Source: Oricola nitratireducens (GTDB lineage Bacteria; Pseudomonadota; Alphaproteobacteria; Rhizobiales; Rhizobiaceae). From it: 43,617 nt of DNA. The stretch is taken from the NCBI RefSeq assembly GCF_014904745.1, contig NZ_JACZCS010000027.1, forward strand, positions 1-43,617, given 5' to 3'. Position 1 is the stretch's first letter, and each line of letters starts with the position of its first letter. The notes below the pieces were generated by a model that saw only the letters and a program-made list of their open reading frames with translations, did not search any database and was not told where the DNA came from. A program made the translations under genes and the position numbers. This document shows positions 1 through 43,617 of this stretch, in pieces.

Positions 1-294
1 CGCCGGAGGCATGTCACGGCCGAGCAGGGACGACCGCGCGCCCTCGATGCCCATGATCCGGACGCCGCGCTTGTCGAGTTCGCTTACGAGGTCGCGCAAT
101 TGCGGGCGGTCGATGTCGACACCCTCGAGGTCGAGCACGATCGGGCGCTGCAGGAAAAATCCCGCCGAACGGGCAGCCAGATCGTCGAGCCGCACCAGCC
201 AGTCATCGAAGGGCGGCTCCGGGCTGAGCACCATTGCGAGGAAGGAACGGCCCTTGAGGCGGATGGGCTGGGTGGCGGTTAGCACTTCGGTCAT
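1..294 (-). CDS. minC: Septum site-determining protein MinC, N-terminal part (cut by window edge)
   Basis: MinC is the FtsZ antagonist of the Min system; it blocks Z-ring formation away from midcell together with MinD. Read on the minus strand from the ATG at 292-294, the frame is open for 98 codons to the window edge. It begins MTEVLTATQPIRLKGRSF and continues through LVLSPEPP, DDWLVRLDDLA and FFLQRPIVLDLEGV. This matches the MinC N-terminal domain of alphaproteobacteria. The C-terminal beta-helix domain and the expected minD and minE lie outside the window. The start is well placed just downstream of an AT-rich leader that carries a CtrA-like site. This is recognition of the N-terminal domain only, but the match is strong. 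Confidence 0.88.
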   Translation of the reverse strand, partial: MTEVLTATQPIRLKGRSFLAMVLSPEPPFDDWLVRLDDLAARSAGFFLQRPIVLDLEGVDIDRPQLRDLVSELDKRGVRIMGIEGARSSLLGRDMPPA

Positions 295-335
295 CTTCGT
301 TAATTTTCCGTTGCCCAGTTCTATTTGAAACGTGG

Positions 336-350
336 TTAACGAATGGTTAT
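336..350. promoter_or_regulatory. Candidate CtrA-binding site upstream of minC
   Basis: The sequence TTAA, seven bases, then TTAT fits the CtrA consensus TTAA-N7-TTAA at seven of eight positions. It lies about 40 bp upstream of the minC start, in the divergent gap between minC and the GGDEF-EAL gene (295-561). A further TTAA stands alone at 300-303. CtrA is reported to control minCDE in Sinorhizobium meliloti, so the position makes sense, but short AT-rich matches also occur by chance. The rest of the 267-bp gap shows no other feature I can support. Confidence 0.4.
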
Positions 351-561
351 TTCGCGTGCCTTGCGGGAGGATGGAAAAGCCGCCGACGGGTGTGAAATTT
401 TGTCTTGGCGCCTCCATCGATGACCGGCGCGGGCGCGCCGATCGCGCGAAAGTTCCCCTTAGTCATTTGTTTGAGGTTTGGCGGTAACCTGACCGCGGAT
501 AAATGAAGTGCGGTTCCCAAGGTCCGGAGATTTTGGGAATTTCTCGATTTCGCAGGGTTCT

Positions 562-3228
562 ATGGCAAGACGTTTCATGCCCCGGTTCAAAGCAGGCCAG
601 GCCCTCTCGCGGCCCAGTGTCATCGCCGCCGGGATCGCCCTTGCCGTCACCCTGGCGGCGGGCATATTCGCCGAATATCAGAACCGCCTGGTCCATCACC
701 AGCGCGCGCGCGCCGATGTCGCCGAACAGCTCGGCCTGATTCGGTCCAGGCTCGAAGGCAACATCAACAGCAATATCCAGCTGGTGCGCGGTCTCGTGGC
801 GGTCATCGCCACCCAGCCCGATATCGACCAGCAACGCTTCAGTGCCATCGCGGCCAGCCTGATCGGCAATCACTCGCAGTTGCGCAACATCGCCGCCGCC
901 CCGGATCTGGTCGTCAGGCTGATGTATCCAATCGAGGGCAACGAGAAGGCCATCGGGCTCGACTACCGCAAGAACGAGCAGCAACGCGACGCGGCTATGC
1001 GGGCCGTCAATTCCCGCCACATGGTTCTGGCCGGCCCGGTCAATCTCCTGCAGGGCGGCCGGGGCTTCATCGGGCGATTTCCCGTTTATGTCGACGATGC
1101 CGACGACACCAGGCATTTGTGGGGTCTCGTTTCGGCTGTCGTCGATGTCGACCGGCTCTATGCGGATAGCGGACTTCTCGATCCCGACCTGCCGATCGAG
1201 ATCGCCATCGCCGGGCGGGACGCCACTGGCAGCGACAGCACGGTCTTTTTCGGGCCGGCCGGGATCTTCGGCCGCGATCCCGTCGTTTCGGACGTGTCGC
1301 TTCCGACCGGCAGCTGGCGGATCGCCGCGATTCCCCGCGGCGGCTGGACCGGCGCGCCCGCAAACGCCTGGGAGTTCCGGTTTCTCATCCTTGTCGCGGG
1401 CCTGCTTGTCATCCTGCCGATCTCGATTGCCGGCTATCTCTACGATCAGCGCCGTACGCACATCAGCGAGCTGAGGCGGCGCCAGGACCAGATGCGGAAG
1501 TTGTCGCAGCGCCTGAAGCTGGCGCTCGACACCTCGAAGATCGGCGTTTGGGAGTTGAACCTCGACACGCGGGAGATGGCCTGGGACGACCGGATGAAGG
1601 AGCTCTATGGCGTTCCCGACGACGTCGACCCGACGAAATACGATGTCTGGTCGACGGCGCTCCATCCGGACGACCGCGAACGGGCCGAAGGGGAGTTCCG
1701 GGAGGCGATTTCCGATTGCGGCACATATTCGTCGGAGTTCCGCGTCGTTTTCCCCGACGGGACGATACGCTGGATCCGGGCCATCGGCGCCGTGCACGAC
1801 AATATCGGCGGACACCGCCATATCATCGGCGTCAACTGGGACGTGTCGGACGACATCCGTCTCAAGACCCGGCTGATGGAAGCCAAGCGGAATGCCGAGC
1901 TCCGCAACCGCGAGCTCGAGGACGCCCGCGCGCAGATGGAGCACAACTCGCTGCACGACAGCCTGACCGGACTGCCGAACCGGCGTTTTCTCGACGAGCT
2001 GCTTCTGAACGGGCGCGACGGCCGCAAGCCGACGGCCCTGCTGCATATCGACCTCGACCGCTTCAAGCAGATCAACGACACTCTGGGCCATGCCGCCGGC
2101 GACGCGATGCTGATCCATGCCGCGTCCGTCCTGAAGGCGAATACGCGCGCCGACGACTTCGTTGCGCGGATCGGCGGCGACGAATTCGTCATTGCCACGA
2201 CGACGCAGATCGATGAAGCGCAATTGTCCCATCTTGCCGACCGCATCATCGACCAGATGCGCCAGCCGGTTCCCTACAAGAACCATCTGTGCCGGTTCGG
2301 CGCCAGCATCGGCGTCGCCCTGGCGGACGAGAGCGTCACCGATTCCGGCAAGCGCTTGCTCATCGATGCCGACATCGCGCTCTACCGCGCGAAGAGCGAC
2401 GGCCGCAATCGCTACGAGTTCTTCTCCGCCGCGCTGAAGGCCGAGGTCGTTCGCAACAAGCGCGTCGCCGACGACATTCTGAGCGGCCTCGAGCGGCGGG
2501 AGTTCCTGCCTTACTTCCAGCCCCAGTTCGACGCGAAAACCTTCGACATCGTCGGTGTCGAGGCGCTTGCGCGGTGGAAACACCCGACCGAGGGCGTGTT
2601 GACGCCCGACGTGTTCCTGGGGATCGCCGACGAGCTCAATGTCGTGCCGCTGATCGACCGCACCATCCTCGAACAGACGCTGTGGCAGTCGACGCGGTGG
2701 AAAGCGGCCGGTATCTCGATTCCGAAAATGTCGGTCAACGTGTCGGCCGGCCAACTGCACGACGCCGACCTCATCCACCGCCTCGACGGGCTTGCCATAG
2801 AACCGGGCACGCTGTCGTTCGAGCTGCTGGAGTCGATCTTCCTCGACGAGGGCAACGGAATCGCCGCCGCCAATATCGAACGCCTCGAGACGCTCGGTAT
2901 CGACATCGAGATCGATGATTTCGGCACCGGCTACGCCTCGATCATCAGCCTCATCCATCTCCATCCGGCGCGTCTGAAGATCGACCGCAGGCTGATCACG
3001 CCGATCGTCGGTTCCGACAGCCGGCGGCGCCTTGTCGCGTCGATCATCGACATCGGCCAGTCGCTCGGCATCAAGGTGGTGGCGGAAGGCGTCGAGACGA
3101 TGGAGCACGCCGAGATCCTGCGCGACCTCGGCTGCGACACCCTGCAGGGCTACGCCTTCGCCGCGCCGATGCCGTCGGAAACGCTGATGGAATTCGTCCG
3201 CGAGGAACGCTGGCGCAAGGTGGCGTAG
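562..3228 (+). CDS. CHASE-PAS-GGDEF-EAL cyclic-di-GMP turnover protein
   Basis: An 888-residue inner-membrane protein that should make and/or degrade cyclic di-GMP. Two membrane segments (about residues 20-38 and 271-291) bracket a periplasmic CHASE-like sensor. A PAS domain follows at about 325-430, GGDEF at about 450-610 and EAL at about 625-880. The GGDEF signature is intact (RIGGDEF near residue 538), and an RADD motif five residues before it fits the inhibitory I-site. The EAL domain keeps VEALARW, NVSAGQL, FELLES, DDFGTG, LKIDRR, AEGVE and LQGY, the residues expected of an active phosphodiesterase. The ATG at 562 was chosen because the first membrane segment follows it directly; a GTG at 508 in the same frame would add 18 unconvincing residues. 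It stands alone, divergent from minC. The ligand of the sensor domain cannot be told from the sequence. Confidence 0.9.
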   Translation: MARRFMPRFKAGQALSRPSVIAAGIALAVTLAAGIFAEYQNRLVHHQRARADVAEQLGLIRSRLEGNINSNIQLVRGLVAVIATQPDIDQQRFSAIAASLIGNHSQLRNIAAAPDLVVRLMYPIEGNEKAIGLDYRKNEQQRDAAMRAVNSRHMVLAGPVNLLQGGRGFIGRFPVYVDDADDTRHLWGLVSAVVDVDRLYADSGLLDPDLPIEIAIAGRDATGSDSTVFFGPAGIFGRDPVVSDVSLPTGSWRIAAIPRGGWTGAPANAWEFRFLILVAGLLVILPISIAGYLYDQRRTHISELRRRQDQMRKLSQRLKLALDTSKIGVWELNLDTREMAWDDRMKELYGVPDDVDPTKYDVWSTALHPDDRERAEGEFREAISDCGTYSSEFRVVFPDGTIRWIRAIGAVHDNIGGHRHIIGVNWDVSDDIRLKTRLMEAKRNAELRNRELEDARAQMEHNSLHDSLTGLPNRRFLDELLLNGRDGRKPTALLHIDLDRFKQINDTLGHAAGDAMLIHAASVLKANTRADDFVARIGGDEFVIATTTQIDEAQLSHLADRIIDQMRQPVPYKNHLCRFGASIGVALADESVTDSGKRLLIDADIALYRAKSDGRNRYEFFSAALKAEVVRNKRVADDILSGLERREFLPYFQPQFDAKTFDIVGVEALARWKHPTEGVLTPDVFLGIADELNVVPLIDRTILEQTLWQSTRWKAAGISIPKMSVNVSAGQLHDADLIHRLDGLAIEPGTLSFELLESIFLDEGNGIAAANIERLETLGIDIEIDDFGTGYASIISLIHLHPARLKIDRRLITPIVGSDSRRRLVASIIDIGQSLGIKVVAEGVETMEHAEILRDLGCDTLQGYAFAAPMPSETLMEFVREERWRKVA

Positions 3229-3249
3229 GAAAGACGGGGCAGGCAGCTT

Positions 3250-3610
3250 TTATTTCGCCTCGCCGCTCCGCAGGCGCAGGCCGTCCAGAAAGACGTCCAC
3301 CAGACGAATGACCTTGTCCCGCCAGCCCGGCTGCTGGCGCGTGTAGCACATGCCGATCAGGGCACGCATCATGTCCTCCGGCGCAATGTCATCGCGGATT
3401 TCGCCGGCGGCGACGGCGGCGGACATCAGTTCGCTGACGGCGCCTGTCATCCGCGCGGCGGAATCGGCAAAAAGCGCGTCGGAACTTCCGGCCGCGGGGC
3501 GAGCGCGGCGAGCACGCCCTTCTTGGTGGCGACCATGTCTATCTGGGCGTGAAGCCACCGGCGCAGCGCTTCCAGCGGCGGCGCCTCGTTCGAAAGCGTG
3601 GCGGCGAGAG
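3250..3610 (-). pseudogene. TetR-family regulator, 3' remnant with frameshift
   Basis: Only the ligand-binding C-terminal half of a TetR repressor can be read. One minus frame gives PPLEALRRWLHAQIDMVATK then KGVLAALAP. After a one-base shift near 3500 the next frame continues with DALFADSAARMTGAVSELM, AVAAGEIRDDI, GMCYTRQQPGW and RLVDVFLDGLRL to a stop at 3250. The N-terminal helix-turn-helix is missing. At about 3608 the sequence changes into a fragment of a molybdenum hydroxylase gene on the opposite strand. With no DNA-binding domain and a broken frame this cannot make a working repressor. The C-terminal pattern is that of TetR proteins with an alanine-rich PPLEALR...GWR...LVDVLLDGLR tail. 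Confidence 0.75.
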
Positions 3611-3929
3611 AGACGAGCTGATCGTCAACCCGAAACTGGCGAGGAGCCAGCTCTATGGCGGGATGATCTGGGGCATCTCCTTCGCGCCGCACGGGTCGTC
3701 CGGTCAATGCCGATCTTGCCGGCTATCACATCCCGGTCCCTGTCGACATCCCGGCCATGGAGGCGCTGCTGATCGACGAGGACGACCCTACGTCAACGGT
3801 CTCGGGATCAAGGGCGTCGACAAGATCGGCATCACCGGAACGGTGGGCGCGATCGCCAACGCGATCTGGCACGCCACCGGGGTGAGGGCGCACCGCTTTC
3901 CGATCCGCATCGAGGACCTCATGAGTTGA
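3608..3929 (+). pseudogene. Xanthine dehydrogenase-type molybdopterin-binding subunit, C-terminal remnant
   Basis: The last hundred or so residues of an aldehyde oxidase/xanthine dehydrogenase large subunit are spread over two frames. First comes LIVNPKLARSQLYGGMIWGI; then, in another frame, RTGRPVNADLAGYHIPVPVD and ALLIDEDD; then, back in the first frame, YVNGLGIKGVDKIGITGTVG, ANAIWHATGV and FPIRIEDLM up to TGA at 3927. About ten residues normally present between SFA and RTGRP are missing. One C appears to be lost from the run coding for DDP-YVN near 3785. No start codon or cofactor-binding N-terminal part exists. The gene is dead; it marks a former molybdenum hydroxylase operon that was probably divergent from the tetR remnant next to it. 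Confidence 0.8.
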
Positions 3930-4074
3930 GAAAGTCCGGGGCGGGGGCGTGAAACGACCCCCGCAGCCGCTTGCCCGACGGGTCGGAGGGCGGTGCGACG
4001 GGGGCGATAGTGCCATGCGACGCGAACTGCGCTAATGAGCCTTTGGCGGATCCTTTCGCCGCCAGGAAACAGTC

Positions 4075-5097
4075 ATGGTCGCTTTTCCCCTTGTCTGGCT
4101 TGTCAGCGTTTTGACGACAATCGCCGCCTATACGCTGGCGCGGAACACGCGCGTGCCCCTTTTCGCGCGCTTTTTCCTCTGCGTCTTTCTTCTGTCCCTG
4201 GCTACCATCGGCCTACTTTTGGGATTGCGGCTTTCCTTCGGGGCCGGCTGGGCGGGTCTGGCTCAGCCGCTGATTGCCGTGCTGGTTGCGCCATCGGCCT
4301 ATCTGGGATTTCGCGCCCTGTCGCAGGATACCTCGGCGTCATGGCGCGAAGCCCTGATTTGGAACGGCGTGCCGGTCGTGTTCGCGCAATTGGCCATTCT
4401 GGCGCCAATCCCCGTTTCCGCCGATGTGTTCGTCCTGGCGATCACCGGCGTATATCTTTTTCGTATCGCAACGCTGTTGCGCTATCACGCGGATGACTTC
4501 GTGCAGGTAACGCCGGATGCCATGCGCATCGTACGATTGGCGATATATGCCACGATGGTGTTGCTCGCCATGATGGTGGCGACGGATGGCCTGATCGTCG
4601 CGGCCAGTCTTTTTGCGCGTGAGCCCTTTGTTCTGAATTTCCTGACCGGCGTTTCCGGTGTCTTCGCGGCTTTCATATTCATTGTCGCGCTGGTCGGCGG
4701 GCCGATCGTGCTGTACCCGCCCGGCAGCGCCGGGAACAAGACGGAAGCGCCGAGTGATCGCGACCGGGCGTTAATGCAAGCCCTCGATGCGCTGATGACG
4801 GAGAAACAGCTCTACAAGGACAACAACCTGACTCTGGCGCGTGTGGCGCGGCGTTTGTCGGTGCCTGTTCGGGAGGTCTCGGCCGCGACAAACAGAACGA
4901 CGGGCGAAAATTTCTCGCGCTACATGAACGCCTATCGCATCCGGCATGCGCAGCGTGTCCTGCGCGAGACGGATCTGTCGATCACGGAGGTCATGTTCGA
5001 CGCCGGCTTTATCTCGAAATCCAGCTTCAATACCGAGTTTCGCCGCATCGTCGGGCAAACCCCGTCGCAGTACCGGATGAAAACGGCGGACGCATAA
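4075..5097 (+). CDS. AraC-family transcriptional regulator with membrane-embedded N-terminus
   Basis: A 340-residue protein. About residues 1-220 form six or seven hydrophobic segments (for example FPLVWLVSVLTTIAAYTLA and ATIGLLLGLRL), followed by a short charged linker and an AraC DNA-binding domain at about residues 235-335. The domain shows LTLARVARRLSVPVREVS for the first helix-turn-helix and ITEVMFDAGFISKSSFNTEF, then VGQTPSQYR, for the second. Membrane-bound AraC proteins of this form are thought to sense a signal in or outside the membrane and act on nearby genes. Its 3' end faces that of a secreted unknown protein 24 bp away. Local base composition looks lower in G+C than the flanks. 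The signal and targets are unknown. Confidence 0.85.
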   Translation: MVAFPLVWLVSVLTTIAAYTLARNTRVPLFARFFLCVFLLSLATIGLLLGLRLSFGAGWAGLAQPLIAVLVAPSAYLGFRALSQDTSASWREALIWNGVPVVFAQLAILAPIPVSADVFVLAITGVYLFRIATLLRYHADDFVQVTPDAMRIVRLAIYATMVLLAMMVATDGLIVAASLFAREPFVLNFLTGVSGVFAAFIFIVALVGGPIVLYPPGSAGNKTEAPSDRDRALMQALDALMTEKQLYKDNNLTLARVARRLSVPVREVSAATNRTTGENFSRYMNAYRIRHAQRVLRETDLSITEVMFDAGFISKSSFNTEFRRIVGQTPSQYRMKTADA

Positions 5098-5121
5098 CAG
5101 CGCCCGCCATCCGTGGCCAAA

Positions 5122-5685
5122 TCAAAGTTCCCGGCATGCGATGCGGGTTGTCTCGATCCCGAATATGTCCGCCAGAATGTTGCGGCCGGGATTGAAGACG
5201 AAACCGTAGCCTTCGTTCAAGCCGGCTTCGATAACGATATCCGCGTCCGGGTGGTCGTCCTCGCTGATGCGATACGTATCGCTGGTGATGTCATGGCCAT
5301 TCGCCAGAGCCTTGGCGACACGCCTGCTCTTGAGCACCAGACGGACGGGTTTGGCGAGATGCGCGGAAATCGCGTCGCCTCCGAAATCCCCGGCAACGAA
5401 CCGAAGCGGAAAAGTCAGGCAATAGCCCGTTTCGTGACTGCGCAAGATCACGTCACCGCGTCCGGCCTTGCCCCGCAATTGCAGAAGCGTCGCTTCGCGT
5501 GGCCTTTCGACCACGACGATACCGAAGGCGCCCGCAGGGATTTGCTGGCCGGTTTCGGTCTGGATGGCGGCTCTCGTTATCCATGCCTCGTTCTCGCTTG
5601 CCGCATCGGCAAGTGCCGCAACGGACGCGAAAAGGAAAGCGACAAGGGTGGCCGGGAGCGAGATGGATGTATGTCGGATCGACAT
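5122..5685 (-). CDS. Secreted protein of unknown function
   Basis: A 187-residue protein with a clear Sec signal peptide: MSIRHTSISLPATLVAFLF followed by ASVAALADA, with cleavage likely near residue 26. The mature part has segments such as AWITRAAIQTETGQQIPAG, FGIVVVERPREATLLQLRG, TGYCLTFPLRFVAGDFGGDA and HPDADIVIEAGLNEGYGFV. Two cysteines (in GYCLTF and near the C-terminus in RIACREL) could pair in the periplasm. I do not recognise the family. The gene is convergent with the membrane-bound AraC gene and divergent from hmgA, with a 222-bp gap (5686-5907) on the hmgA side. That gap holds the hmgA control elements and a 10-bp palindrome CGAACGTTCG at 5791-5800 of unknown meaning. Confidence 0.7.
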   Translation of the reverse strand: MSIRHTSISLPATLVAFLFASVAALADAASENEAWITRAAIQTETGQQIPAGAFGIVVVERPREATLLQLRGKAGRGDVILRSHETGYCLTFPLRFVAGDFGGDAISAHLAKPVRLVLKSRRVAKALANGHDITSDTYRISEDDHPDADIVIEAGLNEGYGFVFNPGRNILADIFGIETTRIACREL

Positions 5686-5845
5686 TGATTCAGGTCCTTT
5701 GATGAGTTTTCAATGTGCGCCGGGGCAGGAGTGCCGCGGTTCGCTGCATCAAAGGTGTCGGGGCGATGAATTCGCCCGTATACATGATCCCGAACGTTCG
5801 AGATCGCTTTTTCGAACATTTCTGGCGCGACGCCCGCACCGTTGA

Positions 5846-5863
5846 TAGTTACAGGTGAAACTA
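5846..5863. promoter_or_regulatory. Candidate operator: imperfect palindrome upstream of hmgA
   Basis: TAGTTACA, GG, TGAAACTA forms a near-palindrome of 18 bp in which seven of eight positions pair. Size and AT-rich half-sites resemble MarR-type operators, and homogentisate genes are often under MarR- or IclR-type control. A TAATAT at 5862-5867 overlaps its right arm and could be a -10 hexamer, so a bound protein would block polymerase. No MarR gene lies in the window, so the regulator's identity is inference. Confidence 0.4.
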
Positions 5864-5867
5864 ATAT

Positions 5868-5901
5868 CCTCCTCGTCAATCTATGCAATGTGACGAGGAG
5901 G
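5868..5901 (+). promoter_or_regulatory. Perfect 11-bp inverted repeat covering the hmgA ribosome-binding site
   Basis: CCTCCTCGTCA at 5868-5878 is exactly complementary to TGACGAGGAGG at 5891-5901, with a 12-base loop. The right arm contains the Shine-Dalgarno GAGGAGG, which ends six bases before the hmgA ATG at 5908. In RNA the hairpin would bury the ribosome-binding site; in DNA it could be an operator. If transcription starts at the TAATAT just upstream, only part of the left arm would be in the message, and the DNA role becomes likelier. Confidence 0.6.
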
Positions 5902-5907
5902 ACCCCC

Positions 5908-7263
5908 ATGCTCGACACCGTCAAGGACGACCTGAAATCCACTGCGGCGAAAGCCAACGACCTGCAATACATGCCCGGTTTCGGCAATGATTTCGAGACC
6001 GAGGCGCTGCCCGGCGCGTTGCCGCAGGGCATGAACAGCCCGCAGAAATGCAATTACGGGCTCTATGGCGAACAGCTCTCCGGCACGGCGTTTACCGCGC
6101 CGAGCCACCAGAACGAGCGAACCTGGTGCTACCGCATCCGCCCGTCCGTGAAGCATTCCGGCCGCTACGCCAAGATCGACCTGCCGTACTGGAAATCGGC
6201 GCCGAATGTCGATCCGGACGTCATCTCGCTTGGCCAGTACCGCTGGGATCCGGTGGCGATGACCGACGAGAAGCTGACCTGGCTGACCGGCATGCGCACC
6301 ATGACGACGGCGGGTGACGTCAACACCCAGGTCGGGATGGCGACGCATATCTATCTCGTCACCGAATCGATGGTGGACGAGTATTTCTATTCCGCCGACT
6401 CCGAGATCCTGATCGTGCCGCAGGAGGGCCGGCTGCGCTTTTGCACCGAGCTCGGCGTCATCGAGCTGGAACCGAAGGAGATCGCGATCATCCCGCGCGG
6501 CCTGGTCTATCGGGTCGAGCTGATCGACGGGCCGGCGCGCGGCTTCGTCTGCGAGAATTACGGTCAGAAGTTCGAGCTGCCGGGCAGGGGGCCGATCGGG
6601 GCGAACTGCATGGCCAACCGGCGCGACTTCAAGACACCGGTCTCGGCTTACGAGGACCGCGAGACGCCGTCGGTGCTGACCATCAAGTGGTGCGGCCAGT
6701 TCCACACGACGAAGATCGGCCATTCGCCGCTCGACGTCGTCGCCTGGCACGGCAATTACGCGCCGGTGAAATACGACCTGCGCAACTATTGCCCGATCGG
6801 CTCGATCCTGTTCGACCACCCCGATCCGTCGATCTTCACGGTGCTGACCGCGCCGTCAGGCGTTCCCGGCACAGCCAATATCGATTTCGTCCTGTTCCGC
6901 GAGCGCTGGATGGTGATGGAGGACACGTTCCGTCCGCCTTGGTACCACAAGAACATCATGAGCGAGCTGATGGGCAACATCTACGGCCAGTACGATGCCA
7001 AGCCGCAGGGCTTCGTGCCGGGCGGCATGAGCCTGCACAACATGATGCTGCCGCATGGCCCGGACCGCGAAGCCTTCGACAAGGCATCGAACGCCGAGTT
7101 GAAGCCGGACAAGCTCGACAACACGATGAGCTTCATGTTCGAGACCCGCTTCCCACAGCACCTGACGGCCTTCGCCGCGAAGGAAGCGCCGCTGCAGGAT
7201 GACTACATCGACTGCTGGGACAGCCTGGAGAAGAAGTTCGACGGGACGCCCGGCAAGAAGTGA
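5908..7263 (+). CDS. hmgA: Homogentisate 1,2-dioxygenase
   Basis: This non-haem iron dioxygenase opens the ring of homogentisate to maleylacetoacetate in the cytoplasmic breakdown of tyrosine and phenylalanine. The 451-residue protein matches the family from [19 protein letters not shown] near the N-terminus to the end. The iron ligands are visible as His347 (in WYHKNIMSE), Glu353 and His383 (in LPHGPD), with the same spacing as His335, Glu341 and His371 of the human enzyme. The ATG at 5908 was chosen over an in-frame ATG at 5842 because it follows a strong GAGGAGG. The next steps of the pathway (maleylacetoacetate isomerase, fumarylacetoacetase) are not in the window; a strong terminator follows the gene, so it is probably monocistronic. 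Confidence 0.97.
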
Positions 7264-7313
7264 GCTTGCGAAACCGATTCCGGCGACAGGCCTAAGTAGC
7301 TGAAAAAACAGAT

Positions 7314-7354
7314 CGACGGGCGGGTGCGAAAGCGGCCGCCCGTCGAGTTTTTCG
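7314..7354 (+). terminator. Rho-independent terminator of hmgA
   Basis: CGACGGGCGG at 7314-7323 pairs perfectly with CCGCCCGTCG at 7336-7345 around a 12-base loop and is followed by AGTTTTTC. It lies 50 bp after the hmgA stop. The remaining DNA up to the next gene (7355-7550) shows only a 12-bp palindrome, CGAAACGTTTCG at 7388-7399, which could be a repressor site for the next gene. Confidence 0.8.
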
Positions 7355-7550
7355 CACGCACGGCATTCTTGGCCCTATTCTTGCGGGCGAAACGTTTCGG
7401 GTTCGCACGTCAATGGCGGATGCACGGGGCGATACGGCGCTTCGTTGAACAGTGCGTCCATCTTGCGGTCGGCCCCGACATCTCCATACAGAGCGGTCAA
7501 ACGGGCATCGCGCCGATCCGGCGCGCCCAGCACAAGCGGAGTTTCTCCTG

Positions 7551-8573
7551 ATGAAGACTATTGGCTTCCTCTCGTTCGGGCACTGGTCGCCCGACCGCGG
7601 ATCGCAGGTGCGGACCGCGTCGGATGCACTGCTGCAATCGATCGAACTCGCGGTGGCGGCGGAGGAACTCGGGCTGGACGGCGCCTATTACCGGGTTCAC
7701 CATTTCGCCCGCCAGCTTGCCTCGCCGTTCCCGCTTCTCGCCGCCGTCGGCGCGCGCACGTCGAAAATCGAGATCGGCACCGGCGTGATCGACATGCGCT
7801 ACGAAAATCCGCTCTACATGGTCGAGGACGCCGGCGCGGCCGACCTGATCGCCGGCGGGCGGCTGCAACTCGGTATCAGCCGCGGCTCGCCCGAGCAGGT
7901 GATCGATGGCTGGAAATATTTCGGCTACCAGCCGGCCGAAGGGGATACCCATGCCGAGATGGCGCGCCGTCACGCCGAGATCTTCCTGCAGCAACTGGAG
8001 GGCGAGGGGTTTGCGCAGCCGAACCCGCAGCCGATGTTCCCCAACCCGCCCGGACTTCTCCGGCTGGAACCGCATTCGGAGGGCCTCAGGGAGCGGATCT
8101 GGTGGGGCGCGGCCTCGAACGCGACGGCCGAATGGGCCGCGAAACTGGGCATGAACCTGCAAAGCTCGACGCTGAAGACCGATGAGACGGGCGAACCGTT
8201 CCACATCCAGCAGGCAAAGCAGATTCGCGCCTATCGCGACGCCTGGAAGGCGGCCGGCCATTCCCGGACGCCGCGCGTTTCGGTCAGCCGCTCGATCTTC
8301 GCGCTGATCAACGACACGGACCGGATGTATTTCGGCCGCGGCGGCAAGGATGCCGACCAGATCGGCTACATCGACAAGGACATGCGCGCGATTTTTGGCC
8401 GCTCCTATGCCGACGAGCCGGACCGGCTGGTCGAGCAGTTGAAGGACGACGAGGCGATCGCCGAGGCCGACACGCTGTTGCTGACCGTGCCCAACATGCT
8501 GGGCGTCGATTACAACGCCCATGTCATCGAAGCGATCCTGACCCACGTCGCCCCGGCGCTTGGCTGGCGATGA
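7551..8573 (+). CDS. Luciferase-like (LLM class) flavin-dependent monooxygenase
   Basis: A 340-residue protein of the bacterial luciferase-like family: TIM-barrel enzymes that use reduced FMN supplied by a partner reductase to oxidise small organic substrates. It shows the opening MKTIGFLSFGHWSPD, then AEELGLDGAYYRVHHF, ASPFPLLAAVGART, IEIGTGVIDMRYENPLYM, AGGRLQLGISRGSPEQV and, near the end, ADTLLLTVPNMLGVDYN. The ATG at 7551 was chosen because the longer frame upstream has no family similarity. The gene stands alone between the hmgA terminator and the BNR-repeat gene. Substrate and reductase partner cannot be inferred; members range from alkanal, sulfonate and nitrilotriacetate monooxygenases to F420-dependent enzymes. 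Confidence 0.88.
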   Translation: MKTIGFLSFGHWSPDRGSQVRTASDALLQSIELAVAAEELGLDGAYYRVHHFARQLASPFPLLAAVGARTSKIEIGTGVIDMRYENPLYMVEDAGAADLIAGGRLQLGISRGSPEQVIDGWKYFGYQPAEGDTHAEMARRHAEIFLQQLEGEGFAQPNPQPMFPNPPGLLRLEPHSEGLRERIWWGAASNATAEWAAKLGMNLQSSTLKTDETGEPFHIQQAKQIRAYRDAWKAAGHSRTPRVSVSRSIFALINDTDRMYFGRGGKDADQIGYIDKDMRAIFGRSYADEPDRLVEQLKDDEAIAEADTLLLTVPNMLGVDYNAHVIEAILTHVAPALGWR

Positions 8574-8670
8574 GGGGTGAAATGGTTACCCGTCCCCGGA
8601 ACCAGTGAAAATACGTTGACCTCAAACTAAATTTTGCTAGGCTTTCTCCCGATTGCGGAGGAACGATTGC

Positions 8671-9831
8671 ATGACGGACGGCGGTGTCACGGTTCTTGTC
8701 GGAACAACGAAGGGCGCGTTTCTGGTTTCGGGCGGCGAGGATCGCAGCAACTGGTCGGTCTCCGGGCCATTCTGCGACGGCTGGCCGATCAACCACGTCA
8801 TCGGCGATCCGGAGACCGGAACGCTCTGGGCCGGCGGTGGCGGCGACTGGCACGGCGCGGGCATCTGGCGCTCCGAGGACGGCGGCGAGACGTGGGAACT
8901 GACCAAACTCACCAGGGGCACGATGGACGAATGGGCCGCCAACGATCCCGATTTCGCGGCAATGACCGGCTGGACGGATACGCCGCCGCCGTTCGGGGAG
9001 CAGTTCTCGCAAGTCTGGTCGCTGCATTACGCCCATGGCACGCTCTATGCCGGCACCAAGCCGGCTAGGTTCCTCGCGAGCCAAGACGGCGGCAAGACGT
9101 GGGAGCATCTCGAGGGGCTGGCCAACCATCCTTCCGCCGACAGCTGGAATCCGGGCGCGGCCGGCCTCGTGCTGCACACCATCGTTTCCGATCCCGCGGA
9201 TCCGGACAAGATGTGGATCGGCATCTCGGCGGCGGGCGTCTTTGCCACCGAGGACGGCGGCCAGACGTGGGAGCGGCGCAATCGCCTCTCCAACGCCGAA
9301 GCCTGCGGACATCACGAGCATCCTGCCGCGCCCCGCGACGGCGAAACCGGCCATTGCGTTCACAACATGATGCGCGCGCCGGGCGACGGCGATCTGCTCT
9401 ACCAGCAGAACCATCACGGCGTGTGGCGCTCGGCCGATGGCGGCCGCAGCTGGGACGACATCACCGTCGGCCTGCCGTCGACCTTCGGCTTCCCGATCCG
9501 CGTCCATCCGCGCGATCCGGAGACGATCTGGACCATGCCGCTCAACGGCGACATGGCGGGCCGTTTTCCGCCCGACGCGGCGGCCGCGGTCTGGCGGTCG
9601 CGCGACGGCGGACAAAGCTGGCGGGACATGCGCGCGGGATTGCCGCAGGAAGCCTGTTTCTTCACCGTGCTGCGCCAGGCGATGGGCGGCGACCGGCGCG
9701 ATCCGGCCGGCATCTATTTCGGGACCAATTCGGGCTCCGTCTTCGCCTCCACCGACGAGGGAGACAGCTGGCAGGAGATCGCGCGGCACATGCCGACGAT
9801 TCTGGCGGTGGAGGTTCTGGACCGGGGGTAA
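8671..9831 (+). CDS. BNR/Asp-box beta-propeller protein (exo-alpha-sialidase-like fold, function unknown)
   Basis: A 386-residue protein with six Asp-box motifs of the form S-x-D-x-G-x-x-W: SEDGGETW, SQDGGKTW, TEDGGQTW, SADGGRSW, SRDGGQSW and STDEGDSW. These mark a beta-propeller of the sialidase/VPS10 type. No signal peptide is visible after the ATG at 8671 (MTDGGVTVLVGTTKGAFLVS), so it is probably cytoplasmic, and the catalytic residues of true sialidases are not apparent. A good Shine-Dalgarno (GGAGGAAC) precedes the start. It is convergent with the CRTAC1-like gene 16 bp away. Proteins of this kind are common in proteobacteria but their role is unknown; the name sialidase in databases reflects the fold only. 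Confidence 0.8.
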   Translation: MTDGGVTVLVGTTKGAFLVSGGEDRSNWSVSGPFCDGWPINHVIGDPETGTLWAGGGGDWHGAGIWRSEDGGETWELTKLTRGTMDEWAANDPDFAAMTGWTDTPPPFGEQFSQVWSLHYAHGTLYAGTKPARFLASQDGGKTWEHLEGLANHPSADSWNPGAAGLVLHTIVSDPADPDKMWIGISAAGVFATEDGGQTWERRNRLSNAEACGHHEHPAAPRDGETGHCVHNMMRAPGDGDLLYQQNHHGVWRSADGGRSWDDITVGLPSTFGFPIRVHPRDPETIWTMPLNGDMAGRFPPDAAAAVWRSRDGGQSWRDMRAGLPQEACFFTVLRQAMGGDRRDPAGIYFGTNSGSVFASTDEGDSWQEIARHMPTILAVEVLDRG

Positions 9832-9847
9832 GTCGCAGCGTGGGGCT

Positions 9848-11521
9848 TTACTCCGGCGGATACCAGTACTGCGCCTGCTCCGACCCCTTCCGGATGACGA
9901 CGAAATTGTTGGCGAAGACGCGGTAGGGGGCGCTCCATTCGCCGTCGGGCCACTGGATTCGGATCTGGGCGCGCTCGGCGGTGCCGGTGCCGACATGGAT
10001 GAACCCGGCCGAGCCGGAGGCATGGCCGCCGCCGACATGCACCTTGCGGGTGCGCGTCTCGTTGCCGGACTTGACGGTGACGGTCGCGCCGATGGCGTCG
10101 CGGTTCACGCCCTTCTGCTGCAGTTCGATTTCCAGCCAGTTGCCCATCGGCCGCGCGCCGGTTTCGGTCTTGGCGCCGCAATTGCGGAACAGGCTCACCG
10201 GCGCCTCGCGGTTGACGACGGCGAGGTCGAGCATGCCGTCCATGTTGAAATCGGCGACCGCCGCGCCGCGGCCGCGCCGGGGCAGCGCGATGCCGGCCTT
10301 GTCGCCGGCCTCGACGAAGCCGCCGCCTGCCTTGCCGAGCAGCATGTTGTCAGGATCGTAGGAGGCGAAATCCTGCATCTGCTGGACATTGCCCTTGGCG
10401 ATGAACAGGTCGAGCCGTCCGTCATTGTTGAAATCGTCGAAATCGGCGTGCCAGCCGGTCGAGGGCTTCAGATCGTCGCCGGTATAGGGGCGGTGCGCGG
10501 TGGCGCCCTCGTCGAAGGCGATGTCGCGATAGACCGGCCGGTCCGGCTCGGCCTCGTCGTCCAGCGTCTCCAGCTTGGTGTCGCCCATCGAGGTCAGCGC
10601 GTATTCCGGATAGCCGTCCGCGTTCAGGTCGGCCTCGGCGATGCCCATGCCCCAGATCTGCACGCTGCGCCAGCCGTCCGACTTGCGGTAGGGCCGGGGC
10701 GGCTTGCCGGGCACGATGCGCCAGAGCTGTTCCTCGCCGTCGCGGTAATATTGCCGGTCATTGGTGATGCGCAGGTCCGGCTCGCCGGTGTGGTTCCAGT
10801 CGGTGAACAGCATCGACAGCGCGCAATAGCCGGGCGACAGCGGGAACTGCTCCGAATAGTCCGGCGTGTCCTTGCCTTGCGCCGGGCGGATGAAAACATT
10901 GTCGTGGCAGGTGCCCCAGGGCGATCCCGGCGCGGAGCGGTCGACATAGTTGCCGAAGGCGAGCGTCGGGAAGGGGAGACCCGGCTCGAAGGTCGCCGCA
11001 AACGCCGTCGACCAGGCCCGTCCGCCGTCGAAGGCGAGCGCCCGGTTGGCCTCGGTGAAGGTGCAGTCGGGGCCGCCCTTGAGAATGATGTTTTCGCCGA
11101 CGCGCAGCACGACGAGGTCGCGATGGCCGTCATTGTCGATGTCGATCGGATAAAGGCCGGTGACCTTCTCGCGGATATTGGCGGGCAGGGCGTCCGGCTT
11201 TTCCTCGAACCGCAACTCGCCGCCGATGTCGGAGTGGTTGACATAGAGGCTTGCCGGGCTGGTGCCGCCGGCAATGGCGAGATCGGGAAGGCGGTCGCCG
11301 TTGCAGTCGAAGGCGGCGGCGCCGCCGCCGACGAAATATTCCCACGGCCCGGTATATTGGTGGTCGATGCCGGCGGCGAGCGCCTCCTCGACCATCACCG
11401 GCACATCCATGGTCAGTTCGGCATCCCTGTCCGGCGCGTCCTGTTCCGGCGCGTTTTGCGCGCGCAGCGGCGCCGCCGCGAAAAGGAGGGCCGCGAGGGC
11501 GAATGCGATCCTGTTGGTCAT
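9848..11521 (-). CDS. Secreted CRTAC1-like FG-GAP/ASPIC-UnbV protein
   Basis: A 557-residue exported protein with a signal peptide (MTNRIAFALAALLFAAAPLRA). It has at least five VCBS/FG-GAP calcium loops of the D-x-N-x-D-G-x-x-D-L type: DCNGDRLPDLAI, DIDNDGHRDLVV, DLNADGYPEYAL, DFNNDGRLDLFI and DFNMDGMLDLAV. These imply an integrin-like beta-propeller. The C-terminus (from GVNRDAIGATVTVKSG through VHVGGGHASGS to IRIQWPDG) is the ASPIC/UnbV domain. Its ATG overlaps the stop of the di-heme protein gene (ATGA, 11518-11521), so the two should be made together in fixed ratio in the periplasm. Function is unknown; CRTAC1-like proteins are usually seen as binding or scaffold proteins. Confidence 0.85.
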   Translation of the reverse strand: MTNRIAFALAALLFAAAPLRAQNAPEQDAPDRDAELTMDVPVMVEEALAAGIDHQYTGPWEYFVGGGAAAFDCNGDRLPDLAIAGGTSPASLYVNHSDIGGELRFEEKPDALPANIREKVTGLYPIDIDNDGHRDLVVLRVGENIILKGGPDCTFTEANRALAFDGGRAWSTAFAATFEPGLPFPTLAFGNYVDRSAPGSPWGTCHDNVFIRPAQGKDTPDYSEQFPLSPGYCALSMLFTDWNHTGEPDLRITNDRQYYRDGEEQLWRIVPGKPPRPYRKSDGWRSVQIWGMGIAEADLNADGYPEYALTSMGDTKLETLDDEAEPDRPVYRDIAFDEGATAHRPYTGDDLKPSTGWHADFDDFNNDGRLDLFIAKGNVQQMQDFASYDPDNMLLGKAGGGFVEAGDKAGIALPRRGRGAAVADFNMDGMLDLAVVNREAPVSLFRNCGAKTETGARPMGNWLEIELQQKGVNRDAIGATVTVKSGNETRTRKVHVGGGHASGSAGFIHVGTGTAERAQIRIQWPDGEWSAPYRVFANNFVVIRKGSEQAQYWYPPE

Positions 11522-12927
11522 GGTTCGATCACCAGTGTCTTGAGATAGGCGATGAGGGCGCTGCGCGCGCCGTCGTCGAGGCCGATATACGCGTCGCGCG
11601 AGGCGCGCGCCTCGCCGCCATGGGCGCGGATGACGCCGTCGAGCGTCGTGAAGTCGCCGCGATGGCCATAGGGCGCGGTCGAGCCGATGCCCCAGATTTC
11701 GGTCGTCTGGAATTCGTTGCGCTCGACGAAGCGCTGCGACAGCAATTCGTTGCCGAGCGCGGCGACCTGCCGGTCGGTTATGACATGGCGCTTGAGGTCT
11801 CCGAACAGCGGCACGAGAACTTCGCCCTTGTCGTTACGCTCGAGGGTCTTCGTCCAGTCGAGCAGCGAGAGGTCGTAGACCGCGCCCTCGATCTCGCCGG
11901 CGCGCAACGTGCCCGCCGCGTCGAACGGGCCGGGATCGGCGAAGTCGAGGCTCTTCAGGGGCAGGGCGCGCACGTGGCAGGAGTTGCAGCCGATCGCGTC
12001 GAAGGCGGTGCTACCCTGTTTCGCCGCCGCCTGCCATGCGGCGTCGGCGGGCTGCATGACCGTCGGCGCCGGCCGAGAGGCCTGCCAGGCGACGAGGGCG
12101 GAAATGTCGCCGTCGGAGAGTTCGTGCGCATGCCCGTCCTCGTCGAAATCGGCCTCGCCGGTCCAGCGCGCGCCGAAACGTTCCTCGGCCTCCATGCCAT
12201 GGTGCTGGTTCATGGCGTTGATGGTGAACTGGCGCAGCGAGGTCATCACGCCCTTCTGGCTGAACGGCCGGACGACGAGGTCGGTGTCGACGCCCTCGAT
12301 CTCGTGCAGGTCGAGAATGCCGTCCGGCAGGGCGGTGATGCGGCCGAACCCGACCCCCTTGGTTTCGAGCGCCGCGGTCACGGGCTCGCCCTTCTGGCGC
12401 GCGGCGTGCAGCGCCGCCTTGCGGATCGCGTGCAGGTCGGCGGTCATCTCGCGCGCCAGCAGTTCGACCAGCCCGGCGCCCATCAGGTGGTTGGTGTTGC
12501 GCTCGTTGGAGAATTGCGGGTCGGTGGTGTCGAAGTCGGCGTTGGTGAAGCCCTCGTTGACGAAGACGTTGACCGTGAAATCGCCGGCGCCGCCCATCAC
12601 GGGCTCGCGATGACAGCTCGAACAGGAGTTGGACTCCGTGCCGGCGATGCGCTGAAAGATGTTGTCGGGAGGGCGCTTGCGCTTCGTCGGGATGATGGCC
12701 TGGGTGGCCATCTTGCGCCCGGCGCCGTCCAGTTCGGTGAATTTCGCGCCGAACAGGCGCTCCCCACTGGCGATCAGCGCGTCGAGGGCCGCGCGGTCGA
12801 GCGTGCCGGTCAGCTTCGACTGGTCGACATGGGAGTTGATGGCGCGCTCGGCCCACGGCACGTCGCCGGCGGCGGCCGGGCTGGCGCAAAGGACCGCAAG
12901 CGCGATCGCGGACAGACGGTTCATCAT
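11518..12927 (-). CDS. Di-heme cytochrome c peroxidase-like oxidoreductase (DHOR type)
   Basis: A 469-residue periplasmic protein with a signal peptide (NRLSAIALAVLCASPAAA) and two haem c sites, CSSCH at about residues 102-106 and CNSCH at about 314-318. The segments RQFTINAMNQHHGMEAEERF, WGIGSTAPYGHRGDFTTL and RSALIAYLKTL fit the di-heme oxidoreductase/peroxidase superfamily. Such proteins pass electrons to peroxide or to an unknown acceptor. The start at 12927 (ATG ATG AAC) lies 4 bp after the ROK regulator's stop and overlaps nothing; the long frame running back to 13131 is inside the regulator gene. The CRTAC1-like gene begins in its stop codon. Electron donor, substrate and link with xylose are unknown. 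Confidence 0.82.
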   Translation of the reverse strand: MMNRLSAIALAVLCASPAAAGDVPWAERAINSHVDQSKLTGTLDRAALDALIASGERLFGAKFTELDGAGRKMATQAIIPTKRKRPPDNIFQRIAGTESNSCSSCHREPVMGGAGDFTVNVFVNEGFTNADFDTTDPQFSNERNTNHLMGAGLVELLAREMTADLHAIRKAALHAARQKGEPVTAALETKGVGFGRITALPDGILDLHEIEGVDTDLVVRPFSQKGVMTSLRQFTINAMNQHHGMEAEERFGARWTGEADFDEDGHAHELSDGDISALVAWQASRPAPTVMQPADAAWQAAAKQGSTAFDAIGCNSCHVRALPLKSLDFADPGPFDAAGTLRAGEIEGAVYDLSLLDWTKTLERNDKGEVLVPLFGDLKRHVITDRQVAALGNELLSQRFVERNEFQTTEIWGIGSTAPYGHRGDFTTLDGVIRAHGGEARASRDAYIGLDDGARSALIAYLKTLVIEP

Positions 12928-12931
12928 CGGA

Positions 12932-14155
12932 TCAGGACCTCGCCATTTCGCTGACCTTGTCGGCCTGGCTTTCGTCGATTTCGGACAGGGCGCCGATGCC
13001 GCAGCCTTCCAGGACGAGCGGCATCTCGTCCACATAGAGGTCGATCGGAATGTCCCTGGCTGCAAAGGCATTGGAATTCTCCAGGATTTCGCGCAGCGCC
13101 GGCTCCATGAGATCGAAGGCAATCGCGCCATGGCCGACGAAAACGACCCGGAACGGATCGACCAGCGCGAAAATACCCGCCAGGCCCGATCCTAGCGCAC
13201 GACCGGCGGAAGCGAAAGTTTCGCGCGCCAGTTCGTCGCCCTCGCGCGCCGCATTGGCGATGCGCGCGATCTCGCCGGGGACGACATGGCTTGCGGGTTT
13301 CATGTCGCCGGGCTGGCCGCGAAACCGGCGCACGATGGCGTAATCGCCGGCATAGGCCTCGATGCAGCCCTTCGAGCCGCAGCGGCACAGCGCGCCATCG
13401 GATTCGAACAGCATGTGGCCGAACTCGGTGCCGGACGACTTGGTGCCGTTGATGATCTGGCCGCGCAGGAACAGGCCCATCCCGACGCCGTGGGCGAGGA
13501 GGATGGCGGCGAAATTGCAGCTGTAGAGCCGCGGGTCGCGCCAGTTGAGCGCCTTGGCGATCAGGTCGCAGTCATTGGCGATGCGGACCGGCGCGCGAAA
13601 TTCCTCACTGAGCCAGCGTCCGATCGGAATGTTGGTCAGCGGGGTCATCGGCGAGCGAAGGACATTTTTTCCGGCGATGTCGGTGGTGCCCTGGACGCCG
13701 ACCCAGATCCGGGCAAGCTGGTCATTGTCGAGCCCGGAGGCGTCCCAGGTCTGGCGGATCTCGGAAACCAGCGCCTGGCGGAAGGCGTCCATGGTGAGGT
13801 TCGCCATGTCGAGATGGAAGTCCTGATGCGCGATCACGGTGCCGGCAAAGTCGATGATGGTGACATTGACCGCGCCGATCTTCAAAATGATCAGCACCGC
13901 GTGGCGGAACCGCGGATTGATCGACAGGTTGACGCTCGGCCGGCCACGTCCGGTGCTGGCGCCGGTTTCGCTGCCGCGCGCGACAAGGATGCCCTCGGCG
14001 ATCAGGTCGCTGGATATGGTCGAGACCGTCGCGGCGCTCAGTGCCGTCGACTGGGCGATTTCCCCGCGGCTGACCGCTCCCTTGCGGCGCACGATCTGGA
14101 TGATGCGCAGCCTGTTTCGTCTTCGCATATCGTCGGAGCGAAGTACCACTGTCAT
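12932..14155 (-). CDS. ROK-family transcriptional regulator, probable repressor of the xylFHG operon
   Basis: A 407-residue sugar-responsive regulator. The N-terminal winged helix (RNRLRIIQIVRRKGAVSRG, then SAATVSTISSDLIAEGI) is followed by a ROK sugar-kinase-like domain with the zinc motif CRCGSKGCIEAY and the preceding GHML. The ATG at 14155 was chosen because GAGGAGG stands upstream; the in-frame extension to 14224 is not conserved-looking. It is divergent from xylF with a 210-bp shared control region. ROK regulators next to xylFHG in rhizobia act as xylose-responsive repressors, so XylR is the likely role. Oddly, it is also the first gene of a coupled operon with a di-heme protein and a CRTAC1-like protein. 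Confidence 0.85.
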   Translation of the reverse strand: MTVVLRSDDMRRRNRLRIIQIVRRKGAVSRGEIAQSTALSAATVSTISSDLIAEGILVARGSETGASTGRGRPSVNLSINPRFRHAVLIILKIGAVNVTIIDFAGTVIAHQDFHLDMANLTMDAFRQALVSEIRQTWDASGLDNDQLARIWVGVQGTTDIAGKNVLRSPMTPLTNIPIGRWLSEEFRAPVRIANDCDLIAKALNWRDPRLYSCNFAAILLAHGVGMGLFLRGQIINGTKSSGTEFGHMLFESDGALCRCGSKGCIEAYAGDYAIVRRFRGQPGDMKPASHVVPGEIARIANAAREGDELARETFASAGRALGSGLAGIFALVDPFRVVFVGHGAIAFDLMEPALREILENSNAFAARDIPIDLYVDEMPLVLEGCGIGALSEIDESQADKVSEMARS

Positions 14156-14365
14156 TGGCCCGGCCGCCTCCTCACGTTCCGGGTGCGATGCAAAAATTTC
14201 ATTTGCATTGCAACAAGTTGTCACATTTCCGTTTCATGTTGACATGCAAGCCCTTTTGAGTCACGATTTTTTTTGAGGCTTGAAATAAAGGGCTTCAAGG
14301 CGGGCCGAACAGTCGTTGTTCCGGTCCTGTTCAGCAGTTGCATTTCTATGCACCGGGAGGATTAC
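14156..14365. promoter_or_regulatory. Divergent control region between the ROK regulator and xylF
   Basis: This AT-richer 210-bp gap must carry promoters for both directions. Toward xylF, TTGACA at 14239-14244 is a perfect -35 hexamer, but the best -10 at the right distance (CACGAT, 14262-14267) is weak. CAACAAGTTG at 14211-14220 is a 10-bp palindrome-like sequence, and TTGCATTGCAA surrounds it; either could be part of the ROK operator. A long run of T at about 14267-14274 follows. xylF has its own strong Shine-Dalgarno (GGGAGGA) before 14366. Confidence 0.4.
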
Positions 14366-15403
14366 ATGAAAAAGATTGCAAGCGCGCTCCTAGCGGGCGT
14401 TGTGTTGTCGGTATCTATGGCCGGCGCGGCATGGGCCGATGGCAAGAAGATCGGCGTTTCCTGGTCGAATTTCCAGGAAGAGCGCTGGAAGACCGATGAA
14501 GCGGCCATGAAGGGAGCCATCGAGGCGAATGGCGACACCTATGTCTCGACCGACGCCCAGTCGTCCGCCTCCAAGCAGCTTTCCGACGTGGAGAGCCTGA
14601 TGGCTCAGGGCGTCGACGCACTCATCGTGCTGGCGCAGGACACGCAGGCGATCATCCCGGCGGTGCAGGCCGCTGCCGACGAGGGTGTGCCGGTTATCGC
14701 CTATGACCGCCTGATCGAAGACAGCCGCGCCTTCTACCTGACCTTCGACAATGTCGAAGTCGGCCGCATGCAGGCACGCGCCGTTCTCGCGGCGGCCCCG
14801 AAGGGCAACTACGTGATGATCAAGGGCTCGCCCACCGATCCGAACTCCGACTTCCTGCGCGGCGGCCAGCAGGAAATCCTGCAGCCGGCCCTCGACGCCG
14901 GTGATATCAAGATCGTCGGCGAGGCTTATACCGACGGCTGGCTTCCGGCCAACGCCCAGCGCAACATGGAGCAGATCCTGACCGCGCAGGACAACAAGGT
15001 CGACGCGGTGGTCGCGTCCAATGACGGCACCGCCGGCGGCGTCGTTGCCGCGCTTGCGGCACAGGGAATGGCCGGCCAGGTACCGGTCTCGGGCCAGGAC
15101 GGCGACCACGCGGCTCTCAACCGCGTTGCCAAGGGCACGCAGACCGTCAGTGTCTGGAAGGATGCTCGCGATCTGGGCAAGAATGCCGGCGAGATCGCTG
15201 CAAAGCTGGCCAGCGGCATCGCGATGGCCGACATCGACGGTGCAATCGAGTGGACATCGCCCGCGGGAACGACGATGACCGCCAAGTTCCTGGCTCCGGT
15301 TCCGATCACCAAGGACAATCTCGATGTGGTCGTGGATGCCGGCTGGATCACCAAGGAAGAACTCTGCCAGGGTGTCACCAACGGTCCGTCCCCCTGTAAC
15401 TGA
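14366..15403 (+). CDS. xylF: D-xylose ABC transporter, periplasmic xylose-binding protein
   Basis: The binding protein delivers D-xylose to the XylHG importer. The 345-residue precursor has a signal peptide (MKKIASALLAGVVLSVSMAG then AAWA) and reads as XylF throughout: IGVSWSNFQEERWKTDE, SDVESLMAQGVDALIVLAQD, PVIAYDRLIEDSRAFYLTFD, KGSPTDPNSDFLRGGQQEI, DAVVASNDGTAGGVVAAL and VPVSGQDGDHAALNRVAKG. The ATG at 14366 follows GGGAGGATTAC; the longer frame to 14273 would place the signal peptide internally. A stable hairpin lies between it and xylH, as is usual where the binding protein must be made in excess. Confidence 0.95.
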   Translation: MKKIASALLAGVVLSVSMAGAAWADGKKIGVSWSNFQEERWKTDEAAMKGAIEANGDTYVSTDAQSSASKQLSDVESLMAQGVDALIVLAQDTQAIIPAVQAAADEGVPVIAYDRLIEDSRAFYLTFDNVEVGRMQARAVLAAAPKGNYVMIKGSPTDPNSDFLRGGQQEILQPALDAGDIKIVGEAYTDGWLPANAQRNMEQILTAQDNKVDAVVASNDGTAGGVVAALAAQGMAGQVPVSGQDGDHAALNRVAKGTQTVSVWKDARDLGKNAGEIAAKLASGIAMADIDGAIEWTSPAGTTMTAKFLAPVPITKDNLDVVVDAGWITKEELCQGVTNGPSPCN

Positions 15404-15433
15404 CATTCATCATCTGTTACAGAATGCGTGACT

Positions 15434-15463
15434 GATGCCCCCATCCTTTGGGGTGGGGGCATC
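15434..15463 (+). terminator. Hairpin in the xylF-xylH gap (attenuator or mRNA stabiliser)
   Basis: GATGCCCCCA at 15434-15443 pairs perfectly with TGGGGGCATC at 15454-15463. Three more pairs (TCC with GGG) extend the stem to 13 bp around a TTTG loop. There is no run of T after it, so full termination is unlikely. Such hairpins after a binding-protein gene usually protect the upstream message or reduce readthrough, giving more XylF than XylHG. Confidence 0.7.
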
Positions 15464-15488
15464 TCAATGCTTGGACCCGGACACGGCT

Positions 15489-16787
15489 ATGACTGACACT
15501 TCCTCTGCAGCGACCGCGCAACCGGTGAAGCCCCGCAACTTTTTCGCAGCGCTGGAAATCGATACGCGGCTTCTGGGCATGGTGGGCGCTTTCATCCTGA
15601 TCTGCGTCATCTTCAGCCTGTTGACCGACGGGCGCTTCATGACGCCGCGCAACATCTTCAACCTGACGATCCAGACGGCCTCCGTCGCGATCATGGCGAC
15701 GGGCATGGTGTTCGTGATCGTCACCCGCCATATCGACCTGTCGGTAGGTTCGCTGCTGGCGACATGCTCGGCTGTCATGGCGATGATACAGACGGTCGTG
15801 ACGCCGGACTGGCTGGGGCTTGGCCTGAACCATCCGGCGACGGCGCCTATCGCCATCATTGCAGGTATCATCACGGGGCTGGCGATCGGCGCCTTCCAGG
15901 GCTGGCTGATCGGCTACCTGACGATCCCCGCTTTCATCGTGACACTGGGCGGCTACCTGGTCTGGCGCAACGTGGCCTGGTACCTGACCACCGGTCAGAC
16001 GATCGGGCCGCTCGACAAGAACTTCCAGCTGTTCGGCGGCATCAACGGCACGCTCGGACAAACCTGGAGCTGGATCTTCGCTGCGTTCGCCATCGTCGGC
16101 GCCCTCTATGTGCAGTTCAATGCGCGCCGGACCAAGGTCAAGCACGAGTTCCCGGTGAAGCCGGTATGGGCGGAAGTGGTCATCGGCGCAATCATTGCGG
16201 CGGCGATCATCGGCTTCGTCGCGATCCTGAACGCGTATGAAATCCCGACCGCGCGGCTGCAGCGCATCTACGCTGCGCGCGGCGAGGTCATGCCGGACGG
16301 GCTGGTCGCCGGCTACGGGATCCCGATATCGGTCTTGTTGCTTATCCTGGTCGCCATCGTGATGACGATCGTGGCGCAGCGCACGCGGCTCGGCCGTTAC
16401 ATCTTCGCCACCGGCGGCAACCCGGAAGCGTCGCAGCTGGCCGGCATCAACACGCGTTTTCTGACGGTCAAGGTCTTCGCGATCATGGGAGCCCTTTGCG
16501 CGCTGTCGGCGATCGTCGCCTCGTCGCGCCAGACCTTCCATTCCAACGACATCGGCACGCTTGACGAACTGCGAGTCATCGCCGCGGCGGTGATTGGCGG
16601 CACGGCGCTGTCCGGCGGTCTTGGAACCATTTACGGGGCCATTCTCGGCGCGCTGATCATGCAGAGCCTGCAATCGGGGATGGCGATGGTCGGCGTCGAC
16701 GCGCCGTTCCAGAACATCGTGGTCGGAACGGTACTGGTGGTCGCCGTGCTTATCGATATCATCTACCGCCGGCGGACGGGAGACTGA
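15489..16787 (+). CDS. xylH: D-xylose ABC transporter, permease
   Basis: The membrane channel of the xylose importer, 432 residues, with about ten hydrophobic segments. Typical sugar-permease (BPD_transp_2) stretches are visible: [73 protein letters not shown] and [20 protein letters not shown]. The cytoplasmic N-terminus is [19 protein letters not shown]. The ATG at 15489 was preferred to the ATG at 15435 in the same frame, because the latter lies inside the intergenic hairpin. xylG starts 2 bp after its stop (ACC ATG after TGA), so the two are translationally linked. Confidence 0.93.
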
Positions 16788-16789
16788 CC

Positions 16790-17560
16790 ATGGCCGCGCC
16801 TCTTGTCGAACTGCGCCAGATGCAGAAATCATTCGGCGGCATTCATGCCGTCGACCATGTCTCGATCGACCTCAATCCCGGCGAGGTGGTCGGTGTGCTC
16901 GGCCACAACGGCGCCGGCAAGTCCGTGCTGATGAAGATGCTGTCGGGCGCCTTGCCGCGCGACGGCGGCGAGATCTGGATCAACGGCGCGCAGGCGACGA
17001 TCAACAATCCGCGTGATGCGCGCGACTACCAGATCGAGACGATCTACCAGTACCTGGCGCTCGCCGACAATCTGGACGCCGCCTCCAACCTGTTTCTCGG
17101 CCGCGAGCTGGTGACGCCGATGGGATTCCTCGACGACGCCACGATGGAAGCCGAGACGCGCAGGATTCTGGCGCGGCTCAATCCGAACTTCCGGCGTTTC
17201 CACACACCGGTTGCGGGGCTTTCGGGCGGGCAGCGGCAATCCGTCGCGATCGCGCGCGCGGTCTACTTCAACGCCAAGATCCTGATCATGGACGAACCGA
17301 CCGCCGCGCTCGGTGTGCAGGAAACGCGCATGGTCGCCGAACTGATCGAGCAGTTGAAGTCGGAGGGGATCGGCATCTTCCTGATCGACCACGACATCCA
17401 TCAGGTGAAACTCCTGTGCGACCGGGCGAATGTGATGAAGAACGGCCGGCTGGTCGGCACCGTCGAGGTCGACAAGGTCACCGAGGATGACATGCTCGGG
17501 ATGATCATCGCCGGCAAGTGTCCGCCGTCCGGCATTCCGGGGCCCGGTGCCATCGAGTGA
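16790..17560 (+). CDS. xylG: D-xylose ABC transporter, single-domain ATP-binding protein
   Basis: The ATPase that drives xylose import. At 256 residues it has one nucleotide-binding domain, as in rhizobial XylG/FrcA, unlike the two-domain 513-residue XylG of Escherichia coli. Visible motifs are Walker A GHNGAGKS, signature [14 protein letters not shown], Walker [13 protein letters not shown] and the H-loop region LIDHDIHQV. The Q-loop reads [11 protein letters not shown] where close relatives usually have IYQDLAL, so one acidic residue is replaced by tyrosine. A strong terminator follows directly, making it the last gene of xylFHG. No xylose isomerase or xylulokinase gene is present in the window. 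Confidence 0.92.
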
Positions 17561-17569
17561 CGATCTGCC

Positions 17570-17604
17570 ACAGCCCGGCCGAACACCGGCCGGGCTGTAT
17601 TTTT
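17570..17604 (+). terminator. Rho-independent terminator of xylFHG
   Basis: ACAGCCCGGCCG at 17570-17581 pairs perfectly with CGGCCGGGCTGT at 17587-17598 around the loop AACAC, and ATTTTT follows. It lies 9 bp after the xylG stop. Confidence 0.9.
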
Positions 17605-17650
17605 CGCAAAACATTCATATGAGAGTCGCCTTTGCTTGCGCATACGGCAC

Positions 17651-17679
17651 TTGACCAATTATTGTGCGGCAGAAATGAT
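17651..17679 (+). promoter_or_regulatory. Candidate sigma-70-type promoter of fnr
   Basis: TTGACC at 17651-17656 matches the -35 hexamer at five of six positions. AATGAT at 17674-17679 matches the -10 hexamer at four of six, with a 17-bp spacer. No convincing FNR box (TTGAT-N4-ATCAA) is seen upstream of fnr, so the gene does not look strongly autoregulated. Confidence 0.4.
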
Positions 17680-17715
17680 ATTTAACGGCGTTTTGGTTTT
17701 GCCCGGGAGATTTGA

Positions 17716-18459
17716 GTGGCCACGGAATCCGCACGTAAGGACATCCATACCTCGGATATTCCGGCGATCTGCAAATCCTGCGAAGCCCGGCACCGGGGTA
17801 TCTGCGGGGCGCTCACGCCCGAACAGTTGACCAAGCTCAACCGCTTCACCAAGCAGCAGCGTTACGAGAGCGGCCATGAATTGCTGTCGGCGGGCGAGGA
17901 CGTCCACCGTTACTCGAACATCCTGCGCGGCGTGGTGAAACTGTCGAAGCTGATGGCCGACGGACGCCAGCAGATCGTCGGCCTGCAATTCGCACCGGAT
18001 TTCATGGGACGTCCGTTCCGCGCGCAGAGCGAAGTGATCGCCGATGCGGCGACCGACGTCACCGTCTGCACCTTCCCGAAGGCCGTCCTGGAAGAGCTGG
18101 TGAGCGAATCGCCCAATCTCGAACACCGTCTGCACGAACAGGCGCTGGAGGAACTGGACGAGGCGCGCGAGTGGATGCTGACGCTCGGGCGCAAATCGGC
18201 GGGCGAGAAGGTGGCCAGCTTTCTGTTCCTGATCGCGTCGAACATCGATCCCGAGATCGAAACGGACGAAGGGCCGGTCATGTTCGAACTGCCGTTGAAG
18301 CGGTCGGATATCGCGGATTTCCTTGGCCTGACGATCGAGACCGTGAGCCGCCAGATCACCAAACTGCGCAAATCCGGCGTCATTCAGGTGGAAAACAACC
18401 GCACGGTGATCGTGCCGGATCTCGAAAGGCTGGAAAGAGCCTGCGAGATCGACGGCTAG
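17716..18459 (+). CDS. fnrN: Oxygen-sensing Crp/Fnr-family regulator with [4Fe-4S] ligands (FnrN/FnrL type)
   Basis: A 247-residue activator for low-oxygen genes. The N-terminal cysteines are arranged C-x2-C-x7-C (Cys19, Cys22, Cys30 in ICKSCEARHRGICG), and a fourth is at Cys118 (VTVCTF). Together these can hold an oxygen-sensitive iron-sulfur cluster, as in rhizobial FnrN and Rhodobacter FnrL but not in FixK. The cyclic-nucleotide-like domain is followed by a helix-turn-helix with FLGLTIETVSRQITKLRKSG, whose E-x-x-S-R residues read TTGAT half-sites. Start is the GTG at 17716 after GGGAGA. Two TTGAT-N4-GTCAA boxes stand before the neighbouring hemerythrin-hemN/ccoN genes and before ccoG, so this gene very likely controls its neighbours. 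The stop codon TAG is part of the adjoining palindromic repeat. Confidence 0.92.
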   Translation: MATESARKDIHTSDIPAICKSCEARHRGICGALTPEQLTKLNRFTKQQRYESGHELLSAGEDVHRYSNILRGVVKLSKLMADGRQQIVGLQFAPDFMGRPFRAQSEVIADAATDVTVCTFPKAVLEELVSESPNLEHRLHEQALEELDEAREWMLTLGRKSAGEKVASFLFLIASNIDPEIETDEGPVMFELPLKRSDIADFLGLTIETVSRQITKLRKSGVIQVENNRTVIVPDLERLERACEIDG

Positions 18460-18566
18460 AGCCGTTCATCTTCAAATGGAATCGTTTGAACGCGGGGATT
18501 TCGACGCAGCCGGGGCGGAAAATCCATTCCATCAAACTGCTTCCATTTAAAGATGAACGGCTCTAG
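18456..18566. repeat. 111-bp palindromic intergenic element between fnr and hemN
   Basis: CTAGAGCCGTTCATCTT at 18456-18472 is perfectly complementary to 18550-18566. The pairing continues with one mismatch through AAATGGAA to 26 bp per arm, with partial further pairing (GTTTGA with TCAAAC) before a GC-rich centre. It fills nearly all the space between the convergent fnr and hemN genes and reads into the fnr stop codon. It resembles the long palindromic interspersed elements of rhizobia (RIME class), and may end transcription in both directions. Confidence 0.75.
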
Positions 18567-18572
18567 GCGGCG

Positions 18573-19928
18573 TCAGACCGCTTTCGAATACCGCACAGAA
18601 CTCTCGTTCAGATAGGCGTCGAACCAGCTTGCGACGATACGCGTGAACGGCCGCGCCTGCTCGCGGATCCGGAAACCCGTCTCGTCGACCTCGGTGAGCC
18701 CGTGGCAGTCGCCCGCCGCCGCCAGCTTCGCTTCGGCGATATAGGGGCGGGCGGCGTAGCCGAATTTCTGTTCCAGGCCGTCAAACGAAATCGAGAAATC
18801 GCACATCAGGCGCTCGATCATATGGGCGCGGATGCGGTCGTCGAGGCTGAGCTGGATGCCGCGTGTCGCCGACAGGCCGCCGTCGAGAACGGTTTTCTCG
18901 TACTGGCTGGTCGGCACGATGTTCTGCACATAGGCGTCGCCATAGGAACTGATCGAGGACGCGCCGAGGCCGATCAGCGTGCGGCAGGCGTCGGTCGTGT
19001 AGCCTTGGAAATTGCGGAAGAGGCGGCCTTCGCGGGCGGCTTCGGCCATGGTGTCGCCGGGCTTGGCGAAATGGTCGATGCCGATGCGGTCGTATCCGGC
19101 GGCGGCGATCAGGTCGGCGGCAAGGCCGGCATGGCGGAACCTGTCCATCGTGCCGGGCAGGTCCTCCTCGCGGATCAGGGTCTGGTGCTTTTTCAGCCAC
19201 GGCACATGGGCGTAGCCGAACAGCGCGATGCGGTCGGGGGCGAGCGACAGCACCTTGTCGATCGTCGAGACCAGCCGTTCCTCGGTCTGCAAGGGAAGGC
19301 CGTAAAGGGCATCGATGTTGAGCGAATGGATGCCGGTCTCGCGCAACGCCGCGATCACGTCACGGGTCTGCTCGAAGGTCTGCGGGCGGTTGATCGCCTC
19401 CTGCACGGCATCGGAGAAATCCTGCACGCCGACGCTGGCGCGCGTCACGCCAAGGGCGACAAGGCCTGTCAGCGTCTCGTCGGTGACGTCGGACGGATCG
19501 ATCTCGACGCTGATCTCGGTGGCGGCATCGAGGTTGAAATTGTCGCGCAGCGCCTGCGAGAGCCGTTCGAAGTCCGGCTGGCGCAGCATGCTCGGCGACC
19601 CCCCACCGAGATGCAGATGCGCCAGCCGGAGTCGACGCCCGGCGGTCTCCCGCACGGTCGCCATCTCCCTGATCAGTGCGCCGACATAAGCCTCCACCGG
19701 CGCATATTTCAGGGTGTGCTTGGTATGACAGCCGCAAAACCAGCACAGCCGGTCGCAAAACGGGATGTGCAGATAGAGCGAGACCGCCTCGTTTGCCGGC
19801 AGCCTTTGCAGCCGCGAGCGGGCGATCGCCAGACCGGCCTGGTCGCTGAAATGCGGCGCGGTCGGATAGCTGGTGTAGCGCGGCACGGCGCCGCGCTGGC
19901 TTGCCAGGATTTTTTCGGGGTCGATCAT
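18573..19928 (-). CDS. hemN: Oxygen-independent coproporphyrinogen III oxidase (radical SAM)
   Basis: HemN decarboxylates coproporphyrinogen III to protoporphyrinogen IX without oxygen, supplying haem for the neighbouring cbb3 oxidase at low oxygen. The 451-residue protein carries the radical-SAM cluster motif C-x3-C-x2-C at Cys58, Cys62 and Cys65, plus Cys67 (FCDRLCWFCGC). It also has HLHLGGGSPSML, EISVEIDPSDV, VGVQDFSDAVQEAINRPQ and NIDALYGLP, all typical of HemN. Its ATG overlaps the stop of the hemerythrin gene (ATGA, 19925-19928); the longer frame to 19949 lies within that gene. It is therefore translated with the hemerythrin gene and shares its control region, which holds an FNR box. 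Confidence 0.96.
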   Translation of the reverse strand: MIDPEKILASQRGAVPRYTSYPTAPHFSDQAGLAIARSRLQRLPANEAVSLYLHIPFCDRLCWFCGCHTKHTLKYAPVEAYVGALIREMATVRETAGRRLRLAHLHLGGGSPSMLRQPDFERLSQALRDNFNLDAATEISVEIDPSDVTDETLTGLVALGVTRASVGVQDFSDAVQEAINRPQTFEQTRDVIAALRETGIHSLNIDALYGLPLQTEERLVSTIDKVLSLAPDRIALFGYAHVPWLKKHQTLIREEDLPGTMDRFRHAGLAADLIAAAGYDRIGIDHFAKPGDTMAEAAREGRLFRNFQGYTTDACRTLIGLGASSISSYGDAYVQNIVPTSQYEKTVLDGGLSATRGIQLSLDDRIRAHMIERLMCDFSISFDGLEQKFGYAARPYIAEAKLAAAGDCHGLTEVDETGFRIREQARPFTRIVASWFDAYLNESSVRYSKAV

Positions 19929-20434
19929 CCTGCGGCCTGCTGCTTGCACAGGATCGGCACGATGTGCTCGCGCTCGAACGCGATGTGGCGGCGCAGCCCC
20001 TCGAAGAAGCCGCGCAGCATGTAGGCGAGCGTCTCGGCGTTGGACGAGGCCTTGTCGGTGACGAAGCGGATCAGCGCGTCGGCGACCTCGTCGGCGAAGC
20101 TCTCGTCTTCCCAGTGCTCGTAGCGCAGGCGCTCGGTTGTCGCTTTCAGGTTTTCATCGACCCCATCGAGCGACATCAGCATCGGGAACAGCGTCTTTTC
20201 CTCGTATTCGTGCGCCGCGCAGATCATCGGATGGATGCATTTGGCCAGTTGCAGGCAAAACTGCGTGTCCGACAGTTCGGGCAACTCGTCGGCCAGTTCC
20301 TCGAGTTTGGCGCACAGCACGAGTTGTTCGTCGTGATGGGTGATCAGCTTCGAGCACACCAGTTTGGCGTCAACACCGGAGGCTCTCGGCAACGGCACGA
20401 CATTATCGTCGAAGACGGTTCTTCTTGTTTTCAT
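19925..20434 (-). CDS. Hemerythrin HHE-domain protein
   Basis: A 169-residue cytoplasmic helical protein with a likely di-iron site. The metal-binding histidines and acids lie in [40 protein letters not shown] and [16 protein letters not shown]. Single-domain proteins of this kind bind oxygen or nitric oxide or deal with iron and nitrosative stress. The ATG at 20434 follows GAGG with good spacing; an in-frame ATG at 20455 lacks a ribosome-binding site. It is the first gene of an operon with hemN, divergent from ccoN, with an FNR box in the shared 181-bp gap. That makes a role at low oxygen likely, perhaps protecting HemN or the oxidase assembly from oxygen or nitric oxide. Confidence 0.85.
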
Positions 20435-20499
20435 CGAGGTGGCCTCACCGGGCATTCAGGGAATTTCGGCAAGCATCGCCTGTTGGCCGGTGCCCTACA

Positions 20500-20513
20500 T
20501 TGATCCAAGTCAA
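20500..20513. promoter_or_regulatory. FNR/FixK box between the hemerythrin gene and ccoN
   Basis: TTGAT-CCAA-GTCAA matches the consensus TTGAT-N4-ATCAA at nine of ten positions, with an intact TTGA-N6-TCAA core. Its centre is about 109 bp before the ccoN ATG and 72 bp before the hemerythrin ATG. If it sits at -41.5 for ccoN, transcription would start near 20548, and the AT-rich CATATCCATA at 20537-20546 stands where a -10 is needed. Confidence 0.85.
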
Positions 20514-20615
20514 GGCAGTTGGACACGAAGCGCTGACATATCCATAGTGCGAAAAGAGGTCAGACGGCCGGGACAGCCGAGACTGACCAAGACGCATGTC
20601 CGAAGGGGGTCTCCC

Positions 20616-22226
20616 ATGAATAATAGCTTTACGACCGCACTGGTCGGGTTGGCGGCGTTTCTCGTCCTGCTCGGTGCGGCATTTGCCCAGGATGCGGCGT
20701 TTCAGCAGCATGCCTGGATCATTTTCTTCGTGCTCGCCATCTCCACGGTCGTGATGCTGCGGCAGATGAAATTCGCGCCGGCAGGCGCGGAAAAGCCCGA
20801 CACATCCGGCTACATGGATGACGTGATTCGCTACGGCGTGATCGTCACGGTGTTCTGGGGCGTGGTCGGCTTCCTGGTCGGGGTGCTCGTCGCCTCGCAG
20901 CTTGCCTGGCCGGAACTCAATATCGAACCGTGGTTCAATTTCGGCCGGTTGCGGCCGGTGCATACTTCGGCGGTGATTTTCGCATTTGGCGGCAACGCGC
21001 TGATCATGACCTCCTTCTACGTGGTTCAGCGCACCTCGCGCGCGCGCCTGTTCGGCGGCGGTCTCGCCTGGTTCGTGTTCTGGGGCTACCAGCTGTTCAT
21101 CGTCATGGCGGCGACCGGCTACCTGCTCGGCATTACCGAGGGCCGCGAATACGCGGAGCCGGAATGGTATGTCGACCTGTGGCTGACGGTCGTCTGGGTC
21201 GCTTATCTCATCGTGTTCATGGGCACGCTGTTCAAGCGCAAGGAGCCGCATATCTATGTGGCGAACTGGTTCTATCTCGCCTTCATCGTGACGATCGCGA
21301 TGCTGCACATCGTCAACAACCTGTCGATGCCGGTGTCGTTCCTTGGATCGAAGAGCTATTCGGCCTTCTCCGGCGTGCAGGATGCCCTGACGCAGTGGTG
21401 GTACGGCCATAACGCGGTGGGCTTCTTCCTGACCGCGGGCTTCCTTGGCATGATGTATTATTTCGTGCCGAAGCAGGCAGGCCGTCCGGTCTACTCCTAC
21501 CGCCTGTCGATCATCCACTTCTGGGCGCTGATCTTCCTCTATATCTGGGCCGGTCCGCACCACCTGCACTACACGGCGCTGCCCGACTGGGCGCAGACGC
21601 TGGGCATGGTGTTCTCGATCATGCTGTGGATGCCCTCCTGGGGCGGCATGATCAACGGCCTGATGACGCTTTCGGGCGCATGGGACAAGCTCAGAACCGA
21701 CCCGATCCTGCGCATGCTGGTGATCTCGGTGGCCTTCTACGGCATGTCGACCTTCGAAGGTCCGATGATGTCGATCAAGGCGGTGAACTCGCTGTCTCAC
21801 TACACCGACTGGACCATCGGCCACGTGCATTCCGGTGCGCTCGGCTGGGTCGGCATGATCTCGTTCGGCGCGATCTACTACCTCACGCCGAAACTGTGGA
21901 ACCGCCAGCGCCTCTACAGCCTGCGGCTCGTCAACTGGCACTTCTGGCTCGCCACGCTCGGCATCGTCGTCTACGCGGCGGTCATGTGGGTGTCGGGCAT
22001 CATGCAGGGCCTGATGTGGCGCGAATACGACGACCAGGGCTATCTGGTCTACTCGTTCGCGGAATCCATTGCCGCGATGCACCCCTACTACGTGCTGCGC
22101 ATGATGGGTGGCCTGCTCTACCTGACGGGCGCCCTGGTGATGGCCTTCAACATCTACAAGACGATCCGCGGCGACGTGCGTTCCGAGGTGCCGATGGGCG
22201 CCGAAGCGCTGCAGCCGGCGGAATAA
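20616..22226 (+). CDS. ccoN: cbb3-type cytochrome c oxidase subunit I (catalytic)
   Basis: The haem-copper catalytic subunit of the high-affinity oxidase, which reduces oxygen to water and pumps protons in the cytoplasmic membrane. The 536-residue protein has about twelve to fourteen membrane segments. It shows [16 protein letters not shown] for a haem ligand, [20 protein letters not shown] with the copper histidine and cross-linked tyrosine region, [16 protein letters not shown] for the paired copper histidines, and [12 protein letters not shown] near the haem ligands. The ATG at 20616 follows GAAGGGGGTCTCCC; the frame open back to 20340 crosses the FNR box and is not coding. First gene of ccoNOQP. 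Confidence 0.97.
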
Positions 22227-22238
22227 GGAGCACATCCA

Positions 22239-22970
22239 ATGTCGATAATGGAAAAACACCAGGTTCTCGAAAAGAACGTCACGCTCCTTTTCGTCGCCGC
22301 CTTCGCCGTGGTCACGGTCGGCGGCATCGTCGAGATCGCACCGCTGTTCTACCTCGAGAACACGATCGAGAAGGTGGAGGGGATGCGTCCCTATTCACCG
22401 CTCGAGCTGGCCGGCCGGGACATCTATGTGCGCGAGGGCTGCTACCTCTGCCACAGCCAGATGATCCGTCCGTTCCGCGACGAGGTCGAACGCTACGGCC
22501 ACTACTCGCTGGCAGCGGAGTCGATGTACGACCATCCGTTCCAGTGGGGGTCGAAACGAACCGGGCCTGACCTGGCCCGGGTCGGCGGACGCTACTCGAA
22601 TGCGTGGCATGTCGAACACCTGATCCACCCGCAGTCGGTGGTGCCGGAGTCGGTCATGCCGTCCTACGCGTTCCTCGCCAAGACCGAGCTCAAGATCGAG
22701 AACGTGTCGGGACACCTGATCGCCAACCGGCGCGTCGGGGTTCCCTACACCGACGACATGGTCGCGAACGCGGAAGCCGACCTGATGGCGCAGGCTGACC
22801 CGAACGCCGATACGTCGGGGGTCGAGGAGCGCTATCCGAAGGCCGTGCTCGGCGATTTCGATGGCGATCCGGCCAAGGTGACGGAGATGGACGCGCTCGT
22901 TTCCTATCTGCAGATGCTCGGTACGCTGGTCGACTTCTCGGTCTACCAGCCCGAACAGAATTACCGGTAG
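22239..22970 (+). CDS. ccoO: cbb3-type cytochrome c oxidase subunit II (mono-haem c)
   Basis: A membrane-anchored cytochrome c that passes electrons to CcoN. The 243-residue protein has one N-terminal membrane segment ([20 protein letters not shown]) and a single haem site, [16 protein letters not shown], at residues 68-72. It also has [19 protein letters not shown] and [12 protein letters not shown], where the methionine axial ligand is expected. It starts 12 bp after ccoN with AAGGAG in between and precedes ccoQ. Confidence 0.97.
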
Positions 22971-22979
22971 GAGGCAGCA

Positions 22980-23135
22980 ATGAATCTCGAATACCAGGCC
23001 ATGCGTGCCTTCGCCGACAGCTGGGGGCTGCTCATGATGTTCGCGTTCTTCGTCGCGACCGTCCTGTGGCTGTTTCGCCCCGGCGCAAAGAAATCCAGTG
23101 ATGATGCGGCCCGCATCCCCTTCAAGGAGGACTGA
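22980..23135 (+). CDS. ccoQ: cbb3-type cytochrome c oxidase subunit IV (small accessory)
   Basis: A 51-residue single-span membrane protein starting MNLEYQAMRAFADSWGLLMM and ending AARIPFKED. It has a hydrophobic stretch (GLLMMFAFFVATVLWLF) and the RPG-K turn typical of CcoQ. It lies between ccoO and ccoP, 9 bp after ccoO and 3 bp before ccoP, and GGAGG precedes its ATG. CcoQ stabilises the complex, chiefly when oxygen is present. Confidence 0.93.
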   Translation: MNLEYQAMRAFADSWGLLMMFAFFVATVLWLFRPGAKKSSDDAARIPFKED

Positions 23136-23138
23136 TCA

Positions 23139-24011
23139 ATGGCCGACAAAAAGGAAATCGATGAAGTCTCCGGCGTCGAGACCACGGGTCACGAATGGGA
23201 CGGCATCAAGGAACTGAACAACCCGTTGCCCCGCTGGTGGCTGTGGACCTTCTATGCCTGCATTATCTGGGCGCTGGCCTATACGGTCTTCTATCCGGCG
23301 TGGCCCGGCATCACCGGGGCGACGGCGGGCATTCTCGGCTGGTCCAGCCGCGGCGACCTGGCCAAGGAAGTCGAAACCGCCAAGGCCGCCCAGGCGGTCT
23401 ATCTCGACAAGCTGGCGGCGACCGACATCACGCAGGTGAGCGCCGATCCGGAACTGGTCCAGTTCGCCTCGGCCGGCGGTGCGTCGATGTTCAAGGTCTA
23501 CTGCGTGCAGTGCCACGGCTCGGGCGCGCAGGGTGGTCCGGGCTACCCGAACCTGAACGACGACTCCTGGATCTGGGGCGGCACCATCGAGGACATCTAC
23601 ACGACCCTCATGCATGGCGTGCGCTATGCGGCCGACGAGGATACCCGCATCAGCGACATGCCGGCCTTCGGCCGTGACGAGATCCTCACCCGCGAGGACA
23701 TCAACAATGTCGCCTGGTATGTGCGCAAGCTCTCCGGCCAGGACTACGAGGAGACCAATGCGGCCGCCGGCGAGACGATCTTCGCCGACAACTGCGCGGC
23801 CTGCCACGGCGACAATGGCCAGGGCACGCCGGAACTCGGCGCGCCGCGCCTGAACGATGCGATCTGGCTCTATGGCGGCACCCATGCCGACATCGTCGCC
23901 CAGGTTACCAGCCCGCGGCAGGGCGTCATGCCCGCGTGGAGCGGCCGTCTCGGCGAGACGTCCGTCAAGCAGCTCGCGGTCTATGTCCACGGCCTCGGCG
24001 GCGGACAATAA
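23139..24011 (+). CDS. ccoP: cbb3-type cytochrome c oxidase subunit III (di-haem c)
   Basis: A membrane-anchored di-haem cytochrome c that receives electrons from soluble cytochromes. The 290 residues include an N-terminal cytoplasmic part (EWDGIKELNNPLPRWW), one membrane segment (LWTFYACIIWALAYTVFY), and haem sites CVQCHG at residues 122-126 and CAACHG at 219-223. Axial methionines fit DMPAFGRDEIL and VMPAWSGRL. GGAGG within the end of ccoQ serves as ribosome-binding site. Last gene of ccoNOQP; the next gene is convergent with a 22-bp gap. Confidence 0.96.
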   Translation: MADKKEIDEVSGVETTGHEWDGIKELNNPLPRWWLWTFYACIIWALAYTVFYPAWPGITGATAGILGWSSRGDLAKEVETAKAAQAVYLDKLAATDITQVSADPELVQFASAGGASMFKVYCVQCHGSGAQGGPGYPNLNDDSWIWGGTIEDIYTTLMHGVRYAADEDTRISDMPAFGRDEILTREDINNVAWYVRKLSGQDYEETNAAAGETIFADNCAACHGDNGQGTPELGAPRLNDAIWLYGGTHADIVAQVTSPRQGVMPAWSGRLGETSVKQLAVYVHGLGGGQ

Positions 24012-24033
24012 CTGAAAAGTGGCGGCGCGGGTC

Positions 24034-24717
24034 CTATCCCATCGAGCTCGATGCGGATCCGCGCTGCCGAAACTTCGCACTGTCGCTCGCGGCGCTCCAC
24101 ATGGCCATCGCCGCCCAGCTCGCGACATAGACGATGCCGATCCCGAGGACGGCCTCGCCGGGAACCGGGCCGATATCGGCCCGCCCGATGAACTCCTCCA
24201 GGGACGTGACCGCTGTCGGATGCACCATCAGTTTGCCGATATAGGCGACCGTCTGGATCAGCAGGATCCAGAGATAGTTGCGCCTGATGCGCCGGCCGAT
24301 CGCGGTGGCGAGGCCGATATGGTATTCCGGCCGCGAATAGTCGTCGGCCAGCACCTCGTTCCATCCCGATTCCATGTCCAGGTCGCCGGTCGTCAGCATC
24401 GGCACGTAGAGATTGGTCTCGATCCAGCGCGCGCGGGCGCGCCAGACATTGAAATAGCGGTAGCGCCGGGCTTCCAGAAGCAGGAAGAACAGGATCAGGA
24501 TGCCGACAAGGACCAGCGGCAGGGCCGCCGCGTTCGGCGAGGAAAAGGCGATCGACAGGGCGATCCCGAGCGTCACCACGGCCCAGTTCGTGGTCGTGTC
24601 GAGCCGGGTTCTCCAGATGGTCGAGCGGTAGATTTCGCCGCGATACAGATGGGCGATGGCGCCCATTTCAGAGGCGGTGAATTTGCGCCCAGCCCGCTGC
24701 TTCTTTACGGTGTCCAT
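24034..24717 (-). CDS. DUF2270-like membrane protein
   Basis: A 227-residue membrane protein of unknown role. It starts MDTVKKQRAGRKFTASEMGA and continues through HLYRGEIYRSTIWRTRLDTT. Hydrophobic segments are NWAVVTLGIALSIAF, LPLVLVGILILFFLLLEARR, NYLWILLIQTVAYIGKLM and VLGIGIVYVASWAAMAMWS; RYFNVWRARARWIETN and GWNEVLADDYSRP lie between them. This pattern is that of DUF2270. The ATG at 24717 follows GGGAGGAG; the longer frame to 24876 is low-complexity. It lies reversed between ccoP and ccoG and is divergent from ccoG, with an FNR box in the 251-bp gap that could serve both. A link with the oxidase is suggested only by place. Confidence 0.72.
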   Translation of the reverse strand: MDTVKKQRAGRKFTASEMGAIAHLYRGEIYRSTIWRTRLDTTTNWAVVTLGIALSIAFSSPNAAALPLVLVGILILFFLLLEARRYRYFNVWRARARWIETNLYVPMLTTGDLDMESGWNEVLADDYSRPEYHIGLATAIGRRIRRNYLWILLIQTVAYIGKLMVHPTAVTSLEEFIGRADIGPVPGEAVLGIGIVYVASWAAMAMWSAASDSAKFRQRGSASSSMG

Positions 24718-24901
24718 GGCGGTCTCCTCCCGACCAGGCAGTGTCTCACGCGTTCGGGTCGCGGTCAAAACGGTCAAACGCGGCGCGGTTCCACGGGAAG
24801 ACCCGGCCGGCGCCGGTTCGAGACCGCTTCCGGCGCAAACGCCGCGCTGCGGCGAAAAGCTGCAGGGGACATGCATTTTTTAGCGGCGTGGGCATCTAAG
24901 C

Positions 24902-24915
24902 TTGATGCAGGTCAA
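24902..24915. promoter_or_regulatory. FNR/FixK box upstream of ccoG
   Basis: TTGAT-GCAG-GTCAA matches the FNR consensus at nine of ten positions and has the same deviation as the box before ccoN. Its centre is 60 bp before the ccoG ATG, giving an expected start of transcription near 24950 if it acts at -41.5. The rest of the gap (24718-24901) shows no further feature I can support. Confidence 0.85.
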
Positions 24916-24968
24916 GGAATGTCGCGCCTGCAAAACGGCAAGGTCGCCGAAAAACCGGGAAACCACCG

Positions 24969-26558
24969 ATGAACGATCAATCCGTCGCAGCCAAGGTCAA
25001 GGACAAGGACGCCGATGTCGAAAGGCTTGACGTCGAAGCGGTCAATGTTGGCGCGAAACAGAAGACACAGCCGCTTTACGCGGCGCGTGAGGCGATCTTT
25101 CCGAAACGCGCCGAGGGGCGCTTTCGCCGGCTGAAATGGCTCATCATGCTGGTGACGCTCGGCATCTACTACGTGACGCCGTGGATCCGCTGGGACCGCG
25201 GCACGCACGCGCCTGACCAGGCCGTTCTCATCGACATGGCGCATCGCCGCTTCTACTTCTTCTTCGTCGAAATCTGGCCGCAGGAATTCTTCTACGTCGC
25301 CGGCCTCCTGGTGATGGCGGGCGTCGGGCTGTTTCTCGTCACCTCCATCGTCGGGCGCGCATGGTGCGGCTACACCTGTCCGCAGACCGTGTGGACCGAC
25401 CTTTTCATCGCGGTGGAACGGTTCTGGCAGGGCGATCGCAATGCCCGCATGCGGCTGGCGAAGGCGCCGTGGTCGTTCGAGAAAATCCGCAAGATGGTGT
25501 CGACGCACGCGACCTTTCTGGTGATCTCGGTGCTGACCGGCGGCGCGTGGATCTTCTATTTCGCCGACGCGCCGACACTGTTGAAGAGCTTCGTCACCCT
25601 CCATGCGCCGTTCATTGCCTATGCGACGGTCGCGGTGCTGACGGCGACGACCTATGTCTTCGGCGGGCTGATGCGCGAGCAGGTCTGCATCTACATGTGT
25701 CCGTGGCCGCGCATCCAGGCGGCGATGCTGGACGAGGATTCGCTCGTCGTCACCTATAATGACTGGCGCGGCGAGCCGCGTTCGCGTCACGCCAAGAAGG
25801 CGGCTGCGGAAGGCAAGCCCGTCGGCGATTGCGTCGACTGCAACGCCTGCGTCGCGGTCTGTCCGACGGGTATCGACATCCGCGACGGCCAGCAGCTCGA
25901 ATGCATCACCTGCGCGCTGTGCATCGACGCCTGCGACGCGATCATGGACAAGACGGGCAAGGAACGCGGCCTGATCGCCTATGCGACGCTGCGCGAATAC
26001 AACCACAACATGGCCATCGCCCAGGATCCGGCGACCGGCACGATCATCCCGTCGCGGGTCCGCGACGCGGACGGGAAATTCGACGACAACATCAAGCATT
26101 TCGACTGGAAGATCATCTTCCGCATCCGCTCGCTGATCTACATGACCGCATGGGCCGCCATCGGCGTCGGCATGATGGTGGCGCTGCTCAGCCGCGACCG
26201 GCTGGAGATCAACGTCCAGAAGGACCGCAACCCGGTCTTCGTCACCTTGTCCGACGGCTCGATCCGCAACGGCTACACGGTCAAGCTCCTGAACATGATC
26301 CCCGAGCCGCGTGTCGTCTTCCTGTCGCTCGATGGCCTGCCGGGTGCTACGATGAGCATCAACGACGTCGACCAGCCCGATGGCGTGAGCTTCGCGATCC
26401 CGGTCGAGCCGGACAAGCTGCGCGCGCTGCGCGTCTTCGTCTCGCAGCCGAAGCAGTTCACGCATCCGGGGCAGGTGCACTTCAAGCTGACGGCCGAAGA
26501 CAAGCAGTCGTTCGAAACCGATACCTATGACGCGATATTCGAGGCTCCGAAGAAATGA
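24969..26558 (+). CDS. ccoG: Cytochrome c oxidase accessory protein CcoG (FixG, copper reductase type)
   Basis: A 529-residue membrane iron-sulfur protein needed for cbb3 oxidase assembly, reported in Rhodobacter to act as a cupric reductase. It has membrane segments such as WLIMLVTLGIYYVTPWIRW and FFYVAGLLVMAGVGLFLVTS, then GRAWCGYTCPQTVWTDLF and CIYMCPWPRIQAAMLDEDSL. Two ferredoxin-type clusters begin near residue 288 (CVDCNACVAVCPTGIDIRDG and CITCALCIDACD). An immunoglobulin-like periplasmic C-terminal domain ends the protein. ccoH starts inside its stop codon (ATGA). Confidence 0.95.
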   Translation: MNDQSVAAKVKDKDADVERLDVEAVNVGAKQKTQPLYAAREAIFPKRAEGRFRRLKWLIMLVTLGIYYVTPWIRWDRGTHAPDQAVLIDMAHRRFYFFFVEIWPQEFFYVAGLLVMAGVGLFLVTSIVGRAWCGYTCPQTVWTDLFIAVERFWQGDRNARMRLAKAPWSFEKIRKMVSTHATFLVISVLTGGAWIFYFADAPTLLKSFVTLHAPFIAYATVAVLTATTYVFGGLMREQVCIYMCPWPRIQAAMLDEDSLVVTYNDWRGEPRSRHAKKAAAEGKPVGDCVDCNACVAVCPTGIDIRDGQQLECITCALCIDACDAIMDKTGKERGLIAYATLREYNHNMAIAQDPATGTIIPSRVRDADGKFDDNIKHFDWKIIFRIRSLIYMTAWAAIGVGMMVALLSRDRLEINVQKDRNPVFVTLSDGSIRNGYTVKLLNMIPEPRVVFLSLDGLPGATMSINDVDQPDGVSFAIPVEPDKLRALRVFVSQPKQFTHPGQVHFKLTAEDKQSFETDTYDAIFEAPKK

Positions 26559-27046
26559 CCATATTCGAGAAGATCCTGGGTACCCGCGAGTTCACCGGCT
26601 GGCACATGCTGGGCGTGCTGGTGCTGTTTTTCGGCACCATCATCAGCGTCAACCTGACGCTCGCCTACTACGCCAATTCGACATGGACCGGCCTCGTCGT
26701 CCCGAACTCCTATGTCGCGAGCCAGCACTTCAACGACGTCACGGCGGAAAAACGCCGCCAGGCGGCGCTCGGCTGGTCGGCGAAGATGGATTACGAGGAC
26801 GGCGTTTTCTTCGTTGACCTGACGGACCCGGACGGCAACGCCATCCGCGACGCCGTCATCGCGGCCAAGATCGGCCACCCGGTGCAGGACCGCGACGACC
26901 AGACGGTGACGCTGCTCGCCGAGGGCGGCGCGCGCTACGCAGCGGAGGTCGCGCTGCGGCCGGGTGTCTGGAATGTTGATCTTTCGGTGACCGGCCCGAA
27001 GGGCGAAGTGTGGACCCGCGCGATCCGGTTCATGGTCAAGGGGTAG
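26555..27046 (+). CDS. ccoH: cbb3 oxidase assembly protein CcoH (FixH)
   Basis: A 163-residue protein with one N-terminal membrane anchor (GWHMLGVLVLFFGTIISVN) and a periplasmic domain containing ASQHFNDVTAEKRRQAALGW, a typical FixH stretch. It takes part in early assembly of the cbb3 complex. The start overlaps the ccoG stop by four bases; ccoI follows after 22 bp. Confidence 0.93.
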   Translation: MTIFEKILGTREFTGWHMLGVLVLFFGTIISVNLTLAYYANSTWTGLVVPNSYVASQHFNDVTAEKRRQAALGWSAKMDYEDGVFFVDLTDPDGNAIRDAVIAAKIGHPVQDRDDQTVTLLAEGGARYAAEVALRPGVWNVDLSVTGPKGEVWTRAIRFMVKG

Positions 27047-27068
27047 GTGGTTCAAGGGGTAGCATGAG

Positions 27069-29372
27069 ATGGCAGGCAGCTGCTGCGGCGGAGACCTCGG
27101 CGTAGATAACGCCATGTGTTCGACCGGTGTGCGCGACTTCACGCGGGTGGAGGAATTGATGCGCGCCGGCCATCGCGAGGAAGACGGCACGGTGCGTTAC
27201 GTGCTGTCGGTGCCGGACATCCATTGCGGCGCCTGCATCTCGGCGATCGAGCGCGGCCTGAACGGGCTGGAAGGCATCGTCTCGGCGCGGGTGAACCTGT
27301 CGCTGAAGCGCCTGACCGTTATCCTCGACAGCGCGGAACGCTCGCCCGGTTTCGTGATCGCGAAACTCGACGCGCTCGGCTATCCGGCCGCCGCCGTCGA
27401 TCTCGGCGACCTCGGCAATGTCGAGCAGAAGCGCAAGTCCGACCGCCTGCTGAAATCGCTTGCCGTCGCCGGATTCGCCGCCGGCAACATCATGCTGCTG
27501 TCGGTCTCGGTGTGGTCCGGCGCAACGGGCGCGACGCGCGACCTGTTCCACCTGATCTCCGGCCTGATCGCCATTCCGGTCGTCGCCTATTCGGGCCAGG
27601 TGTTCTTCTCCTCGGCGCTCAACGCCTTGATGGCGCGGCGTCTCAACATGGACGTGCCGATTTCGCTCGCCGTGATCCTGGCGCTCGGCATGAGCACCTA
27701 TGAAAGCCTGACCGGCGGCGCCGAAGCCTATTTCGACGCGGCGGTGACGCTGCTGTTCTTCCTGCTGATCGGGCGTTACCTCGACCAGGTGATGCGCGAC
27801 CACGCGCGCAGCGCCGTGCTCGGGCTCGCCAGGATGACGGCGCGCGGCGGCACGGTGATCGGCGCCGACGGCAAGGCGGCCTATGTGCCGGTCGACGAGA
27901 TCGTGCCGGGCATGGTGATGCGCGTCGCGCCGGGCGAGCGCATTCCCGCCGATGGCCGCATCGTCAAGGGCGCTTCCGATCTCGACCGGTCGCTGGTCAC
28001 CGGCGAAAGCGCGCCGGTTTCGGTGTCGCCGAACACCGACGTGGAAGCCGGAACGCTGAACCTGACCGGGCCGATCGACATCTCGGTCACCCGCAAGGCC
28101 GACGAATCCTTCATCGCCGAGGTCATGCAGATGATGGAGGCGGCGGAAAACGGACGCGGACGCTATGTCCGCATCGCCGATCGCGCTGCGCGGATCTATG
28201 CGCCGGCCGTGCATCTCCTGTCGCTGTTCGCCTTCGTCGCCTGGATGATCGTCACCAAAGGCGACTGGCATGCCTCGCTCTATACGGCGATCTCCGTCCT
28301 GATCATCACCTGTCCCTGCGCGCTTGGCCTCGCCGTTCCGGTGGTCCATGTCATCGGCGCGGCGCGCCTATTCGGCCAGGGCATCCTGATGAAGGACGGC
28401 TCAGCGCTGGAGCGGCTCGCCGAGGCCGATTTCGCGATCTTCGACAAGACCGGCACGCTGACGACCGGCACGCCGCGTATCGCCGCGTCGAGCATCAGCG
28501 CCGACGACGCACCGGCGGCACGCGCCCTGGCGCTGCATTCGATCCACCCGGCGTCGCGCGCCATCGCGGCCTTCCTGTCCGACGCGGACAACGCCGACAT
28601 CACCGATATTCATGAAGTGCCGGGCTATGGCGTGGAAGGCATGCTCGACGGCCGCAAGATACGGCTCGGCCGGGCGGAATGGGCCGGCCAGATCGCCGAC
28701 GTGAAGGCGGATGAAGCGCTCGCCAGGGGCGGTCTGTCCTTTGCCTCCGAGGGCGGCGAGATCGCCGGCTTCACGCTGTCGGAAACCCTGCGGCCGGGCG
28801 CGGCGGAAGCCGTCGGCGCGCTTTCGGGGCAGGGCATGACCATCGAATTGCTGTCGGGCGACAGCGCGGCTTCGGTCAAGGCGATCGCCGGGACGCTCGG
28901 CATCGCGACCGTGCGGGCGCACGCGACCCCGGCCAGCAAGATCGCCCGCATCAAGGGGCTGCAGGCCGAGGGCCACCGCGTGCTGATGGTCGGCGACGGG
29001 CTCAACGACGCGCCGGCGCTCGCCACCGGCCATGTCTCGATGGCGCCGGCCTCGGCCTCCGACATCGGACGCATGGCGGCGGATTTCGTCTTCACCCGCG
29101 ATACGATGATGTCGGTGCCGTTCGCGCGCGAGGTCGCGCTCAAGGCGGGCCGGCTGGTGCGGCAGAATTTCGGCCTCGCGATCCTTTACAACTGCATCGC
29201 GGTGCCGCTCGCCGTCGCCGGCTTCGTCACGCCGCTGATCGCCGCGCTGGCGATGTCCGGCTCGTCCATCGTCGTCGTCACCAACTCGATGCGGCTGGCG
29301 CGCGGCGGCAGGCTGCTGCCGGGCTTCAAGCGCAAGGAAAAGGCCGGGCAGTCGACGGAGGCGCTGGCGTGA
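27069..29372 (+). CDS. ccoI: Copper-exporting-type P1B ATPase for cbb3 oxidase assembly (FixI)
   Basis: A 767-residue P-type ATPase that moves copper to the site of CcoN maturation. The N-terminus has cysteine-rich MAGSCCGGD and a metal-binding domain with PDIHCGACISAIERGL. The core shows VTGESAPV, the transmembrane metal site CPCALGLAVPVVH (Cys415 and Cys417), the phosphorylation motif FDKTGTLT (Asp459) and MVGDGLNDAPALA near residue 642. The membrane-site motif CPC and the operon identify it as CcoI/CopA2 rather than a general detoxification pump. The ccoS start lies within its stop (GTGA). Confidence 0.95.
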   Translation: MAGSCCGGDLGVDNAMCSTGVRDFTRVEELMRAGHREEDGTVRYVLSVPDIHCGACISAIERGLNGLEGIVSARVNLSLKRLTVILDSAERSPGFVIAKLDALGYPAAAVDLGDLGNVEQKRKSDRLLKSLAVAGFAAGNIMLLSVSVWSGATGATRDLFHLISGLIAIPVVAYSGQVFFSSALNALMARRLNMDVPISLAVILALGMSTYESLTGGAEAYFDAAVTLLFFLLIGRYLDQVMRDHARSAVLGLARMTARGGTVIGADGKAAYVPVDEIVPGMVMRVAPGERIPADGRIVKGASDLDRSLVTGESAPVSVSPNTDVEAGTLNLTGPIDISVTRKADESFIAEVMQMMEAAENGRGRYVRIADRAARIYAPAVHLLSLFAFVAWMIVTKGDWHASLYTAISVLIITCPCALGLAVPVVHVIGAARLFGQGILMKDGSALERLAEADFAIFDKTGTLTTGTPRIAASSISADDAPAARALALHSIHPASRAIAAFLSDADNADITDIHEVPGYGVEGMLDGRKIRLGRAEWAGQIADVKADEALARGGLSFASEGGEIAGFTLSETLRPGAAEAVGALSGQGMTIELLSGDSAASVKAIAGTLGIATVRAHATPASKIARIKGLQAEGHRVLMVGDGLNDAPALATGHVSMAPASASDIGRMAADFVFTRDTMMSVPFAREVALKAGRLVRQNFGLAILYNCIAVPLAVAGFVTPLIAALAMSGSSIVVVTNSMRLARGGRLLPGFKRKEKAGQSTEALA

Positions 29373-29527
29373 ATGTCCTGATCTTCCTGGTGCCGATCGC
29401 GCTCGGCCTCGGCGTGCTGGGCCTCGGCGCATTCCTGTGGTCGATCAGGACCGGCCAGTACAACGACCTCGACGGCGCCGCGGAGCGGATATTGGACGAG
29501 GACGCGGACGAGAAGCCGCTGGGTTAG
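29369..29527 (+). CDS. ccoS: cbb3 oxidase maturation protein CcoS
   Basis: A 52-residue single-span membrane protein, starting with GTG at 29369 inside the ccoI stop region. It reads VNVLIFLVPIALGLGVLG, then AFLWSIRTGQYNDLDGAAER and ILDEDADEKPLG. The W-x-x-x-x-G-Q-Y-D-D-L-like stretch after the helix is the mark of CcoS, which is required for insertion of cofactors into CcoN. Last gene of ccoGHIS. Confidence 0.93.
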   Translation: MNVLIFLVPIALGLGVLGLGAFLWSIRTGQYNDLDGAAERILDEDADEKPLG

Positions 29528-29536
29528 GGTTTCGGT

Positions 29537-30259
29537 CTAAGGGTTTTTGGCCAAGACGTCGTCGATTGCAGCCGAAATCCACTGTGTGATTAGGGACCTG
29601 GCTTCCCATATTTCCATCGGCTTTTCGTGCGGTGGGAACTTTGGGCTCGGATGATGCCGCCCATCCGTATTTGCTGTTTGACGAAATCGCCTCTCTTCCT
29701 TTTCCGAAATACCAGAGTTGGGAAACTCTCGAATGGCTTCGTATGCTTTGTACAGCTCTATCCAACCTGGCTTTCCCTCCATGTATCGCAAGGCGCTTCC
29801 GATATCCGGTTTCAGATCCGTCGCGCGCATCCAAAGCTGCGCTCTTGATGGCGCGGGAGGCGGCTCGATTACGTTGCCATCAGAGTCCGAGACTGTAACC
29901 TCAACGATCCCGCCGCGGAGGCGCATCATACCGGCTTCAGCCTCAATTCGGATATGCTTACGCGGCTTCCCGTCGGGGACAAACTCGATCACGGCACTAT
30001 TAACGATAGGATCGGCATCCGCGTTTTTCGCCATGACTACATTGAGGGTTCGGAATAACTGCTTACCGGCGTCATGCACCTCCTTACTTGTGGTGAGGCC
30101 GTCGAATCCCGATGATCTAAGGGCTAGGTAGTTTCCGTGCTCATGTTCGACTTCCTCGACAAAAGGATCAAAGGGCGGCTTGAGAAATACTCGCCATCTT
30201 TCCTTGTCGTCATCGTTGCCGATCAGTTCGATGCCCCACTGATTGGTTGCCCGGTTCAT
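29537..30259 (-). CDS. Hypothetical protein of unusual base composition
   Basis: A 240-residue soluble protein I do not recognise. It begins MNRATNQWGIELIGNDDD and continues with KERWRVFLKPPFDPFVEEVE, YLALRSSGFDGLTTSKEVHD, IRIEAEAGMMRLRGGIVEVT, PPPAPSRAQLWMRATDLKP, and near the end WISAAIDDVLAKNP. It has no signal peptide or membrane segment. Local G+C is close to one half, well below its neighbours, and codon use differs (more A- and T-ending codons). That points to recent transfer. It is convergent with ccoS at 9 bp. No partner gene or mobile-element end was found; the 94-bp gap on its 5' side (30260-30353) holds nothing I can name. Confidence 0.65.
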   Translation of the reverse strand: MNRATNQWGIELIGNDDDKERWRVFLKPPFDPFVEEVEHEHGNYLALRSSGFDGLTTSKEVHDAGKQLFRTLNVVMAKNADADPIVNSAVIEFVPDGKPRKHIRIEAEAGMMRLRGGIVEVTVSDSDGNVIEPPPAPSRAQLWMRATDLKPDIGSALRYMEGKPGWIELYKAYEAIREFPNSGISEKEERRFRQTANTDGRHHPSPKFPPHEKPMEIWEARSLITQWISAAIDDVLAKNP

Positions 30260-30353
30260 TTGCGCTCCCGGCGCTGGGTCTTTGGGTTAGCTCAACAGCA
30301 ACATAGTGGCTTCGCCGCTCATTCCCAAGCGGCGGGGCGGCGCGGGCGGAACC

Positions 30354-31271
30354 TTATTGGTGCCGCCTCTGGCGCACCGCCAGCCGCTCCCGATGCAGCG
30401 TATAGATGCCCGAGGCCATGATGATCGCCGCGCCGACCAGCGTCCACCCGTCCGGCAGTTGCGAGAACACCAGCCAGCTCAGTCCCGTGCTCCAGACGAT
30501 CATGGTGTATTGCAGCGGCGCCAGCGTCGCTGCCTCGGCAAGTTCGAGGGCGCGAATGATGAGGAGTTCGCCGGTCCCCGCGGCACAGGCAAGAAGCAGG
30601 ATCAGCAGCACCTGCTGACCGCTCGCCGGCGTCTGCCAGACGAAGAGCATGGGCACGGTCAGAAGCGCGACGCTGCTGATCGCCGTGTAGGTAATGGTCG
30701 TCACCGTCCGGTCCACCGGCCCGAGGATGCGCGACAGGATCTGGCGCACCGCAAACAGCGAGGCGGCCGCGAGAACCACGAAGATCGCGGGATGCAAAAG
30801 GCCGAGCCCCGGCCGGATTATGATCAACGTGCCGATGAAGCCGATCGTCACGGCCGTCCAGCGGCGGATGCCGACCGTCTCGCGCAGGATGAGAGCGGCC
30901 AGTATCGTCACCGCGAAGGGCGCGACGAAACTGACGGCGACAGCATCGGCCAGCGGAACATAGCCGACAGCGAAGATGAAGGCGGACGCCGACATCGCGG
31001 CCGCGCAACCGCGCAGGATCTGCAAGCCGGGGCGCTTTGTTTTCAAAACGGGAAGGCCGCGCGTGGCGAGAAACCAGATACCGGCGCTCAGCAGCCCGAG
31101 CTGGCGGAACCAGGCGATCTGGAAGGGTTGAAAATCCCGGGTGAGATATTTTGCGGTCGCGTCGGCAACCGAAAAGAACATGAATCCCAGAATCATCAGG
31201 CCGATACCGAAGCCGGTTCGGTTGACGCGTGGCGGTTCGACTGCTGCGATGGGGGCGTTAGGGTAGGGCAT
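30354..31271 (-). CDS. EamA-family (DMT superfamily) transporter
   Basis: A 305-residue inner-membrane protein with about ten hydrophobic segments arranged as two EamA repeats. Visible stretches include GIGLMILGFMFFSVADATAK, SASAFIFAVGYVPLADAVAV, FVAPFAVTILAALILRE, WTAVTIGFIGTLIIIRPG and, in the second half, APLQYTMIVWSTGLSWLVF with GWTLVGAAIIMASGIY. Members export or import amino acids, purines or other metabolites; the substrate here is unknown. It lies 64 bp downstream of, and on the same strand as, the PccR-type regulator gene, but no shared function is evident. Confidence 0.88.
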   Translation of the reverse strand: MPYPNAPIAAVEPPRVNRTGFGIGLMILGFMFFSVADATAKYLTRDFQPFQIAWFRQLGLLSAGIWFLATRGLPVLKTKRPGLQILRGCAAAMSASAFIFAVGYVPLADAVAVSFVAPFAVTILAALILRETVGIRRWTAVTIGFIGTLIIIRPGLGLLHPAIFVVLAAASLFAVRQILSRILGPVDRTVTTITYTAISSVALLTVPMLFVWQTPASGQQVLLILLLACAAGTGELLIIRALELAEAATLAPLQYTMIVWSTGLSWLVFSQLPDGWTLVGAAIIMASGIYTLHRERLAVRQRRHQ

Positions 31272-31335
31272 TCGGTCTGCCCTTATCCTTTTCCGCCGCG
31301 CAAAGCCATCGGACAGTCAAGCGCTTGGGCGAGGC

Positions 31336-32754
31336 CTACTCGAAACTGAAGGGCACCGTGTCGCGCGCGGTCTCGTCCACGAACAGCTTGTGCTTGAGCG
31401 GCGGCACGGCGCGCTGGTGGCAGTCTTTCCTCTCGCAGATTCGGCAGGAGATGCCGATCGGCTCGAAGGCCTCGTTGCGGGCGATGTCGAGGTCGTCGGC
31501 ATAGACGAGTTCGCCCGCGTGGCGCACCTCGCAGCCGAGCGCGAGCGCGTAGCGTTGCACCGGCCGGCGGAAGCCGCCGCCGGGTTTCGACACCGTCGTC
31601 GCAAGGCACAAATAGCGAATCCCGTCAGGGGTTTCTGCCAGTTGCCTGATGATCCGGTTCGGCGTCTCGAAGGCCGAATGGACGTTCCACAAGGGGCAGG
31701 CGGAGCCGAATCTCGCGAATTGCAGCTTGGTGGCGGAGTGGCGCTTGGTGATGTTGCCGGCCTGGTCGACGCGGGCGAAGAAGAACGGCACGCCCTTCAG
31801 CCCCGGCCGCTGCAATGTCGAGAGCCGGTGGGAGACCTGCTCCAGCGAGGCGCCGAAGCGGTCGCCGAGAAGCTCGATGTCGTGGCGCAATTCGCGCGCG
31901 GCGTCGAGGAAGGTCGCGTAGGGCAGGACGGTGGCGCCGGCAAAATAGTTGGCAAGCCCGATCCGGCAGATCGCGCCGGCGTCGCGCGAGCGGAATTCGG
32001 CCTTTTCGACGATCTGTTGAATCGCGTCGGAATGGGCGAGCAGGGCGAGCTGGTGGGCGATCTGGAAGGCGTGGGTGGCCGGCGACAGGCGCGGATTGAG
32101 CGCCAGCACGCGGCTTTCCGGCGCGTAGCGGCGCAACGCGCCCGGTTCCGCCGCATCGCCGCCGACGATGACGCGCACGCCGTGCTCGCGCTCGATGTGG
32201 TCGGCAAGGGTGCGGGCGCGGTTGGCGGTCTCGCCGCCGAGCCGGGCGGCGAGGCGCTCGGCCTCGCGGTCGAGCCCGTCGACATAGTTGTCCATGTAGT
32301 GGAAAAAGTCGCGCACCTCCTCATAGGGCGTCGGGTCGGACTGCGCGCCGGTGCGCTCCAGCGTGTCGTCGAGCTCGGCGAGGCGCTCGCCGGCGCGGCG
32401 CAGCGCCTGGTGCATCGAGAGGAAGGCATGCGCGACGGCGGGCGTGTTCTGGACGACGAGCTTCAGGTCCTGGGCCGGCGGCTGCTGGCCGCCGAACAGC
32501 GGGTCGGCCAGCGCCTCGGCGAGATCGGCGAGCAGCCGGTCATCCTCGTTGCCGGACAATTCCTTGATATCGACGGAGAATATGTCGGCGAGCGCGAGCA
32601 GCACCGGGGCGGTGATGTGGCGCTGGTTGTTTTCGAGCTGGTTGAGATAGCTGGTCGAAATGCCGAGCTGGGCGGCGAAGGCCGATTGCGTCAGCCCGTG
32701 GCCCTGGCGGATGGTGCGGATCTTGCGACCGGCAAAGACTTTCCGTGCGCGCAT
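31336..32754 (-). CDS. Short-chain fatty acyl-CoA-responsive XRE regulator (ScfR/PccR type)
   Basis: A 472-residue regulator. An N-terminal XRE helix-turn-helix (IRTIRQGHGLTQSAFAAQLG, then ISTSYLNQLENNQRHITAP) is followed by a long ImmA/IrrE-like middle domain with SPATHAFQIAHQLALLAHSD and DAGAICRIGLANYFAGA. The C-terminal domain has three cysteines spaced C-x2-C-x4-C (437, 440, 445 in ISCRICERKDCHQ). This layout is that of the ScfR family: PccR controls propionyl-CoA carboxylase in Rhodobacter, and RamB-like members control glyoxylate or acetate genes. It is divergent from pccB with a 135-bp gap carrying TTTGC repeats, so control of the propionyl-CoA pathway is the likely role. The ligand would be an acyl-CoA intermediate. 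Confidence 0.88.
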   Translation of the reverse strand: MRARKVFAGRKIRTIRQGHGLTQSAFAAQLGISTSYLNQLENNQRHITAPVLLALADIFSVDIKELSGNEDDRLLADLAEALADPLFGGQQPPAQDLKLVVQNTPAVAHAFLSMHQALRRAGERLAELDDTLERTGAQSDPTPYEEVRDFFHYMDNYVDGLDREAERLAARLGGETANRARTLADHIEREHGVRVIVGGDAAEPGALRRYAPESRVLALNPRLSPATHAFQIAHQLALLAHSDAIQQIVEKAEFRSRDAGAICRIGLANYFAGATVLPYATFLDAARELRHDIELLGDRFGASLEQVSHRLSTLQRPGLKGVPFFFARVDQAGNITKRHSATKLQFARFGSACPLWNVHSAFETPNRIIRQLAETPDGIRYLCLATTVSKPGGGFRRPVQRYALALGCEVRHAGELVYADDLDIARNEAFEPIGISCRICERKDCHQRAVPPLKHKLFVDETARDTVPFSFE

Positions 32755-32755
32755 G

Positions 32756-32778
32756 TTTGCAACTTCGCTATTTGCTAT
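32756..32778. promoter_or_regulatory. Candidate ScfR/PccR operator next to the regulator start codon
   Basis: TTTGCAAC at 32756-32763 and TTTGCTAT at 32771-32778 are two near copies of the TTTGCAAA-type half-site used by PccR and RamB regulators. The first copy begins one base upstream of the regulator's ATG, so binding would repress its own gene; a further TTTG follows at 32779-32782. The pccB start lies 111 bp further on. The match is by eye to a remembered consensus. Confidence 0.5.
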
Positions 32779-32889
32779 TTGATTTTTTACTAAATCCGCT
32801 TGCTTGCTTTTTCAACCCTAGCTGCGCAGGTTCGAAACGATTACGAAACCCGTTCGGGAAACGCGCGGGAACCGATTGAAAGGGCTCAA

Positions 32890-34422
<1,533 letters not shown>

Positions 34423-34510
34423 GGGGAAGCCTGCGCATCGATGGCTGCAATCCTCCGCTTCTGCTCTATAAATCCTGGTGGAACCCAACCTCCAGGAAGG
34501 ACTCGATTTG

Positions 34511-35428
34511 ATGACTGACGACACCAAATTCCCGCCCGAGAAGAACCTGCCCGCCGGCTATGTGCCGCCGAAGGTCTGGACGTGGGACGAGGAGAATGGC
34601 GGCGAGTTCGCCTCGACCAACCGGCCGACCGCCGGCGCGCAGTTCGACAGGGACCTGCCGGTCGGCAAGCACCCGCTACAGCTCTATTCGCAGGGCACGC
34701 CGAACGGGGTGAAGGTCACGGTGATGCTGGAGGAACTGCTCGAAGCCGGGTATTCGGACGCCGAGTACGACGCCTGGCTGATCCGTATCGGCAGGGGCGA
34801 CCAGTTCGGCTCCGGCTTCGTCGCGGTCAATCCGAATTCCAAGATCCCGGCGATGATGGATCACGCGCCGAAGGGCGGCGGCGAGCCGATCCGGCTGTTC
34901 GAATCCGGCTCGATCCTCGTCTATCTGGCCGAGAAATTCGGCGCTTTCCTGCCGACGGACGTCCGGACCCGCGCCGAGACGATGAACTGGCTGTTCTGGC
35001 AGATGGGGTCCGCGCCCTATCTCGGCGGCGGCTTCGGCCATTTCTATGCCTATGCGCCGATGAAGATCAAATACGCGATCGACCGCTACGCGATGGAGGT
35101 GAAGCGCCAGATGGACGTGCTCGACCGGCACCTCGCCGGCCACGAGTACATGGCCGGCAATGAATACACGATCGCCGACATGGCGATCTGGCCCTGGTAC
35201 GGGCGCATGGCCGCCGGACAGTCCTATGGCGATTCCGGCAATTTCCTCGCCGTCGACGACTATCCGAATGTCCAGCGCTGGACGAAACAGATCGCGGAAC
35301 GCCCGGCGGCAAAGCGCGGCACCATGGTCAATCGCACGGCCGGCAAGCCCGAAAGCCAACTGTGGGAGCGCCACGACGCCTCCGACTTCGACACGAAGAC
35401 GCAGGACAAGATCGAGGACGCCGCCTGA
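34511..35428 (+). CDS. yghU: YghU-type glutathione S-transferase (disulfide-bond reductase)
   Basis: A 305-residue protein of the nu-class GST family, which binds two glutathiones and reduces organic disulfides. It matches Escherichia coli YghU strongly: WTWDEENGGEFASTNRP, LPVGKHPLQLYSQGTPNGVK, VTVMLEELLEAG, YDAWLIRIGRGDQFGSGFV, VNPNSKIPAMMDH, LFESGSILVYLAEKFG, TMNWLFWQMGSAPYLGGGFG and YTIADMAIWPWYG. The ATG at 34511 follows AGGAAGG; the frame open from 34478 is not supported. The next small gene starts inside its stop (TGATG). Its place between pccB and pccA has no obvious metabolic reason. Confidence 0.95.
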   Translation: MTDDTKFPPEKNLPAGYVPPKVWTWDEENGGEFASTNRPTAGAQFDRDLPVGKHPLQLYSQGTPNGVKVTVMLEELLEAGYSDAEYDAWLIRIGRGDQFGSGFVAVNPNSKIPAMMDHAPKGGGEPIRLFESGSILVYLAEKFGAFLPTDVRTRAETMNWLFWQMGSAPYLGGGFGHFYAYAPMKIKYAIDRYAMEVKRQMDVLDRHLAGHEYMAGNEYTIADMAIWPWYGRMAAGQSYGDSGNFLAVDDYPNVQRWTKQIAERPAAKRGTMVNRTAGKPESQLWERHDASDFDTKTQDKIEDAA

Positions 35429-35805
35429 TGGCCAAGCTGCCGGACATGACCAAGCATCGCGGCTTTCCGTCGGGAATGCCCGGCACGGGATTCCAGTTCA
35501 CCATCCGCCGCGCCAATCCGAAGGGCGTGTCGCCGATCGTCGAGCGCAAGCGCTATCCCGACCGCGACAAGACGGAAGCGCTCGCCGACGCCGCCTTCAT
35601 GCACGCGCTGTGGCACCATTTCGGGACCGAGCCGTTCGAACGCGGCAATCTCGACGCCCGGCGGCTGTCCTTCCTGTTCAACCGCGAGGTCGTGCCGGCG
35701 GAAAAGCCCTTCGACCCGGCCTCCTACGAGGCGATGCTGCAAATCGACGAAGACGTGGCCCGGGCGAGTTTTCCCGAAGCCTTTGAGGATGTGATGGAGG
35801 TGTGA
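35428..35805 (+). CDS. Small conserved-looking protein of unknown function
   Basis: A 125-residue soluble protein starting MAKLPDMTKHRGFPSGMPG and continuing TGFQFTIRRANPKGVSPIVE, EALADAAFMHALWHHFGTEP, RRLSFLFNREVVPAEKPFD and SFPEAFEDVMEV. It shows no signal peptide, membrane segment or known motif. Its ATG overlaps the yghU stop, so the two are translated together. The high G+C and codon use match the surrounding core genes, which suggests an old resident of the locus. The repeat-bounded DUF559 cassette begins 6 bp after its stop. Confidence 0.7.
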   Translation: MAKLPDMTKHRGFPSGMPGTGFQFTIRRANPKGVSPIVERKRYPDRDKTEALADAAFMHALWHHFGTEPFERGNLDARRLSFLFNREVVPAEKPFDPASYEAMLQIDEDVARASFPEAFEDVMEV

Positions 35806-35811
35806 CGCGAT

Positions 35812-35891
35812 CCTTCTCCCCCCTTGGAGGGGGAGAAAGCAAAAGCTTGGGCTTGGCGGAGCCAAGTCCTTAGCTTTTGCAAGAGAGGGGG
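35812..35891 (+). repeat. Structured repeat, copy 1 (left end of the DUF559 cassette)
   Basis: From left to right: hairpin CTTCTCCCCC/GGGGGAGAA; then GCAAAAGCT (35839-35847) pairing with AGCTTTTGC (35872-35880), enclosing a second stem CTTGGC/GCCAAG (35852-35857 with 35861-35866); then AAGAGAGGGGG. Over some 58 bp from AGAAAGC to the right end it differs from copy 3 (43380-43456) at only two bases. The GAGAGGGGG end lies where the Shine-Dalgarno of the DUF559 gene is needed. Confidence 0.8.
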
Positions 35892-35897
35892 ACGGAT

Positions 35898-36239
35898 GTG
35901 GGAGACAAGAGGCTGCGGACCTTCGCCAAGGCGATGCGCAAGGAGCCGACGGATGCGGAATATGCGCTTTGGCAGATGCTGAGGTCCCGCAAGCTGAACG
36001 GAATGAAATTCAGGCGGCAGGAGCCGCTCGGGCCATACATATGCGATTTCGTCTGCCACGCGCGCAAACTGATCGTCGAAGCGGACGGGTCGCAACATGA
36101 GGGATCGAAGCGTGATGCGTGTCGTGACCGATATTTTGAAGACCAGGGTTACCGGACGATCAGGGTCCGGAACGAGGATATTTTGGAGGACGCGGATGCA
36201 GTCGCATTGCGGATCATCGATGAAGCGGGCGGGCGCTAA
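35898..36239 (+). CDS. DUF559 domain protein (Vsr/PD-(D/E)XK-like endonuclease fold)
   Basis: A 113-residue protein of the DUF559 family, related in fold to very-short-patch-repair and restriction endonucleases. Visible family stretches are TDAEYALWQMLRSRKLNGMK, FRRQEPLGPYICDFVCHARK, LIVEADGSQHEGSKRDACRD and YFEDQGYRTIRVRNEDIL. The likely metal-binding and catalytic residues Asp50, Glu61 and Asp63, with Gln66-His67, are kept, so it may be active. GTG at 35898 after GAGAGGGGG is the best start; a TTG at 35877 would begin inside the repeat. The stop at 36237-36239 is followed at once by the second repeat. No methylase, helicase or mismatch-repair partner is adjacent. G+C is lower than the neighbours. 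DNA target and role are unknown. Confidence 0.85.
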   Translation: MGDKRLRTFAKAMRKEPTDAEYALWQMLRSRKLNGMKFRRQEPLGPYICDFVCHARKLIVEADGSQHEGSKRDACRDRYFEDQGYRTIRVRNEDILEDADAVALRIIDEAGGR

Positions 36240-36240
36240 T

Positions 36241-36329
36241 CCCCCTCTCTTGCCTTTTCCAGGGACTTACGCGGGCTACGCCCACGTAATTCCGGGAAAA
36301 GGCTTTCTCCCCCTCGAGGGGGGAGAAGG
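36241..36329 (-). repeat. Structured repeat, copy 2 (right end of the DUF559 cassette, inverted)
   Basis: Read on the minus strand it begins CCTTCTCCCCCC and has GAGGGGGAGAAAGC, as copy 1 does, and ends GCAAGAGAGGGGG. The centre differs in sequence: GCCTTTTCC (36252-36260) pairs with GGAAAAGGC (36295-36303) and encloses a second stem TTACG-GGGC/GCCC-CGTAA with one mismatch. Ends and stem layout are thus kept while the stem sequence is changed. Its outer end GGGAGAAGGAG is the ribosome-binding site of pccA. Confidence 0.75.
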
Positions 36330-36338
36330 AGTGCGAGT

Positions 36339-38443
<2,105 letters not shown>

Positions 38444-38444
<1 letters not shown>

Positions 38445-39004
38445 TGGGTTACACCATTTCTCTTCTGTATTTTCCCGGTGCCGCGAAGAAGCAGGCGCTT
38501 GCAGCCGCTGGCTACTCCGAAACCAGTGAAGAGGACGAGGTGAACGAGGAGCCGGTCAGTGGAGCTGAATTGAAGAATGGCGATTATCTGATCTGGCGGA
38601 ACTGGGAGTGGGATCCGGTTGGGGAGGATTACTACCGCCGCATTTCGACGAGTTCCCCGCTTGTCGTTCTGGATCTGAGCGAAACGACGATGGCGTGCGG
38701 ACTGTTTTTTTACCGGGACGGCTGGTCCGAGTGGTCGATATCGCACTTTGCCGAGAACGGTATCGACAACCTGACAGCAACTGGCACGCTACCGGGAGGC
38801 TTGGCGGGAAAGCTGGAAACGCTACGCCGCGATGCCGCGCGAAAGCAGGCCCAGGATGACGAGGTCGACTACTACTTTGACGTACCTGTCGAGATGTTCC
38901 GTCACCTTTCCGGATTCCGGTACGACATGGAGCACGACCGCGCATTCCATGTCTTGGAAGCGGCCAACGACTCCGCAGCGCCTCTCGGGAAACCTTGGAG
39001 ATAG
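38444..39004 (+). CDS. Hypothetical protein between pccA and mcm
   Basis: A 186-residue soluble protein starting MGYTISLLYFPGAAKKQAL at the pccA stop (TAATG). It is acidic early on (SETSEEDEVNEEPVSGAE) and continues NGDYLIWRNWEWDPVGED, SPLVVLDLSETTMACGLFFY, RDGWSEWSISHFAENGIDN and EVDYYFDVPVEMFRHLSGFR. It has no signal, membrane segment or motif I know. The tryptophan- and acid-rich layout is like that of some immunity proteins, but this is a loose impression. G+C is visibly lower than in pccA and mcm, suggesting insertion into a pccA-mcm operon. mcm follows after 3 bp, so it is co-translated with the pathway. Confidence 0.72.
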
Positions 39005-39007
39005 ACC

Positions 39008-41143
39008 ATGACCAAGAAAACCAAACGAGACTGGCTCGATCTCGCCGAAAAGGAGATCAAGCGCGATCCTTCCACCCTCGACTGGGCGACGCCGGAGGGC
39101 ATCACCGTCCATCCGCTCTACACGGCCGACGACCTGCCCGAGGGCGCGGCCGACGAACTCCCCGGCTTCGCGCCGTTCACGCGCGGGGTGAAGGCGACCA
39201 TGTATGCCGGACGGCCGTGGACGATCCGGCAATATGCGGGCTTTTCGACCGCGGAGGAGTCCAACGCCTTCTACCGGCGCAACCTCGCCGCCGGGCAGAA
39301 GGGCCTGTCGGTCGCCTTCGACCTCGCCACCCACCGCGGCTACGACTCGGACCACCCGCGCGTTTCCGGCGATGTCGGCAAGGCGGGTGTGGCGATCGAC
39401 TCGGTCGAGGACATGAAGATCCTGTTCGACGGCATCCCGCTCGGTGAGATGTCCGTCTCGATGACCATGAACGGCGCGATCATCCCGGTGCTCGCCATGT
39501 TCATCGTCGCCGGCGAGGAGCAGGGCGTGAAGCGGGCCGATCTCACCGGCACGGTGCAGAACGACATCCTCAAGGAGTTCATGGTCCGCAACACCTATAT
39601 CTACCCGCCGGAACCCTCGATGCGGATCGTCGCCGACATCATCGAGTACACGGCGAAGGAAATGCCGAAATTCAACTCCATCTCGATCTCCGGCTACCAC
39701 ATGCAGGAGGCCGGGGCGACGCTGGCGCAGGAACTCGCCTATACGCTCGCCGACGGGATGGAATATGTCCGCGCCGCCAAATCGCGCGGCCTCGACGTCG
39801 ACGCCTTTGCCGGCCGGCTGTCCTTCTTCTTCGGCATCGGCATGAACTTCTTCATGGAGGCGGCGAAGCTGCGCGCCGCGCGGCAGATGTGGTCGCAGAT
39901 CATGACGGATTTCGGCGCCAAATCCGATCGCTCGAAGATGCTGCGCACGCATTGCCAGACGTCGGGCGTCTCGCTCACCGAGCAGGACCCGTACAACAAT
40001 GTCGTGCGCACCGCCTTCGAGGCGATGTCGGCCATTTTGGGCGGCACGCAGTCGCTGCACACCAATTCCTTCGACGAGGCGATGGCGCTGCCGACGGATT
40101 TCTCGGCCCGCATCGCCCGCAACACGCAGCTGATCCTCGAACACGAGACCGGCGTCGCCAATGTGGTCGACCCGCTCGGCGGCTCCTATTACGTGGAAGC
40201 CCTGACGAAGGACCTCGCCGACAAGGCGTGGGAGCTGATCAGGGAAGTGGAAGCCTTGGGCGGCATGACCAAGGCGGTCGAGGACGGGCTGCCGAAACTG
40301 CGCATCGAGGAGGCGGCGGCGCGCCGGCAGGCGCGCGTCGACAAGGGCGAGGAGGTGATCGTCGGCGTCAACCGCTTCAGGCCCGCCGACCCGGACAAGG
40401 TCGACATTCTCGCCATCGACATCACCAAGGTGCGCGCCTCGCAGATCGCCAAGCTGAAAAAGGTGCGCGAGACGCGCAGCAAGGCCGCGCTCGAGAGCGC
40501 GCTGCAAAATCTCGAAAAAGTCGCGGCGTCCGGCAAGGGCAATTTGCTGGAAGCCGCCGTCGAGGCCGCGCGGGCGCGGGCGACGCTGGGCGAGATTTCC
40601 GATGCCATGGAGCGCGCCTTCCAGCGCCACCACGCCATCACCCGCGTGATTTCCGGCGTCTATGGCGAGGCCTATGCGGGCGACCCGGAATATGCCGCGA
40701 TCCAGACCCGCATCGCCGAGGTGACGAAGACGCTGGGCCGCAAGCCGCATATCCTCGTCGCCAAGATGGGCCAGGACGGCCACGACCGCGGCGCCAAGGT
40801 GATCGCCTCGGCGTTTGCCGACATGGGCTTCACCGTCGATCTGTCGGACATGTTCGAGACGCCGGAAGAGGTCGCGCAAAAGGCCAAGGCGATGGAGGTC
40901 GACGTCGTCGGCGTCTCGTCGCTCGCCGCCGGCCACAAGACGCTGGTGCCGGAACTGATCGACCGGCTGAAGGCGATCGGCGCGGGCGACATCAAGGTCG
41001 TTTGCGGCGGCGTCATCCCCGAGCAGGACTACGCGGATCTGCGCGCCGCCGGCGTCGCCGAAATCTTCGGCCCCGGCTCCAACGTGCTGGAGGCGGCCAA
41101 CGCCGTGCTGGCGCAGGTGGAGGGGCTGCGGAGGAACCGCTAG
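39008..41143 (+). CDS. Methylmalonyl-CoA mutase (single-chain, B12-dependent)
   Basis: Known as bhbA, scpA or mcm in different genomes. It turns methylmalonyl-CoA into succinyl-CoA with adenosylcobalamin, the last step of propionyl-CoA assimilation. The 711-residue protein has the catalytic barrel ([117 protein letters not shown]). The C-terminal B12-binding domain has [20 protein letters not shown], with the cobalt ligand His592 in the D-x-H-x-x-G motif, then [19 protein letters not shown] and [23 protein letters not shown] is GGAGATAGACC before 39008. Epimerase and the meaB chaperone are not in the window. Confidence 0.96.
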
Positions 41144-41150
41144 CGCGCCG

Positions 41151-42017
41151 CTACTCGCCCGGGCGCGGCACGAGGCTGCGATAGAGGTGCCAGGTCGCGT
41201 GGCCGAGCAGCGGGATCACGATCACCAGGCCGATCAGCGCCGGCAGCGCGCCGATGACGAGACCGGCAGCGACGATCACGCCCCATGCCGCCATCGGTCC
41301 GGGGTTCTTCGTCGCCGCGCGGATCGAGGTGCGCACGGCCGTGACCGGCCCGACCGGCCGGTCGAGCATCAGCGGGAAGGAGATCGCTCCGACCGACAGC
41401 GCGGCGATCGCGAAGAGGAACCCGGTGCCGATCCCGGCAACGATCATCGTGCGGCCCGCTTCGGTCATGAAGACGTCGCGCACGAACGCGGCGGTCGTCT
41501 GCGGCGGCTGCTGGCCGAGCGTCGCGAGATAGATCCAGTATGCGGTGACGAGCCAGGCGATGAAGATCGCGAGCAAGAGCAGCCCGACAACGGGAATCGC
41601 GCCATAGGCCGGCGTCGTTCCGGTGTCCTTTTCGCCTGCGGCCTCGCGTTCGCGCCGCCGGCTCAACGCGTAGAACCCGATCCCCGCGACCGGGCCGATC
41701 AGCGCGAATCCGGAGGCGAGCGGGAATATCAGCGGAAGCAGGTTGTGCGTGGACGCCGCGACGGCGAGCACGATCCCGGCGACCGGATAGATGATCGCCA
41801 GCGAGAGCGCGTCGGAGCGGAACGCGCCGAGGTCGTCGATGCCGCGGGCGATCGCTTGGCGGACGTCGTCGAGGCCGATCCGGTTAACCGCCGGCAGTGC
41901 GTCCGTTTCTTCGGGCACGTGCATCGTGTCGGCGGCCCTGCCGATGGCATGGGTCATTTCGACGAGGCGGTGCGCGCCCCATTCGATCGGGTTCTTGATC
42001 TGCTTGTCGATGGCCAT
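41151..42017 (-). CDS. DUF2189-family membrane protein
   Basis: A 288-residue inner-membrane protein. The N-terminal soluble part (PAVNRIGLDDVRQAIARGID, then DLGAFRSDALSLAIIYPVAG) is typical of DUF2189. Hydrophobic segments follow: IIYPVAGIVLAVAA, IFPLASGFALIGPVAGIGFY, IPVVGLLLLAIFIAWLVTAY, GIGTGFLFAIAALSVGAISF and VIVAAGLVIGALPALIGLVI. The motif SFPLMLDRPVGPVTAVRTSI is also a family mark. The ATG at 42017 follows GGGAGGAG; the frame open to 42176 is not supported. It is convergent with mcm at 7 bp. Some members are annotated as cytochrome oxidase subunit I-like, but no haem ligands can be seen; function is unknown. The 275-bp gap up to the next gene holds nothing I can name. Confidence 0.82.
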   Translation of the reverse strand: MAIDKQIKNPIEWGAHRLVEMTHAIGRAADTMHVPEETDALPAVNRIGLDDVRQAIARGIDDLGAFRSDALSLAIIYPVAGIVLAVAASTHNLLPLIFPLASGFALIGPVAGIGFYALSRRREREAAGEKDTGTTPAYGAIPVVGLLLLAIFIAWLVTAYWIYLATLGQQPPQTTAAFVRDVFMTEAGRTMIVAGIGTGFLFAIAALSVGAISFPLMLDRPVGPVTAVRTSIRAATKNPGPMAAWGVIVAAGLVIGALPALIGLVIVIPLLGHATWHLYRSLVPRPGE

Positions 42018-42292
42018 GGGTCTCGCTCCTCCCGAATTGGCGTTCGAGGTCGCGGTCGCCCGTGGCGTGCGCGTCGCCGGCCGCCCGCCACGCGGACCGT
42101 TGCGGCCTTGTCGAGGGAAATATAGCGCCGCGCGGCCGTCCGGCAATGCCGGGCACCGGCGAATGCCCGGAGCCATGGCGGAGAGCCGATATCCGGCCGA
42201 TTGACTTGACCGGCCCGAACGGTTTCACCTTGTCCGGTCTGCGTGCCCGATCCGATTGCCGGGTGCATTCACATCCACGCGGGAGGACATCC

Positions 42293-43192
42293 ATGCATTA
42301 CGGCTTCATCGGTCTCGGCAATCTCGGCGGGCATCTGGCCGCCAGCCTCCTGCGGGCGGGGTTCGCGGTCTCCGTCCATGACAGGAACCGGCAGGTCGCC
42401 GACCGCCTCGTCGAGGCCGGTGCGCGATGGGCCGATACCCCGGAGGCGCTTGCCGAGGGCTGCGACGCGGTCATCACCTGCCTGCCGTCGCCGAAGGTCT
42501 CGGAACAGGTGCTCGGCCAGATCCTGGCCGTGATGAAGCCCGGCGCGACATGGATCGAGATGTCGACGCTGGGGCGCGACGAGATCCTGCGTCTCGGCGC
42601 GGTCGCCGCCGAAAAGGGCGTCGACACGATGGAACTGCCGGTCACCGGCGGCGTGCATCTGGCGGCCCAGGGCAAGATCACGATGCTCGCCGGCGGCGAC
42701 AGGGCGCTGTTCGACCGGCATCTGCCGGCGCTCGAGGCGATGGGCGACAGGATCTTCCACATGGGTCCGCTCGGCAACGCCTCGATCATCAAGGTCATCA
42801 CCAACATGCTGGCCTTCATCCACCTGAAGGCGACCGGCGAGGCGCTGATGCTGGCGAAGCGCGGCGGGCTCGATCTCGCCCAGGCCTGGGCGGCGATCCA
42901 GGCGTCGTCGGGCAATTCCTTCGTGCACGAGACCGAGGGCGCGCTGATCCTCAACGGTTCCTACGACATCGCGTTCAACATCGATCTGGCGCTGAAGGAC
43001 CTCGATTTCGCGATGCAGTTCGGGCGCGAGTTCGGCGTGCCGCTGGAACTGGCCGCGCTCACCGAGCAGACCTATGTCGAGGCCAAGGCGGCCTATGGCG
43101 GCGCGGCGCAATCGCCGATGATCGCCAAACTGCTCGAAGACCGCCTCGCCACCGACCTGCGCGCGCCGGGCTTTCCCGCCAAGCTGGTCTAG
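42293..43192 (+). CDS. NAD(P)-dependent beta-hydroxyacid dehydrogenase (3-hydroxyisobutyrate dehydrogenase family)
   Basis: A 299-residue enzyme of the family that oxidises beta-hydroxyacids such as 3-hydroxyisobutyrate or reduces the matching semialdehydes. The Rossmann motif is GFIGLGNLGGHLAASLLRAG; the substrate loop is LPVTGGVHLAAQGKITMLAG; and the catalytic lysine is Lys167 in GNASIIKVITNML. The helical C-terminal domain ends NIDLALKDLDFAMQFG. The start follows GGGAGGACATCC. Valine breakdown through 3-hydroxyisobutyrate yields propionyl-CoA, so a link with the pcc-mcm genes is possible, but the exact substrate cannot be told. The mcm 3' remnant starts 11 bp after its stop. Confidence 0.88.
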   Translation: MHYGFIGLGNLGGHLAASLLRAGFAVSVHDRNRQVADRLVEAGARWADTPEALAEGCDAVITCLPSPKVSEQVLGQILAVMKPGATWIEMSTLGRDEILRLGAVAAEKGVDTMELPVTGGVHLAAQGKITMLAGGDRALFDRHLPALEAMGDRIFHMGPLGNASIIKVITNMLAFIHLKATGEALMLAKRGGLDLAQAWAAIQASSGNSFVHETEGALILNGSYDIAFNIDLALKDLDFAMQFGREFGVPLELAALTEQTYVEAKAAYGGAAQSPMIAKLLEDRLATDLRAPGFPAKLV

Positions 43193-43202
43193 GGGTGTCT
43201 AC

Positions 43203-43373
43203 TGCCACAAGACACTGGTGCCGGAACTGATTGACCGGCTGAAGGCGATTGGCGCCGGCGACATCAAGGTCGGCTGCGGCGGCGTGGCGGAAATCTTCGG
43301 TCCCGGCTCCAACGTGCTGGAAGCGGCGAATGCGGTTCTGGCGCAGGTGGAGGGGGTGAGAAGGAACCGGTGA
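43203..43373 (+). pseudogene. Degenerate 3' fragment of a methylmalonyl-CoA mutase gene
   Basis: The frame reads [20 protein letters not shown], then [17 protein letters not shown] and [14 protein letters not shown] up to VRRNR and TGA at 43371. It is the last part of the B12 domain of the intact mcm at 39008-41143, but 14 residues ([14 protein letters not shown] in the intact gene) are missing. The loss lies between two GGCGTC copies, as expected for slippage. There is no start codon or upstream part. Several silent third-base differences show that it is not a fresh copy of the neighbouring gene. Confidence 0.85.
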
Positions 43374-43379
43374 GGGGCT

Positions 43380-43456
43380 CTCTCCCCCTTGGTGGGGGAG
43401 AAAGCAAAAGCTTGGTCTTGGCGAAGCCAAGTCCTTAGCTTTTGCAAGAGAGGGGG
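43380..43456 (+). repeat. Structured repeat, copy 3 (solo)
   Basis: It has the same layout as copy 1 at 35812-35891: CTCTCCCCCTTGGTGGGGGAG, then AAAGCAAAAGCTTGG, inner stem CTTGGC/GCCAAG, AGCTTTTGC and AAGAGAGGGGG. It starts 7 bp after the stop of the mcm remnant. No DUF559 gene follows it in the remaining sequence. Confidence 0.8.
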
Positions 43457-43617
43457 CTTCGATGCGCGCGAGTGGTTTTGGCGGCTAATTAGAGGAGTTG
43501 TCCTTCGTATTCGCTGGATGTCTGCTCTGCGCCCCATGCACGAACCCGCTTCGCGGGAGAGTCGCGGGTGGCGAGATAGCGTCATAATTATTGGCTTCGG
43601 CCAAGACAGGCCTGATC
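43457..43617. other. Right-edge sequence with no recognisable gene
   Basis: After the solo repeat there are 161 bases in which I see no supported coding frame. CGCTTCGCGGGAGAGTCGCG has small inverted parts (CTTCGCGGGAG) of no clear meaning. The region may belong to a gene or repeat cut by the window edge. Confidence 0.5.

What the first reader, a model, noticed from the sequence alone, without database searches (positions are those of the whole stretch)
35812..36329. A 518-bp DUF559 nuclease cassette framed by inverted modular hairpin repeats
A small, apparently intact PD-(D/E)XK-like gene is enclosed by two repeats in opposite orientation. Outer ends (12 bp, perfect) and inner ends (13 bp, perfect) are shared, while the central stems have different sequences but the same two-step hairpin layout. 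That is the pattern expected if structure, not sequence, is recognised. A solo copy of the left repeat lies 7.5 kb away. This is reminiscent of REP elements with their RAYT enzymes, but with a DUF559 nuclease in place of a transposase. The cassette sits neatly in an operon and seems adapted to allow readthrough. Mobility is inference.
Basis: partly seen in the sequence, partly recalled or inferred. Interest (0 to 1): 0.75.

Follow-up and report, generated by a model that had tools for sequence, protein, structure and literature searches.

The report
Nuclease gene with matching DNA repeats
A small DNA-cutting enzyme gene found across many bacteria almost always sits beside short folded DNA repeats of its own matching type, which suggests that this overlooked enzyme is the partner that spreads and maintains a common, unexplained family of repeats in bacterial genomes.

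Summary
The window's 518-bp cassette is an intact DUF559 (PD-(D/E)XK, Vsr/I-Bth0305I-like) gene between two inverted two-step hairpin repeats. Each repeat is a hairpin whose purine arm is repeated in mirror order by the G-rich foot, the layout of intrastrand-triplex repeats (BoxC/PIT/TM). Of 125 DUF559 genes examined, 117 have such a repeat within 300 bp; shuffled flanks give 2 of 375, control ORFs 20 of 272, HNH nuclease genes 2 of 30. Repeat class follows DUF559 phylogeny: 14 changes against 44-59 for shuffled labels, and 0 of 1000 within-genome shuffles reach 14. Family genomes holding the repeats: 52 of 61 with DUF559, 7 of 40 without. No Y1/RAYT match in this genome. In three of five pairs of similar genes at unrelated sites, DNA homology ends in or at the outer repeats on both sides. 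Conclusion: a REPtron-like nuclease/repeat system. The cognate pairing is well supported; mobilisation is inferred. The cassette at this site is old (shared with Ahrensia, Jiella, Hoeflea). I found no paper that links these repeats to DUF559.

The parts
35812..35838 (+). left repeat, outer hairpin (pyrimidine arm, loop, purine arm GGGGGAGA)
   Evidence: fold
35839..35880 (+). left repeat, central stem-hairpin (sequence varies, pairing kept among class A copies)
   Evidence: fold and covariation
35881..35892 (+). left repeat foot AAGAGAGGGGGA: mirror copy of the hairpin's purine arm (triplex third-strand position); also the likely ribosome-binding site
   Evidence: mirror-repeat detector (L002); ribosome-binding role is inference
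35898..36239 (+). DUF559 PD-(D/E)XK nuclease gene (GTG start; alternative TTG 35877); residues D51, E62, D64, G65, Q67, H68 (residue 1 = codon at 35895) invariant in the 15 aligned sequences
36240..36251 (-). right repeat foot, facing the gene
36252..36303 (-). right repeat, central stem-hairpin with a different sequence
   Evidence: fold
36304..36329 (-). right repeat, outer hairpin
43379..43456 (+). solo copy of the left repeat (class A), next to a fragment of the mutase gene 3' end
35428..35805 (+). conserved small ORF upstream of the cassette (P0001), used to find the orthologous site
36339..38444 (+). propionyl-CoA carboxylase alpha subunit (pccA) downstream

Best explanation
The cassette is one copy of a widespread two-part system: a DUF559 (YcjD-type, PD-(D/E)XK) nuclease and short triplex-capable hairpin repeats that are its cognate DNA. 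Shown here: the gene is framed by, or next to, repeats of one class; the class follows the nuclease lineage even when several lineages share a genome; genomes with the nuclease hold nearly all the copies of the repeats counted; some similar genes sit at unrelated sites, and in three of five such pairs the homology ends in or at the outer repeats on both sides. Inferred: the nuclease recognises the folded (probably single-stranded) hairpin plus G-rich foot of its own class and nicks or cuts there. Repair or copying of the broken strand then carries either the bare repeat pair (non-autonomous) or the repeat-gene-repeat cassette (autonomous) to new intergenic sites, as RAYT does for GTAG REPs or a homing endonuclease does for its host. 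The foot facing the start codon probably also serves as a ribosome-binding site, letting the cassette sit in operons.
For: 117 of 125 DUF559 genes have a triplex-capable repeat within 300 bp; shuffled flanks 2 of 375, control ORFs 20 of 272, HNH genes 2 of 30. A different detector gives 40 of 42 against 9 of 196, and 4.49/kb within 200 bp against 0.067/kb beyond 2 kb. Nearest repeat: foot towards the gene 147, away 26 (summed over one search's sets). Repeat class tracks DUF559 phylogeny: 14 changes in 88 rows, 500 shuffles give 44-59, within-genome shuffles 15-31 with 0 of 1000 at or below 14. Of 71 genes with two or more physically distinct classified repeats, 68 have one class; of 37 with classified repeats on both sides, 34 have the same class. 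Family genomes with any of three repeat patterns: 52 of 61 DUF559+ against 7 of 40 without; copies 1277 v 31 (A2) and 518 v 20 (B). Phylum sample: 19 of 25 against 9 of 95 (tallied; test). No PF01797 match in the own genome, 13 of 101 in the family. Homology edges at the outer repeats for L101/L102, L042/L049, L097/L098. Stem covariation 254/256, shuffled maximum 216. Fold: NGO0050, I-Bth0305I homing endonuclease, Vsr. Published: the DNA-damage response of a Caulobacter methylase mutant depends on a DUF559 Vsr-like protein (PMC12907096, passages).
Against: No movement was observed and no exact empty site with target duplication was found. Of 14 pairs of similar genes whose flanks I compared, seven sit at the same site, so movement is rare. 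Of the five pairs at unrelated sites, L023/L057 fits on the left edge only, L045/L066 on neither, and L097/L098 has an unrelated stretch between left repeat and gene. Seven of 40 DUF559-less family genomes hold repeats (up to 21 copies of A2 and B together, G047) and one DUF559-less genome holds 42 C-type copies (G132). 26 of 173 nearest repeats face away; 3 of 37 genes with classified repeats on both sides have mixed classes. The catalytic act on repeats is untested; the Caulobacter authors predict mismatch repair for their DUF559 protein.
Confidence: 0.65

Rival explanations
1. DUF559 is a host genome-maintenance nuclease (Vsr/YcjD-like) that processes triplex or hairpin DNA. The repeats are its binding or regulatory sites beside its own gene and elsewhere, and spread by other means (replication slippage, recombination).
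For: Vsr-like fold. Caulobacter VsrA is linked to a cytosine methylase and predicted to be a mismatch-repair enzyme. Several cassettes are kept at one site across species. Triplex repeats are linked to local instability in E. coli (PMC4666352 discussion).
Against: Does not explain why homology of some similar genes at unrelated sites stops at the outer repeats, the patchy presence with several lineages per genome, or framing by inverted copies.
Confidence: 0.2
2. The repeats serve the gene's expression: the G-rich foot supplies a ribosome-binding site and the hairpins insulate or terminate transcription, so gene and repeats stay together without any action of the enzyme on the DNA.
For: By eye, upstream feet lie a few bases before start codons in many loci.
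Against: Downstream repeats often face the gene as well; the same repeats occur by the hundred without the gene; a class-specific match to nuclease lineage is not expected.
Confidence: 0.07
3. Passive association: the repeats are common intergenic sequence or recombination hot spots, and DUF559 genes just land there.
For: At the pccA site a same-genus relative without DUF559 there (G058, L108) has degenerate repeats.
Against: Low background (20 of 272 control ORFs, 2 of 30 HNH genes); class-lineage coupling within genomes; genome-level co-occurrence.
Confidence: 0.05
4. A RAYT/Y1 or other transposase moves these repeats and the DUF559 gene is a passenger.
For: REP-like layout; RAYT systems are known to do this.
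Against: No PF01797 match in the own genome and only 13 of 101 in the family, although 52 of 61 DUF559+ genomes carry the repeats. Other transposase families were not tested.
Confidence: 0.03

Closest known systems
REP/REPIN with RAYT (TnpA-REP), 'REPtrons'
   Same: Enzyme gene framed by its own palindromic repeats, repeats dispersed without the gene and often in inverted pairs, enzyme and repeat classes co-evolving (PMC3733652 sections 6 and 16; PMC8266576 abstract).
   Different: Enzyme is a PD-(D/E)XK-type nuclease, not an HUH tyrosine transposase; foot is GAGGGG-like, not GTAG; repeat has a mirror third strand.
BoxC / PIT / TM intrastrand-triplex repeats (Holder et al. 2015, PMC4666352)
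   Same: Hairpin with purine arm plus mirror-repeat G-rich strand, intergenic, many copies, sometimes in inverted pairs; one E. coli K-12 copy lies about 180 bp from the DUF559 gene ycjD.
   Different: The paper reports no associated mobility function, and a word search of its main text finds no 'nuclease', 'ycjD' or 'Vsr'. Many rhizobial members carry an extra central stem between arm and foot.
I-Bth0305I (homing endonuclease catalytic domain, 3r3p) and Vsr
   Same: I-Bth0305I is the second-best fold match after NGO0050 (3hrl); Vsr matches more weakly.
   Different: No intron or intein host; small single-domain protein; framed by repeats.
CGTC-tagged alphaproteobacterial REPs
   Same: Alphaproteobacterial REPs without an associated transposase (PMC3733652 sections 6, 16).
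   Different: CGTC end motif and CCA-type tail; not the repeats seen here.

Membership tests
RAYT/REPtron | gene encodes an HUH Y1 transposase (PF01797) | tested here: not met
   gene is PF04480; PF01797 not found in the own genome
RAYT/REPtron | GTAG tetranucleotide at the repeat foot | tested here: not met
   foot is AAGAGAGGGGGA in the window, other G-rich feet elsewhere
RAYT/REPtron | enzyme gene flanked by cognate repeats that also disperse without it | tested here: met
BoxC/PIT/intrastrand-triplex motif | purine-arm hairpin followed by a mirror-repeat purine strand | tested here: met
   window and 117 of 125 loci; by eye. The rhizobial linker (stem) is longer than the 1-6 nt loops used in the published search
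BoxC/PIT/intrastrand-triplex motif | forms a triplex in solution | not testable with these tools
   reported for the E. coli motif (abstract), not for this sequence
DUF559 / PD-(D/E)XK Vsr-like nuclease | profile match and conserved acidic active-site residues | tested here: met
   PF04480 E=1.5e-36; D51, E62, D64, Q67, H68 invariant in 15, their catalytic role recalled from the superfamily; fold
DUF559 / PD-(D/E)XK Vsr-like nuclease | nuclease activity | not tested
Homing endonuclease element | exact empty site cleaved by the enzyme and filled by repair | tested here: inconclusive
   empty pccA sites exist but are too diverged to place the exact junction
IS/MITE | terminal inverted repeats with target-site duplication | tested here: inconclusive
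   inverted ends met; duplication not assessable without close empty sites

The most novel reading that the evidence does not exclude
The BoxC/PIT/triplex-motif repeats of bacteria, without a known partner since the 1990s, are the non-autonomous members of a previously unrecognised class of mobile or homing element driven by DUF559 nucleases. This is a distinct counterpart of RAYT-REP in which a PD-(D/E)XK enzyme reads a hairpin-triplex end. It exists in several phyla, with E. coli YcjD as a remnant of it.
Probability: 0.5. Interest if true: 0.93.

Novelty: new variant of a known kind. Interest (0 to 1): 0.85.

Why it matters
[quoted passage not shown] A cognate nuclease turns 'what are these repeats and who moves them' into a bench question, including in E. 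coli K-12, which carries ycjD. It would also give a function to a large, poorly understood nuclease family and a second, unrelated solution to the REP/RAYT way of life.

Tried and rejected
Rfam has no matching family at its gathering scores (0 hits in 7 loci). A long degenerate class A pattern in viral contigs gave 0. RAYT as the mover was tested and rejected for this genome. Simple arm-to-arm comparison of upstream and downstream flanks (33 loci) was weak evidence, because cross-locus pairs of the same class often score as well as true pairs; it was replaced by the class and tree test. Exact empty sites were sought in Azospirillum and Sinorhizobium plasmids without a clean filled/empty pair. 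The near-identical pair L035/L056 in one genome turned out to be a duplicated and rearranged region, not a clean jump. The L042/L049 flank matches were short, adjoin the gene and were read as repeat-derived. Cholera-toxin B rows (E above 0.4) are chance matches and were not followed. A second structural comparison was not on the machine.

Rows dropped before counts; 21 of the 28 new loci were used (L153 repeats L084's gene; L159-L164 are split or weak hits); all 29 new loci plus 42 further genes, taken in rank order down to about E=1.5e-33 with 5 places skipped (contig edge or long open frame; G061, G095, G089, G027, G043) and one lower-ranked neighbour gained; the rest of the list was never fetched; 12 of 42 records were fetched; my script placed the pccA start for part of the 30 sites only. 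One search lists 19 protein pairs at 78% identity or more; flanks were compared for 14 of them plus 3 other pairs, giving, among the 14, 7 same-site, 5 without convincing flank homology and 2 with one partial match (L056/L072, L035/L072). Tree: 2 of 125 proteins shorter than 90 aa left out; 31 of 123 rows had no repeat class by my patterns and 4 had two, leaving 88. The class patterns were written after reading the flanks but without reference to the tree. In one search a repeat could be matched by two patterns (69 of 73); one search recounts physically distinct repeats (68 of 71). In one search the weak DUF559 hit of G042 counted as negative, class A was scored as present or absent only, and the phylum table was tallied by hand with hits below 1e-10 as DUF559-positive. 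The 125 genes are not all independent: some share a site (for example the window site, three E. coli).

Full report
What is in the window. At 35812-36329 an intact DUF559 gene lies between two repeats in opposite orientation. Each repeat is a two-step structure: an outer hairpin CTTCTCCCCC/GGGGGAGA, a central stem-hairpin, and a G-rich foot AAGAGAGGGGGA. Outer ends match over 12 bp and inner ends over 13-14 bp, while the central stems differ in sequence and keep their fold. AGAGGGGG). That is the arrangement of an intrastrand triplex motif. A 96% identical solo copy lies at 43379-43456. Near full-length matches to the left repeat occur at seven places in the own genome, the window's two included, and one place on contig C55 carries two repeats with feet facing each other 19 bp apart, as in REPINs.

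The gene. PF04480 matches at E=1.5e-36. In an alignment of 15 sequences the residues D51, E62, D64, G65, Q67 and H68 are invariant (residue 1 is the codon at 35895). The AlphaFold model (pLDDT 85.8, pTM 0.79) matches NGO0050 (3hrl), then the catalytic domain of the homing endonuclease I-Bth0305I, and more weakly Vsr. A profile search of solved sequences gives the same first two, the second at only E=0.021. YcjD, the E. coli member, was among the seeds of a PD-(D/E)XK survey of 2005 and its profile detects Vsr (PMC1189080, passages). In Caulobacter the DNA-damage response of a methylase mutant depends on a DUF559 protein (PMC12907096, passages).

Association. The own genome has four DUF559 genes; by eye all four lie beside repeats of this kind, three of four by the triplex detector. 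Among 42 DUF559 genes from relatives, most with 6 kb on each side, 40 have a hairpin-plus-foot repeat within 300 bp, against 9 of 196 other ORFs; density falls from 4.49/kb within 200 bp to 0.067/kb beyond 2 kb. A second detector, free of class-specific sequence (7-bp Y/R hairpin plus mirror third strand), finds a repeat within 300 bp of 117 of 125 DUF559 genes, in 2 of 375 dinucleotide-shuffled flanks and near 20 of 272 control ORFs. HNH nuclease genes from the same family of genomes give 2 of 30. Summed over the sets, the nearest repeat points its foot at the gene 147 times and away 26 times. The association extends to Deinococcus (L170, inside a paa operon), cyanobacteria (L171, L173), Neisseria (L172) and Desulfosarcina (L097 by detector, L098 by eye). 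E. coli K-12 ycjD has one triplex motif about 180 bp downstream and, by eye, degenerate copies between; the detector missed the three E. coli loci.

Cognate pairing. Repeats fall into classes by motif (A, A2, B, C, D, E, F). Of 71 genes with two or more physically distinct classified repeats 68 have one class only, and of 37 with classified repeats on both sides 34 have the same class. On a quick maximum-likelihood tree of 123 DUF559 proteins, 88 rows with a single class need 14 changes; 500 shuffles need 44-59. Shuffling labels only within the 12 genomes that hold DUF559 genes of more than one class gives 15-31, and 0 of 1000 reach 14. The host genome therefore cannot explain the match. In the own genome the A2, A and E genes fall with A2, A and E-like (F) relatives. 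The tree has few columns and many weak forks, which should blur rather than create the signal.

Genome level. In 101 family genomes, any of the A, A2 or B patterns occurs in 52 of 61 DUF559-positive and 7 of 40 DUF559-negative genomes. Copies are 1277 against 31 for A2 and 518 against 20 for B. Each class is commoner where the sampled DUF559 genes carry it: A present in 7 of 9 against 2 of 31 genomes, A2 median 20 against 3 copies, B median 11 against 1. In 120 Pseudomonadota genomes a C-type pattern occurs in 19 of 25 with a strong DUF559 hit and 9 of 95 others. Results against: one genome without DUF559 has 42 C-type copies (G132), and G047 has 19 A2 and 2 B copies. The reversed-pattern controls were 0 everywhere but for one match (G160). 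Y1 transposases (PF01797) were not found in the own genome and occur in 13 of 101.

Dispersed units. Among the A2 copies listed, opposite pairs at a start-to-start distance near 123 bp recur in G017, G038 and G086 (near 147 bp in G087). The same kind of pair stands beside a DUF559 gene (G038 contig C9, L038). This looks like a fixed-size non-autonomous unit with and without the gene.

Movement. Of 30 sites downstream of the small ORF, my script finds pccA starting almost directly after it in eight (L113, L114, L118-L121, L125, L131), so empty sites exist; in the same-genus genome G058 (L108) the 299-bp gap holds degenerate repeats without the gene, and at most other sites the script did not place pccA or found other sequence. 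The cassette is present at this site in Ahrensia, Jiella and three Hoeflea, so it is old here; one Hoeflea copy (L095) looks broken. Of 14 pairs of similar DUF559 genes whose flanks were compared, seven sit at the same site, two have one partial flank match, and five (79-86% identical) have no convincing homologous flanks: L101/L102, L023/L057, L045/L066, L097/L098, L042/L049. In L101/L102 the homology starts at the outer end of the left repeat and ends inside the outer hairpin of the right one, which is cut short in L102. In L042/L049 it runs from the outer edge of an upstream repeat pair to the outer end of the downstream repeat. In L097/L098 left repeat and gene-plus-right-repeat match up to their outer ends, with an unrelated stretch between left repeat and gene. 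In L023/L057 only the left edge fits, in L045/L066 neither. This is consistent with repeat-gene-repeat as the moving unit but falls short of proof: the compared flanks are short (about 0.4 to 6 kb) and exact empty sites are missing.

Structure under selection. Across 32 distinct class A repeats the basal central stem keeps 254 of 256 pairs; shuffled arms reach at most 216. Related copies are not independent, so this is support, not a calibrated probability.

Literature. BoxC/PIT/TM motifs are described as forming triplexes in vitro but not stably in vivo, occurring in more than 260 genomes and being associated with instability, with no mobility functions found nearby (PMC4666352: abstract, sections 15 and 18, part 1 of section 20, passages). 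A survey of GTAG and CGTC REPs reports RAYT for GTAG and no associated transposase for CGTC (PMC3733652, sections 6 and 16 and passages). RAYT-REP co-evolution: PMC8266576, abstract. ycjD at the sapF-fabI site: PMC12817139, passages. BoxC as a stem-loop family: PMC2267715, passages. I found no paper joining DUF559 or YcjD to these repeats in searches of an open-access library; most subscription papers and preprints are not covered.

Mechanism. Shown: framing, class-specific pairing, co-occurrence, structural conservation, conserved residues at the expected active site, and repeat-bounded homology in three pairs. Inferred: recognition of the folded repeat, cutting, and copying to new sites. I prefer this over a pure repair role because of the repeat-bounded homology and the within-genome pairing, at about 0.65.

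Noticed in passing
window 43204-43369: A fragment of the 3' end of the methylmalonyl-CoA-type mutase gene (87-93% identical in two blocks to 40932-41139, with an internal deletion) lies directly before the solo class A repeat, as if the repeat had carried flanking DNA or recombined with it.
   Followed up: partly
L095 and L106: DUF559 copies in Hoeflea olei and Rhodopseudomonas palustris XCP look broken; in L106 the reading frame runs into a repeat.
   Followed up: no
L075, L149, L142, L052: Four genomes hold a DUF559 cassette in a homologous neighbourhood (cysS on one side, a VOC-type gene on the other, read by eye), with a diverged gene and the opposite order of the repeat pair in L142.
   Followed up: partly
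L169 2295-3900: In Sinorhizobium meliloti Ak57 an ISRm16 element sits within a repeat next to the DUF559 gene.
   Followed up: no
controls: The control E. coli genome gave no PF04480 match although K-12 ycjD is annotated as DUF559. That an E. coli is among the 14 controls is seen; its strain is not named.
   Followed up: no
window 18450-18572: A 32-nt inverted repeat (91% complementary, 59 nt apart) elsewhere in the window, unrelated in sequence to the cassette repeats.
   Followed up: no
G132: A genome with 42 C-type repeats but no DUF559 hit: a lost gene or another partner.
   Followed up: no
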